This document shows, piece by piece, positions 1 through 64,000 of a stretch of 64,000 bases of DNA (position 1 is the first letter of the stretch; each line of letters begins with the position of its first letter). The notes under the pieces are model-generated. The model saw only the letters and a list, made by a program, of their open reading frames with translations. It searched no databases and was not told where the DNA came from. Origin of the DNA: Mugil cephalus (taxonomy: Eukaryota > Chordata > Actinopteri > Mugiliformes > Mugilidae). The stretch lies in assembly GCF_022458985.1 (NCBI RefSeq), contig NC_061773.1:5028001-5092000 (forward strand), given 5' to 3'. The position numbers and the translations under genes were made by a program.

Positions 1-1344
1 ATATACAATGTATCGTAATTTATAAATAATCAGAAATAGTCATAATTGCACAACATCAAAGTGTAGCATAGTGCTCTGCAAATAATTGTCATCATTTTTG
101 TAATTTTCATCAAACTGACCTAATGTATTTCAACCTGTCTCTTCTCTGATATCACAGCCAGGGGGAGCCATGGTTTCCTTGAGGGATATAAGAGACTGTG
201 TCTGTGTTACATATACTTTAATGTTGTTAAAGACAGTGGGGCATACATACTGTACATTAACTTCCTCTGAGCATGCCGCTTACTGTATCTGGACAATTCC
301 TTAGTGCACCTCATCAGTGATCAGACATCAGAGGTTCGACTGTGTACAACCAACGCTGACAGAAAAAAAAAAAAAAAAAAAAAACAGCAGTTATGTCCTC
401 ATTCCAGTGAGCACACACCCTTCTGGGCATTTCTGATTTATAAAAGACGTTATCATGCGATAGAACAGACAGACACAGAGTGTTGGCAAAACTGACAATA
501 AAGGGATGAAAATGTATAAGATTTACACTGGCCATAGAGAGTGTGTATAAATGTTGCTCTGATTCTTCATTAATTTCTAATAATATTAAATCAGTGCTCC
601 AAGTCAGTTTATTATCCAGGAAATCCGCTTTCCATTCTCTCATCATCGCCTCATAGAAAAACAGCACCTTTCTCCCAGCCTTTTTCAGATTAATGTATCT
701 TAAACCTGCAGAATATGTACAAATAGTTCACCTGCCGAGGTTGAGTGAGATGTTTAAAACTATTAATGCGCCAGACATTGCTGTAATATGTTAATCAAAT
801 TACAATCCTATCAAATTATTTTATATATCTGTAGTAGCTGTGGCTAACAAGGCTTACTAACCCCCGGTACGGCCTGTAACAAAGAGGACATTCTGTAGGT
901 GATCTGACAGAACATGGGTCAAATAGACTCAGCTGGGCAGTAGAACAATAAAAGAACACTAAATGCAGAACACTCCATGCAATTAAAACACACTATTCAT
1001 TAAACCATGCAAATCAAAGTCTATTGCACTTGCCCAGCTTCTGTCTCTCCGTAACCCAACCATTGCTATACGTTAAAACAAGATGCTTTGGCTCAGGTTT
1101 ACCCCTAAAATCCACCAGGTCCGTCCGCGTTGAGTATTGGAAGCGTCGTGTCATCGCGAGTAATACGCGCCCATTAAAGTAAATGCATCGACCTCCACCG
1201 GCTCCGTAGTGCTCCGTTTCAGACGCGTCCCAGAAGCGTCTCAATGCTCGACCACGCAGGCATTACGCCTCTGTTCTATTTTTGACGCTCGATGCGAGCG
1301 ACATGCATCATTGCACCAGGAGAGGAAATCCGACACAGGATCAA
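1..1344. repeat. Segmental duplication, copy 1
   Basis: This stretch is nearly collinear with 53297-54668, with scattered substitutions and small indels, for example an A-run of about 23 at 361-383 that is interrupted and shorter in the other copy. No exon of the receptor family is visible in it. A minus-strand open frame at 314-667 has a counterpart in copy 2 (53623-54003), but the shared frame contains indels and ends in the A-run, so I do not call it a gene. Because copy 2 lies just downstream of gene D, this copy suggests that another D-like gene ends shortly before base 1. Confidence 0.8.
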
Positions 1345-1758
1345 TGTAAAACACTGGAGTTGGGGTAGTTGTAGGTGAGGATCCACATGCAGGACTACTG
1401 ATGAAGCAGGATCTCAAACAAAAAGGTTTTTAATAATTAACAAAAAGCGCTGCGCACGGCAGGAAAACCAAAAATACAAAAGACATGACGTGGACCAAGG
1501 ACGAGGAAACATGGAACATGGCGTGGAGACGTAAAGGTAACATAAACGACGCGACAAGGAACAAAGGGAAAGGCAGGGCTATCTATACACATGAGGACTG
1601 AGGGATGACAAGACACAGGTGAAACACATGATGACAATCAACGCAGGTGACACAAATAAACAATCAAGAGACAAGGAGAAACAAAACAGGAAATCCAGCA
1701 ACTTAACAAAATAAAACAGAAAACACAACATGACATGGACAGACGTGGAACCTTGACG
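1345..1758 (-). mobile_element. Solo-LTR-like repeat, minus orientation
   Basis: Read on the minus strand, this element resembles the complete copy at 59621-60116: a TG..CA-type terminus (ccttgac near 1758 and tgtaaaac at 1345), a TATA-like stretch and a run toward attaaa. It has diverged and lost part of its length. A third, truncated copy lies at 54669-54945. Assignment to an LTR rests mainly on the clean copy at 59621. Confidence 0.5.
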
Positions 1759-2040
1759 GAACAACATGACACAGACACGTATACGTGGGCTGCTGGTGCA
1801 GCGACCGGCTCTGGAACGTGGTCTGTCGGAGTCAACAGCTCCTCAGGATCGGGGACATGGACTTCCGGAGTAAACGGCTCCCCAGGAACGTGGACAACGT
1901 TCCTCAGGAACAGTAACGTGTGGTGCTGCGGGCAGCCAGGTCCGGGGCGCAGGCACTGGGAGCGCTCGCATACGACTTTCTCCTTCCCACCTTCAACAAC
2001 CTGTTTGCTCTCTGACCTGGCCTATATTGGTTGTGTCACA
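1759..2040. other. GC-richer degenerate tandem unit next to the LTR
   Basis: An imperfectly repeated unit of roughly 45 bases (around 1810-1910) alternates ggaacgtgg-like and aacggctcc-like words. It may be internal sequence of the retroelement whose LTR precedes it. The plus-strand open frame 1735-2043 simply reads through this repeat and is not a convincing gene. Confidence 0.35.
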
Positions 2041-3100
2041 TGATTTGAAACAAGTGAAATCAATTTTGAGTGGTTGTGTTTAATCAATAACATTTGTTCT
2101 CTATTTGCATTTGATTGTTGCCACTTGTGTTTACCAGTACGGATGACATGTGCATTAAAGTGCAGAATGTGTTTTGAGAATGAGAATGTGTTTAGAGTTC
2201 TGCTGAAAAGTCTTAAGTGAGATCTGCAATATTGTGTTTTATCATGTGAAATGATTTAAGGTATTGATAACAGACTGCACAATTAGCTAAATGAGTTCAG
2301 GCAACTGCGAACTTTGTTCGGCCAATGGCTTCTAGTGTTTTAGCAATTGAGGAAAACTGTAAATGTCATTTCATCACAAATGTCTTCAAAATGCTACTCA
2401 TGTTTGTTGCTAGGGGGCGCACACACTGCACTAGGGAGGTTAAGGTCTGAGCTACGCACCACAGAATAAATTCTACAGTGAAGCTACTAACGTGAGCTCT
2501 TCATGTGTGTCTTTTTTTTCATCAGACAGGTGGGTTATTGTTCCTCCAGAATGCACATGCACATCACAGTCTTAAAGATAACCATGTTGTTGATGTCGTA
2601 TATAAGTATTGGTTTGTATAAAAGTAACAGTGTCAGAGTTTATGTAGTAGTATTGTGTGATTTATTGGACCATTCAATAACATGCTAATATGCTAAACTA
2701 GTGGACACATTGCTTTACATTGAAGATGCTAACAAGCTAATCTGCATCTCTTAATAAGGCTGTGAATTCACGACTTGGTTCACTAAGTATTTGGAGTTGT
2801 TGTTTTTTGTGCTTAATTAATGATGTTGTAGCATTTGGTTAAAGGAACAGGCTGTGTCATTGACTTTGTTAATTTGTACTGAACAGGTTTTATCCACTTA
2901 ATGTTTCATTCTTTATTCATTTTATTTTGGTTATTGGACGGCCGCTCTACCTCCTGAGCTACTGCTGTCCAAAACAGTACCTCCGTCCATGGGGGCAACA
3001 CTAACTCCCAGGCTCCTCCTACCCTTAGCTGTCCTGCCTTATGTCTGATCCTTTCTCCCTCATTTACACATTGTGACGTTTGTCTGTATGTTTTCTTTTA
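2041..3100. other. AT-rich intergenic sequence, nothing recognised
   Basis: I see no exon of the receptor family, no long conserved open frame and no clear repeat ends here. The small frame at 2503-2688 has no recognisable features. Confidence 0.5.
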
Positions 3101-3139
3101 CAGGTGCTGGCTAATATGCCTATTCTCCTTTCTAGCAGC

Positions 3140-3560
3140 AAAGGAATACCAGTTCTTCCCAGGCAGCAACCTCCAGGTCGGAGCGATGAAGCCAATGTGC
3201 AAGTGCAAAAAACTGCAGTTCATCGAGCGGCCACTTGGGGTGGCTCCAGAAGGGAGCAAATCCCCATCAACCCCCATGTTAAAAACCCCATTTTTGGTCT
3301 CAATAGTGTATTTCACTATTCATGACAACTGTACATGGGATGATTTTTTTCTAACTCTCGTTTATTTTTAATTAAAGTTCAAATTTTTGCATGATAAAGG
3401 ATGTTCCTGCTTTAAGTGACAGGCTGTAGCTTGAGCCAGCAGCTGGTATCCGAGTGTGGGCGGAGCAATGCTCATCCAACATGGCGACCCACTTCAGGCT
3501 TCATTGTTGAGGTTCAAAATCCAATGGGTGAGGTCACGATGGATTTGTCCATAGTTTGTC
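3140..3560 (+). repeat. Dispersed repeat X, copy 1
   Basis: Copies of the same sequence occur at 16040-16480 and 21290-21450. Shared words include ggagcgatgaagcc, tgcagttcatcga-like and catagaccccatgtta-like strings, followed by a segment ending in ttcactattcatgacaactg and then ccaatgggtga. The orientation is the same as in the second copy. This looks like a medium-copy fish repeat, SINE or non-autonomous DNA element; the class is unknown to me. Confidence 0.7.
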
Positions 3561-3561
3561 C

Positions 3562-4110
3562 AATTGCAGCTACTAAGCATTTCAGAACCTGGTTGTGACG
3601 GCAGGTATATCAGCCTTGAGAAAGACTGCAACCTGTCAGAATATGGCTAAGTGTACATACACAAGAACACAGTGGAAAGGCAGCATCCTCCCCAGGTTCT
3701 GGGGAGATGTCAGGACATCATTATAAATCTAATCCTGCTAGTCTCCATGCTCCACAGCTCTCTCCACTTAAACTTCCTTTTCTCTACACTCTCCCAGTTC
3801 AGCCACTGTCCTTGCTTAGCCTTAGTTCATCTTACTGCTTCCTCTTGCTGATGAATCTCCTCCACTATCATCTTTCTCTTTCTGCCTTGCGCCACAGCTC
3901 TAGGCCTCAATACCCTTGCTGTACATGACCCATGATATCCCCATGCCTGAGGGCAGCCTGTCCTTGCTGTACTGCACCTTTCAGATTCCACTTCCTCCCT
4001 GTATCACTGTGGGTGTGGAACACCTGACTACTGGATCCTTTGACTGAGTGAGAGTCTAGTTACTGGGAGCTCCAGTATCCTTTCCCATTTGTAACCGGGG
4101 CAGCTGTACA
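3562..4110 (-). mobile_element. R2-like (RLE) LINE fragment, downstream part
   Basis: This piece matches 38140-38790, where the same element encodes a C-terminal zinc finger and endonuclease region on the minus strand. The match is clear at cagctactaagcatttcagaa and at ttactgggagctccagtat. The open frame is destroyed here. Its continuation resumes at 5126, so the element is split by about 1 kb of foreign DNA. Confidence 0.65.
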
Positions 4111-5125
4111 CCTCTGACAATGCGACAATGCCACTCTGGGACTTTCACCCAGAGAATACCACACTGAATACAGGTTCTTATGTAAAAAAAAAAAAAAAGG
4201 AGAGGTGCATTGCTAGTATTGAACAACTTTCAGTTTTTATTTACAAGTAAATCTCACATCAGCTAAATGGTAGGAGGACTTAGCCTAAAAGTAAAGCTAT
4301 ATTATTGCAAAAATATTTCTATATGCCAAAATGTCACTACACTGAAACATTTACGAGCACAGGGTGACTGTCAGAGAGACCTACAGGGGTGGGGGAGCGA
4401 AGGGGAGAGGAGCCACCACTAGCAACTATCCAAAGGGGGTTCACACACACACTGCAAAACAAAAGACACAAATTAGGGCTCAACAAATATTAAACATGCA
4501 AATAAAACTAAAATGAGGAAACACTCCACCCAGTGAGCCACCACTTGCACACCTATGACCATCCCACCTGTACTGGCACTGACAGAACCCCAGAATAGGA
4601 TTAAGAGGATCAGAGTTAATTTACGAAAATAAGAAGAAGGGAACAAAGAAAACTAAACTGACTAACTGGTCCTACACAGAAGCAAGGGAAGTACTAGGTG
4701 CATGTGCCAGAAGTATGTTTAAAAAAAAGACAAAGAGCATAACCTCACTAGATATTGATATTATTATATCTCATAATGATTTTCCTCCGTTCCTTAGATT
4801 TCCCACTTTCTGTTACACTCTTAAAACTATTCTCCCTGTTCCTGCCTTCTGCAACCCTGCATACATCTCTTCCCTCTCCCTTTCATATCCATGACAAGCA
4901 GCAATCACATGCTCCACTGTCTCCCTCTCTGCACAGCTACACAGACCAGCTGGATGTTTCCCTAATATATTGAGTGTGTTATTCAATCTACTGTGCCCTA
5001 TTCTTAATCTGCTCATGATCACTTGCTCTGCTCTGCTACCTCCGTAATTTATATATATTTATATATATATATTGCCAGGAGACAATAGCCTCACCTATTT
5101 GGAAACACTGATTTGAGGGGGTGTG
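4111..5125 (-). mobile_element. Insertion carrying a second LINE fragment
   Basis: This segment interrupts the LINE at 3562-5680. A minus-strand frame at 4813-5022 encodes a stretch typical of the end of LINE ORF2 proteins that carry RNase H: R-L-R-I-G-H-S-R-L, then C-x-C and a V-E-H-V-I..C spaced cysteine/histidine set. The family (I, Nimb or similar) is uncertain. The 4111-4700 part is noncoding with a 15-A run near 4184, and a short (TA)n lies at 5047-5073. Confidence 0.45.
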
Positions 5126-5680
5126 GCCGAACAGGCAGAGAAGGGAGGGGCAGCTCTACCCATCACACATACAAGGCTGTGCTGCAGCGTGGGACACTAA
5201 GCCATTTTCTGATAGATACATTAATCATACTTTCTAGCTTTGAACCTTTGAAAGAGGAATCTCATACACTGTCTGTGGCCACATTAGCTCGGGCAATAAA
5301 CCAAATAGCAATGACCTTAACTTTCCTGGGAGCCCTGATTGGCCTATTCTTGAAGTGCCTTGAATCATGTCTTGCCTCAACCATTGAAACTGCAATTTAT
5401 CACTGAGACTTGCATCATACCATCTTCCTAAACTCTTCACTGGCTTCTCTAACACTGTGGGAACCACCTCATCATTTATAACAAAACTCTTATCTACACC
5501 ATTTCCTTTACCTATTGAAATACTAGATTTACTTGGCTTCACTTTCATCCTAGCCCACTGCAGGTTGCTGTTTAACTTATCCAACAGTCTGCAAGTACAT
5601 GGAGTGGTTGACATAGCAGTCGTCATGTCACCCATGTAGGCCCTAATTGGGGGGAGACAAAGTCCTCTATGTTGAGTTTG
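5126..5680 (-). mobile_element. R2-like (RLE) LINE fragment, reverse transcriptase part
   Basis: The minus frame 5234-5683 encodes the C-terminal part of a non-LTR reverse transcriptase. It holds the catalytic-loop remnant Y-M-G-D (normally Y-M-D-D, so an active-site Asp is lost), then L-L-D-K-L-N-S-N-L-Q-W-A-R-M and V-K-S-L-G-R-W-Y. The same element at 38870-39300 reads L-D-D at this site after a stop. Both copies are dead. Confidence 0.7.
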
Positions 5681-5890
5681 CACGTGGAAAAGGCGTGCGT
5701 TTTGATAAGTGGTGTCACGCCAGCAAGACGAAGGATTTTGTGCAGCTGAGAGAGCTGGTGCTTCTAGAGGAGTTCAAAAGGTGCCTGCCAGAGCGCATTG
5801 TTGTGTATTTAAATGAACAAAACGAGCTGGGTTTGAAAACTGACTTGCCTAGCCAAAAGAAAAAGGTTTCAACAAAACAACAGGTTTTCT
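5660..5890 (+). mobile_element. Gypsy-type gag fragment
   Basis: The plus-strand frame encodes F-D-K-W-C-H, then D-F-V-Q-L-R-E-L and F-K-R-C-L-P-E-R, which matches the SCAN-like region of gag in fish Gypsy elements. The reading continues past 5890 but loses similarity. It lies upstream of pol fragments in the same orientation at 7340-8585, so these are probably parts of one decayed element. Confidence 0.6.
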
Positions 5891-6984
5891 ACCCTCACTC
5901 CCTAACAACAAAACAAGAGAAAAGATGGTCAAAAGTAAAAGGCTACTCACCCCTACTAATATGGTACTGCGAACTATTACTACTATTTACAATATTTACA
6001 AATCGCGGCCTCCGGACTTCCTCCAATCAGCGGCCTCCAGCTGCACGCGCCCATCCTGGAAAACACAAGGACACAGCTCCCCCCCTGGACAGGGAGGGAC
6101 AACACAACAGAAAGAACAAAACAAAATGCAAATTATGACCACTACAGTCATAACACCTCCCTACAGCATCTCCAAGCCCTAATAGTCACCTCCATTGTCA
6201 CTGTAAAAGCTTGTGGAGAGATTGCACATCCTGCTGTTATGCCTACCTCCAGCTGCCGCAACTGTAGAGTACTCTGCTGTGGTAAAGCAGAGCTGTACAT
6301 CTGAAAAATAGATTTTGACTAGGCCCTTGATACTACCTGGGACTCTAATGAAGTCAAAAGCTTCCCATAGCAGACTATGAGGTAATGACAAGTAGCGTCT
6401 TCAGTTCTGAGAGACTGGTGGAAAGTTGAGGTTTAAATAGGAAAACTCTGTGGATAAAAGCCATCAGAAACTTGCTTGACTTGTTTCTGTAATAACCAGA
6501 AACTGGTGCCACAAATTTCCATTAACGGCTGGGTACTTACCCGTTGTTAAGGAGGGGGACTGTGTAATAAAAGCTGCAAAGGAGGGAGTCACACAGCTGC
6601 AAGGGTCAGGCAGAGGGGGATGAGCATGTGAGAGAGGCATGTGAGGCCTATGTCAGGGAGGATCAGGTAGGAACTTTCTTTCTTTCTAGGGTGCCATCCC
6701 AGGGGATTGGAGGACCTAAGTGGACAGGGGTCGGGACCAACACATCCACCAACGATGGGAAAGTTAAGTCTAAAACACGACTCCTCCCCACCTGTAGACA
6801 ACCGAACATATTCATTTTGTTGAAACAATTAGATGAGGTCCATGTGCATGTATTTCTATATTCTATATATTTGAATAAATAGGTTAACAACAAGAAGTTG
6901 TTATAGTGTTTTTTCCAGAGGAATTAACGAACACACTGACAGTGTCTAATCTGCCATAAATACATATTTGGTTAATGATCAAAC
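5891..6984. other. No gene; decayed repeat-rich sequence
   Basis: Noncoding sequence between the gag-like and pol-like Gypsy fragments. The frames at 6179-6391, 6589-6828 and 6628-6893 overlap on both strands and show no recognisable domain. Confidence 0.4.
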
Positions 6985-7110
6985 ATCTGACACCATCAGG
7001 CTCAGCTGCTAAGATAATGAACATAAACCTGCTTAATGTCACTGTGTTAGTGTCGTCACTGTGGGCACGTTAGAATGTATATATTAGTATTCATCAGTTA
7101 AAATTTGTCT
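6985..7110 (+). repeat. Relic of the receptor-gene 5' flank
   Basis: The words ctgctaagataatgaacat, cctgcttaatgtcactgtg and gggcacgtta recur in the upstream flanks of gene B (25815-25900) and gene E (59160-59240), and partly upstream of gene A (10408-10460). No signal-peptide or Ig exon follows, so this is an orphan piece of the duplicated unit, cut off by the Gypsy fragments downstream. Confidence 0.6.
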
Positions 7111-7339
7111 AATAAAACTCACCTCAAACTTTCAGTTCCAGCGACGCCCTCGATGAGTGTTTTAAACCCTTCACTTTCAATGGTTTGGTGTCTCTGGCTT
7201 GTGATCCTGGGTTGTTCGAAGTCCGTAATCCTTTCCTTTGCCCTGCCATTTTCTAACCGGTCTTCATGTGGTTACAGTTCTGTGCTGTGCGGTGTGGAAA
7301 TGGGGTACATACTCCGATCTGTCCACCGGGTTTATGTCC

Positions 7340-8585
7340 AGTCTAAATTAATTTGTGGTGATTTCCCCCATGTCTGTCTGTCCAGATTTGCCCATCAAAG
7401 GCATTGATTTTCTGATGGGTAAAGACATAGCTGGAGGAAAAGTGACTCTTTCACTGGAGGTGTGAAGGTGGTGAAGACACTCACAAAGTTCTTCTCCACA
7501 TTCGGACTCCCTCGCACCATTCGTACTGACCAAGGGACTGACTTTCAGTCAAAACTGTTTGAATAGGTGCACGCTGTCTCTAGTGCATACCTGGAGTCGC
7601 AGGTTGCCCTACAACGGTGGCATCAAATGTTAAAGTCCATGCTGCGTAAATACTACTTGGAAAAGCAAAGAAGCTAGGATGACGGTGTCCCTTTTGTGTT
7701 TTTTTTTGCAGCCTGTGATGCTGTTCAGGAATCGTTAGGGTTCAGTCTGGCCCAACTCGTCTTTGCCAAACCCCACGCGGCCCGTTGCAAACCTTGTAGG
7801 AGAAGGTTTTATCCACTGGTGCCGCGTCTGCTACAAACATGTTAGATTGGTTTCGTTCCAATGCGGTTTCTCACTGATTACGCTGCCGCGTATGGAAGAC
7901 TGCATTGACAACTTGGGCTACACCAAATACATTACTAAACTAGACCTGTTAAAAGAATACTGGCAATTACCATTGACAGAGAGAGCATCCAGAATATCCG
8001 TATTCATCTCTCCCCATTATTTCCTTCAGTACACGGTCATGGCTTTTGTCATGTGCAACGTGTCTGCCACCATCCAGCGCCTTATGAACCATGTGTTGTC
8101 GGGTCTGTCAAACTGCCATGCTTATTTGGATGATCACATTGTGTGTGCTCACTCCTGGAAAGAGCATGTGCAGGTTGTCAACCAGGTGTCTACTAGCGGC
8201 AACCTCACCCTCAATCTGGCCAAATGTGACTTTCGTGAACCCACTGTCACTTATCTAGGTTGACAGGTGGGACTGGGGCAAGTGCGCCTGGTTGAAGCCA
8301 AGGTCTCTGCTGGTTCAAAATATCCTGTCGCCTCTGTCAGGAAAGCCCTGCATAGTGTTCGACTATTAACTTCTCCTCCGTGGTCCATCCCTTAACCAAC
8401 ATGCTCACTGTGCTTGCCACTCCCGACTTCACAAAACATTTCAAACCTGAGGTGGATGCCAGTGCAGTGGGCGCTGGTTCCAGCTCTGCATTGCAGAGGG
8501 GGTTGACCATCCAGCATGTCTCCAAAAAGTTTAGCACTCATCAGGCCAACTACTATGTTACGGCCTTGAGTCGTTGGCAGTAATG
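7340..8585 (+). mobile_element. Rearranged Gypsy pol fragments
   Basis: Several pol pieces lie in the plus orientation but in the wrong order. A short protease-to-integrase linker (M-G-K-D-I-A-G-G) is at about 7400-7440 and an integrase core piece (T-F-G-L-P-R-T-I-R-T-D-Q-G) at 7490-7560. Further integrase is at 7620-7780, then reverse transcriptase (7763-8263, with the catalytic Y-L-D-D), then an RNase H start (D-A-S-A-V-G-A-G) at 8440-8585. Normal Gypsy order is protease, reverse transcriptase, RNase H, integrase. Frameshifts and stops interrupt every piece, so nothing is functional. Confidence 0.75.
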
Positions 8586-8599
8586 CTCCCCTCTCACTG

Positions 8600-9765
8600 T
8601 ATGCGTTTGTGTGTCTGTCTATCTGTCTGTGTGTGTCTGTGTGTGAGTGTGTGGTTTTGTGTGCATGTCCAAGAGAGACAGTGTGTAGCATGAATAGATC
8701 ATTTCCTTGTTGATCAAGAACATCCTCCCGTGAGGGATGTTTTTAATGAGTCTTGCGTGAAATTCTTTTATTTCTACCACCTTTTATGGTGAAATAACTT
8801 TTAAATCAACATCCGATTCATCAATATGAACATTTATTATGCAAACTGCAACAACACTGAAAACAACAAAAGAGAACACAACAGAACATATGACCTGGAA
8901 TCAAAAGTTATATGCGATATGTGATGTATGTATTTTACAGAAACTGATTTTTAGCAAGCCATCCTCACATCTCCAGCTGGCTTGCTGGGAACGTACTATC
9001 TGAATTTGGAGCAGCCTCTGAAGGTATCAGCTGCTCATCAGCAGAGATGGTGGGGGACATTTCATTAGTGAGCGGAGAATGACCTGGAGTGAAGAGAAGG
9101 AGCAAAAATTATGAAGCATTTCAGTGCAGAGGAGGTCTTAGAAATGGTCACGCAGCCTTTATCAGGACTTATCTGAATAAGACACAAGCTTCAGGGGGAG
9201 TCTGACATGGAAAGATCACTGGAGCCCTTTACTCCTGAGAGTGTCTCTGACCTTTCCTCTGAACCATTCCTCTGACACTGTGGATCCTGCCCATCCTAAC
9301 AGTGAGTGGACAGCAAAAAATGGACAAGTCTGCATTCAGCACCACCGGCTTGATGCCACAGACCACAACATAGCACAACGTCTCGGCATGAGGTGGATGA
9401 GAGAAAGCTGGTACCTTTAGAGGCCCCTACAAATAGAGACGTTCCCTAACAATCCAGCGGAGTATGGGCTAAAAATATGTTTCTCTAAAATACACACATG
9501 TACATCACATATACCTTTGTTTCCAGGTCATGTGTTCTGTTGTGTTCTCTTTTGTTGTTGTTTTAATGTTGTCCATTGATGAATCAGATGTTGATTTAAA
9601 AGTTATTTCACCATAAAAGTTCATGCAAGACTCATGAAAAACATCCATCAAAGGAGGATGTTCTTTATCAACAATGACATCATCAGGTCATGCTACATAC
9701 TGTCTCCCTTGCACATGTAAACAAACCACACTCATACACAGACACACTCACACTTGTGGTCCTTG
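8600..9765. mobile_element. Element with long (about 300 bp) inverted repeats
   Basis: The left arm (about 8610-8950) returns as its reverse complement at about 9485-9760. Matching pairs include agagacagtgtgtagcatga with tcatgctacatactgtctcc, gaacatcctc with gaggatgttc, gtgaaataacttttaaatca with tgatttaaaagttatttcac, and aaaagagaacacaacagaac with its complement. The spacer (8950-9480) includes a short decayed frame (H-F-S-A-E-E-V-L-E-M-V) of the kind that starts some DNA transposases. A fold-back or non-autonomous DNA transposon is the simplest reading. Confidence 0.7.
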
Positions 9766-10387
9766 GTTGTCATGTGGCTCCATTATAATAAATGGGAAAA
9801 TTACAAGAATTTCATGCATCAACCTACAATGAGAAAATGATTGATAGTTTTCTTCTAAATGAAATGTTAACATCACAGAATGCATGGTTTTATACTGGAA
9901 TGGCAGTCAGATTAAAAACTGTAGTTATGATGGAAGTCTATGGGGAATTTTTGGCCACAAAGGTATCCAGAGGGAGTATCTGACACTACATAAAAATACT
10001 AATGCAATTGAAATCAATTTTATTGCTAATCTTTGACATATCCAAGACTATAATTACCACCAAAGTCCCATCAATCTCCTGTTATTTTATGAAAAATAAT
10101 TCATTTTTTTTGTAAACAACATTTAAAACTTTGTTCAGTGGCATTTAAAAGATGAAAATCCTGAAAATGATTGAAATTGTGGCACTTTTCAGCACGTCTG
10201 AAGTTGTTTAAATGATTCATGAAAAAAAGTAGAAAAAAATATTGAAGTATGAGGATTTTATGGCAGTTTCTTTATGCCTGTACATTTTTACCACAAAGGT
10301 GTCCAGAGGGTTCAAAATGCATCACAAGAGTATAAATGACATGTGAGAGTAAAAGATACTGGATTTCAAACATTTGGCTAAAGAGAA
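9766..10387. other. Noncoding; one short internal repeat
   Basis: No gene is seen. The phrase ccacaaaggt(a/g)tccagaggg occurs at about 9955 and again at 10292, with similar AT-rich surroundings, which suggests a duplicated or tandem noncoding repeat. Confidence 0.4.
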
Positions 10388-10920
10388 GAGTTCCTGCAAA
10401 AATTCAGTAACTGTGTTAGTGTCGTCACTGTGGCCATGTTAGCATGTCTCTATTAGTATTCAAGTCAAAGACCAGCTGGTCTCCAGTTGTTGGTTGGTCT
10501 TAGAGACGTGTTAGCCTCGATGAAGACTCTGTGTCAGGAGGAACAAACTCCACACGTCAACAAATTCTCCATTCATACCAACACAATAACAAATTTTCAC
10601 ACTAAACCAAAATAATTCAGTAAATGTTTTGTATTTTCAATGAGAGTGCTACTGTTCCCTGTATGTCTCAGTTTCTTGACTCATCTCAAACCACTTCACT
10701 GTGGTAGAGTTGATCAAAATATACTCGATAAAGATATCCTCGCCTTTGTGTGCTCATGTCTCAAAAGCGAGTTTAACAAACGTCTGCCCTGCTGTGGCTT
10801 GTTCATGTGACTGGCTTCTGTTCTTGTGGTGTTCCTGAGAACAACTTCTCTTAATGCAGGTGGAGGTCACAGTAGTCAGACTATAGAGTAGTGTAGTCCA
10901 TCACATAGTTCAGCTTCATC
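10388..10920 (+). promoter_or_regulatory. 5' flank of gene A
   Basis: Shared with the flanks of B (25850-26779) and E (59200-60638), though more diverged and shorter. The last 130 bases are almost identical in all three. They contain TTCCTGAGAA at 10832-10841, a TTC-N4-GAA site of the type bound by STAT6, 89 bases before the ATG. The diverged gene D also keeps a TTC-N4-GAA site in its flank. No clear TATA box was identified and the transcription start is unknown. Confidence 0.5.
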
Positions 10921-15480
<4,560 letters not shown>

Positions 15481-16039
15481 CAGCAGCAGTACCTCAGACC
15501 CTCTGCCCTTTGGACCAGCTCCAGATTTATTGCACATCTCTCCAAATCATTATTTTTCTTGCATGCTAGTTCTTAGAATAGTGTAATGGCTTTACATAAC
15601 TGCAGTCTCAGTCAATGGCTACGTTTGCATCGACAATATTTTTTACAACCCAATTGAAAACATTCAGATCCGAAATTTTAACTGAAGTGTTACTTGGATG
15701 CTTAATAAAATAATTTGATGAAATATACTGTACATGTTTTTATTTACCTGGAAACATGAGAGAATATGTTTGTGGCCAGGCAATAGGCAGCACTCTAAAA
15801 TAATAACAAACAGATACCACTAGGGATAATTAAAAGAGCCCTTGGACTTTGTAAAAAGGCTCATAGTTTGTTTTTGTTTTTTTTAAATCAGGGGACAAGA
15901 GTTAAGAACCAAGCAGGAGACAGAACTTCCAATTAAAACTAGATATACTGCAATAAAACATGGATGGTACCACCCGAAAATAAATTTACAATGAAACACT
16001 AAAAACACTACAGCTCTTATAACTCAGGTCAACTGCAGC
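15481..16039 (+). other. 3' UTR and flank of gene A
   Basis: Collinear with 20744-21240 behind A2: for example tcaatggctac(a/g)tttgcatcgacaatatttt and gagaatatgtttgtggccaggcaa occur in both. The duplication that made A2 therefore included at least 480 bases downstream of the stop. Confidence 0.7.
15714..15719 (+). promoter_or_regulatory. Candidate poly(A) signal of gene A
   Basis: AATAAA about 235 bases after the gene A stop, inside a 3' flank that is conserved with A2 (equivalent signal at 20970). It is the first canonical hexamer I see after the stop. Confidence 0.5.
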
Positions 16040-16480
16040 GTGCTGCTCCCATCTGCTTGTACTTCCTCAAACGTCCTCATAGCTACCGGCTACCTCTAAG
16101 TTGGAGCGATGAAGCCCATGTGGAAGTGCAAAATTGCAGTTCTTTAAGTGGCCACTTGAGGCTGGTTCCAAAAGGGAGAAAATCCTCATAGACCCCCATG
16201 TTAAGAAGCCAAACTTTACAGTAATATTACAGCCTGGTACAAAAACACTGTTTTGGCCTCAATAGTTTATTTCACTATTCATGACAACTGTACAGAGGAT
16301 GATTTTTTTCCCTAACTCATTAGTTTATTTTTTAAGGTTTAAAGTTTGTCATAATTAAGGGAGCTAACGGGTAGTGGAGAGTGAGTGGACAGGTCTCAAT
16401 GTCTGACACAAAACCTCCTTGTCCATATTTGGAGTATCCAAGTATCCAATGGGTGACATCATTAAGGGTTTGTGCGAACA
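16040..16480 (+). repeat. Dispersed repeat X, copy 2
   Basis: Best-preserved copy of the repeat also seen at 3140-3560 and 21290-21450; it includes ggagcgatgaagcccatgtg and gacccccatgttaagaagcc. No coding capacity. Confidence 0.7.
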
Positions 16481-16559
16481 AGCACCTACCTCATGGGCGC
16501 AGAATCGGTCGTCGGAGTGTCTTCCAGAACTGTTAGAACTATTATGACTGTTTTTTTGT

Positions 16560-17400
16560 TGAGGGACGATTCTGTCTGTGCCATGTAAGAAACTGCTTCA
16601 TCGTGGTCCAGGGTTTCATTGCTGCTTGTGGATGTCTTCTGTGTGTCAGGACATTCTCTGATCTTGTCCCTGTGGTTACAGTATGCTGAAATAGCAGGTG
16701 GACATTTTTTGCTCTGGCCACCCCAAGGTGATGACCTGTCTCAACACTGAGAGTTGCTCATCTTGGGCTGTGGTAGCTCTGATCTCTGCCATTTTTTTGT
16801 CACTTACTGGTGCGTTACTAACACATGGACTTACAAGTGCTTGTAAGTCCATACCTTCGCGTGGAGTTTTAGGGGAGCTGATCTGGTCCGATTCGACGAC
16901 TACCTGGCGACCATACATGTACTGATGAAACCGTTTGCATCCAAAAAGCACTGCACATAGCTCTAGCATAGTTTTCTCCTGTCTTGTTCAGTGCTTTGGA
17001 TGCGTATGCGACTGGTTTCTCTTCCTGTAGCAGTACGGCTCCTAAGCCACATATTGATGCGTCGACTTGCAGCTTTACATATTTTGTGTGGTCAGAGTAG
17101 CACAGGACCAGGGTCCTGTGTCAGAAGATCTTTCATTTTTTGAAAAGCTGTGTCCTGATTTGAGTCCCCCACAAACTCATTGTTCTCTATCTGTGGCGTG
17201 GGGATACCTGTGCTGTCCATCTTCCATTGGCAGGTCGACACCATGTGTTGTTAACTGGCTGTGGTCTAATAAAGGACAGTTAAGTGAACTAACTGTGCCC
17301 TGGCACCTGTTGCTCACGTCATCATATAGAGGAACCATAGCAAGGCCCAAAATACTAAACATAACTTCATAGAATCTGAAGGTCCGGACTGGTTATCCCA
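16560..17400 (-). mobile_element. Gypsy pol fragment (reverse transcriptase/RNase H region)
   Basis: The minus frame 16676-16969 holds L-F-G-C-K-R-F-H-Q-Y, Y-G-R-Q-V-V-V-E-S-D, the core of a Gypsy RNase H, then a degenerate linker toward integrase. Upstream in element orientation (17067-17390) further pol similarity is visible with stops. The element is inactive. Confidence 0.65.
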
Positions 17401-17740
17401 CCTGTCACACAGGTTCTCTCGGCTGTTGTCTGGTCCAGATGCTGCGATTGCTATCATATATAGTTTGCATCATTACGTACAGTGAGGTGCAAACTGTATG
17501 CAATCACCGGCTCCTTCCCCTCTTGAACTTTTGCCAATACCGCTCACTACAGTGACCGACAAGGGCCAAACAGACGGCAACAACCCAATACGTCTCAGTT
17601 CGAGAAAACACCTACAAATACAGAAACGCTGCAAAATCACAAACTCTAAACGAGGTACAGAAAGAAGAACGTGGTGCAAATGAAAAAAATGTCTTTGGGA
17701 TATGCCTGGACTGCCTCTAACAAAAGGCATCCAAGAGGCA
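17401..17740. other. No gene recognised
   Basis: Short overlapping frames on both strands without motif; probably mobile-element debris between a Gypsy and an RTE-like fragment. Confidence 0.35.
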
Positions 17741-18640
17741 TCTTTACTAGAACCATCTCAACTGACTCCTCTTCCCAAATCTGAGCTCCTCCTGTGTGAC
17801 TGAGCTCCTTACCCTATCTCTAAGGCTGAGCCAGGCCACCCTGCGAAAGCGATCTTGTTCTTTTGGTCATTACCATTACCCAAAGTTCGAAGCGTAGATC
17901 AACCGGTAAATTGAGAGCTTTGCCTTTCAACTTAGTTCTCTCTTCACCACGACAGACCGGTTAAGCGCCCACATCACAGATGCTGCTACGATGTGTCTGT
18001 CAATCTCCTGCTTTATCCTAGCCTCTGTGAACAAGATCCCAAGATACTCCTCCACTTGAGGCAGGACCTCCTCTCCAACCCCAAGTGGGCAATTCACCCT
18101 TTTCTGACTGAGGGCCATGGCCTCAGACTTGGAAGTGTGATATTCATCCCAGCTGATTCACACTCAGCTGCAAACCACTCCAGTCAGAGGAGTCTGGAGG
18201 TTGTAATTCGATGCAGCTAAGAGGACCACATCATCTGCAAAAAGCAGAGACAACATCCTCCAACCACCAAACTTAACACCTTTCACTGGCCGGCTGTACC
18301 TAGAAATTCTGTCCATAAAAAAAAGGGCAGCCCTGGCCGAGACCAACCCTCACCTGGAACGAGTCTGACTTCATGGACTACATCAGCTCCATGGACCAAA
18401 CTCTCTCTCCTTTGGTACAGGGACTGAGTGGCCCTTAGCAAGGGGTCGTCTGCCCCATATTCCAGGAGTACCCCCAACAGGGTGCCTCTGGGGACACAGT
18501 TGTAAGCCTTCTCCAAATCCATAAAACACATGTGGACTGGTTGGGCAAACTCCCATTTTCCCTCCAGTGCCTTAGCAAAGTTAAAGAGGTGGTCCATGGT
18601 TCCACGCCTGGGACGAAAACCACATTGTTCCTCCTCATCT
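17741..18640 (-). mobile_element. RTE-like (Rex3-type) LINE fragment
   Basis: Minus-strand reverse transcriptase pieces in three frames: F-M-D-L-E-K-A-Y-N-C-V-P (18435-18597), F-M-D-R-I-S-R then L-L-F-A-D-D-V-V-L-L (18164-18346, the catalytic F-A-D-D) and V-E-E-Y-L-G-I-L-F (17927-18118). This order is that of an RTE-type reverse transcriptase. Frameshifts and a 5' truncation make it inactive. Its edge at about 18640-18655 is also the left boundary of A2. Confidence 0.75.
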
Positions 18641-18654
18641 CTTTGTTAGGTTTA

Positions 18655-20743
18655 CTTAACTTTCATAACATTATTACAAACCACTTACTGAAAATGTTAT
18701 TTAGTAACATCTCTTTACATGCACTAGCTCTGACTCTCAGAAGACCAAGAAAAACTATTCAGCCACACTCTGCTTCTCTTACATCAGTAAAACCAACATC
18801 AGGTGACAAAGTTTTCCTTTAGATGGTGGTAATATTGATTCCTGAAAATATCTTCTTAATAATCCAGGAAGTGAGAAACTGTTATTTATCTTTTTATTTA
18901 CATGATAACATTTTACTTTAGCAATCATGTGTGATTTGTTCATTCAGAAGGTCCGACTGACAGACAGACTTTGGTTTTTCCACATGACACTGTTCGTTCT
19001 TCTGTTGCTACTTTCCTCTCAGACACAGTGAAAACTACAAAAGATAATGTGTCATGTTGCCTGTGATCCTTGAAAATTGTAATGTTTTTTGTCTTCTGGT
19101 ACTGATATACTGTAACTCTCGCTGCTGCAGGTAGTTTGACCTCTGCAGACCCAATGAATCCAGCATCTGGCGATGAACTAGTAGGTAGAAAAAGATTTTT
19201 AATCTTTGCATCAACGTGCGAGAATGAAATTCTTAGATGGGGATATTTATAAATATTTTTACCACATCTATCCCATGCAAGTTGCTAATTTGAATCATTT
19301 AACTGGTTACTTTAAGTGATTAGTTTATGCTTAATAGATCATTTTGGAATAACTGTCAAATTTTGAGGTGACCAACCCAAAAACCAGAATGATGAACAAT
19401 AATAAAGAGCAGTGTTTGTGACCCAGCATGTTATCAGTGACCACCCTGAAGAGAAGTTTCACAGGTTTTATGCTGATCTTGGCCTTTTTTTCTTAATCAG
19501 GCAAGATAGTGTGGACAATTGGAGCAGTTGTGACCCTGAGTGTTGTCTTTCTTGGATTTTTTCTTGGATTTGCACTTCTCTTTAGCCAGAGCAGGATTGG
19601 TAAGAGAAAAAAAAAAACAAAAACAAAAAACATACAACTAAATTCAGTTTATAAGCCTTCATTATGTGTATCAATTAAATTGTTCTCTGGTAGTGAAATG
19701 CCAATTACTCTGTGTTTCATGGGCGAATTAATTAAGTTTTCTAAATATGATTTTTTTTATTTTATTTTAGAGAAATGTGCTTCCAAGGGGTGAGAATTTT
19801 TAAGATCTTAAAGACATGAGTGCTAGCCTGCAACTTCTTTTTAATATTACTCTGCTTTGCATTGATTATTTCATATTATTAATTCCCCCAAACCAACCAC
19901 TGTCATCTAATGATGACAATGTCTTCAGTGACTTAAATGTCTTAAATGAAAAAAAAAATTACTTTGTTATAAATGTGCCTATTGTACTCTATCGCTGGAT
20001 GGTTTGGGTGTTTGAAATGACTCATGCAAACATTATATTCATTTCTAAAGCTGTAGGAGGCTTATGCAGCTTCTGTGTTCTCTCATGAGTTCTCATTGCC
20101 TTCCTTTGATACTGTCCAATATGCATTTGTTTCTCTCTATATATAATCTGCTGTTAAAAGACACAAGACTACTAATAAACTATCCTTTTTTTTTTCCAAA
20201 CAACAAAAGTCAATGTCATAGGTAAACCAAGACATATGCTACTCATCTGCATTCACTGCTACCATTCTAATCATGCCAATGCCTTATGTTGTCTATGCAC
20301 TGTATATTTTATTCATATGTGATTATTAAAGGTATTTTGTTTATCTTTTAGATGACTAGAAATCTTTGGTAAGTCTCACAACGAGAAGTGATTTAATCCT
20401 GCTTCTACTGACAGATTTACCTTCACACAACCTTCAGACTATTCTGTCTGTATATTTGTCTGTCCTCATTCTCCTTTTATTCTTATTAAATCATTTGCAG
20501 GCTGATTATGATGAAACCTACAGTATTGTCACCTATGAGTGCAAAAATGGTGAGTTGCTTCAGTCTCTGGAGTCGAGTAAATTATTCACTTGGTGGTGAA
20601 ACATCTGCTGAAACTGAAAGTGGCTTGAACAGAAACACATGTCATTACAGCTACAAATCAATGAATGGACCATATGATGTGAAATGACTGAGGGCACTAA
20701 AGGAAGTCCATTTATTTCTCTGTGTTTCTTGTCCGTAGAGTGA
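18655..20743 (+). pseudogene. A2: decayed duplicate of the 3' half of gene A
   Basis: Homology to gene A begins within intron 5 (about 12301) and runs through the stop. Recognisable exons: stalk 18728-18802, stalk 18950-19046 region, stalk 19131-19184, membrane 19501-19599 (12 nt longer than in A by a duplicated F-L-G-F unit), 19771-19789, 20350-20366, tail 20501-20549 and stop 20741-20743. Three lesions: the donor after the second stalk exon has changed from GT to AT; the acceptor of the exon matching 14927-14946 has lost its AG; and the D-D-W-K-S-L exon now reads TAG in place of the Trp codon. Signal peptide and Ig exons are absent. The tail exon E-T-Y-S-I-V-T-Y-E-C-K-N is unchanged from gene A. 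Confidence 0.85.
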
Positions 20744-21289
20744 CAGCAGCAGTACCTCAGACCCTCGGCCCCACCCTTTTCTTGCTTGTTTATATTAAAG
20801 TTACTTGGTGTTTGTATTAGTATCGCATTAAGACGTTTATAGAATAGTGTAATGGATTTACTTAACTGCAGTCTCAGTCAATGGCTACATTTGCATCGAC
20901 AATATTTTTCTAGCTCAGTTTGAAATAATTCTGTTCAGAAATTTTAACCGAAGTGTTACATGGATGCTAAATAAAATAATTTGATGAAATATACTGTACA
21001 TGTTTTATTTACCTGGAAACATGAGAGAATATGTTTGTGGCCAGGCAACAGGCAGCACTCTAAAATAGAAATATTAATAAATAGACACCACCTATGGATA
21101 ATTAAAAGAGCCCTAGGACTCTGTAAAAGGCTCACAGGTTCTTTAAAATCAGGGGACAAGAGTTAAGAACCAAGGAGATAGAACTTCCAATTAAAACTAC
21201 ATTTATTACAATAAAACATGGGACGGTACCATCCGAAAATAAATTCACAATGAAATACGACAACCTGGCCCATCAGTTCAGTTTTCCAG
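20744..21289 (+). other. 3' flank of A2
   Basis: Duplicate of the gene A 3' UTR and flank (15481-15960), with its own AATAAA at 20970-20975. No additional gene. Confidence 0.65.
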
Positions 21290-21450
21290 GGTGGCAGCCA
21301 GGCAGCAACCTCCGGGTCTTATGCAGCAACTTCCACGTGGGCGATGAAGCCCACATGGAAGTGTAAAATTGCAGTTCATCAAATGACTGCTTGAGGCTTC
21401 CTGGCAAATCCCCATAGACCCCCATGTTAAAAAGCCAAACTGTTCCAGCA
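21290..21450. repeat. Dispersed repeat X, copy 3 (truncated)
   Basis: Shares gcgatgaagcccacatggaa and catagacccccatgttaaaa with the copies at 3140 and 16040. Confidence 0.65.
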
Positions 21451-21479
21451 AAATAAAAACATATATGGTAAAAACACAC

Positions 21480-21640
21480 AGCACTCAGATAAAAACCATG
21501 GCTAAAGGTTAGCAGTCTCTGCGACAATTGAAGTTCTATAGTGAGCTGGTGGGATTGACATATATTTGGCCTAGCTGAATGCCTTAGTTGTACCTCACCC
21601 TCATCCCCGTCTACTGCTGTTTGATCTATGCCAGTGATAT
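21480..21640 (-). mobile_element. Gypsy integrase C-terminal fragment, segment 3 of 3
   Basis: Minus-strand continuation of the Gypsy remnant at 24414-24700 and 22843-22982. The three segments are separated by two DNA transposons. This part has only weak coding similarity and is placed mainly by its position. Confidence 0.35.
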
Positions 21641-22842
21641 ACTCAAAAAAACATAAAGGGAACACTAAAATAACACATCGTAGATCTGAATGGTGGATGG
21701 AACAAGACATGATGTCCCAGATGTGCTTGATTGGATTCAGGTTTGGGGAACGGCAAGTCCATAGCATCAATGTCTTCATCACGCAGGAACTTCTGACACA
21801 GTACAGTCACATGAGGCCTAGCATTGTCATGCATCAGAAGGAACCCAGGGCCCACTGCACCAGCATATAGTCTCACAATACATCTGAGGATCTCATCCAT
21901 GTACCTAATGGCAGCCAGAGTAGCTCTGGCTATCACATGAAGGGCTGTACAACCCTCCAAAGAAATGCCTCCCCACACCATTACTGACCCACTGCCAAAC
22001 TGGTCATGCTGGAGGATGTTGCAGGCAGCATAACGTTCTTCACACCGTCTCCGGAGTATGTCACGTCTATCACATGTGCTCAGTGTGCACCCGCTCTCAT
22101 CCGTGAAGACGCATGTGGCTTATCTGCCAATCTCAATGTTCTCCGGCAAATCCTAATCACATGTTGAGCTGTAAGCACAAGCCCCACATATGGATATTGG
22201 GCCCTCATACCACCTTCATCGAGTCTGTTTCTGACACTCTGAGCAGAACCATGCATATTAGTGGCTTGCTGGAGGTCATTTGGCAGGACTCTGGCAGTCA
22301 TCCTCCTGTTCCTCCTTGCACAAAGGAGGAGGTAGCGGAATTGCTGCTGGGTTGTTGCCCTCCTACGGCCCCCTCCATGTCTCCTGGTGTACTGGCCAGT
22401 ATCCTGGTATCTCCTCCATGCTCTGGACACTGTGTTGACAGACACAGCAAACCTTCTTGCCACAGCTCGCATTGATGTGCCATCCTGGATGAGCTGCACT
22501 GCCTGAGTAACTTCTGTGGGTTGTAGACACCGCCTCATGCTACCTCTAGGGATGAGATCACTGACAAAATGCAAAAGTGACCAAAACATCAGCCAGAAAG
22601 GATGAGAACAGAGAATGGTCTGTGGTCACCACCTGCTGAACCACTCCTTTATAGGGGTTGTCTTGCTAATTGCCTCTCATTTCCACCTGTTGTCTGTTTA
22701 ATTTGCACAACAGTAGGTGAAATTGATTCACAAGTGATTCAGTGAATCAATCACACTTCCATCAAAAGGTAAATTTCACAGTAGTATGATTGACTTGGAA
22801 TTACATTGTGTTGTTTAGGTATTCCCTTTATTTTTTTGAGGA
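21641..22842 (-). mobile_element. Tc1/mariner-type transposon with broken transposase
   Basis: Terminal inverted repeats: ctcaaaaaaacataaaggga at the left and ttccctttatttttttgag at the right. The minus strand encodes a transposase in two frames. Frame 22080-22589 has the N-terminal paired-like DNA-binding part ([12 protein letters not shown] then R-R-R-A-T-T). Frame 21643-21981 has the catalytic core with M-V-W-G-G-I-S and L-L-M-H-D-N-A-R-P-H. A frameshift near 22000 and a shifted C-terminus make it inactive, but it is one of the best-preserved mobile elements here. Confidence 0.85.
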
Positions 22843-22982
22843 GTGTAGTAGAATGAGGGTGCTGGGGTTTGATCTTCTTCCCTTGGCTTAGCTACTGGGA
22901 TCTGGACCTGAAGGGGTGTGCAGGGTTTAAGTGCATTGCTGCATAAAACCTCTTTGCCTCCCCATTCTGGCCTAACGTAGTA
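22843..22982 (-). mobile_element. Gypsy integrase C-terminal fragment, segment 2 of 3
   Basis: The minus strand reads R-P-E-W-G-G-K-E-V-L and N-A-L-K-P-C, the extreme C-terminal chromodomain-free end of Gypsy integrases in fish. It is enclosed between the Tc1 and hAT-like insertions. Confidence 0.5.
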
Positions 22983-24413
22983 GCAGGGCTGGCTCTACCT
23001 AATTTAGTGCCCTAGGCGAGATTACTCTCCGCCGTTTACAGAGTAAACTTATTACATTACAAGCAAAAACAAGTAGTAATAATAATAATAATAAAAAAAC
23101 TGCTGCAGCTTGTATTTTCATCACTTGGCTACTGAATTTCAAGACAATATCAAAAGTGATAAGACAGTAGGAGGATGACCTGTTTTTTTCCCACCCACTC
23201 ATCACCTGTTTTTTTTTCCACCTGCTAATCTACTGTTTCACACTCCAGTACAGTATGTGGCAGCAGTGCACCTTTAAGTTGGATGCCAGTGGCCCGACCG
23301 TACCCGCCAATTAAGGAGAAGAAGAAGAAGTGGAGCAGTAGTAGTAGTAGTAGTAGTAGCAAAGACGTTCAAGTATATTTGACCAATGACCATAGAAACA
23401 ATAAGGATAACGCTGGTAAAAAATGGAAAGAAAAGGGTGGGGCTGAGAAGGCTGAGAAATGACAGGCTGAGAAATGCGACATTTAGAGAGTGAAGCCACT
23501 AAATGTCACAAATTAACTGAATTGTTCAGCAGCACCACTGAAGTTCAGTTTAATATTAGCAGCATCCAACATGAAAGGGCCACCTGTGGTGATGAGCTGG
23601 TTCCACAGACAGATACAGGGCAAGTACGTATGGAACATGAGAGAGGAAGAAAGAGAGTTACTTGTGGTACTAGGGCTGATGTTAGGAAATGTTATTCAGG
23701 TTGTTACATTTTCACCTATACCCAGTTTGTGTTGCTCAGTACAATGCAAAAACTTAAATGAAATAATGATTACAGTAGTTAAAACAGCTAAACTTAAACA
23801 TTTTAGCTGTAAAATGCCACATGCAGTAGTAAGTAATATTAAGAAATATGTTGCACTTTCACTTTTCAAAGTTTTGGTAATGTTACAGTTAATGCTCACA
23901 AACTTTGAATACAGAAGTTACATTTGCAATTGTGTATTTTCATTAAAATGTGGTATTATTCTTTGTGTGGTAAGATTAATTACTACAGAAATGAATTAAG
24001 ATGATTAAGTAATGAATTCATTTTAAGATTGCATGGAATAGATTATAATTAATACGGCATAATTAAAAAACAATAGTACAGCCTAATGTTACCTTTATAC
24101 TGCAACTTCCTCTTCTCCTCCTCTTTCGTTTCTGCCACCCAAGGGCTTGGACGGCCTTTTCATCTCGTAAATAACAAAACCAACACCTGTCTGTGACCTG
24201 AGCTCTGATCCCTCTGACCCTGAGGGGCGCACCCGTCATGTGACTCAGCAGCACCACATTTTGGGAACATCATTGTTTATTTATTCATTAATATTTATAA
24301 TTTTCAATAATTATTATTTTTTCCTTGAGGCCAGGGGTGCGTGGTGGCACCCCTCCAGCAGATGGCACTCTAGGCGACCGCCTACATTGCCTATGCCAAA
24401 AGCCGGCCCTGTC
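22983..24413. mobile_element. hAT-like DNA element with CAGGGC termini
   Basis: Ends are cagggctggctctacctaat at the left and gccaaaagccggccctg at the right, which pair as imperfect inverted repeats; both sides also carry ccctaggcga / tctaggcga just inside. Internal open frames at 23474-23999 and 24063-24257 show no transposase catalytic motif that I recognise; a lysine-rich start near 23420 may be a remnant. A (AGT)n tract lies at 23338-23359. Confidence 0.6.
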
Positions 24414-24700
24414 TTGTAGAGAAGACCTGTTTCTCCAACTGTCTGTGCACCCACGCTCTTTTCCCCATGAACAATAGGGTTGCATTGGCCCTGTGGTCCA
24501 CGAACAGTGTTGTTGTAGGCATGTAACAGCTCAGGGAGGTATTCAGGCCACTTATGCTGTTTTTCTGCTGCCAAGGTGCACAACATATCCAACTGGGTCT
24601 GATTCATGCACTCCACTATGCCATTACCTGCTGACTGGTGTGGAGCAGTGTAGTGCTTTTTGAGATGCCATTGTTGGGCTACAGTAAGAGTAAGGGGCAC
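24414..24700 (-). mobile_element. Gypsy integrase fragment, segment 1 of 3
   Basis: The minus frame holds N-G-I-V-E, N-Q-T-Q-L-D-M-L, W-P-E-Y-L-P-E-L-L-H-A-Y-N-N-T-V, typical of the distal integrase core in Gypsy elements. The hAT-like element has been inserted right after it. Confidence 0.75.
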
Positions 24701-25018
24701 AATTTGGTTCTTGACAATTAATATTAATAATGAAGGGAAATAATCTACATCTATAAATAGTTACTACAAGTAGTGAACCTCGGGGCACCACCCTGTGCCA
24801 GGGACCAAGACCAAATTGCCTAATAAAGATACAGTCATAAAATGTTTTGAAGTGTGTGTTCAAGCACTGACACGAATCCAGCAAATATCAGTGTATAACC
24901 ACAACAAACAACAGAGTGGCAGATTAAATTATAACAGGATGGTATAACGGATAACTGGAGTTGTGTGACTTAGATGGCGACGGAGTGATGTAGGCTGTGC
25001 CAGGACGGCGTCTTGTAA
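24701..25018. other. No gene recognised
   Basis: AT-rich sequence left of the B/E duplication boundary. Nothing similar lies left of the E copy, so the duplicated block starts at about 25019. Confidence 0.4.
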
Positions 25019-25213
25019 TTAAAACTAATTATCTCTGCCCAGGCACTCAACCTCTTACTTGTCTCGCTTCGTTAAGCGATAGGGCGTTTCCTCATCATTC
25101 TGAGTTTCGACTGGGCTCCTTATGGCTCTAACAACAGCGGCTTTTCCCTGTCGTTCTGGGGTCCAGCTCGGCTTCTTGCAGCTCAGACAACCATGGGTCC
25201 GTAAACTTACCAG

Positions 25214-25470
25214 CTGTTGTACGGTGGCTGATCCTTGGCAGGTGATGGCTGGTTATGCAGCGTCCTCGATGTGAATCCAAAACATTAGACTGAACAAAAG
25301 AAAAAGAAAGGGAACGTCTACGAGCTCTTCCAGCAAGATAGTGAACATGTGGCCTTGTTAAAATAAAGAAAAGTAACGTTACTGTTGTACCTCAGATGGT
25401 AGCGAGAGTTACATTTGGAAGCAGCGAGGGGGTGGGCGTCTCCGGTAGTTATAGCAACGGTGACTTCACG
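25214..25470 (-). promoter_or_regulatory. Candidate divergent promoter and noncoding first exon
   Basis: 25446-25470 reads gtagttatagcaacggtgacttcac: an AGCAAC half-site (RFX X-box type) immediately followed by a TGACTTCA CRE-like word, next to ggtgggcg. About 235 bases away the minus strand has cagctg/gtaagttta, a near-consensus splice donor at about 25213. The E copy keeps the donor (58571-58560) and the CRE-like word but has AGTAAC instead of AGCAAC. Transcription away from gene B is only inferred. Confidence 0.3.
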
Positions 25471-26690
25471 TCCTGTGGCTCATTCAGTAGATACAGTCAC
25501 TGGTGAGAGACAAGGATTTGACTCCACTGGATTTGACACACGTCAAACACACATAGGCTTGAAGGCTGCAGTGAATGATGGGAAAGGAAGTCTTTTTTAG
25601 GACTTCCTTTGTTTGAAAATTTTGGCGCTTTCCTGTGGTCAGGCTGTAGTCAAACCAAACATGCTCCACTCAGGCTTGTAGGCCCAACATCATACGAGTC
25701 ACAAAGTTGCTTCATCAATTTGGATTCAAAAATTTGCATTTGTATTTGTACCTTGGTCTAGGTCAATTGAGTCCAGACAACCAAATATTAAAATGACAAC
25801 AGACCAAAGCCTAAGCTGCTAAGATAATGAACATGCTAAGCATAAACCTCCTTGATGTCACTGTGGGCACGTTATCATGTCTATATTAGTATTCAGGTCA
25901 AAAACCAACTGGTCTCTAGCTGTTACTTGAGTCTCAGAAACGTGTTAGCCTGGCTGAAGACTCAACCACTTCCCTTTTAGTGGTGTCTGAAATAACTTCT
26001 TATATACGATGCAAATATGCATTACATATTTACCCTCTACTATTGTCTCATTTATTTGAATCTCTAACTAAGTGAAGTTACCCACTCTGTCTCTATCCAT
26101 TATCTTTTTGTTGCCTCCATATGTAAAGAACTGTCCCCAGTGATTAAGATTATTAAAAGTGAGCCCTGGAGGACTTCACTTCAGTTGACTCTTGTCAGTT
26201 CAGGCACAAAAATGTTTGATTGTACAGAAAAGACTTAAGTTTGCATTGTTGCTATAAAGGATTAGTTCTGTGTGCGCTGTGTGTCCATGGTTGATATGAA
26301 GTTGCAGCCAGCTGATTTAGGCTTCGCACAAAGATTGGAAACAGGTGGAAACAGACACCTTGGTTCTAAATCTAGAATCAAGAATCATTTATTGTCATTA
26401 TTATATATACATTTTGGGTGGTAGCTCCTTGCTTAAGTAGTACATGTGTAAAAACATTAGAATGAGTGCTAAACTAAAATAAAATGTTAATGTTTTCAAA
26501 ATGAGCACCACTTTGTCCTGTATGTATTAGTTTCCCCGACTCATCTCAAACCCCTTCATTGTGGTAGAGTTGATGAAAATATATTCGATAAAGATCTATT
26601 CAGTGTTTTGTTGCACATCACAAAAGTGAGTATAACAAACGTCTGCCTTTCTGTGGCTTGTTCATGTGACTGGCTTCTGATCTTGTGGTT

Positions 26691-26700
26691 TTCCTGAGAA
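26691..26700 (+). promoter_or_regulatory. TTC-N4-GAA site upstream of gene B
   Basis: TTCCTGAGAA, 89 bases before the start codon, as in A and E. TTC-N4-GAA is the STAT6-type spacing. Function is inferred from position and conservation only. Confidence 0.35.
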
Positions 26701-26779
26701 CAACTTCTCTTAATGCAGGTGGAGGTCACAGTAGTCAGACTACAGAGTAGTGTAGTCCATCACATAGTTCAGCTTCATC

Positions 26780-28308
26780 ATGGCTGGGAACCTGCAGCTA
26801 CTCATCCTCATGTGTGAGTTAAAACTTATTCTCAGCTTCTTTTCTTGTTAATGTTGCCTAATGTTTAATGTAGGACACTCAGCCATGTGATGACACTCAT
26901 GTCACTGATTTCTGTTACTGACGTGTTGTCTTACACCACTATAACAAATTAGAGTTGCTGATGAACTATTGTTGAATCTGTTTCAATTTTTTAATATTTC
27001 CTCCACCAGGTTTCTTTCTCGAGCTCAAAGCACAAGGTCAGTCTCTGAGTTTAATGTTTTCTCTTTTAATGTTTAATTTGAGCAGTTTGACTTCACTGAA
27101 TTTTTTTAAGTATATTATGAAAAACCATTGGTTCATCATGTAATTCATGTTACATCCATTTACCTCTAACATTTCAGACCTTCCTCCTCCTAATTTGATG
27201 GTGAATCAACAGGAGATTGAAGAAACAGACTCAGTGTTTCTCAACTGTCAGACTCCATCATCTGTTTCTGTGTCTCATTGTTATTTCAACTTTTTAAGAG
27301 ACAAACCAGCCATACATTTCTCCTGTCAGAAGACACTTTCAGCAACTGGACTTCTGTCACTGACACAGCAACGTTCACCTGCTACAGTTGAAGTGACATG
27401 TTTTTACCTTGATATGTTTTCATCTCCAGAGAGTAACATGTTGACCATCACCATACACAGTGAGTCCAAACTACTGAGAAGTAAATCACTATCGACTAAC
27501 TAACTAACTAACTAACTGACTAAATAGATAAATAAATGTATGTCTTAGTCCTCAATCTTCCACTAAAATCATATGATCAGAAAATACTTCAAAATGTATC
27601 TAATGTACTTTTATTTTTCAGAGGTTCTTCCACCTAAACTGACAGTGAATCCACCAGTGATCACAGAGACAGACTCAGTCTCTCTGAACTGTCAGCCTCC
27701 ACCATCAGCTTCTGTGTCTCAGTGTTATTTCAACTTTTTAAGAGACAAAGCAGCCAAGTCTTTCTCTTGTCTGAAGACACTGTCAGGAACTGAACTGCTG
27801 TCACTGGTACAACAACGTTCACCTGCTACAGTTGAAGTGACATGTTCTTACATGCGAGTGCATCAGTCTGAACACAGTAACATGTTGACCATCACCATAC
27901 AAAGTGAGTACACTTGTAAATGTATCAACATGTTTATTTCCCAGTAACAGTCATTTATTCCATCCACCATGTTTTTACTTTTTTAGCTCCTCAGCCTAAA
28001 CTGACAGTGACTCTACAGCTGATCATAGAGACAGAGTCAGTGGTATTGATCTGTGAGACTCCATCATCAGTTTCTGTGTCTCAGTGTTTTTTGTTCTTTA
28101 TGAGAACAAACACGTCCAGAGCTGTCTCTTGTCTGAAGCCACTGACAGGAACTGAGCTTCTGTAGATGTCACAGCAGAGTTCAGAAAAAAAAGAATAAAT
28201 CCTTTTACTTTTAAAATGTCACAGTGATACATAGCTGGAGACTGTGATGTTTCATGAGAGCTTCAACCACTGCAGCAAATTCTCTGAATTGGGGTTTCAT
28301 AATCAAAA

Positions 28309-28387
<79 letters not shown>

Positions 28388-31300
28388 GGGGAATTTCACA
28401 GCTCTGGGGAAGAAACTGACTCTTAGGTTAAATATTTTTGTGTTGACACAGAACTGACAGGCACAAGTCCATCCACAACAACACAGGAGATGACGACCCA
28501 GACAATCACATCTTTCAGAATGACCACAGGTGAGACATGTATCTAAACATCAGTCCATTACATCAACCAGTTACTGAAACTATTCTAAAGGTTTTCTTTT
28601 ATTGCACTAGGTCAGACTGTCACTATGTCAAGTAGCAGTTTTGGTTCACGATCTACTTCCCTAAAAGGTGACACACAAAATGAGTTTCCCAATAAATGAC
28701 ACACCAGGTCTAGATCTAGAGCACATTAAAACGTTTATCTTTTCATTGTTTTATATTTGTCTTTTGTTTCTTAAAGAAACAGTTTCTAGAGGAACTACCA
28801 GACCTGGTACAGGTGCTTTGACCCTGGGCTTGTTTCCTGTCACCACACCAGAGCCATCTTCAGGTGAACAAAATTTCTTCACATAGATATCATGTTTCTG
28901 TAACAATGCTCCTTGTGCTGTGTTTGTGGATTGTCATGCAGTTCAGAAACTAGTTTTGCATATTTACAATGTTTAACATGACTACCTCCAGTCTGGTGGT
29001 AGATATTATCTTGTTGGTGTGACGTCATCTGATTCTTTTGTTCTCATTCTGTAGGATTGAGACTTGCGGTCTTTGTTTTTCTGAAACAGATCTGTGGATG
29101 TGGAAGTTGGTAGTAGTTGTGCTTGGTTTTGGAGTGACTGTGGGCTTCATCCTACTGGGAGTGGTATTAGTTCATATCAAAAGAAGAAGTGGTAAGGACT
29201 GAAATCATTCGGCTTGAAAGCTCCAAAGTGTTTTTCTGTGTGTACACCGTTGAAGTACCACTTTTACCTCAGTTTGCAAATGTAAAAAGATGCAAAAGCT
29301 GCTCCGTCTTTTAGACCAGAGTTCATTCTGTTCAACCAGGAAATGACAACCACTAAAAATATCAACAGTTTAAAGTGAACTGATCTCAGTGGTTACTGAC
29401 TGCACTTTTCATACTCTCGTCTTCTTCTTTTTCCTACATTATTCAGGGAAGTGTAGTGACAAGAGGTAAGATTTGTTTTAAAAAATTATTTTCAACAACA
29501 GCTGAGTTACCTTGTTTAACAATGAAGTTCAGGTAAATGCTGAGTAAAGGTTCACTGGAGCATCAGCTACTGAAGCAGAGGGAAAAAACATATTCACATC
29601 CTGGATTATTTTAACAAGAGTTTTATTCATTCCCATACAGATTACAAGCCAGTGTTACTGGTAATGTACACGTTTACTGATTGGTCAACATCACAATATC
29701 ACTTCATACATATATGGTATGATTTGCACATTTCTTTTCGGTTCATTGAGCTTTTTTTTGTCCCCTGTTGTAGGTGAATCTGTGAACATGATGAGTGTTG
29801 ATCCTGGAGAACTGGTAATTTCCTTTTGGCAAAAGTCAAAATCACAGATCCTATACTACTGATGTGCATAACAAGGCTTCTTTGGCCTCTAACACTGCTC
29901 TCCTCCTGTAAAAAAAAAAAAAAAAAAGTTACCTGCAGGGAATATTGAGTCCTACCATGTGATCAGCTCATTGCCTGGTGCCGACTATCCCACTGCTGGT
30001 GAGCTTCTGCTTTTTCTCCTAGTGCTTATGACAAGAAACCATAATTATGTCCATAATTATGTCTAGCATGAGTTGTTTGCACTTTTTAAAAAGTACACAC
30101 TGTGTTTCCTCTAATAGTGGCCAGTATTCAGTTAATATTCAGAGGACAAATAAAAGCCGGTCTTGAATACAGTCTGCGTACGCCGATTATAGATGTAGTA
30201 ACACACAGGGACCACAGACATTGGGACGGTTACCCTTTATCGGTCATGTTTTCATGTGTGTATCTTACCATTTAAAACCCTGTAAATTTACTCAATAAAT
30301 GGACCTTGTTTATTTTTCATAGTTCAAACTGATACAATAGTGACATTTATATGTTTGTCCATTGTGACCACCCATGCTTAAGTGTTTATTGATCCTGCCC
30401 AGCTGCTGTTGCGTGAATGGTGTAGCTGCAAGTGAAAAAAAAAAATGTAAATGACAGGAAAACTTTGAGTATATGGTACGTATATGAAACAAAGGTATTA
30501 GAAATAAAGGCCTCCTTCTAAATAAGGTCTGCCTCCAATAATGGAAGGTGATCTGGACGGCTGAGTAAGTAAAGACCCCATCCGCTATTAGAAAAAATAC
30601 AGTATTGGACATATATACAGTACTGTGCAAATGTTTTAGGATTTTACAGCATTTTTTCCACAACTGGCTAAAACTTTTGCACAGTACTGTGGATATACAG
30701 TAATATTTTTGAAAGAATTCTTAGTTTACAGCATTTTTTCCACACCCGAGTAATGTATATATACATTTTATAATCAATCTGTGGGATTGATTAATGTTCC
30801 CCCACAAATCAAACATACTTTAAATACATATTTACATGAATATGACATATTTTAGTAGAGGGATAAAAGGAAGACGTTACCGCAGAGTGTAATATAGAAG
30901 AAATATAGTAGGTGGGGGTTCCCACTTAATCTCAGTTCAGGGGTCTTTGATCTGAAAAACATTGAAGACCTCTGGTTTACAGCATTTTTCCACACCAGTA
31001 CTCACTGTATATATACAGTACTCAGGTAAGGAAAAATGCTGTAAACTCAGAATGCTATCAAAATTATAAAAAATAGTTGTTTATTTTCTGATCAATTTAC
31101 AAAATGCAAAGTGAGCGAACAAAAGAAAAACCTAAGTCACATCAATATTTGGTGTTACTACCCTTTGCCTTCAAACCAGCATCAATCCTTATAGGTGCTC
31201 AAAGTCAGGGATTCTCCAGGATGGTCAAGGTCAAGTGAAAGGCCAAGGAAACTTAGTGCAGCAGAAGAAAATCACATCACGTCCATATAAATATTTGTCT

Positions 31301-32177
31301 GTAGCAGAAGGCAGTTTGTTCACTGAAATGCTGAGAAATCAGGCAGATACTTATCCATCATGGAGTACCATCAGGGAGGAGCATGATTGGCCCCAATTTA
31401 TTCTGCAGCAGAACAGAGAAACATACAGTCAATGTCATTAAGAAGAACAAGAATTCCTGGAAGTGATGTCATGGCCCCACAGAGCCCTGATTAACATCAT
31501 GGAGTGTGTCTGGGATTTCATGAAGAGACAGAAAGATATGAGGAAGTCTACATCCACAGAAGATCTGTGGTTAGTTCTCCAAGATGTTTGGAACAACCTA
31601 CCAGTCGAGTTCCCTCTAAAACCATGTGCAAGTACCTAGAAGAACTGATGCTGTCCTGAAGGCTGGTCACCCCAGATATTGATTTTATTTAGATTTCTCT
31701 TCCACTCATTCACTACATTTTGTTTATTAATGAAAATAAAGTATTAATTCTTCCAGTTTTGAAAACATTCTTAGTTTACTGCATTTTTTTTTTACCTGCC
31801 TAAAACTTTTGCACAGTACTGTATAGGATAAAACGATCAGATTTAAAAAGTAAAACATTCAGTTACCTTTATTAAAATACAATAAAAATACCTGTCACAT
31901 TAAGTTTATTCAGACAAATGGTGCAATAAAACATTTGTGATTGTCTTCCTTTTTTTAGGATTTGATCACAGGAATACTAGACAGTCGTGTGAAAATGAGA
32001 ATGTAAGTGACAAACTTACTAGTTGTAGAACTGAGCATGATTACTATTTAGAACTAAAGAGCTCTCACTGTCTTTTTTCCCTAGTCTGAAGTATACCATG
32101 TGTATGATGTAATCCCTGAGGAGCCAGCTGCAGTAGCTCTGGACAGTAACACCTACAGCACTGTAATGAAACACTAG
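26780..32177 (+). CDS. Gene B: Ig-domain receptor-like membrane protein with long tyrosine tail
   Basis: Exons: 26780-26813, 27010-27036, 27178-27459 (Ig 1), 27622-27903 (Ig 2), damaged Ig 3 from 27987, 28452-28529, 28611-28667, 28777-28863 (stalk), 29090-29191 (membrane), 29447-29465, 29641-29660, 29774-29814, 29929-29998, 31959-32002, 32085-32177. Skipping the damaged exon gives 1236 nt in frame, 411 residues: signal peptide 1-20, two four-Cys Ig-like domains 21-208, stalk 209-282, membrane segment about 290-312 followed by H-I-K-R-R, then a 95-residue tail. The last exon has Y-H-V-Y-D-V-I and, 17 residues on, Y-S-T-V. These resemble but do not strictly match ITIMs (no I/V/L/S at -2). The gene is either a working two-domain receptor using exon skipping or an early pseudogene. 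Intron 13 holds a Tc1-like element. Confidence 0.7.
27987..28195 (+). pseudogene. Damaged third Ig exon of gene B
   Basis: Matches exon 61407-61700 of gene E and exon 11674-11970 of gene A. The Ser codon TCG of the L-L-S-M motif has become TAG at 28163-28165, and about 10 bases later a deletion of roughly 170 bp removes the F-strand cysteine, the end of the exon and its splice donor. The acceptor (ttttttag) is intact. The exon is phase 1-1 in its sisters, so leaving it out keeps the frame. Confidence 0.85.
28313..28384. repeat. (GT)n microsatellite
   Basis: About 36 GT units in the intron before the first stalk exon of gene B; the same tract occurs in gene E at 61971-62040. Confidence 0.95.
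29910..29928 (+). repeat. A18 run at a splice acceptor of gene B
   Basis: Eighteen A then G immediately precede exon 29929-29998. The pyrimidine-rich tract (ctctcctcctgt) lies upstream of the A-run. In gene E the run has 25 A; in gene D the acceptor is a normal pyrimidine tract ending ttaag. Confidence 0.8.
30614..31825. mobile_element. Tc1/mariner-like remnant in the last large intron of gene B
   Basis: Both ends show acagtactgtgcaaa(a/t)gtttta in inverted orientation (30618 and 31802). A 75-bp solo inverted pair sits at 30618-30692. Inside, 31230-31650 carries plus-strand transposase debris: E-V-M-S-W-P, then I-M-E-C-V-W-D-F-M and a D-L-W..L-Q-D-V-W end, characteristic of the transposase C-terminus. 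No open frame remains. Confidence 0.7.
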
Positions 32178-32544
32178 TAAACACTGGAAGACCTGCAGGA
32201 TTAGTATCAGGGAGATTTTTTATTATTATTTTCTTTTTTTGGAGGAAAGTTTCTGTTTCCACAAATATCTGCAACCTGGTTAGTATGTTTGTAAAGGCTT
32301 CATACAGAGCCTAGTACATCATGCAGATACAGAACACATATCCTGCCCTCTGCTGTTGAACCTGAGCCTTGCATGTCCACTGGTCCACAGGCTTTATCCT
32401 GTCAGAAACAAATGTTGTCAGTAATCATCCAGGCAGAAAAGGTGGTCTTTGGAAATTAAGCGTTATGTACAGTAACATTAACAACATTCAACATATATTG
32501 TGTACATACACACAGATATTTACCATTATTTAGAAAATGTTTAA
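32178..32544 (+). other. 3' UTR and flank of gene B
   Basis: Directly follows the stop. No canonical AATAAA is obvious within the first 350 bases. Nothing else is recognised. Confidence 0.45.
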
Positions 32545-32750
32545 GTCCACAACATTATGACCATCGACAGGAGACATACATAACATTGACAATCTTGTGA
32601 CGATACAATGTACCTTGTATTCATGTGGATGTTACTTAGACATGTACCTCCCACATGGACCAGACCAGACACCCCACTCCATAGCAATGACACTCCTCTG
32701 GTGAGCCACAACTGTTTTGGAGGTCATAATGTTATGTCTGATCATTGTAT
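32545..32750. mobile_element. Short non-autonomous DNA element
   Basis: Left acaacattatgacc and right ggtcataatgttatgtctgatca are inverted repeats shared with the larger element at 52336-52875, of which this is an internally deleted relative. Confidence 0.65.
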
Positions 32751-32828
32751 ACCTTATCACATCAGTACTGTGGTTTGTATCATAATTAGTTGTAAATTTA
32801 TGCTTTAGTCGGGTATATGTCATCGTGT

Positions 32829-32941
32829 TTCTCTTCTCTTCTCTTCTCTTCTCTTCTCTTCTCTTCTCTTCTCTTCTCTTCTCTTCTCTTCTCTTCTCTT
32901 CTCTTCTCTTCTCTTCTCTTCTCTTCTCTTCTCTTCTCTTC
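32829..32941. repeat. (TCTTC)n pentanucleotide tract
   Basis: About 22 uninterrupted copies of a pyrimidine-only 5-bp unit. The Leu-Phe-Ser-Ser open frame across it is an artefact. Confidence 0.95.
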
Positions 32942-32949
32942 TGGTGTCT

Positions 32950-33600
32950 TCACATTAGGGGCCAGTGAGGCACTGCCCCCCCAGAGTATTATCAGCTATT
33001 GTAAATTTTCCTGTGTCAAAAATGTTGTTGCGTTAACAAGTAATAAACTTCATAATAAATAAACTCCCCAGTGAAATGTCCGCATTTGATGAATGCAATT
33101 TCTTCTGTAGACGCTTTTTGTAGTGTAGTTGTGTGTGAATAGGTTATTGTGCCTGATGCTGTGTCTCTGTTTCCGCTTGGTGGGTCACAGCTGAGATGGC
33201 CCTGGCCTGTAGTGTTGTGGACTTGTGAACTGCTATATGTGAATGTACGTGTACAGCGCACAGCTCAGTCTGGGTAGTTGGTCTGAAGTTCGGAGCCTCA
33301 GAGCACTTCTCATTGGCTGATATGAAAAAAGGGGCGGGGACTGCACAGGTCTTGCTAGCTCGGCTAACGTAGTAATATAACATACCGGTAGCTAATTCGC
33401 GTTTCATTTATTCGTTGCATGATGAATCAAGCTGATTACCTGGCTAGTGCGAGAATCAGGACTTCACCAGTTGAGCAGACATTGGAGATAAAAGGGACCA
33501 CATCGACCTGAGGATTTAATCGTTTCTTAAGAGGGAAAAGACGAAACTAGATCATTCAACAAAAAGAGGTTTAAGCAGAAAACTTGGTTAACAGGGAGCT
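32950..33600 (+). mobile_element. Probable hAT transposon 5' part
   Basis: Starts with aggggccagtgaggcactgcccc and includes a promoter-like patch (cattggctgat, then ggggcggggac at 33330-33345). Downstream a short plus frame, disrupted by a stop and a frameshift, reads like the lysine-rich lead of a zinc-finger hAT transposase. It is cut off by the SINE at 33610. Family assignment is tentative. Confidence 0.35.
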
Positions 33601-33609
33601 TGTCAAAAA

Positions 33610-33890
33610 GCTCGAGTCTTTCTGGATAGAGTTTGCATGTTCTCCCTGTTTCTGCGTGGGTTTTCTCTGGGTACTCCAGTTTCCTCCCGCCTCCAAAGGC
33701 TAATTGGTGACCTTAAATTGCCCCTATTGTGAGTATGAGTGGGAATAGTTGTTTGTCTCTGCGTTGGCCCTGCGATAGACTGGCGACCTGTCCAGGGTGT
33801 ACCCCACCTCTTGCCCAATGACAGCTTTGATAGGCTCCAGCCAACCCCGCAACCCTAGTGAGGATAAGAGGTAGTAGAAGATGAGATGAG
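33610..33890 (+). mobile_element. SINE, head-truncated
   Basis: Contains the conserved fish SINE body: gtttgcatgttctccctg, cctcccgcctccaaa, gactggcgacctgtccaggg, tgataggctccagcc and a gataagaggta end. The tRNA-like head present at 44330 is missing. Confidence 0.75.
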
Positions 33891-34139
33891 ATGTTTCGAG
33901 CTGGAGTTTTTGATATTGTGAGATCTTGAGCACTGACATTTAGTGGCACTATTGACATGATAATATCATCAGATTGGCATTGTTCGTGTGATGGCATTAT
34001 TCAGCTGTAATTTTTTTGTTGTCACCTGTTTGTGGTCAGGTGCTGTGGTCCCCTCTCTCACTTGGTACTGTGTTTTTACTGTGCAAATAAGTGTGACCCA
34101 GTTTTGAATGAGGCAACGGCCCAACACAGTTAAAAATCA
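33891..34139. other. No gene recognised
   Basis: AT-rich noncoding sequence between a SINE and Gypsy debris. Confidence 0.4.
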
Positions 34140-35300
34140 AATGCTCAAACGACTGCTCATCCACATGAATTGGACAAAGAGGAGCTAGTCTTATTGACTG
34201 GTTGGGCTTGCTGGTTAATTGACACGTGTGTCATGTTTTTATATATGCTGAGATGTCACGTTTAAGTCAGGGGGCAAAAACCAGTATCTCAACACCCGGT
34301 CATATGTTTTCATTACCTCTGGATGCACAGCTACATTGTTATGGCGAGTTAGCAAGATCAAGTCCTAAAACTTTCTCGGCACTACAAACTGAAGAACAGG
34401 TTCCCCAACAAGAGATTCTCCATGAGGCACCCATTTTCTAACAAATAAGCCCCCTTGCAGAAAATGGTGATCAGTAGAACTACTTATCTCACCAAGTGGA
34501 AGCACTTTATGAAACAGTGCATTCACAAACCAACATCAGTAGTTTCCAACCCTGGGGAAGAGGACCATAAGCCCACACCCTCACCAGCAACACAGTGCGC
34601 ATACCCATTTCAACATGCCCATTCATCAACCCTGGGACAAGACATAGGCTGTGCGTCCAATGAGAAGGGTAAAATAGACTCACGCACAAATGAGTCAAAT
34701 GAGGCAGTATCATGCAGTATCTTTACTTGCACCTGTTCATCACTACCTTGTAAATACACAAAACCCTCAAAATGAATAGTCCAAAATCCTCCTTACTCTT
34801 CCGCTGCATGGGTTTAACATACTGCATGTCAATTGCAACTGGGATGAGTTGTCAAAGCAGCTGGTCTTACGTTTGCATTGAAGAATTTAGTTTTTGCTTT
34901 GAGGACTGGACACTCACTCTTCCAATGGCACTCCTGGTCAGGACAAATTGCAACGTTAGCGCCTGATCACACCCATTTCCTGGACTTAACTATTTGCTCA
35001 AATAATGCAAAGAAATAATCATGATCTTTTTCATTGAATTTTGGAAGCAGGTGTAAATTACTGAAAGTATCAAAAGATGCCACTGCTACACCATCAGGGC
35101 TCTCATTATCAGGCAAACCTAGTTTTTTATTCTGCACCTCGCCTAGCCAGCTCAGTCCTTTGCTTCATCTCTTCCAAAGCCAATTCTTTCTGCTTCATTT
35201 TTTCAAGTTGTACTTGTAGATACTATTCGTGATTTTGTTTGGAGTTCTTTTTGATGCTCAGAACTCATAACAGCAGACAAACCTGCAGACACCGAAGTTC
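34140..35300 (-). mobile_element. Gypsy gag/protease fragment
   Basis: Minus-strand translation, with stops and shifts, shows a gag-like L-P-K-F-N-E-K-D motif near 35030, then a cysteine-rich C-P-D-Q-E-C-H piece near 34920, and a protease-like region with V-K-I-L-H-D-T (normally D-T-G) near 34720. All parts are broken. Confidence 0.5.
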
Positions 35301-37130
35301 CCACAACAGGCATAATTATTCCCTGTTCCAACAAACCTGCTTGCAAACTGCCCTTAACGGAATCCTTTAATATTCTATCCAATATCTCAGTCTTTTATTT
35401 CTCATCTATTAGCAGTAACTGATCCTTAGTACAGAATGTATACATGGATAAACCAAAAAAAAAAAGGTATGAAATGTAATGTTGAGAGTCAGTATGCAAT
35501 ATCTGGAGGAGTGGAGTATTTTGTGTGAAGTCCTGAATGCAGGAGGAAATAATACTTAGTTGTTACCCTTAAATCCTTATTCCCAATACACCCACAGGTG
35601 AGGCAAATTGGCCTGACGACCTGTCCCAACCTCCACATAGGGAATTCACTCAACCAGGGAGAAAACAGGCGGGCAGGCCGTCACACCACTTCCGTTCTTG
35701 AAAGGCATGATACAAAGTGGGGATCTTGTTGGTGGTTCCAGAAAAGTTCCAAAAACTCCCCAACTGTGACTGTACCAGCTAAAGACTATGAGCCCATCAC
35801 ACAGGATGTGAAGTCAAAGTCCTCAACCCTTCCTTTTGAAGATTCTTCCTTTGGAAATAATAATTCTTTACCATCCCGGAGAATTCTGTTTACTGTCTTC
35901 TTTCCTGGCAATGATCTCTCTTGTGCCCCCACCAGGCTGACCTGCCTGAAATAACCATGTTCATAACTCATCCAACCCAGTTCAATCTCTCTTGTTGTTT
36001 GTACAGCATTCTTGAGTCCCAAACCCAGTCCTGGGTGAGAATTATTTGATGAGCTTGTTGTTGCTTAGCCAGAGCTTGGAAATTCATTTTTGGCAAAGAC
36101 ACTGTCTCTAAAATGAGAAAAATAGTTTGTCAGGATTTCTTAATTCATCAACCTAACAATGTCATGGTCCACCTGACACTGTAAAAAATACAAAACCCTC
36201 ATTAGTCTCAGTATTACTACGAGATTTCTAAAGCAGATGATTTTCAACCTAAAGTGGGAGCGTTATTGTTAAAATTGCTAAGACAGTGGATGGACAACAA
36301 TCGTATTGTCTGAACCAAATGCTCAGTTCCTTGAACCCATTCATCAAATTGGCTGACCTTTTGGCAAAACTTTGCAGATACACAACTTGCAGACCTATTC
36401 TCACCATGAAAAACACATTTTTACACTGATTCACATGTGTTGCATGATGGTAAGCACAGGTAGTAAAAGTGAAACTCAATTAAAGCACAAGTGTCACAAC
36501 TTGAATACAACAACTCAAAACTGATCACACTTACAGCTAAATATGTGCGAAAACCAATGTAAGCCAGTTCAATGAGCCTGTTTGTTGAAGTTTCACTATG
36601 TACGGAAACAACTGGGTTTCTGTTCTCATAGCAGTTCATCATTTGGGGCCATTTTCTCGATGTATTCTTGGATTTTCGATGTTTCATCCTGGACCGTTGC
36701 CTTGATGCTCACTATGGTAATGTTTTTTTAGGTGAATATTACCGTAATGTGTAATATCTCATGTTCTTAAAAGGGTTATCAATTAGATAGCTTACTGTAA
36801 AGAAGATATTAGGGACCTCAAACTATTGGTGAATTTTTATCTGCATGAAATCATAGTATCACATCCATAGTAATAAATGGTATCTCCACAAGAGATTCCT
36901 CAGAGAGAACCCAGGCATAAATGTGTCCCGCTCCCAGTTTTTTAAGCTGAAGCCCTGAGACAAAGGTTTCAGACGGAGAAACATCTGTCTGTAAAATTCA
37001 TGAGAATTTTTCAAGCACCAGCTTGAGATAATAAATACATATTCATTAATACACAGGACAAGATGTTACAATCCCTTGTGCCATGATCTAAGGCAAAACT
37101 CCTTTAGAAGCCAGGTCCAACTGGACAACC
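35301..37130. other. Repeat debris, no gene supported
   Basis: A minus frame at 35786-36022 (G-L-K-N-A-V-Q-T-T-R-E-I then a G-A-Q-E-R pattern) resembles repeated uncharacterised fish proteins, but it is short and lacks context. The rest shows no recognisable domain. Confidence 0.3.
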
Positions 37131-37139
37131 AACCAGCAG

Positions 37140-37470
37140 ACCAGTGGTCAGCTACTAACTAACCTAGCCAGCGGCAGTAGGTAATAGAGATGATGGGAAT
37201 GTGACCACACTCGACCCGACATCTTTTCCTTCTGCCTATGTCAGAAACGAGATACAACTAGCCTAGCCACAGAAATAAAACACTAGAAAACACCAGCTAA
37301 TTAGCCTAGCCACCAGCAGTAGGTAAGAAATGATGGGAATGTGACCACACTCGACCAGGCATCTCTTCCTTCTGCCTATGTCAAAATAGCTCTATCACAC
37401 ACCAGCTAATTAGCCTAACCGCCAGAAGTAAGTAAGAAATGATGGCTTCAAACAACATTCCTCCCCTCTG
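37140..37470. repeat. Three imperfect tandem repeats, unit about 120-145 bp
   Basis: Each unit contains agctaattagcctagcca-like sequence, cag(c/a)agtaggtaa, gatgggaatgtgaccacactcgacc and ccttctgcctatgtca, at about 37150, 37295 and 37405 (the last one shorter). They lie just downstream, on the minus strand, of the end of the R2-like LINE protein and probably form its 3' UTR. Confidence 0.7.
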
Positions 37471-37559
37471 CCAAGATCAGAAATTACACAAAAGAAAACA
37501 CCAGCAAACGAGCCTAACTAGCAGCCACCACGCCACCATGTGCCTTTCAACCAACAGAT

Positions 37560-39310
37560 TAGATTAATCTAACTACAACTGCTACTTAATGTTAGCATAT
37601 AGCTAGACTTACCTTTAGCATGCTCCCCAGCTAGCATGCTTGCTACGTAGCCACAACCACTAACTCCCTCGCTCCGCTGCCAGGGACATATTCTGTACGG
37701 CAACCCTCTGTTCAACTCACACAGGAGAGCAATGGCGGATTTGGCAACAAATCCACGGCAGCCGACCTCCACTGGGCGCACACGGGCACTTCAGCTTCGC
37801 TGCTTCGCGTCCGATGCCAACTCTGCATATCTGTTTCTCTTGCACTCATTCGCCTCTTCAACTCTGTCTTCCCAGGGGACGGTTAATTCCACAAAATACA
37901 CTATCCTTTCTTTCTCAGACCACAACAGCACGTCCAGTCTTTTGAGGGTCATGGCTATCTGTTGTGGAACGCTCAAACCGCCATCTAAATCGGTCCTCAG
38001 CTCCCAGGCCCCGCCCACAATTAGCTGCCCCGCATTATGCCTGAATCTCGCTGGTCTGGCCTTATCTCCCTCCTGAACAAACATAATATGCTTATTCTCC
38101 TTTGTAGCAGCTGAGGAATTTGCTTCAATCCGTTTTTCCTCAATTGCAGCTGCTAAGCATTTCAGAACCTGGTTGTGGCGCCAGGTGTATCTCCCTTGGG
38201 AGAGACTAACCCTACAACCTGACAAAATGTGGCTGAGCGTACATTCACAAGAACAAAGTGGGCAGGCAGCATCCTTCCCTAACCACTGGTTAAGGTTTTG
38301 CGGAGATAGCAGCACATCATAAATTGCCCCTATCATAAATCTAATCCTACTGGCCTCCATTCTCCACAGCCCTCTCCACGACACCTTCCTTTTCTCTACA
38401 CTCTCCCAGTTCACCCACTGTCCTTGCTTAGCCTGCGACACTGCCTTCGTGCATCTCATTACTTCCTCTTGCTTATGAATTTCCTCCTCTACCATCTTCC
38501 TCTTTTCCGCCGCGGACGCCTTGCTCCACAGAGGTTTCCCTGCACACAGTCCCTGGCCACCACGCCCTTGCTGCACATGCCCCATGATATCCCTGCCTGA
38601 GGGCAGCCTGTGCCTCCTGAACCGCGTCTCTTGGGTTCCACTTCCTCCCTGTTTTAACCGTGGGGGCTGTACGCTTGACTACTGGATCTTTCGACTGAGT
38701 CATCAGTCAGAGTCATCTCCAGTCTAGCCTTAGCACACTTAAACTCCTCTGTTAGACTAGTTACTGGGAGCTCCAGTATGCCTTTCCCATACAAGGTGCA
38801 CCGCTTAAGCAGCGTGAGACACCAAGCCATCTCTTAATTGATGAGTTAATCATCTTTTCAAGCTTCTCAACCTTTGTCAGAGGAACCTCATACACTGTCA
38901 GTGGCCACATTAGTTGGGGCAATAACCCGAATTGCATGCACCATAATCTCAGCTTTCCTGGGAGCCCTGACTGGTCTATGCTTGAAATACCTTGGATCTT
39001 GTCTCAATCCCTCAAACTGTGCTACATCGCTGAGACTTTCGTCATACCACCTTCCCAGACTCTTCACTGGCTTCTCTAGCACTGTGGAAATCACCTCCTC
39101 CTTTATAACAAATTTATTATCTACTACCTTTCCTTTAACAACTGAGATTCTCCTAGACTTACTCGCTTCACCTTCATCCTAGCCCACTGCAAGTTGCTGT
39201 TTAACTTATCCAGCAGTCTGCTAGTACATGGAGCAGTTGACGTCACAGTCGTCATGTCATCCAGCTAGGCCCTAACTGGGGAGAGGCAAAGCCCTTCATG
39301 CAGCTTTTCT
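37560..39310 (-). mobile_element. R2-like (restriction-like endonuclease) LINE, 3' half
   Basis: The minus frame 37791-38585 (264 residues) is the C-terminal region of a non-LTR retrotransposon protein. It holds a C-P-L-C..H-I-L-S-G-C zinc knuckle, then V-L-L-W-S-E-K-E-R and F-V-E-L-T-V-P-W-E, the core of a restriction-like endonuclease. The end (P-V-E-V-G-C-R-G-F-V) continues in another frame at 37700-37781. Reverse transcriptase remnants lie at 38888-39300, with the L-D-D of the active site after a stop. It is 5' truncated and frameshifted, so inactive. It is the better copy of the element at 3562-5680. Confidence 0.75.
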
Positions 39311-40540
39311 CCACCTACCACCCATTTCAAGGCCCCAATAATCAATATCTATTACTAATCTGGTGGCTTCATCAGTCTGTGATATAGAAAAAAAAATTAT
39401 TGCATGTATGGCAGATGTGAAGCCTGCAAGGATCTTATATTCCCTGTGGCCGTGGATCCTGCAACAAAAAACAACATTGTGTCTTGGAGTGAGTGGGTGA
39501 CAAGGTCAAGGACCAAAAAACTGCCAGATGGCACTGCGACTGAGTTTGACAAGAAAAACACAACTCTGGAGATGAAAGTTGTTAACGTTCAGAAACTTGT
39601 AGAGCTAACCAAGACAGACCTGCCATGTGTCCGTCTATTCATTTGCTGTATTGTTAGATGAATCAATTACTCTTAATTTTTAATCCCTTCATGAAATGTG
39701 TCAGACTCTTATACTATAGTTGTGTTTTTTTCAATTTAATGTTTTGACACAAAAACATAACAAAAATTAATGTAAAAAAAACTGCTTTAATGTTACGGTG
39801 ATGAAATAATTGTTAATATTAAAATAATATTCTTTGTTAATAATGCTTATTTTTCTTTCTTTGCGCACACTGAAGTCTTGTGGTTTCATATTTCTCAATT
39901 AAAAATGTGTAATGAATTTATTTCCTCAATGAAAAAAAAAATGTCTGAAAATACCTAAAAATATAGGTTATAATTTCACATTAAAAGTTTAAATTAGATC
40001 CTACTTGTAAAAATTACATACCTTAGGCAGTTTTCTTTTCTTCTTTTCTGTTATTGTGCAAGTTCTTCCTGCTTGCATGCACATGCCAGGTGTAACCATG
40101 GCAGACACGTGACTACAAACAACCAGTGGGAGTGCGTTTCTGGCGATACCCTCTGAGATCAGTTTCATTTGAAACTCACTTCATCTTTTGCTTTTTTTAA
40201 CTTTCAGCATGGTGTGCTGAAGAAACCTGGGATTTTCCAGCGGCAAACAGAGTTTGGACACCAGTTATCCTGTAACACCGTGCAGAAGGGATTTATGATG
40301 CACAAACAAGGTGACATTACTGTTTGTGGGCTATATTGAATTGTAAAGGACCGCATCTATCCATGATTTTCTTTGACTGTCCTATCTAATGTGCTCCGTT
40401 CTCAAACTTCTGTGTTCTCTGTGCTTTTGCAGCTGTACGAAGCAAGAGGTGGTATAGTCCATAGCCGCAAGGAGGATCTATGGTAAACTGTCAGATGAAG
40501 ACGATGCCATCTTGGACGGAAAGCTTGTGTGGGTCATCTG
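39311..40540. other. No gene supported; one short orphan frame
   Basis: The plus frame 39404-39661 (85 residues, with C-E-A-C and W-S-E-W) has some resemblance to proteins encoded by unclassified fish repeats and no splice context. The rest is AT-rich. Confidence 0.3.
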
Positions 40541-40544
40541 GCCT

Positions 40545-41210
40545 CCACTTTTTTTTTTTTAAACAAAGTATTTTTATTTTTTCCAGTTGTAAAAGGAACA
40601 ATTTGACATACATTTCAATACAATCCCACCCCGCACACAACCCCACCCCACTGTACCACCATTATTATTTAAATAACTAAATACTAAATAAATAAATAAA
40701 CAATTGAAAAAGGGAGGGGTTACATCTACTCATTTAAGATATCGGAGGCATCTATCTTTTCAACATGATCTAAAACTGGTTACCATAAAGGGCAGAGCCT
40801 CTTGTGGCATAGCGGATTTTTTCTAAAGTCAGATGGTGCAGAAGGTCTCTGATCCACTGATTGAAGGTAGGGGAGGGGGAGATTTATCTTTCCATTTAAG
40901 CAATATGAGTCTTCTAGCCAGTAGCATCGCAAAGGCTATCATGTTTTTGCTATGTCGAGTGGAGCAGAAGTCCTGCGGTACTACACCAAATATTGCTGTT
41001 ATGGCAAGAGGTTCCATGGGCATTCCTAGTAGGTCAGAAAAGAGTTTGAATATAGATTGCCAGAACTTAATTTTGCCAGAAGTTAATTTTGGGCAGAGTC
41101 AGAACATATGTGATAAAGTGGCAGTTGCTGCTCGACAGCGGTCACAAAAAAAAATATCTAGCATCTCATCACTAGAGAGTTGCCTGGGACGTCTTTAACA
41201 GCATGAAAAA
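40545..41210 (-). mobile_element. L1/Tx1-type LINE 3' end with A-tail
   Basis: Minus-strand translation at 40829-41023 includes A-I-T-A-I-F-G and L-L-A-R-R-L-I-L-L-K-W-K, the characteristic C-terminus of ORF2 in this clade. The T12 run at about 40549-40560 on the plus strand is its poly(A) tail. It is strongly 5' truncated. Confidence 0.7.
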
Positions 41211-41388
41211 TTGCACTGAATTTGTTTTTATTAATGCATGTTTTATACACTTACACACAAATCATATGTGTCATACAAATTAAATTATGATAAGTTTAAT
41301 ATATACATATAAAATAAGCCCCTCCCTACACATTTGACCAACAGCGGTGGGACCACTGTGGGGAAAACCACCAATCCAATGCAACAAT

Positions 41389-41856
41389 CAGTGCGTTTAC
41401 ATGCAGAGCTTAATCGAGCTATACTCAAAATTTGACTTTCTCACTCAAGTCCTTGTCCCAGTTCACATGCAGCGCAAGAAAATCGAATAACTGTTCTCCT
41501 CTTCCACACTAGGTGGCGATAGGTGTCTTTTCAGTGGGTTAATACCACGTTAATACGGCCCGATTTCCGGGTGACCTATTACGTGATATAATAAACAAGA
41601 ATCGTTCATGCAGCGTACCGGCATTTCAAACAACAACTTTTTGTTCCGGGGTCACACGCCAGCACAGCGGCCGTGGAGCATGCGCACACGCATTATCTGA
41701 TGAAAACCCCGATTCCAATCGCATTATCTGGGGCTTCAATCGGACAATGAGAACTCCGATTCTAATCGGAGTAACGTGTTTACATGCACTTAAGTTCTCC
41801 TGTTATATTCCGATTAAGGCAATAATTCGATTTTTCACGTGCATGGAAACGCACTG
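41389..41856. mobile_element. MITE with cagtgcgtttacatgca termini
   Basis: Left end cagtgcgtttacatgca; right end tgcatggaaacgcactg, its near-perfect inverse. Length 468 bp. Internal subterminal repeats (gtgtttacatgcac, and gattctaatcgga-like words) also occur in both orientations. No coding capacity. Confidence 0.8.
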
Positions 41857-42643
41857 AGTGATACCCAAGGTGTGAGATGCTAATACACCCTTAGAAACAA
41901 CCAGAAGTGTGTGGTTGTATCCAGGCCCGGATGCAGATCTTTTCATGCAGTGCATGTTGATGGCTCAGATCTTGTTCTTACCATTCAGCTTGACCTGTAC
42001 AGCAAGCCTTGGCTCCTGCCTGCCGTTGCTGCACCATTTCAATTCAAACTACCTGGCTGGATGAGAAAAGCAAGGCATGTGGAGATGATTCATGCACTCA
42101 CGACCAACCAATAGGCGAAAAGGTCAGCCAGTGTGGACAGCCCCTTCATCTGCATTACATTACATTGTGCATGCTAAAGTGCGTGGATCAATAAATAAAT
42201 AAATTTAGCTTTTATGGCATATATTTTGGTATTTATTTATTTAATTATTTATGCCTATATATGTTTAGGTATTAAGTGATTCATTTATTCATTATGGCAT
42301 ATATTTTGGTATTTTTATTTATTAATTTATTTTTAGTTATGAGTGTTATTATGAGTTGGTCCTCCATAGTTTTCTACTCCTTATGAGACTAACTTGATGC
42401 TAGCGGCTCGGCCCCCTAGTCCACCTTCCACTGAGACAAAGAGAGTCGACTGACAGGAGGGTTCACTCCATTCATTCCTATGGAACCAACATGACCAGGT
42501 GCTTAGACCGATGCATAAAGTGAAACCTCATGTCATCCAGCCTCTATCGCATGCACATGGCGATATATCGAGGCCTGTGAAAGGCCTATTTATTTGTGTG
42601 TGTGAGAGTTAAAAATAAAACTAGTTTGTGCCCTTCCAAACAG
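41857..42643. other. Noncoding repeats left of fragment C
   Basis: Includes a duplicated AT-rich phrase (ggcatatattttggtattt at about 42216 and 42296) and TTTA-rich tracts. No Ig, signal-peptide or stalk exon of the receptor family is visible, so fragment C has no 5' half nearby. Confidence 0.5.
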
Positions 42644-43615
42644 AAAGGTCAAAATGGGAACTGGTAGTAGTTGTGTCGTGTCTTGGAGCAGCTGTGGTTC
42701 TGATCTTAGGGGTACTGGTACTTCTTGGAACCAAAAGAAGAAGAGGTGAGGGCATTGTGTCATTGTGTCAATTGTCATTTAAACTTGTACGTCTAAACAG
42801 ACTATTTTTTTATATGCCTGCAGGCAGTACATGTACGGTGTTAACACAATTCCAGATGTTTCATAACATAACAAAGTGTTTATTGTCAGTTTGGGCTGGG
42901 ATTACATTGAAAAAGGATACATGACTTAAATACATTAACTGTGTTAATGTATTTGTGAAGTATATACACACTGATTATTTAAAGTATTTATAAATAAATG
43001 ACTAATGTTACTCCCATAGCTATAAGCATTTCTGACAGTTGTGACTGATCAGGCTTGTTCTCTACATCACTTTTATTTATACATGGATGTTTAATTTGCA
43101 TTTATTTCTGAAGTTGTGCTTTGGTTTCTGTCTCAGATGATGGAAAGTATTTGGTAAGTATCAACGATAGACACTCCTTCTACTAACTGTCCTCACTCGC
43201 TCTTCCTTCAGTCTAACACCTTATTAAATCATCTGCAGGCTGGCTTTGATGAAACCTACAGTATTGTCACCTATGAGTTCACAAATGGTGAGCTGTGGTT
43301 TTATTTCTGAATACATAGACAGACTGTGAACAAGTACAATGGATTCATTTGCTCTGTGTTTTTCTACATTTCTGTCTTTGTTGTGACTGTTACTACTATG
43401 CTGAATACAATGACTGTTTTAGAGGAACAACTGAAAAACACACTGAGCTGATTAAATACTGATCAGCCACTTGGTGGTGCACATTCTGCTGAAAACTGCT
43501 AAAGACTAGACATCCATGTTGTTACTGGTTCAATAATGAAATGTGTGCATTATAAAATGAACATTTACACATATAAATCTAAATCATATTCATGTTTTTA
43601 CTTCTCATAGAGTGA
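42644..43615 (+). pseudogene. C: orphan 3' end of a receptor-family gene
   Basis: Exons 42644-42745 (membrane segment ending T-K-R-R-R), 43137-43153 (D-D-G-K-Y-L), 43239-43287 (A-G-F-D-E-T-Y-S-I-V-T-Y-E-F-T-N) and 43611-43615 with the TGA stop. The two tail exons correspond to the short tail of gene A; the membrane exon resembles gene B more. The exon equivalents of 14257 and 14927 in gene A were not found. All splice sites seen are intact and no stop interrupts the exons, but with no start or ectodomain nearby this is a truncated relic unless it is spliced to a distant upstream gene. Confidence 0.75.
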
Positions 43616-44329
43616 CAACAGCTGCATCAGCCCTGAGAGATAAAGTGTACAGCTTTGCAGTGTTAAAGTTCAGCTGTTGCTTTTCTGCCATCTCCTCTGA
43701 TTTCTCATGTTCTGGGAAAATGGTAACTTAAATTAGTTCACCCAAGTCTTAACTTTACATTAACTGAACTATAAATGTTTATAATTTTTGCAAATATGAA
43801 GAGGTATCAGCTTCAACTAAATGTTTTAAGTTTATTGTGTGAAGTTGATCTGACTCCATATTATATGTTTGCCAATCTCAATATTTTAACTTTGAGCATG
43901 TGACCCCTGGTGATAACTCAGCTTTCTGAACATGCACTGTGTAATGAGAGGAGGCTTCAGTTTCCTTCTTCTACTTGCCAAGCCTGCGAGTAGGGATGTG
44001 TGATGCCACTATTTTTCCTTTCGATCTGATATCAAGTAATACCAAGTCTAATATCCCAATACTGATACTAAGTATGAAATGTGTATGAAAATGATGATAT
44101 TTACAATGAACATTTGTGAATGTAATTATGAAGAATATATTTTGTACCTCTGTAAAAGAATAAAACAAGCTGCCAAATATCGACTTCTCTTTAATCAGAA
44201 CAAATAAAGACAATCTGTGCAAATCACATTTTAAAAAAATCTCTAAGGCAAAAAAAGAAAATAAGAACAATTGCTCTGATTTCAATGTTTCCCTGCGCTC
44301 CCTCTCTCTCACGCTCTTTGCCTTGGCGT
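43616..44329. other. 3' flank of C and a dispersed repeat
   Basis: Noncoding. The segment 43990-44110 (gatctgatatcaagtaatac, ctgatactaagta) is probably a piece of a dispersed repeat. Confidence 0.4.
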
Positions 44330-44515
44330 TTGGGTGGCACAGTGGTTTGGCGGTTACCACTGATGCCGCCCGCAGTGAGAAGATCTGGGTTTGAGTTATT
44401 CTCAGGCTTTTCTGGGTGGAGTTTGCATGTTCTCCCTGCGTCAGCGTCTCTGGGTACTCTGGGTTCCTCCCATTTTCTAAAAACATGCTTGTTAGGTTGA
44501 TTGGTGATTTCTACA
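44330..44515 (+). mobile_element. tRNA-derived SINE, tail-truncated
   Basis: Begins gggtggcacagtggtttggcg (A-box like) and reaches tctgggtttgagtt (B-box like) about 45 bases on, then the shared SINE body gtttgcatgttctccctgcg. The distal half found at 33610-33890 is missing. Confidence 0.75.
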
Positions 44516-44770
44516 AGAAATTCAAGTTAACTGAACAAAATGTCATTACAACTCCAAGCATTAGTATGTAGAACTCAACATTTTAAGTTGTTATTTACAA
44601 GAAAATCAAGCTATCTGAACATAATTAGTTGGCAGAATTTCATGTAGTTCTCCTCAAAACTTAAGATTTTCAGTTAGACTTCAAAACATGAAAATCTATT
44701 GCAGACAGTTGCCTTAAATTTTTGAGTTTTGGTAGGCTTTTCATTTTAACAGTGTAGCTGAGTATTATGC
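44516..44770. mobile_element. MITE-like AT-rich repeat
   Basis: Inverted and repeated acaagaaattcaagtt / acaagaaaatcaagct words and an end reading cattttaacagtgta suggest a small non-autonomous element. Ends are approximate. Confidence 0.35.
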
Positions 44771-45039
44771 TTTAAAAAATAAAAACCATAAACACAAAAG
44801 TTGAAGTTCAGTTTCTTTTTTATTTGTTCACAGTGTAACACAAAACATATGCTTGTACCTGTTCTTTACATACATTTGTGGGTTCAACATAGACATGAGA
44901 AATAGTTAACCTGTCAGAATAGTAGTTGCATAGTTATTTACAGTTGTGGGTTTAAATGTGAAGAGCTTTACACACGCACACACTCCCACTATGCATGTTT
45001 TTCTGGCCTGTAGATTCACTTCTGATAGCTGTTGTGGTT

Positions 45040-45049
45040 TTCCTGTGAA
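45040..45049 (+). promoter_or_regulatory. TTC-N4-GAA site upstream of gene D
   Basis: TTCCTGTGAA, 75 bases before the start codon. The surrounding gtggttttcctg(t/a)gaac is one of the few stretches of the 5' flank shared with A, B and E, besides cagcttcatcATGGCTGG at the start. Confidence 0.4.
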
Positions 45050-46450
45050 CAGTTTATGCTACTTGGTCAACGTCTGCAGTCACACACTCAGTTATCTGCT
45101 TTAACAGCTTCATCATGGCTGGACGCCTGTTGCCCATCATCCTCATGTGTAAGTTGAAAACTTCCTTTAGATTTAGTCAGTGAGCCACATTTTGTCTTTT
45201 TATGGTTGGTGATTTTTTTTGCGTGCTGTTATTGTGTTCATTTGTTGAGGAAGTGCGGTGTGTCATCACAAACTAATATCCGTAGTGAGACAAACTGTCC
45301 ATTCTGTCTATAATTGTGTATTTGTTACTGTGATAAGGAACTTCACTGTTCAGTCCAAATCTTATTTAATAATTTAATAATGAGTTATTATTACATGGAT
45401 TTACATTGCTGATATATTTTACTTTCAACAGGTTCCTTTCATAAGATTCAAGTACGAGGTCAGTCTGTGAGTTATAATCTTTCCAGTTCTTTCTAGTGTA
45501 ATCAAACTTTAGAAGGACAACGTGTTGCATTTAGTTTTTGTAGCTTTGTCAGTTTAACAAAACATCATTCAGAGTAATTATTCTCATAACAGTCTAACTT
45601 GAACATTAAAGATGACTCAGACGTATCACTATGATCACTATGTTGAATGTTAATTTTAAGATATAATGACAGTGAAACTAGAACTTCTGTGAATGTCAAC
45701 ACAGATTCAGACAGTTACACTTGACTTCAGATTCATGTTATATTTCCTGACTTCTAATAATCCTCATGTACGTAGGTCAAAGACCAGAGTTGAGCGTTCA
45801 TCCTACTGAAAATGTTTATATGTTCACTTGTTCTCTGCCTGCATCTGTGGAACATGATACAACATGTAACCTGTACTTTGGAGAAGAGTCGTCCAGTAGT
45901 AACAGTTAAAACCTGGAAGACAAGGAGCTCAAAAACCAACCAGTTGTTCTGTCTGTTTACTGTTCAGACTAATGATTTGTGGAAGTATCTATGCTCCGTT
46001 CAACAAAAGGAGGCCAGCTGTGATTACAGTCTGGAATATGAAGTCAACTCAACTCTGTCTCTGGCTCCTCGTAGTGATAGATACAACCTGAGAGGTAAGT
46101 CAACGATACTAGTTTACAGTAAATGACCACATGTTCTTTGAAATTTATCAAATAAATATCAAATCAACTGCTAATCAATTGAACAAGCATATTATTTGCA
46201 TGTTAATGAGACAGTCATACAGTCAAACATATTGAAGTCAAAATAAACTCATCTCTCTCTTACTCATTCTCTCACTTTCTGTTCAATATGGACTAAAATG
46301 CTTCTCTCTTAATGTACTTGTTATAGTTTATAGAGTATCCTGTGAGTCATGACTTAGAATACTTTATTTATTATCAGTGTTTTATCTTCATAAAATTGTA
46401 ACTTGTGGCCAGGTTAAGTATTGAGGCAAATAATTATTTCTATATTCCAG

Positions 46451-46516
46451 ATTATTTTTATTGTCATGTTTCTCTGTGTACTTGTGTACACAGAGAAACA
46501 TGACAATAAAAATAAT
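46451..46516. repeat. Perfect 31-bp inverted repeat with a 4-base loop
   Basis: Arm 46451-46481, loop TTGT at 46482-46485, arm 46486-46516. All 31 pairs match. The arm contains gtacacagagaaacatgaca followed by ataaa, which resembles a LINE 3' end, so it may be two inverted LINE tails. It lies in the intron after the Ig exon of D and runs into an (AAT)n tract to about 46565. Confidence 0.9.
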
Positions 46517-46565
46517 AATAATAATAATATAATAATAACAATAAAAAAAATAATAATAATAATAT
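46517..46565. repeat. (AAT)n microsatellite
   Basis: Interrupted AAT/AAC repeats directly after the hairpin. Confidence 0.85.
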
Positions 46566-47589
46566 TACCACCACCAGGGTTTTGAAAATAGTTGTACAGT
46601 GTTGTCGTTTTGACTGCATCAGCTGTTTAGAAGATCCCGTTTGTGTCACTGTTAAACTGAATTCATGGATTTATCATGATATTTTTTCATTCATTCCTTA
46701 GGTTAAAGCTTTTCAATAACCACATATGAACTGCTGCCTTTATCTGTTACTTTCTCATTAAATAATCCTGGACTCTAGTTCAACATTGATAGTTTCGACC
46801 TTACCAGATGCCTGGTAGTGGGTAGGCGCCCAGTAGTGGGTCAGTTCTTCATTAACTTTTCTTTCCTGGGAACCATGAATGTCAGAATACACCTATAGAT
46901 GCTGAGAAATGTCACAAACTAACCTTTTTGTGTCGTCTTGTTGTGAATTAACACATTTCACAATCATGTAACAATAATTTTTTCTACAATCCAAGTGCAA
47001 TAAACACACTGACCTCCTTGAGCTTTTATTTTGGTACTTTCGGTTTCCGGCATTTGAATTTGCATATTAGCTAAATATTTAGTTTCACCCGAAACATTTA
47101 TATTTAGTATTAATATTTAGGTGTAACAGTTAATATCTTGATTTAACTATTTAAAATATCTCTAAGTTGACAAATATTGTTGTAAATGTGCAAAAAAGTG
47201 ACTCAAAAATTCACCAGTTTTTCAAACACTGAAGCTATATGTGACAAAGTGTTGCTTTTATTTTCAGAGTGAGCGGCTTTACAATAGGCACTCCATGATT
47301 GTATTGTATTGTATGTTCTGTGTTTGTCTGGGCAGAAATATCATCAGTGTTTATTCTTAATGCAAATCTATTTTCTTTATTGTAGACTTTTTCCAAAACG
47401 AATCAAATGGAAGACAATGTGTGACCACTATGACCACAGGTAGAAAAATATCCAAACAGATGAGAACATCTGAACTTGTTACTTCTGTAAAAGACTGCAC
47501 ATTGTAGTTTTGTATTAACACAGGCAGTTCAGCTGTTAACATGTCAAGAGACACCACTCCTACCTCCTCTGACAACATTACATACGTTT

Positions 47590-48540
47590 GACGGTGCCAT
47601 TTAAACAGTGGTTTAAAAGTAACAGGACACCTGACTGTTCAGTGTTCCTTGGCGAACTCTATGTTGTTTTACAAAGCGCTCCCATGTGTGAGTTAATGGA
47701 TTGTTCCCCTTTACACTAAGGTCAAGTCATGCGTCAGTAAGAGGAATAAAAAGCTGACCGTGAGAAGAGATCTAATAATGAAACTGAAAAAAAAGGAATA
47801 TATATCAGAAAAACTCCTTTATGAGAACACCGTGTTTCGTGTTCTCATGAGTGATGCAGGCTTATTACTCACAACCTGGTTTATCAACCAACGATGAGGA
47901 TGCAATAAGACAACATACAGACCGGTGGCATCTAGCAGTGTAACCTCCTGGCCCCCGACCCGGTAACCTGTATAACAGAGTGTTCCTCAGTACGGTGTCT
48001 GCAGTGGCTCATTAAACGTCAGCACTAACACAGTGACTGATCTACACACCGGAAGCCAACACATTCTATACACGTTGCCCCTGAAAACAATATTGTCATG
48101 ATAAGACCATGATAAGACCATCAGATAAATAAAACATGAGACACAATTCTCAGAGACAGAAAGCTGCAGCTTACATAAACACACAAAAGCAAACTAGTTG
48201 CAGTTTTACGCTTCAGAAAGAAGAAGGAACACAAAAAAAGGAACACTGTGACCTCACCTCTGCGTTCAAACGTGGTGGCGCTTCGGTTTTGTCTTGGCCA
48301 CATACGGCTGCTAGTTTTATCTGACACGCTGATATTTCTCAGTGACTTCATCACCGAAGGAAGCAGAGTCATCCAGTTATTTTTGAAACCTTTTATTTAA
48401 GGACTCTGGATTTAAAAAGACAGGGCGTAGCACACCATATTGACCTGAATCAATTTAAATTAAAGCTGATGTGTTTAAGAATAAACCAAAAACTAAAAGA
48501 TGGTCATAGTGTTTAACTGTTGTCTTACACTCTTCTCTCT
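47590..48540. other. Intron of D without recognised features
   Basis: No exon or clear mobile element seen; the frames at 47987-48372 overlap on both strands and lack motifs. Confidence 0.4.
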
Positions 48541-49984
48541 TTTGTTTTTCTTTTACTCTTCAGACTCGACTGCTTCCACTACTGTAACAATGAGAAAAGT
48601 TACATCAGCTAACGTATGGTATACTCTGAATATGACAGGAAATAGTTTAGTGCCCAAAGGTTGGTTATTATTATTATTTATTTTATTTATTTATTCTTTA
48701 CATGAAATTGACATATTTTATTCATTTTTTAAAATTGACTTCTTTCTTTGTAGGTACTATGGATAACATGAACCACGCAACAAATAATAAGACTACAGGT
48801 ATTACTGTTATGTTATATACAACATGTAAAAACCAATCCACAAAATCAACTCGTACGAATTTTCATTATGTTACGAATAACTCAAGTAAAACACAAGTCG
48901 GTTTTTCTTTGTATTCACATTTTGTAATATGCTTCAGTTGCTCCATCAGGTCAGACTGAGAACACTGATAGTTCTTCTGTCTCGGTCACATCAGAGAAAC
49001 CAACAACAGGTGACATGTTACGTTCTCAGAGATTCACTTCGTTTTCTGAAAGTTTGTAATGTTAATAACTTTTGATATTTTTGTGTTTTCTGATATAACT
49101 TAGTCATAACTCCAGATATTTTGACCTCAACTAACACAACCACTATGAATCCAGATCCTGGTGATGTACAAACAGGTAGGGAACATTTGTATTATTTTAA
49201 GAAAAAGCTGAGATGCTTTGATTGTGAGTCTGCTTGTTCCATTAACCACTCACTTTATTTTTCTGTCTTCAACCATCAGTCACTGCCAGTCTCAGCTCTA
49301 CTACCTTTCCCAAAACAGAAACACAGTAAAAAACACAGCTGTGACTGCCATCTTAGTGGTGCTGGTAATTCTTGGAACCAATAGAAGTGGTGAGAGCAGT
49401 GTGTCATATAATGTCATGTACACTGTATGTCTTTATTATATATCAGGGAATGTCACATAATTGTCTAATGGGCTGATTTTATTTTTACTAAGTATTATCA
49501 CTTTACAATCTCTGTGCTTTACTTCTGCATTAACGTGGTTGGGTGTTTGTGATCTAGCACCTTGTGACTGTAAAGCAAAACAACTTTATTACTCAGTCTG
49601 ACATCTCTCCTCTCTACTTTGTATTTCATGTTTCAGGGACGTCTTCACACACAAGGTAAAAAACTAACATATATACATACATACAGAAGTTTAGCTTCAG
49701 GAGAAGCTCTTAATTTGTCATTAATCTCTGGGTTTTAAACTCACATAAGTCAAAGACAGAATCTGAGGACATACTTTATGTCCTTCTGACTTTGCTACTG
49801 ATTTACTAATCATTTGTACATGTCTGTGAGTTGCAAAAGTAAATCAACCCTTGTTTGGAGGGTGTGACCCACTTGTGCAGCAGTAACAGCAACTAAATGT
49901 CAGCCGTCTACAGCAGCTTGGAGGGATTTAAGGCCATTACTCAGTACAGAACTGTTTCATTTCTGAGATACAGTTAGGCCCATA

Positions 49985-50735
49985 TACACTCACCGGACAC
50001 TTTATTATGTACACCTTGCTAGTAAAAGGTTGACGTGATAGCATCATGCAGTTGCTGCAGATTTGTCGGCTGCACATCTATGATGCTGATCTCCCGTTCC
50101 ACCACATCCCAAAGGTGCTCTATTAGATTGAGGTCTGGTGACTGTGGAGTTTATTGAAGTTCAGTGAACTCATTGTCATGTTCAAGAAACCATTTTGAGA
50201 TGATATGAGCTTTGTGACTCGGTGCATTATCCTGCTGGAAGTAACCATCAGAAGATGGGTCCACTGTGGTCATAAAGGGATGGACATGGTCAGCAATAAT
50301 ACTCAGGTAGGCTGTGGCGTTTAAACCATGTTCAATTTCTACCAAGGGGCCCAAAGTATGCCAAGAAAATATCCCCCACACCATCACACCACAACCACCA
50401 GCCTGAACCATTGATACAAAGCAGGATGGATCAATGCTTTCATGTTGTTTACGCCAAATTCTGACTCTGACATCTGAATGTCACAACTGAAATCGAGTCT
50501 CGTCCGACCAGACAACATTTTTCCAATCTTCTATTGTAGTCTCAGTTTCCTGTTCTTACCTGACAGGAGTGACCACCCAGTGTGGTCTTCTACTGCTGTA
50601 GCCCATCTTCTTCAAGGCTGGACATGTTGTGCGTTCAGAGATGATATTCTGCATTCATTGGTTGTAACCAGTGGTTGGGTTATTGTTGCCTTTCCATCAT
50701 CTCCAACCAGTTTGCACATTCTCCTCTGACCTCTC
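49985..50735 (-). mobile_element. Tc1/mariner-type remnant in a D intron
   Basis: Left terminus cactcaccggacactttatt is a frequent fish transposon end. The minus frame 50151-50411 encodes G-V-M-V-W-G-I-F-S-W-H and Q-Q-D-N-A-P-S-H-K, the catalytic region of a Tc1-like transposase. The N-terminal part (50420-50735) is frameshifted and the right terminus was not found. Confidence 0.75.
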
Positions 50736-51098
50736 ACATCAAAAAGGCATTTTGGAGTGACACAGTCTTCATGATTTGGACTATATGCTACCATATTAGA
50801 TTTGTTAATTGTATATTGAACAACTAAGATGCAGTTCAAGTTGAAGCAGACTTTCCGGTTCACCAAACGCTGGGTTTCTGCCGTTGTCATGCTTTGCCAG
50901 ACCGTTACTGCAGCTGTTTTCAGTTTGTTAGTCTTCCTTCCTGATCTTTGTCTGTCAGAGTTTGTTTTAAATCTCCTCCATGTGAAAACAATCTCACAGT
51001 CTGACTGTGGATTTGAGGTTTCCTGTAGGTTTTCCTGCCCAATGAGAAAAAAAAACTCTCATTCTCAAACCTGCATATGATGCATCTTGTATTCAATC

Positions 51099-51388
51099 TA
51101 GGGCTGTCATGGTGCACCAGTATTGACGATAATTGTAGTATCAATGAAATTTCAATATTGTGTTAAAATTGTGCATATGATAATATTGTGTAAATGATCC
51201 AGTGCCCCAGTTTTCTTCGATTCTATTGTTATTTTCAACGCAATTCATCTCGAAAAAGAGAGAAAATTACACAAAGTTAAAGATGCATTGCAGGATGCAT
51301 TGTTGTTGATATTGTGATAATATCATTAACGAATTTTTTTTTGCCCACGATAATCGAGAAGTGAAAATCTGATGTTGTGACAGCCCTA
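51099..51388. mobile_element. hAT-type MITE with 8-bp target duplication
   Basis: Termini tagggctgtca and tgacagcccta are perfect inverses. The flanks are both ATTCAATC (51091-51098 and 51389-51396), an 8-bp target-site duplication diagnostic of hAT insertion. 290 bp, noncoding, in the intron of D before exon 51485. Confidence 0.9.
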
Positions 51389-52335
51389 ATTCAATCATTA
51401 CAGCAGCTAACTCACCAGTTTTGATGGAACAACTTTCCTTTATTTCTTTATCTTTATTAAAACATTTAATTTATTTCTGTACAGATCACAAGCCAATTGT
51501 AAACCAGGTAACGTATAAATTATGTATAAAGTGCTGTTCATTGAAATAGTTTACTGTATTGGATTTATTTTTATTTATTAAGGTTTGTGTTACTGTCTCT
51601 CGTAGACTATATATGCATGAAGACTATTTATGATGGAAGACAGGTAATTCAACATGTTCTACTCTCAGATGAAATATGAACATAATAAGGCAAATAAAGA
51701 GAAATTAGAGTGTCATAGATTATTATTCATTACTTTCTCTCTCTTCATCTCTCTCTTTTTGTTGCCTTAAGTTGCCTGCAGGTAATGATGAAACCTACAG
51801 TGAGATCACCTCAGAACGTAATGCTGGTGTTACTGCTGGTGAGCCATTTGTTTTCCCAGACCTGAGTGTAGTGTGATGCACATTTAGAACAGGATTCATG
51901 GTGTTCATTCAATATTATGGTCAACAACTCATTTTTAGTTTATCGTCAGTGCTATTTCATTGCAAAATGGCAAAAAAAGTGAAATTACTTTCTGTTTCTT
52001 GTTAATAATTATTTTAAGCTTAATAAAGTACAGTAATAAATACGGAAACAAGAACTTAACCTGAAAACTACTGTAGTTTCAATGTGTGTGTTATATTTCA
52101 TACCTGCAGGTTCTGACAAGCTGCAAAGGGAAGAGTCTCAGAATGAACATGTAAGTGAGGGAAAGGCCCATCGTTATAAATAGTTTTTGCTATGTAACTT
52201 TATTAATAGACTCTGACATTTGCTGTCTTTCTTTTCCAGTCAGACATATATCATGTGTATGCGACCATTTCAGAGGAGCCAGCTCCATCTGCCCAGCAGG
52301 ATGGAGTGTACAGCCTCCTGCAGCCACACTGAAAC

Positions 52336-52629
52336 ATTGATCAGACATAACATTATGACCACCTTCCTAATACTGTGTAGGTCTCCCTTGTGCCTCCAAA
52401 ACAGTTGTGACTCATCAGAGAATGGACATGTGTCTTCTGAGGGTGTCCTGTGTCTGGTAACAGGATGTTGTTAGTGGGGGTCTTTGGGTCCTGTGGGTTG
52501 AGGGGAGGGGTCTCTGTGGATCATCCCACAGATACTTGATCAGTTGGAGATCTAGTGAATTTGGAGGCCAGATTAATACCTTGTGCTGTTCTTCATGTTT
52601 TTTAAATTGTCCCTAAACTGTTTGTTTGT

Positions 52630-52679
<50 letters not shown>

Positions 52680-52875
52680 ATCAGGCTGCATCCTGCTGGT
52701 GAGCGTCATTGTTATTGGGTGGGAGTGTCTGGTCTGGTCTAGGTGGATGGTATAAGTCCAAGTGACATCCACATAAATACCAGGTCCAAAGGTTTCCCAG
52801 CAGAACTTTGAATTGTCACCAGATGGTCAATGATATTTCTGCTGCCAGTGCTTTTAATGTTGTGACTGATCAGTG
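52336..52875. mobile_element. Non-autonomous DNA transposon abutting the stop of D
   Basis: Left tgatcagacataacattatgacc and right taatgttgtgactgatcag are imperfect inverted repeats. It begins about three bases after the TGA of D, so the 3' UTR of D, if transcribed, is mostly this element. A (GT)n tract at about 52639-52677 lies inside. A deleted relative is at 32545-32750. Confidence 0.75.
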
Positions 52876-53296
52876 TTTCATGAGGATTCTTATTGTATGC
52901 TGCTGTAACAGAATAGCATCCTTCTTTAGTTAAGATGCAGGCCAATCCTAATAAATAGCAACTGGAGCTACTTAAGAGGATATGTGTATATATTATTGTT
53001 GTTATGTTACGTATTAAATAATTGATTTGATTTTGAGTTTTGTCAATCAATAGTAAGACAACTAACAATATGTAACCACTATATATGGTTAATTTGGCTC
53101 TGTACAAATGAAATGGTCTGAATAAATGTAAAACATTTCCTTTCAACGCATGAATTTATACTGTATTATGCAGGAGTGTATAGGTTCATTTAGGTTCATC
53201 TATCTAGGATTAAGTCTTGTGCTCTCTATACTGGATGACTTTAGTTGAAATAAGGATTTATGCTGCTTTTCAGATTCAGAATCTTGGTTTGCATAT
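52876..53296. other. No gene recognised
   Basis: AT-rich sequence between the DNA transposon and the segmental duplication. Confidence 0.4.
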
Positions 53297-54668
53297 ACAA
53301 TGTATGTATTGTAATTTATAAATAATCAGAAATAGTCATAATTGCACAACATCAAAGTGCAGCAAAGTGCTCTGCAAATCATTGTCATCACTTAATAATT
53401 TTCATCAAACTGACCTACTGTATTTCAACCTGTCTCTTCTCTGAGATCACAGCCAGGGGGAGCCATGGTTTCCTTGAGGGATATAAGAGACTGTGTCTGT
53501 GTTACATATACTTTAATGTTGTTAAAGACAGTGGGGCATACATACTGTACATTAACTTCCTCTGAGCATGCCGCTTACTGTATCTGGACAATTCCTTAGT
53601 GCATCTTATCAGTGATCACACATCAGAGGTTTGACTGTGTACAACCAACTCTGACAGGGAAAAAAAAAACAGCACTTATGTCCTCATTCCAGTGAGCACA
53701 CACCCTTCTGGGCATTTCTGAGTTATAAAAGACGTTAGCATGTGATAGAACAGACAGACACAGAGTGTTGGCAAAACTGACAATAAAGGGATGAAAATGT
53801 ATAAGACTTACACTGGCCACAGAGAGTGTGTGTAAATGTTGCTCTGATTCTCCATTAACTTCTAATATTAAATCAGTGCTCCAAGTCAGTTTATTATCCA
53901 GGAAATCCGCTTTCCATTCTCTCATCATCGCCTCATAGAAAACAGCACCTTTCCCCCAGCCCTTTTCAGATTGATGTATCTTAAACCTGCAGAATATGTA
54001 CAAATAACACAGTTCCCCTGCCGAGGTTGAGTGAGATGTTCAAAACTATTAATGCTCCAGACATTGACCCGTCCACCATTAACATAAATAATTAATGACA
54101 ACACAGCTGTAATATGTTAATCAAATTACAATCCTATCAAATTATTTTATACATCTGTAGTAGCTGTGGCTAACAAGGCTTACTAACCCCCGGTACGGCC
54201 TGTAACAAGGAGGACATTCTGTAGGTGATCTGACAGAACATGGGTCAAATAGACTCAGCTGGGCAGTAGAACAATAAAAGAACACTAAATGCAGAACACT
54301 CCATGCAATTAAACACACTATTCGTCAAACCATGCAAATAAAAGTCTATTGCACTTGCCCAGCTTCTGTCTCTCCGTAACCCAACCACTGCTACACGGTA
54401 AACAAGATGCTTTGGCTTAGGTTTACCCCTAAAATCCACCGGGTCCGTCCGCGTCGCGTATTGGAAGCATCGTGTCATCGCGAGTAATACGCGCCCATTA
54501 AAGTAAATGTATCAACTTCCACCGGCTCCGTAGTGCTCCGTTTCAGACGCGTCCTAGAAGCGTCTCAACGCTCGGCCACGCGGGCATTACGCCCCTGTTC
54601 TATTTTTGACGCTCGATGCGAGCCACACGCGTCATTGCACCAGGAGAGGAAATCCGACACAGAATCAA
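53297..54668. repeat. Segmental duplication, copy 2
   Basis: Collinear with 1-1344, with an extra segment near 54060-54110 (ccgtccaccattaacataaa) absent from copy 1. No gene supported. It follows gene D and precedes gene E by about 6 kb. Confidence 0.8.
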
Positions 54669-54945
54669 CGTAAAACACTGGAGTTGGGGTAGTTGTAGGT
54701 GAGGACCCAGATGCAGGACTACTGATGAGGCATGATCTCAAACAAAAAGGTTTTTAATAATTAACAAAAAGCGCTGCGCACGGCAGGAAAACCAAAAATA
54801 CAAAACAACCATCAAACATGGAACATGACGTGGAACAAGGACGAGGAAACATGGAACATGGCGTGGAGACATAAAGGTAACATAAACGACGCGACAAGGA
54901 ACAAAGGGAAAGGCAGGGCTATATATACACATGATGACAATCAGT
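54669..54945 (-). mobile_element. Truncated LTR-like repeat
   Basis: Same element and orientation as 1345-1758, part of the segmental duplication, but broken off after the TATA-like stretch near 54930. In this copy the LTR end and following sequence are replaced by unrelated DNA. Confidence 0.6.
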
Positions 54946-55012
54946 CTATCTTACCCTTGTTCCTGTTAATGTTAATTTACTTTGTGAATATTTTTTTGCA
55001 TGTCCAAGTAAA

Positions 55013-55123
55013 AAGATGCACAAATCATTTACAAGGACGCAACAGGGACAGAAGTCGATGAAGAAATATTCAGTGACCTGGTTGGACAAGGCAATGTGGT
55101 GCTGACAGTTTTCTCAAATGATG
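55013..55123 (+). other. Orphan exon-like fragment
   Basis: From about 55035 the plus strand reads I-I-Y-K-D, then G-T-E-V-D-E-E-I-F-S-D-L-V and V-V-L-T-V-F-S-N-D, followed by a good splice donor (gatg/gtgag at 55124). A pyrimidine-rich tract precedes it. G-T-E-V-D-E-E is typical of CIDE-N-like domains in fish. No neighbouring exon was found; it may be the relic of another gene or retrocopy. Frame entry is uncertain because of an upstream TAA. Confidence 0.3.
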
Positions 55124-55194
55124 GTGAGATATAAAGGCAAATATAATCAGGCACTCTACAGAATAAGATAACCTTAAAATAGCGTTTAGCCTCG

Positions 55195-55328
55195 CGGCCG
55201 ACCCCTGCTGTGTCCGACCTTCTCCCCCACCACCAGTGCAATGTCTTCCACGCTGCACGGGAAGCTGGCAGAGATTTTCACTCACACGACACAATCTCCC
55301 AGCATGCATTCGAGAGAGAGAGAGAGAG
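55195..55328 (-). mobile_element. 5' end of a second Tx1-type LINE copy, internally deleted
   Basis: Matches the ORF1 start of the element at 55330-58211: 55205-55275 equals 57885-57952, and 55280-55305 equals 58185-58212, with the bases between deleted. It ends in a (GA)n tract as the long copy does, and sits directly against the 3' side of that copy. Confidence 0.75.
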
Positions 55329-55354
55329 ATTTGATTTTTGAAAATACACTTTAT

Positions 55355-56560
55355 TTACATTTTTAGCATATTTACAGTAGTGTTAGAGGGAGCATCCATT
55401 TCAGTGATGTTCTGGAATCGGGACCTGACCAGTGCACCTTGTACTTTACTGTCTAGCAGGTCGGCTAAAGCCATTTTTTTCTCTTTGAGGATTTTAATAT
55501 ATCCTCGTTCTCCTGTGGACTCACTCATTGTCTCTAGTTCCACGATATCACTCTCCAGGTCTTTCACAGATCTGGTGATGTCTCGGGTAACGTTGAGGGT
55601 GTGCTGCTGACAGAGAAGTTTAATCTCAGTCTTGCCATGGTCCCACCACTGCCTAAGACTACTAAAATCAGCTTTCCTCTGTCTAAAAACAGGGCCAAAA
55701 ATAAATAAAAACCTCCCTGAACTTTTTATCAAGTGTTAAAACTGAATTACAATGCCAATATGCACTTTTAAATATGCACAGTAAAATGTTCCTAATAAAA
55801 ACATGACAAAAAAATCAGGGAATGATCTGAGAATCCTGTAGGTACAATTCTACGCAACTTAAAAGTATTAAAATGATGTTTAAAACAATAAATACAGTCA
55901 AGTCTGGCTGAGGAGATCCTACTCTCTCTGAGGGGGGACCATGTGTACTGTCTGCTGTCTGCGTGCATCCTCCTCCACACGTCCACCAGGCCATGAGAGT
56001 GGACCAGCTGCCTAAAAGCCTGCTGGGTTGCTGGATGAGGCTCTGCATGGTTGCGATCTAAAAGCGCATTTTCAGTACAGTTAAAATCCCCACACACGAA
56101 TAAGAAATCCTCCGAGGAAACGCTATTTAAAACATCATTTACTTTTTGTAAAAACAGCTTCCTCTCTGCACCGTTGGTTGGAGCGTATAGGTTGATAAAA
56201 ACAGCAGTAAAATGTTCAAACCGAGCTTTAGTTAAAAGTAACCTCCCCTCGATTAGGTGCTCGACCTCCAGTGAGATTGGAGAGAAACTCCTGGAGAAGA
56301 GGAAGCCCACTCCTCCACTCAGAGTGCTGCTGTGACTTAAAATGGCTTCCCCTTCCCCACTCTCTTCTCCAGTCTGCTTCATTACCAGAGTCACTATGCG
56401 TTTCCTGTAGAAACATGACATCAATGCGTTTCATTCTGGTAGTTTCATAAATAAGTGCTCTTTTTTTCACCTCTCTTGCTCCATTAACATTTAAACTGCC
56501 CATTCTAAAACTATCCATGTTAAAAGAAAGAAGGAGAGCAACTTTTAAAATCAATAAATT
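55355..56560 (-). pseudogene. Tx1-type LINE ORF2 remnant (endonuclease)
   Basis: The start of ORF2 (G-S-L-N-V-N-G-A-R, then F-L-Q-E-T-H with the catalytic Glu) is in frame 56228-56575. After a frameshift near 56340 the rest of the endonuclease is in frame 55792-56424: N-L-Y-A-P-T-N, V-C-G-D-F-N, L-D-C-I-Y and F-S-D-H-S with the catalytic Asp and His. A second shift leads to 55355-55732, the helical linker before the missing reverse transcriptase. All motifs of an APE-type endonuclease are visible but not in one frame. Confidence 0.8.
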
Positions 56561-56638
56561 AGTTAAAATACACATTGGAGTTTTTTAAATCATCACTGTT
56601 CATTTGTTTTTTTCACTTTCAACACAAGTTTCTTTAGC

Positions 56639-57997
56639 CTAAAAAACTCCTGGTCTGTGATGCCAGACTCTCCTCTTTGGCTCATGTGGAGTCTGGCAAA
56701 CATAAAACAATGACAAATCAGGGAAAAACTCTACTTTGACACTGTGTTGGTTTTTTGTCTGTTGGAGAAAACATTTAATCTTTTCCGCAGTGTACAGCTC
56801 TCTCTGCTGACTGCTACTCAGGTTGAAACCTATCACATCACTGTTATCTGACACACACTCCTCCTCACTCCCACTTTCATCCGTCTGTACTTGCCTCCTC
56901 CCATTGTCCACCCCCACTTTACTTGTTTTTGCCTCATTAACGGTGTTCTTTGTTTTTCTCCTACGTTTATGAGCTGGTTTTGGCTTTGCTGATGCCCCTT
57001 CTTCTTCCATCTTAGCCTCCTCCACCTGCTCATGCTTTCCGTCACTTTTCTCACCCGCCCTGTTCACCTCCTCATCTGCCTTACCTGCCTGCAATTCCCC
57101 TTCCTCACCTGTTTTTCCCTCCTGTGTCCCACTAACTTCACCTGTCTTGTCCATCTGTTCCTCACACACACCAGTTTCTTCTTTCGCCTCAGCACCCCCT
57201 TTACTTTCCCCTACCTCACCTACCACCACCTCACCCCCCTCATCTTCACCGCTTACATTGTGTGTAATAGTGTCTGACCCCCCTAGAATCGGGCCAGACA
57301 CGGCAGCTCCCAGACGCGGCAAGCTGCGTGGAGCCGGCCGCGGCCTTGCGTCCGGTGCAGGCGCTTCGCCCGCGGATCCGGAGGCTCCAGCAGCTGCCGC
57401 TCCACCAGGACCAAGCGGACTCGGATCACCCCGCCCCGGACAGGCCCTCACGGTGTGTCCCTCCTCACCACAACCAAAGCACTTCATAACCGATGAGGTT
57501 GCGAATATCACGTAGTCATAATCATCTACTTTGACACGGAAAACGAGATTGAGCTCCTCGTCCCGGTTGTTAAGTATCATATACAGCTGTCTTCTGTGAG
57601 ACACTACGTGTTTCAGTAACTGAGACTTGCATCCAGACAGGATCTTCTTGATCGGGGAAACCACTTTCCCGTGTCTGGACAGTTCTCTACCGAGAAACTC
57701 ATCGGTTATGAACGGAGGGACATTTGATAGAATCACTTTGGTTGCAGGCTGCGTTAACGGCAGCACTGGTACATACATACCGTTCACCGTGATGCCGGTC
57801 TCGATGACGCGGTTCACCTTGTCCACCTGGTCCAGGAAGATGACCACGGCGCCGTTCATCCTTGCGGCCGACTTTACGCTGCCGTGTCCGACCTTCTCCC
57901 CCACCACCAGTGCAATGTCTTCCACGCTGCACGGGAAGCTGGCAGAGATTTTAATGCCATGCTTCCGCGTGAGCCTGGAAAACTCTCCATTTACCAT
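56639..57997 (-). CDS. Tx1-type LINE ORF1 protein
   Basis: Open for the whole length. I place the start at the ATG at 57997 (M-V-N-G-E-F), although the frame is open to 58045. About 450 residues. It holds an N-terminal RNA-recognition-like region with repeated beta-alpha patterns, then a zinc knuckle C-F-G-C-G-E-E-G-H-T-V-R-A-C (C-x2-C-x4-H-x4-C) around residue 175-190. A Pro/Ala-rich then Glu/Lys-rich linker follows, with a basic patch (H-K-R-R-R-K-T-K) and an acidic stretch. It binds element RNA in known relatives. The intact frame suggests fairly recent activity, though ORF2 is dead. Confidence 0.75.
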   Translation of the reverse strand: MVNGEFSRLTRKHGIKISASFPCSVEDIALVVGEKVGHGSVKSAARMNGAVVIFLDQVDKVNRVIETGITVNGMYVPVLPLTQPATKVILSNVPPFITDEFLGRELSRHGKVVSPIKKILSGCKSQLLKHVVSHRRQLYMILNNRDEELNLVFRVKVDDYDYVIFATSSVMKCFGCGEEGHTVRACPGRGDPSPLGPGGAAAAGASGSAGEAPAPDARPRPAPRSLPRLGAAVSGPILGGSDTITHNVSGEDEGGEVVVGEVGESKGGAEAKEETGVCEEQMDKTGEVSGTQEGKTGEEGELQAGKADEEVNRAGEKSDGKHEQVEEAKMEEEGASAKPKPAHKRRRKTKNTVNEAKTSKVGVDNGRRQVQTDESGSEEECVSDNSDVIGFNLSSSQQRELYTAEKIKCFLQQTKNQHSVKVEFFPDLSLFYVCQTPHEPKRRVWHHRPGVF

Positions 57998-58211
57998 GGC
58001 GTCTGAGACGCCGGCAGGAGAAAAAGGAAAACAAAAAAACAACAAAAAAAAAACAACTCCCCCCCAAAAACCAACAACTAAAACTTGAAAACCTCACCCA
58101 GTAATTAAATAAGTCAAAATAAACTACAATACATAACAAAAAACAGAAAAAAAGTTTGAAAACACAAACTCGCTCAGCGCCTCACTCACACACCACAATC
58201 TCCCAGCATGC

Positions 58212-58214
58212 ACT

Positions 58215-58262
<48 letters not shown>
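58212..58262. repeat. (GA)n microsatellite at the LINE 5' end
   Basis: About 25 GA units directly against the LINE 5' terminus (gcatgcactc/gagaga). The partial copy at 55195-55328 also ends in (GA)n at 55312-55328. Confidence 0.95.
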
Positions 58263-58265
<3 letters not shown>

Positions 58266-59620
58266 TCACTTCAGCTGATAATCACAATATTCCCATACAA
58301 TAGCAGAGTTAGCGAACCAGAGTTTGCCTGGTCGGGAACTGGTTCTTGTCCAGTGATATTGGTTAATCAGTTGATCGCAGTGGATGACTGTCAACTAAAT
58401 AAGCAGCACTCACAAGTTTCACAAATACAAGTTAATTAAAACTAATTATCTCTGTCATTCTGAGTTTCGACTGGGCTCCTTATGGCTCTAACAACAGCGG
58501 CTTTTCCCTGTCGTTCTGGGGTCCGGCTCGGCTTCTTGATGCTCAGACAACCATGGGTCCGTAACTTACCAGCTGTTGTACGGTGGCTGATCCTTGGCAG
58601 GTGATGGCTGGTTATGCAGCGTCCTCGATGTAAATCCAAAACATTAGACTGAACAAAAGAAAAAGAAAGGGAACGTCTACGAGCTCTTCCGGCAAGATAG
58701 TGAACATGTGGCCTTGTTAAAATAAAGAAAAGTAATCTTACTAGTGTACCTCAGACGGTAGCGAGAGTTACATTTGGAAGCAGCGAGTGGGTGGGCGTCT
58801 CTGGTAGTTATAGTAACGGTGACATCACGTCCTGTGGGCTCATTCAGTAGATACAGTCACTGGTGAGAGACAAGGATTTGACTCCACTGGATTTCACACA
58901 TAGGCTCGAAGGCCGCAGTGAATGATGGGAAAGGAAGTCTTTTTTAGGACTTCCTCTGTTTGAACTTTTTGGCGCTTTCCTGTGGTCAGGCTGTAGTCAA
59001 ACCAAACATGCTCCACTCAGGCTTGTAGGCCCAACATCATACTAGTCACAAAGTTGCTTCATCAATTTGGATTCAAAAATTTGCATTTGAGTTTGTACCT
59101 TGGTCTAGGCCAATTCAGGCCAGACAACCAAATATTAAAATGATAACAGACCAAAGCCTAAGCTGCTAAGATAATGAACATGCTAAGCATAAACCTCCTT
59201 GATGTCACTGTGGGCACATTATCATGTCCATATTAGTATTCAGGTCAAAGACCAACTGGTCTCTAGCTGTTACTTGAGTCTCAGAAACGTGTTAGCCTGG
59301 CTGAAGACTCAACCACTTCCCTTTTAGTGGTGTCTAAAATAACTTCCTATATACGATGCAAATATGCATTACATATTTACCCTTTACTATTGCCTCAATT
59401 ATTTGAATCTCTAACTAAGTGAAGTTACCCACTATGTCTCTATCCATTATCTTCTTGTTGCCTCCATATTTAAAGAACTGTCCCCAGTGATGAAGATTAT
59501 TAAAAGTGAGCCCTGGAGGACTTCACTTCAGTTGACTCTTGTCAGTTCAGGCATAAAAACGTTTGACTGTACAGAAAAGACTTAAGTTTGCATTGTTGCT
59601 ATAAAGGATTAGTTCTGTGT

Positions 59621-60116
59621 TGTCAAGGTTCTATGTCTGTCTTTTATTTTGTGATCACGTTTTGAAGTTTCCTGTTTTATTTTGCCAAGTTTCCGAGATT
59701 CCTGTCCATCGTGTGGTTTTGTCATGTCTGTCTGTGTCATGTTGTGTATCCTGTTTTATTTTGTTAAGTTGTGGATTTCCTGTCTTGTGCCTCCTTGTCT
59801 CGCGATTGATTATTGGTCTCACTTGTGTTGATGTGTCTCACCTGTGTCTTGTCATCCCTCAGTCCTCATGTGTATATATAGCCCTGCCTTTCCCTTTGTT
59901 CCTTGTCGCGTCGTTAATGTTAGCTTAATGTCTTCATGCTATGGTTCATGTTCCCATGTCATGTTGATGATTTCTTTTGATTTTTGGATTTTGTATTTTC
60001 CTGCTATGCTTGCAGCGCCTTTTGCTTGTTATTAAATACTTTTTGTTTGAACTTCGTGCCTCATCTATAGTCCTGCATCTGGGTCCTCATCTCTACAACT
60101 TCCTCCATACTTGACA
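59621..60116 (+). mobile_element. Solo LTR with 5-bp target duplication
   Basis: Starts tgtcaagg and ends acttgaca (TG..CA). Flanked by TGTGT on both sides (59616-59620 and 60117-60121). The gene B flank (26270-26280) is the empty site with one TGTGT. Inside is a TATA-like tgtatatatagccc (about 59870) and attaaatac near the end, as expected for LTR promoter and poly(A) signal. 496 bp. Confidence 0.8.
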
Positions 60117-60549
60117 TGTGTGCGCTGTGCGTCCATGGTTGTTATGAAGTTGCAGCCAGCTGATTTAGGCTTCGCACAAAGATTGGAAACAGGTGGAAAC
60201 AGACACCTTGGTTCTAAATCTAGAATCAAGAATCATTTATTGTCATTATTATTTATAAATTTTGGGTGGTAGCTCCTTGCTTAAGTAGTGCATATGTAAA
60301 AACATTAGAATGAGCGCTAAGAAAACACTAAAAGAAAATGTTAATGTTTTCAATGTGAGTGCCACTGTGTCCTGTATGTATCAGTTTCCCCGACTCATCT
60401 CAAACCCCTTCACTGTGGTAGAGTTGATGAAAATATATTCGATAAAGATCTATTCAGTGTTTTGTTGCACATCACAAAAGTGAGTTTAACAAACGTCTGC
60501 CTTTCTGTGGCTCGTTCATGTGACTTCTGTGGCTTCTGATCTTGTGGTT

Positions 60550-60559
60550 TTCCTGAGAA
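60550..60559 (+). promoter_or_regulatory. TTC-N4-GAA site upstream of gene E
   Basis: TTCCTGAGAA, 89 bases before the start codon, the same spacing as in A and B. Confidence 0.35.
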
Positions 60560-60638
60560 CAACTTCTCTTAATGCAGGTGGAGGTCACAGTAGTCAGACT
60601 ACAGAGTAGTGTAGTCCATCACATAGTTCAGCTTCATC

Positions 60639-61967
60639 ATGGCTGGGAACCTGCAGCTACTCATCCTCATGTGTGAGTTAAAACTTATTCTCAACTTCTT
60701 TTCTTGTTAATGTTGCCTAATGTTTAATGTAGGATACTCAGACATGTGATGACACTCATGTCACTGACTTCTGTTATTGACGTGTTGACTTACACCACTA
60801 TAACAAATTAGAGTTGCTGATGAACTATTGTTGAATCTGAATGTTTAAACATTTCCTCCACCAGGTTTCTTTCTTGAGCTCAAAGCACAAGGTCAGTCTC
60901 TGAGTTTAATGTTTTCTCTTTTCATTGGAAGAGCAGTTTAAAAGTATCTTTTAATTATATTTTGAAAAACTCATCATGTCTCATCACGGATCATTAGTAA
61001 ATGTAATTCATGTAACATCCACTTACCTTTAACATTTCAGACCTTCCTCCTCCTAATTTGACGGTGAATCAACAGGAGATTGAAGACACAGACTCAGTCT
61101 TTCTCAACTGTCAGACTCCATCATCTGTTTCTGTGTCTGATTGTTATTTCAACTTTTTAAGGGACAAAGTAACCAAGTCTTTCTCTTGTCTGAAGACACT
61201 GTCAGGAACTGAACTGCTGTCACTGGTACAACAACGTTCACCTGCTACAGTTGAAGTGACATGTTCTTACATGCGAGTGCATCAGTCTGAACACAGTAAC
61301 ATGTTGACCATCACCATACAAAGTGAGTACACTTGTAAATGTATCAACATGTTTCATTTTCCAGTAACAGTCATTTATTCCATCCACCATGTTTTTACTT
61401 TTTTAGCTCCTCAGCCTAAACTGACAGTGACTCCACAGCTGATCACAGAGACAGAGTCAGTGGCATTGATCTGTCAGACTCCATCATCAGTTTCTGTGTC
61501 TCAGTGTTTTTTGATCTTTATGAGAAAGACCACGTCCAGAGCTGTCTCTTGTCTGAAGACACTGACAGGAACTGAGCTTCTGTCGATGTCACAGCAGAGT
61601 TCACCTGCTGAGGTTGAAGTAACATGTTATTATACAGTGGAGCGTAGAGGAGAACATCATCCATCTCCACAGAGTAACAGAGCCTCCATCAGCATACTGA
61701 GTAAGTGGCCATGCTACCATGTTCTTAGTTGTATCACTAAGTCAATGTATTGTCAATGTTGCAAACCAGAAATAATGGGGGGGAAAAAAATCCTTTTAAA
61801 ATGTCACAGTGATACAAAGCTGGAGACTGTGATGTTTTATGAGAGCTTCAACCACTGCAGCAAATTCTCTGAATTGGGGTTTCATAATCAAAATCAAGAA
61901 TAACTTATAACATATAATAAATATATTAAAAAATATTTAAACAGAGCTGTGTCAGGAGGGAAGGTTG

Positions 61968-62043
<76 letters not shown>

Positions 62044-63655
62044 TAGGGAGGATTTCACAGTTCAACTGACTGACTCAGTTTAATTTATTTGTGTTCACGT
62101 AGAACTGACAGACACAAGTCCATCTACAACAACACAGGAGATGACAACCCAGACAATCACATCTTTCAGAATGACCACAGGTGAGACATGTATCTAAACA
62201 TCAGTCCATTACATCAACCAGTTACTGAAACTATTCTAAAGGTTTTCTTTTATTGCACTAGGTCAGACTGTCACTATGTCACGTAGCAGTTTTGGTTCAC
62301 TATCTACTTCCCTAAAAGGTGACACACAAAATGAGTTTCCCAATAAATGACACACCAGGTCTAGATCTAGAGCACAATAAAACGTTTCTCTTTTCATTGT
62401 TTTATATTTGTCTTTTGTTTCTTAAAGAAACAGTTTCTAGAGGAACTACCAGACCTGGTACAGGTGCTTTGACCCTGGGCTTGTTTCCTGTCACCACACC
62501 AGAGGCATCTTCAGGTGAACAAAATTTCTTCACATAGATATCATGTTTCTGTAACAATGCTCCTTGTGCTGTGTTTGTGGATTGTCATGCAGTTCAGAAA
62601 CAAGTTTTGCATATTTACAATGTTTAACATAACTACCTCCAGTCTAGTGGTAGATATTATCTTGTTGGTGTAATGTCATCTGATTCTTTTGTTCTGATTC
62701 TGTAGGATTGAGACTTGTGGTCTTTGTTTTTCTGAAACAGATCTGTGGATGTGGAAGTTGGTAGTAGTTGTGCTTGGTTTTGGAGTGACTGTGGGCTTCA
62801 TCCTACTGGGAGTGGTATTAGTTCACATCAAAAGAAGAAGTGGTAAGGACTGAACTCATTCGGCTTGAAAGCTCCAAAGTGTTTTTCTGTGTGTACACCG
62901 TTGAAGTACCACTTTTACCTCAGTTTGCAAATGTAAAAAGATGCAAAAGCTGCTCCGTCTTTTGGACCAGAGTTCATTCTGTCGACTATAACCAGGAAAT
63001 GACAACCACTAAAAATATCAACAGAAGTGAACTGATCTCAGTGGTTACTGACTGCACTTTTCATACTCTCGTCTTTTTCTTTTTCCTACATTATTCAGGG
63101 AAGTATAGTGACAAGAGGTAAGATTTGTTTTAAAAAATTATTTTCAACAAAAGCTGAGTTACCTTGTTTAACAATGAAGTTCAGGTAAATGCTGAGTAAA
63201 GGTTCACTGGAGCATCAGCTACTGAAGCAGAGGGAAAAAACATATTCACATCCTGGATTATTTAACAAGAGTTTTATTCATTCCCATACAGATTACAAGC
63301 CAGTGTTACTGGTAATGTACACGTTTACTGATTGGTCAACATCACAACATCACTTCATACATATATGGTATGATTTGCATCTTTGTTTTCGGTGCATTGA
63401 GCTTTTTTTGTCCCCTGTTGTAGGTGAATCTGTGAACATGACGAGTGTTGATCCTGGAGAACTGGTAATTTCCTTTTGGCAAAAGTCAAAATCACAGATC
63501 CTATACTACTGATGTGCATAACAAGGCTTCTTTCGCCTCTAACACTGCTCTCCTCCTGTAAAAAAAAAAAAAAAAAAAAAAAAAGTTACCTGCAGGGAAT
63601 ATTGAGTCCTACCATGTGATCAGCTCATTGCCTGGTGCCAACTATCCCACTGGTG
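60639..63655 (+). CDS. Gene E: two-Ig-domain receptor-like protein, long tail (3' end beyond window)
   Basis: Exons: 60639-60672, 60865-60891, 61041-61322 (Ig 1, fused), 61407-61700 (Ig 2), 62103-62180, 62262-62318, 62428-62514 (stalk), 62741-62842 (membrane), 63099-63117, 63292-63311, 63424-63464, 63586-63655. Phases agree throughout and 1111 nt (370 codons) lie in the window; two more tail exons are expected about 2 kb further on by comparison with B. The signal peptide is the same as in A and B. Ig 2 equals the damaged third Ig of B, here intact, but the N-T-S sequon of A and B is K-T-T. The membrane segment (W-K-L-V-V-V-V-L-G-F-G-V) and stalk are almost identical to B. The tail so far has L-P-A-G-N-I-E-S-Y-H-V-I. 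Apparently functional. Confidence 0.8.
61971..62040. repeat. (GT)n microsatellite
   Basis: Same intronic position as the tract in gene B at 28313-28384. Confidence 0.95.
63560..63585 (+). repeat. A25 run at a splice acceptor of gene E
   Basis: Twenty-five A then G precede exon 63586-63655; seven more A than in gene B. Confidence 0.8.
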
Positions 63656-64000
63656 GTAAGCTTCTGCTTTTTCTCCTAGTGTTTATGACAACAAACCATA
63701 ATTATGTCTAGCATGAGTTGTTTTTAAAAAGTAAACACTGTGTTTCCCCTGATTGTGGCCAGTATTCAGTAAATAGCCAGAGGAAAAAAAATACAGGGGA
63801 GGGAGCTGTGAAACGCTTTAATATCAACCCGCGAACAATAAGTTGTTCTGACATTGGGACGGTTACCCTTTATCGGTCATGTTTTCATGTGTGTATCTTA
63901 CCATTTAAAACCTCGTCAATTTACTCAATAAATGGACCTTGTTTATTTTTCATAGTTCAAACTGATACAGTAGTGACATTTATATGTTTGTCCATTGTGA
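63656..64000 (+). other. Start of the next intron of gene E
   Basis: Parallels 29999-30340 of gene B, with a small divergent patch near 63780-63850. No exon falls in it. Confidence 0.7.

Follow-up and report, generated by a model that had tools for sequence, protein, structure and literature searches.

The question raised by this locus is whether an Ig exon of gene E descends from a single exon type or was joined from two, and how such an exon bears on the number of Ig domains in the cluster. Three neighbouring genes, A, B, and E, carry Ig exons of this type within the window, by which we mean the whole 64-kb stretch of DNA that was analysed. To judge from their look, they form a small cluster of related immune-type receptor genes, probably from a fish. 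Coordinates are those of the window, and the features given below lie on the + strand. The preliminary description of this DNA had stated that the exon of gene E follows the first Ig exon of gene B in its left part and the second in its right part, and that an in-frame unequal crossover had deleted one domain.

E1 is a fusion of two Ig exon types

We compared the gene E exon, E1 (61041 to 61322), site by site with B1, the Ig1 exon of gene B (27178 to 27459), and with B2, the Ig2 exon of the same gene (27622 to 27903). Each of the three exons measures 282 nt, lies between AG and GT, and keeps the frame, and the coordinates previously assigned to them were exact. Of the 282 positions, 55 distinguish B1 from B2, and at these E1 has the B1 base 21 times, the B2 base 33 times, and neither base once. 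A single switch fitted 52 of the 54 decidable sites and was equalled by 0 of 100,000 shuffles of the sites. Only 61062 and 61099 were exceptions, both left of the switch and both B2-like. When aligned to both B exons, E1 showed one switch and no uniform identity to either of them. These results confirmed that the fusion exon is real, with an Ig1-type left part and an Ig2-type right part. The motif YMRVHQ, which had been pointed out earlier, is common to E1 and B2, and the intron stretch tcaacatgttt is likewise common to the intron after E1 and B intron 2.

With B1 and B2 as parents, the sites that bound the switch are 61141 and 61169, which places it about 40 nt to the left of the position near 61195 that had been expected. 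Site comparison gave a switch zone of 27 nt between these two sites (61142 to 61168), and because B1 and B2 are identical throughout it, the junction has no finer placement on these parents. When A1, the Ig1 exon of gene A (11324 to 11605; 96.1% identical to B1), stood in for B1 on the left, a single switch fitted 46 of 49 sites, with a bracket of 61128 and 61153. In a control with A1 compared with B1 and B2, 47 of 55 sites were B1-like and 8 were B2-like, and the switch was absent; A1 is thus not chimeric with respect to these exons. The reciprocal control, B1 compared with A1 and B2, gave 47 A1-like and 3 B2-like sites out of 50, again with the switch absent.

E1 carries private bases at 61139, left of the switch, at 61162, within the zone, and at 61170 and 61172, right of it. 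These account for four of the seven differences between E1 and the mosaic, and all four fall within 61139 to 61172. We make no claim from this cluster, with p values of 0.005 for that particular place and 0.12 for any 34-nt window.

In addition to the site comparison, trees were built for the two parts of E1. In the left-part tree, E1 grouped with A1 and B1 (support, 100/99), and a grouping of E1 with B2 was rejected (p-AU, 0.003); the pairing of B1 with E1 within this group had a support of just 64/75. In the right-part tree, E1 grouped with B2 (support, 91/95; not starred), and both E1 with B1 and E1 with A1 were rejected (p-AU, 1e-37 and 2e-63, respectively). The grouping of E1, A1, and B1 against the rest survived the test of the right part with a p-AU of 0.089, which counts against the fusion reading.

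The frame, the splice phases, and four cysteines are preserved in E1. Taken at the sequence level, an in-frame fusion in the middle of an Ig domain with the loss of one domain is supported as the best reading of this exon. E1 would then be a clear nucleotide-level case of tandem Ig exons recombining to change domain number, in which a hybrid domain was made without breaking frame, phase, or cysteines.

Introns, divergence, and the origin of E1

The introns were compared with each other. The intron after E1 (61323 to 61406) is homologous to B intron 2 (27904 to 27986), with a local score of 133 against a shuffle mean of 18.6, and differs from it by one base change and one gap. In contrast, the gene A intron (11606 to 11673) aligned with B intron 1 (27460 to 27621) with a score of 46, which was reached by 0 of 500 shuffles, and showed no similarity above chance to the E intron (476 of 500 shuffles scored as high). 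B intron 1 was weakly similar to the E intron (34 of 500 shuffles reached the score) and at most weakly similar to B intron 2 (20 of 500 shuffles). Because the A and E introns match different B introns, the two genes probably did not inherit their two-domain layout from one two-domain gene with a shared intron, and each probably retained a different intron of a gene that had both.

The B1-to-B2 spacing is 444 bp, and we consider it likely that E1 arose from a homology-based deletion of 444 bp in a B-like copy with three domains. The common ancestor of A, B, and E would have been a type I membrane receptor gene with Ig1, Ig2, and Ig3 exons in a row, each with symmetrical phase. A tandem duplication would have separated E from B before the E1 event. 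In the E lineage, the Ig1 and Ig2 exons would then have recombined within the 27-nt identical stretch, with the loss of one 444-bp repeat unit that ran from the back of Ig1 through intron 1 into the front of Ig2. This would leave one in-frame hybrid Ig exon, to which Ig1 contributes roughly strands A to C and Ig2 the remainder. In favor of a deletion, gene B retains Ig1, Ig2, and a relic of Ig3. Thus, the earlier claim of an in-frame unequal crossover stands as to a single in-frame fusion with domain loss; as to the crossover itself, a crossover between genes and single-strand annealing within one gene give the same product and are indistinguishable.

B and E diverge by 4.4% on the left side of the switch and by 3.0% on the right side, compared with 3.5% for the 4580 sites of five aligned segments. 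The similar values on both sides fit a simple deletion after duplication. B and E lie within a duplicated stretch (25095 to 30367 and 58455 to 64000) that is about 3.5% diverged. Upstream sequence is common to the two genes (25095 to 26273 with 58455 to 59620), and among the matches found there was none near gene A. Next to this upstream sequence, about 500 bp of the E copy (59620 to 60117) have no counterpart in B among the matches found, and part of this segment matches 1364 to 1747 in reverse.

A gene conversion in a shifted register would explain the right part of E1 differently. Under this alternative, E already had two Ig exons, and sequence running from B2 through intron 2 to the start of B3, the third Ig exon of gene B, overwrote E from the back of its Ig1 exon, across the intron, into the front of E2, its second Ig exon. 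The required pairing is available, as E1 and E2 can align with B2 and B3 in the shifted register (61027 to 61603 with 27608 to 28183). The right part of E1 together with the intron differs from B at only 3 of 237 sites (1.3%), a lower divergence than that of the upstream part (40 of 893, p 0.02) or of B3 compared with E2 (10 of 194, p 0.02). However, against the downstream part (p 0.11) and the left part of E1 (p 0.20), the same sites showed no significant reduction in divergence, and the p values of these four tests are uncorrected. Similarly, the longest identical run between B and E, 182 nt (61173 to 61354), sits directly right of the switch, but under uniform divergence a run of this length is expected somewhere with a probability of 0.21 and is not unusual. 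Conversion also demands an extra, earlier domain loss in E, that is, two events where one suffices. We therefore regard conversion as an improbable origin of E1, although a conversion patch right of the switch, later than or instead of the deletion, is possible judging from the low divergence there.

The opposite direction of change, in which B is the derived gene and gained a domain when an A-like and an E-like gene, each with two Ig exons, crossed over unequally, is very unlikely. It would account for the A intron matching B intron 1 and the E intron matching B intron 2, for B2 starting like A2, the second Ig exon of gene A, and finishing like E1, and for the survival of the E1, A1, and B1 grouping in the right-part test (p-AU, 0.089). 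However, columns 31 to 101 of the B2 exon match neither A2 (58 of 71 identical) nor E1 (55 of 71). A comparison with five other exons (B3 left out) gave no close copy of these columns, with 55 to 59 of 71 positions identical, which suggests that Ig2 is old and that its recent origin is unlikely. In the leader region, B and E were the closest pair (4.5%), followed by A and E (5.8%) and A and B (7.4%), over stretches that are not exactly the same; a gain in B predicts that B is nearer A than E. Moreover, a gain in B would make the A and E introns alleles of a single intron, yet they do not align.

An assembly artefact, with B reads collapsed into E, has a negligible chance of being correct: a local collapse is conceivable where B and E differ at just 3.5% of the 4580 aligned sites and where a 182-nt run of E1 and its intron, right of 61172, matches B without a difference, but E-private bases flank the switch left (61139) and right (61170 and 61172), which collapsed B reads would not give, the intron right of the switch carries one base change and one gap, gene A has the same kind of fusion with a different junction, the window contains 0 N, and the introns around E1 (149 and 84 nt) are too short for another Ig exon.

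Domain number in genes A and B

The preliminary description had given gene B three Ig exons, which holds for the DNA and fails for the coding sequence, as the third exon is broken. This exon, B3 (27987 to 28183), was delimited by the B-E match and by translation and is a relic Ig3 exon: a TAG lies in frame at 28163 to 28165, and the 3' end and the splice donor are lost. The match between B and E stops at 28183/61603 and restarts at 28208/61793. A model of gene B without B3 keeps the frame through the transmembrane exon. The usable Ig exons of gene B thus appear to be Ig1 and Ig2, as a result of the decay of Ig3.

Gene A contains a second, different chimeric exon. A2 (11674 to 11970) has a start of Ig2 type and a body of Ig3 type, and its switch lies between 11684 and 11701. 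The switch zone defined by the exon alignment (11685 to 11700) comprises 16 nt that are identical in A2, B2, B3, and E2. Left of the switch, the first 11 nt of A2 are B2-like at all six exon sites, and when the end of the preceding intron was included, 18 of 21 ungapped informative columns followed B2. Right of the switch, 62 of 65 columns were Ig3-like. With a front of B/E type, gene A may itself have been joined from two gene types. Its 3' half (12310 to 16227) has a partial copy downstream (18658 to 21454), in four matching pieces that are 77 to 90% alike, and a search of the 64-kb window with the exon profile found no Ig exon of this type near that copy.

In the Ig3 stretch, A2 and B3 were the closest pair (4 of 177 sites differed), followed by A2 and E2 (6 of 177) and by B3 and E2 (10 of 180). 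Because A2 is closest to B3 here, B and E are not sisters throughout, which counts against the deletion reading, and no single simple tree describes how the three genes are related.

A cluster profile built from six exons was run over the 64-kb window and identified seven exons of this Ig type, including the B3 relic; the next best match had an E value of 0.067. Each gene has two usable Ig exons, namely, Ig1 and Ig2/3 in A, Ig1 and Ig2 in B, and Ig1/2 and Ig3 in E. Apparently, the three genes reached this number from a three-domain gene by three routes: E fused Ig1 and Ig2 in mid-domain, A would have lost its domain by a fusion of Ig2 and Ig3 near the exon start, and B killed Ig3 by decay. E1 itself adds one more case to a known class of event, the mechanism of which is textbook; the added finding is that three neighbouring genes have come to two usable Ig exons by what look like three routes, that is, three apparent ways to lose one domain in one small cluster. 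Whether selection favors exactly two Ig domains, so that A, B, and E went from three to two independently and by different routes, with hybrid domains as a source of new binding surfaces, is a tentative idea that we think is rather less probable than not. A comparison of the cluster among related species could become a test of selection on domain number.

Hybrid genes produced by unequal crossover between tandem repeats include haemoglobin Lepore and haptoglobin 2. E1 resembles them in that misaligned similar copies gave an in-frame hybrid or an altered repeat number, whereas the E1 hybrid joins neighbouring domain exons of one gene type. In teleosts, the NITR, DICP, LITR, and NILT families are tandem, fast-changing multigene families of Ig receptors. 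The present cluster, probably also from a fish, resembles them in its tandem Ig receptor genes. Zebrafish NITRs form an Ig-domain cluster, according to one report (PMC1193534).

The closest parallel found was primate KIR, in its putative way of working rather than by membership, and the gene structures fit. According to the KIR source (PMC7516082), fusion genes accompany unequal crossing-over, and a three-domain gene is the supposed origin of the two-domain receptors. The likeness to the present cluster would lie in the change from KIR3D to KIR2D, the fusion genes, and the head-to-tail arrangement of receptor genes in which every Ig domain has its own exon. The same text describes a damaged KIR Ig exon that is constitutively skipped with the frame preserved (PMC7516082), and such skipping is what the relic exon B3 would need. 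For the few human KIR fusion genes that have been sequenced in full, breakpoints are placed in transposable elements inside genes (PMC7516082); in contrast, both junctions of the present cluster, in E1 and in A2, lie inside Ig exons. A hybrid Ig exon of this kind was named in none of the titles or abstract starts of the literature searched.

The predicted product of gene E

Gene E begins with leader exon 1 (60639 to 60672), recognized by an ATG and a GT donor, and leader exon 2 (60865 to 60891), which has AG/GT borders and keeps the frame. E1 is followed by E2, an exon of Ig3 type (61407 to 61700), and by Ser/Thr-rich stalk exons and a putative transmembrane exon (62103 to 62842, with the transmembrane exon at 62741 to 62842), which have AG/GT borders and an open frame. 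The predicted protein, with labels read from the sequence, would comprise a leader, two Ig domains, a Ser/Thr-rich stalk, and a hydrophobic segment.

Cysteines 23, 34, 49, and 74 are invariant in all six exon sequences compared. Cys 23 and Cys 74 would correspond to the conserved pair of strands B and F, if the strands are named and the disulphide is paired as usual. A low-confidence structure model of E1 (mean pLDDT, 55.9) shows five strands and one helix. The switch zone corresponds to residues 34 to 42, in and just after a strand (residues 31 to 39) of this low-confidence model, and under the usual pairing, the disulphide between the first and last cysteines would cross the E1 junction. Since all four conserved cysteines are kept, gene E should still encode a two-Ig receptor if expressed.

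The Pfam family Ig_2 was matched below threshold by all six exons scanned (A1, A2, B1, B2, E1, and E2; the B3 relic was left out), with a best E value of 0.003. E1 alone reached 17 bits against a cut-off of 27, and E1 and E2 together reached 21.4 bits against the same cut-off, with an E value of 0.0003. A phmmer search of E1 plus E2 against PDB chain sequences gave 0 hits at E values up to 10, and so no similarity to the KIR D0, D1, or D2 domains, in a kind of search that misses distant relatives.

The model of the gene E tail is uncertain. In the segment from 63424 to 63655, a simple splice model ends early, with GELGILSPTM followed by a stop. The acceptor before 63596 is preceded by a run of A, and another frame, read by eye, gives NIESYHVISS.
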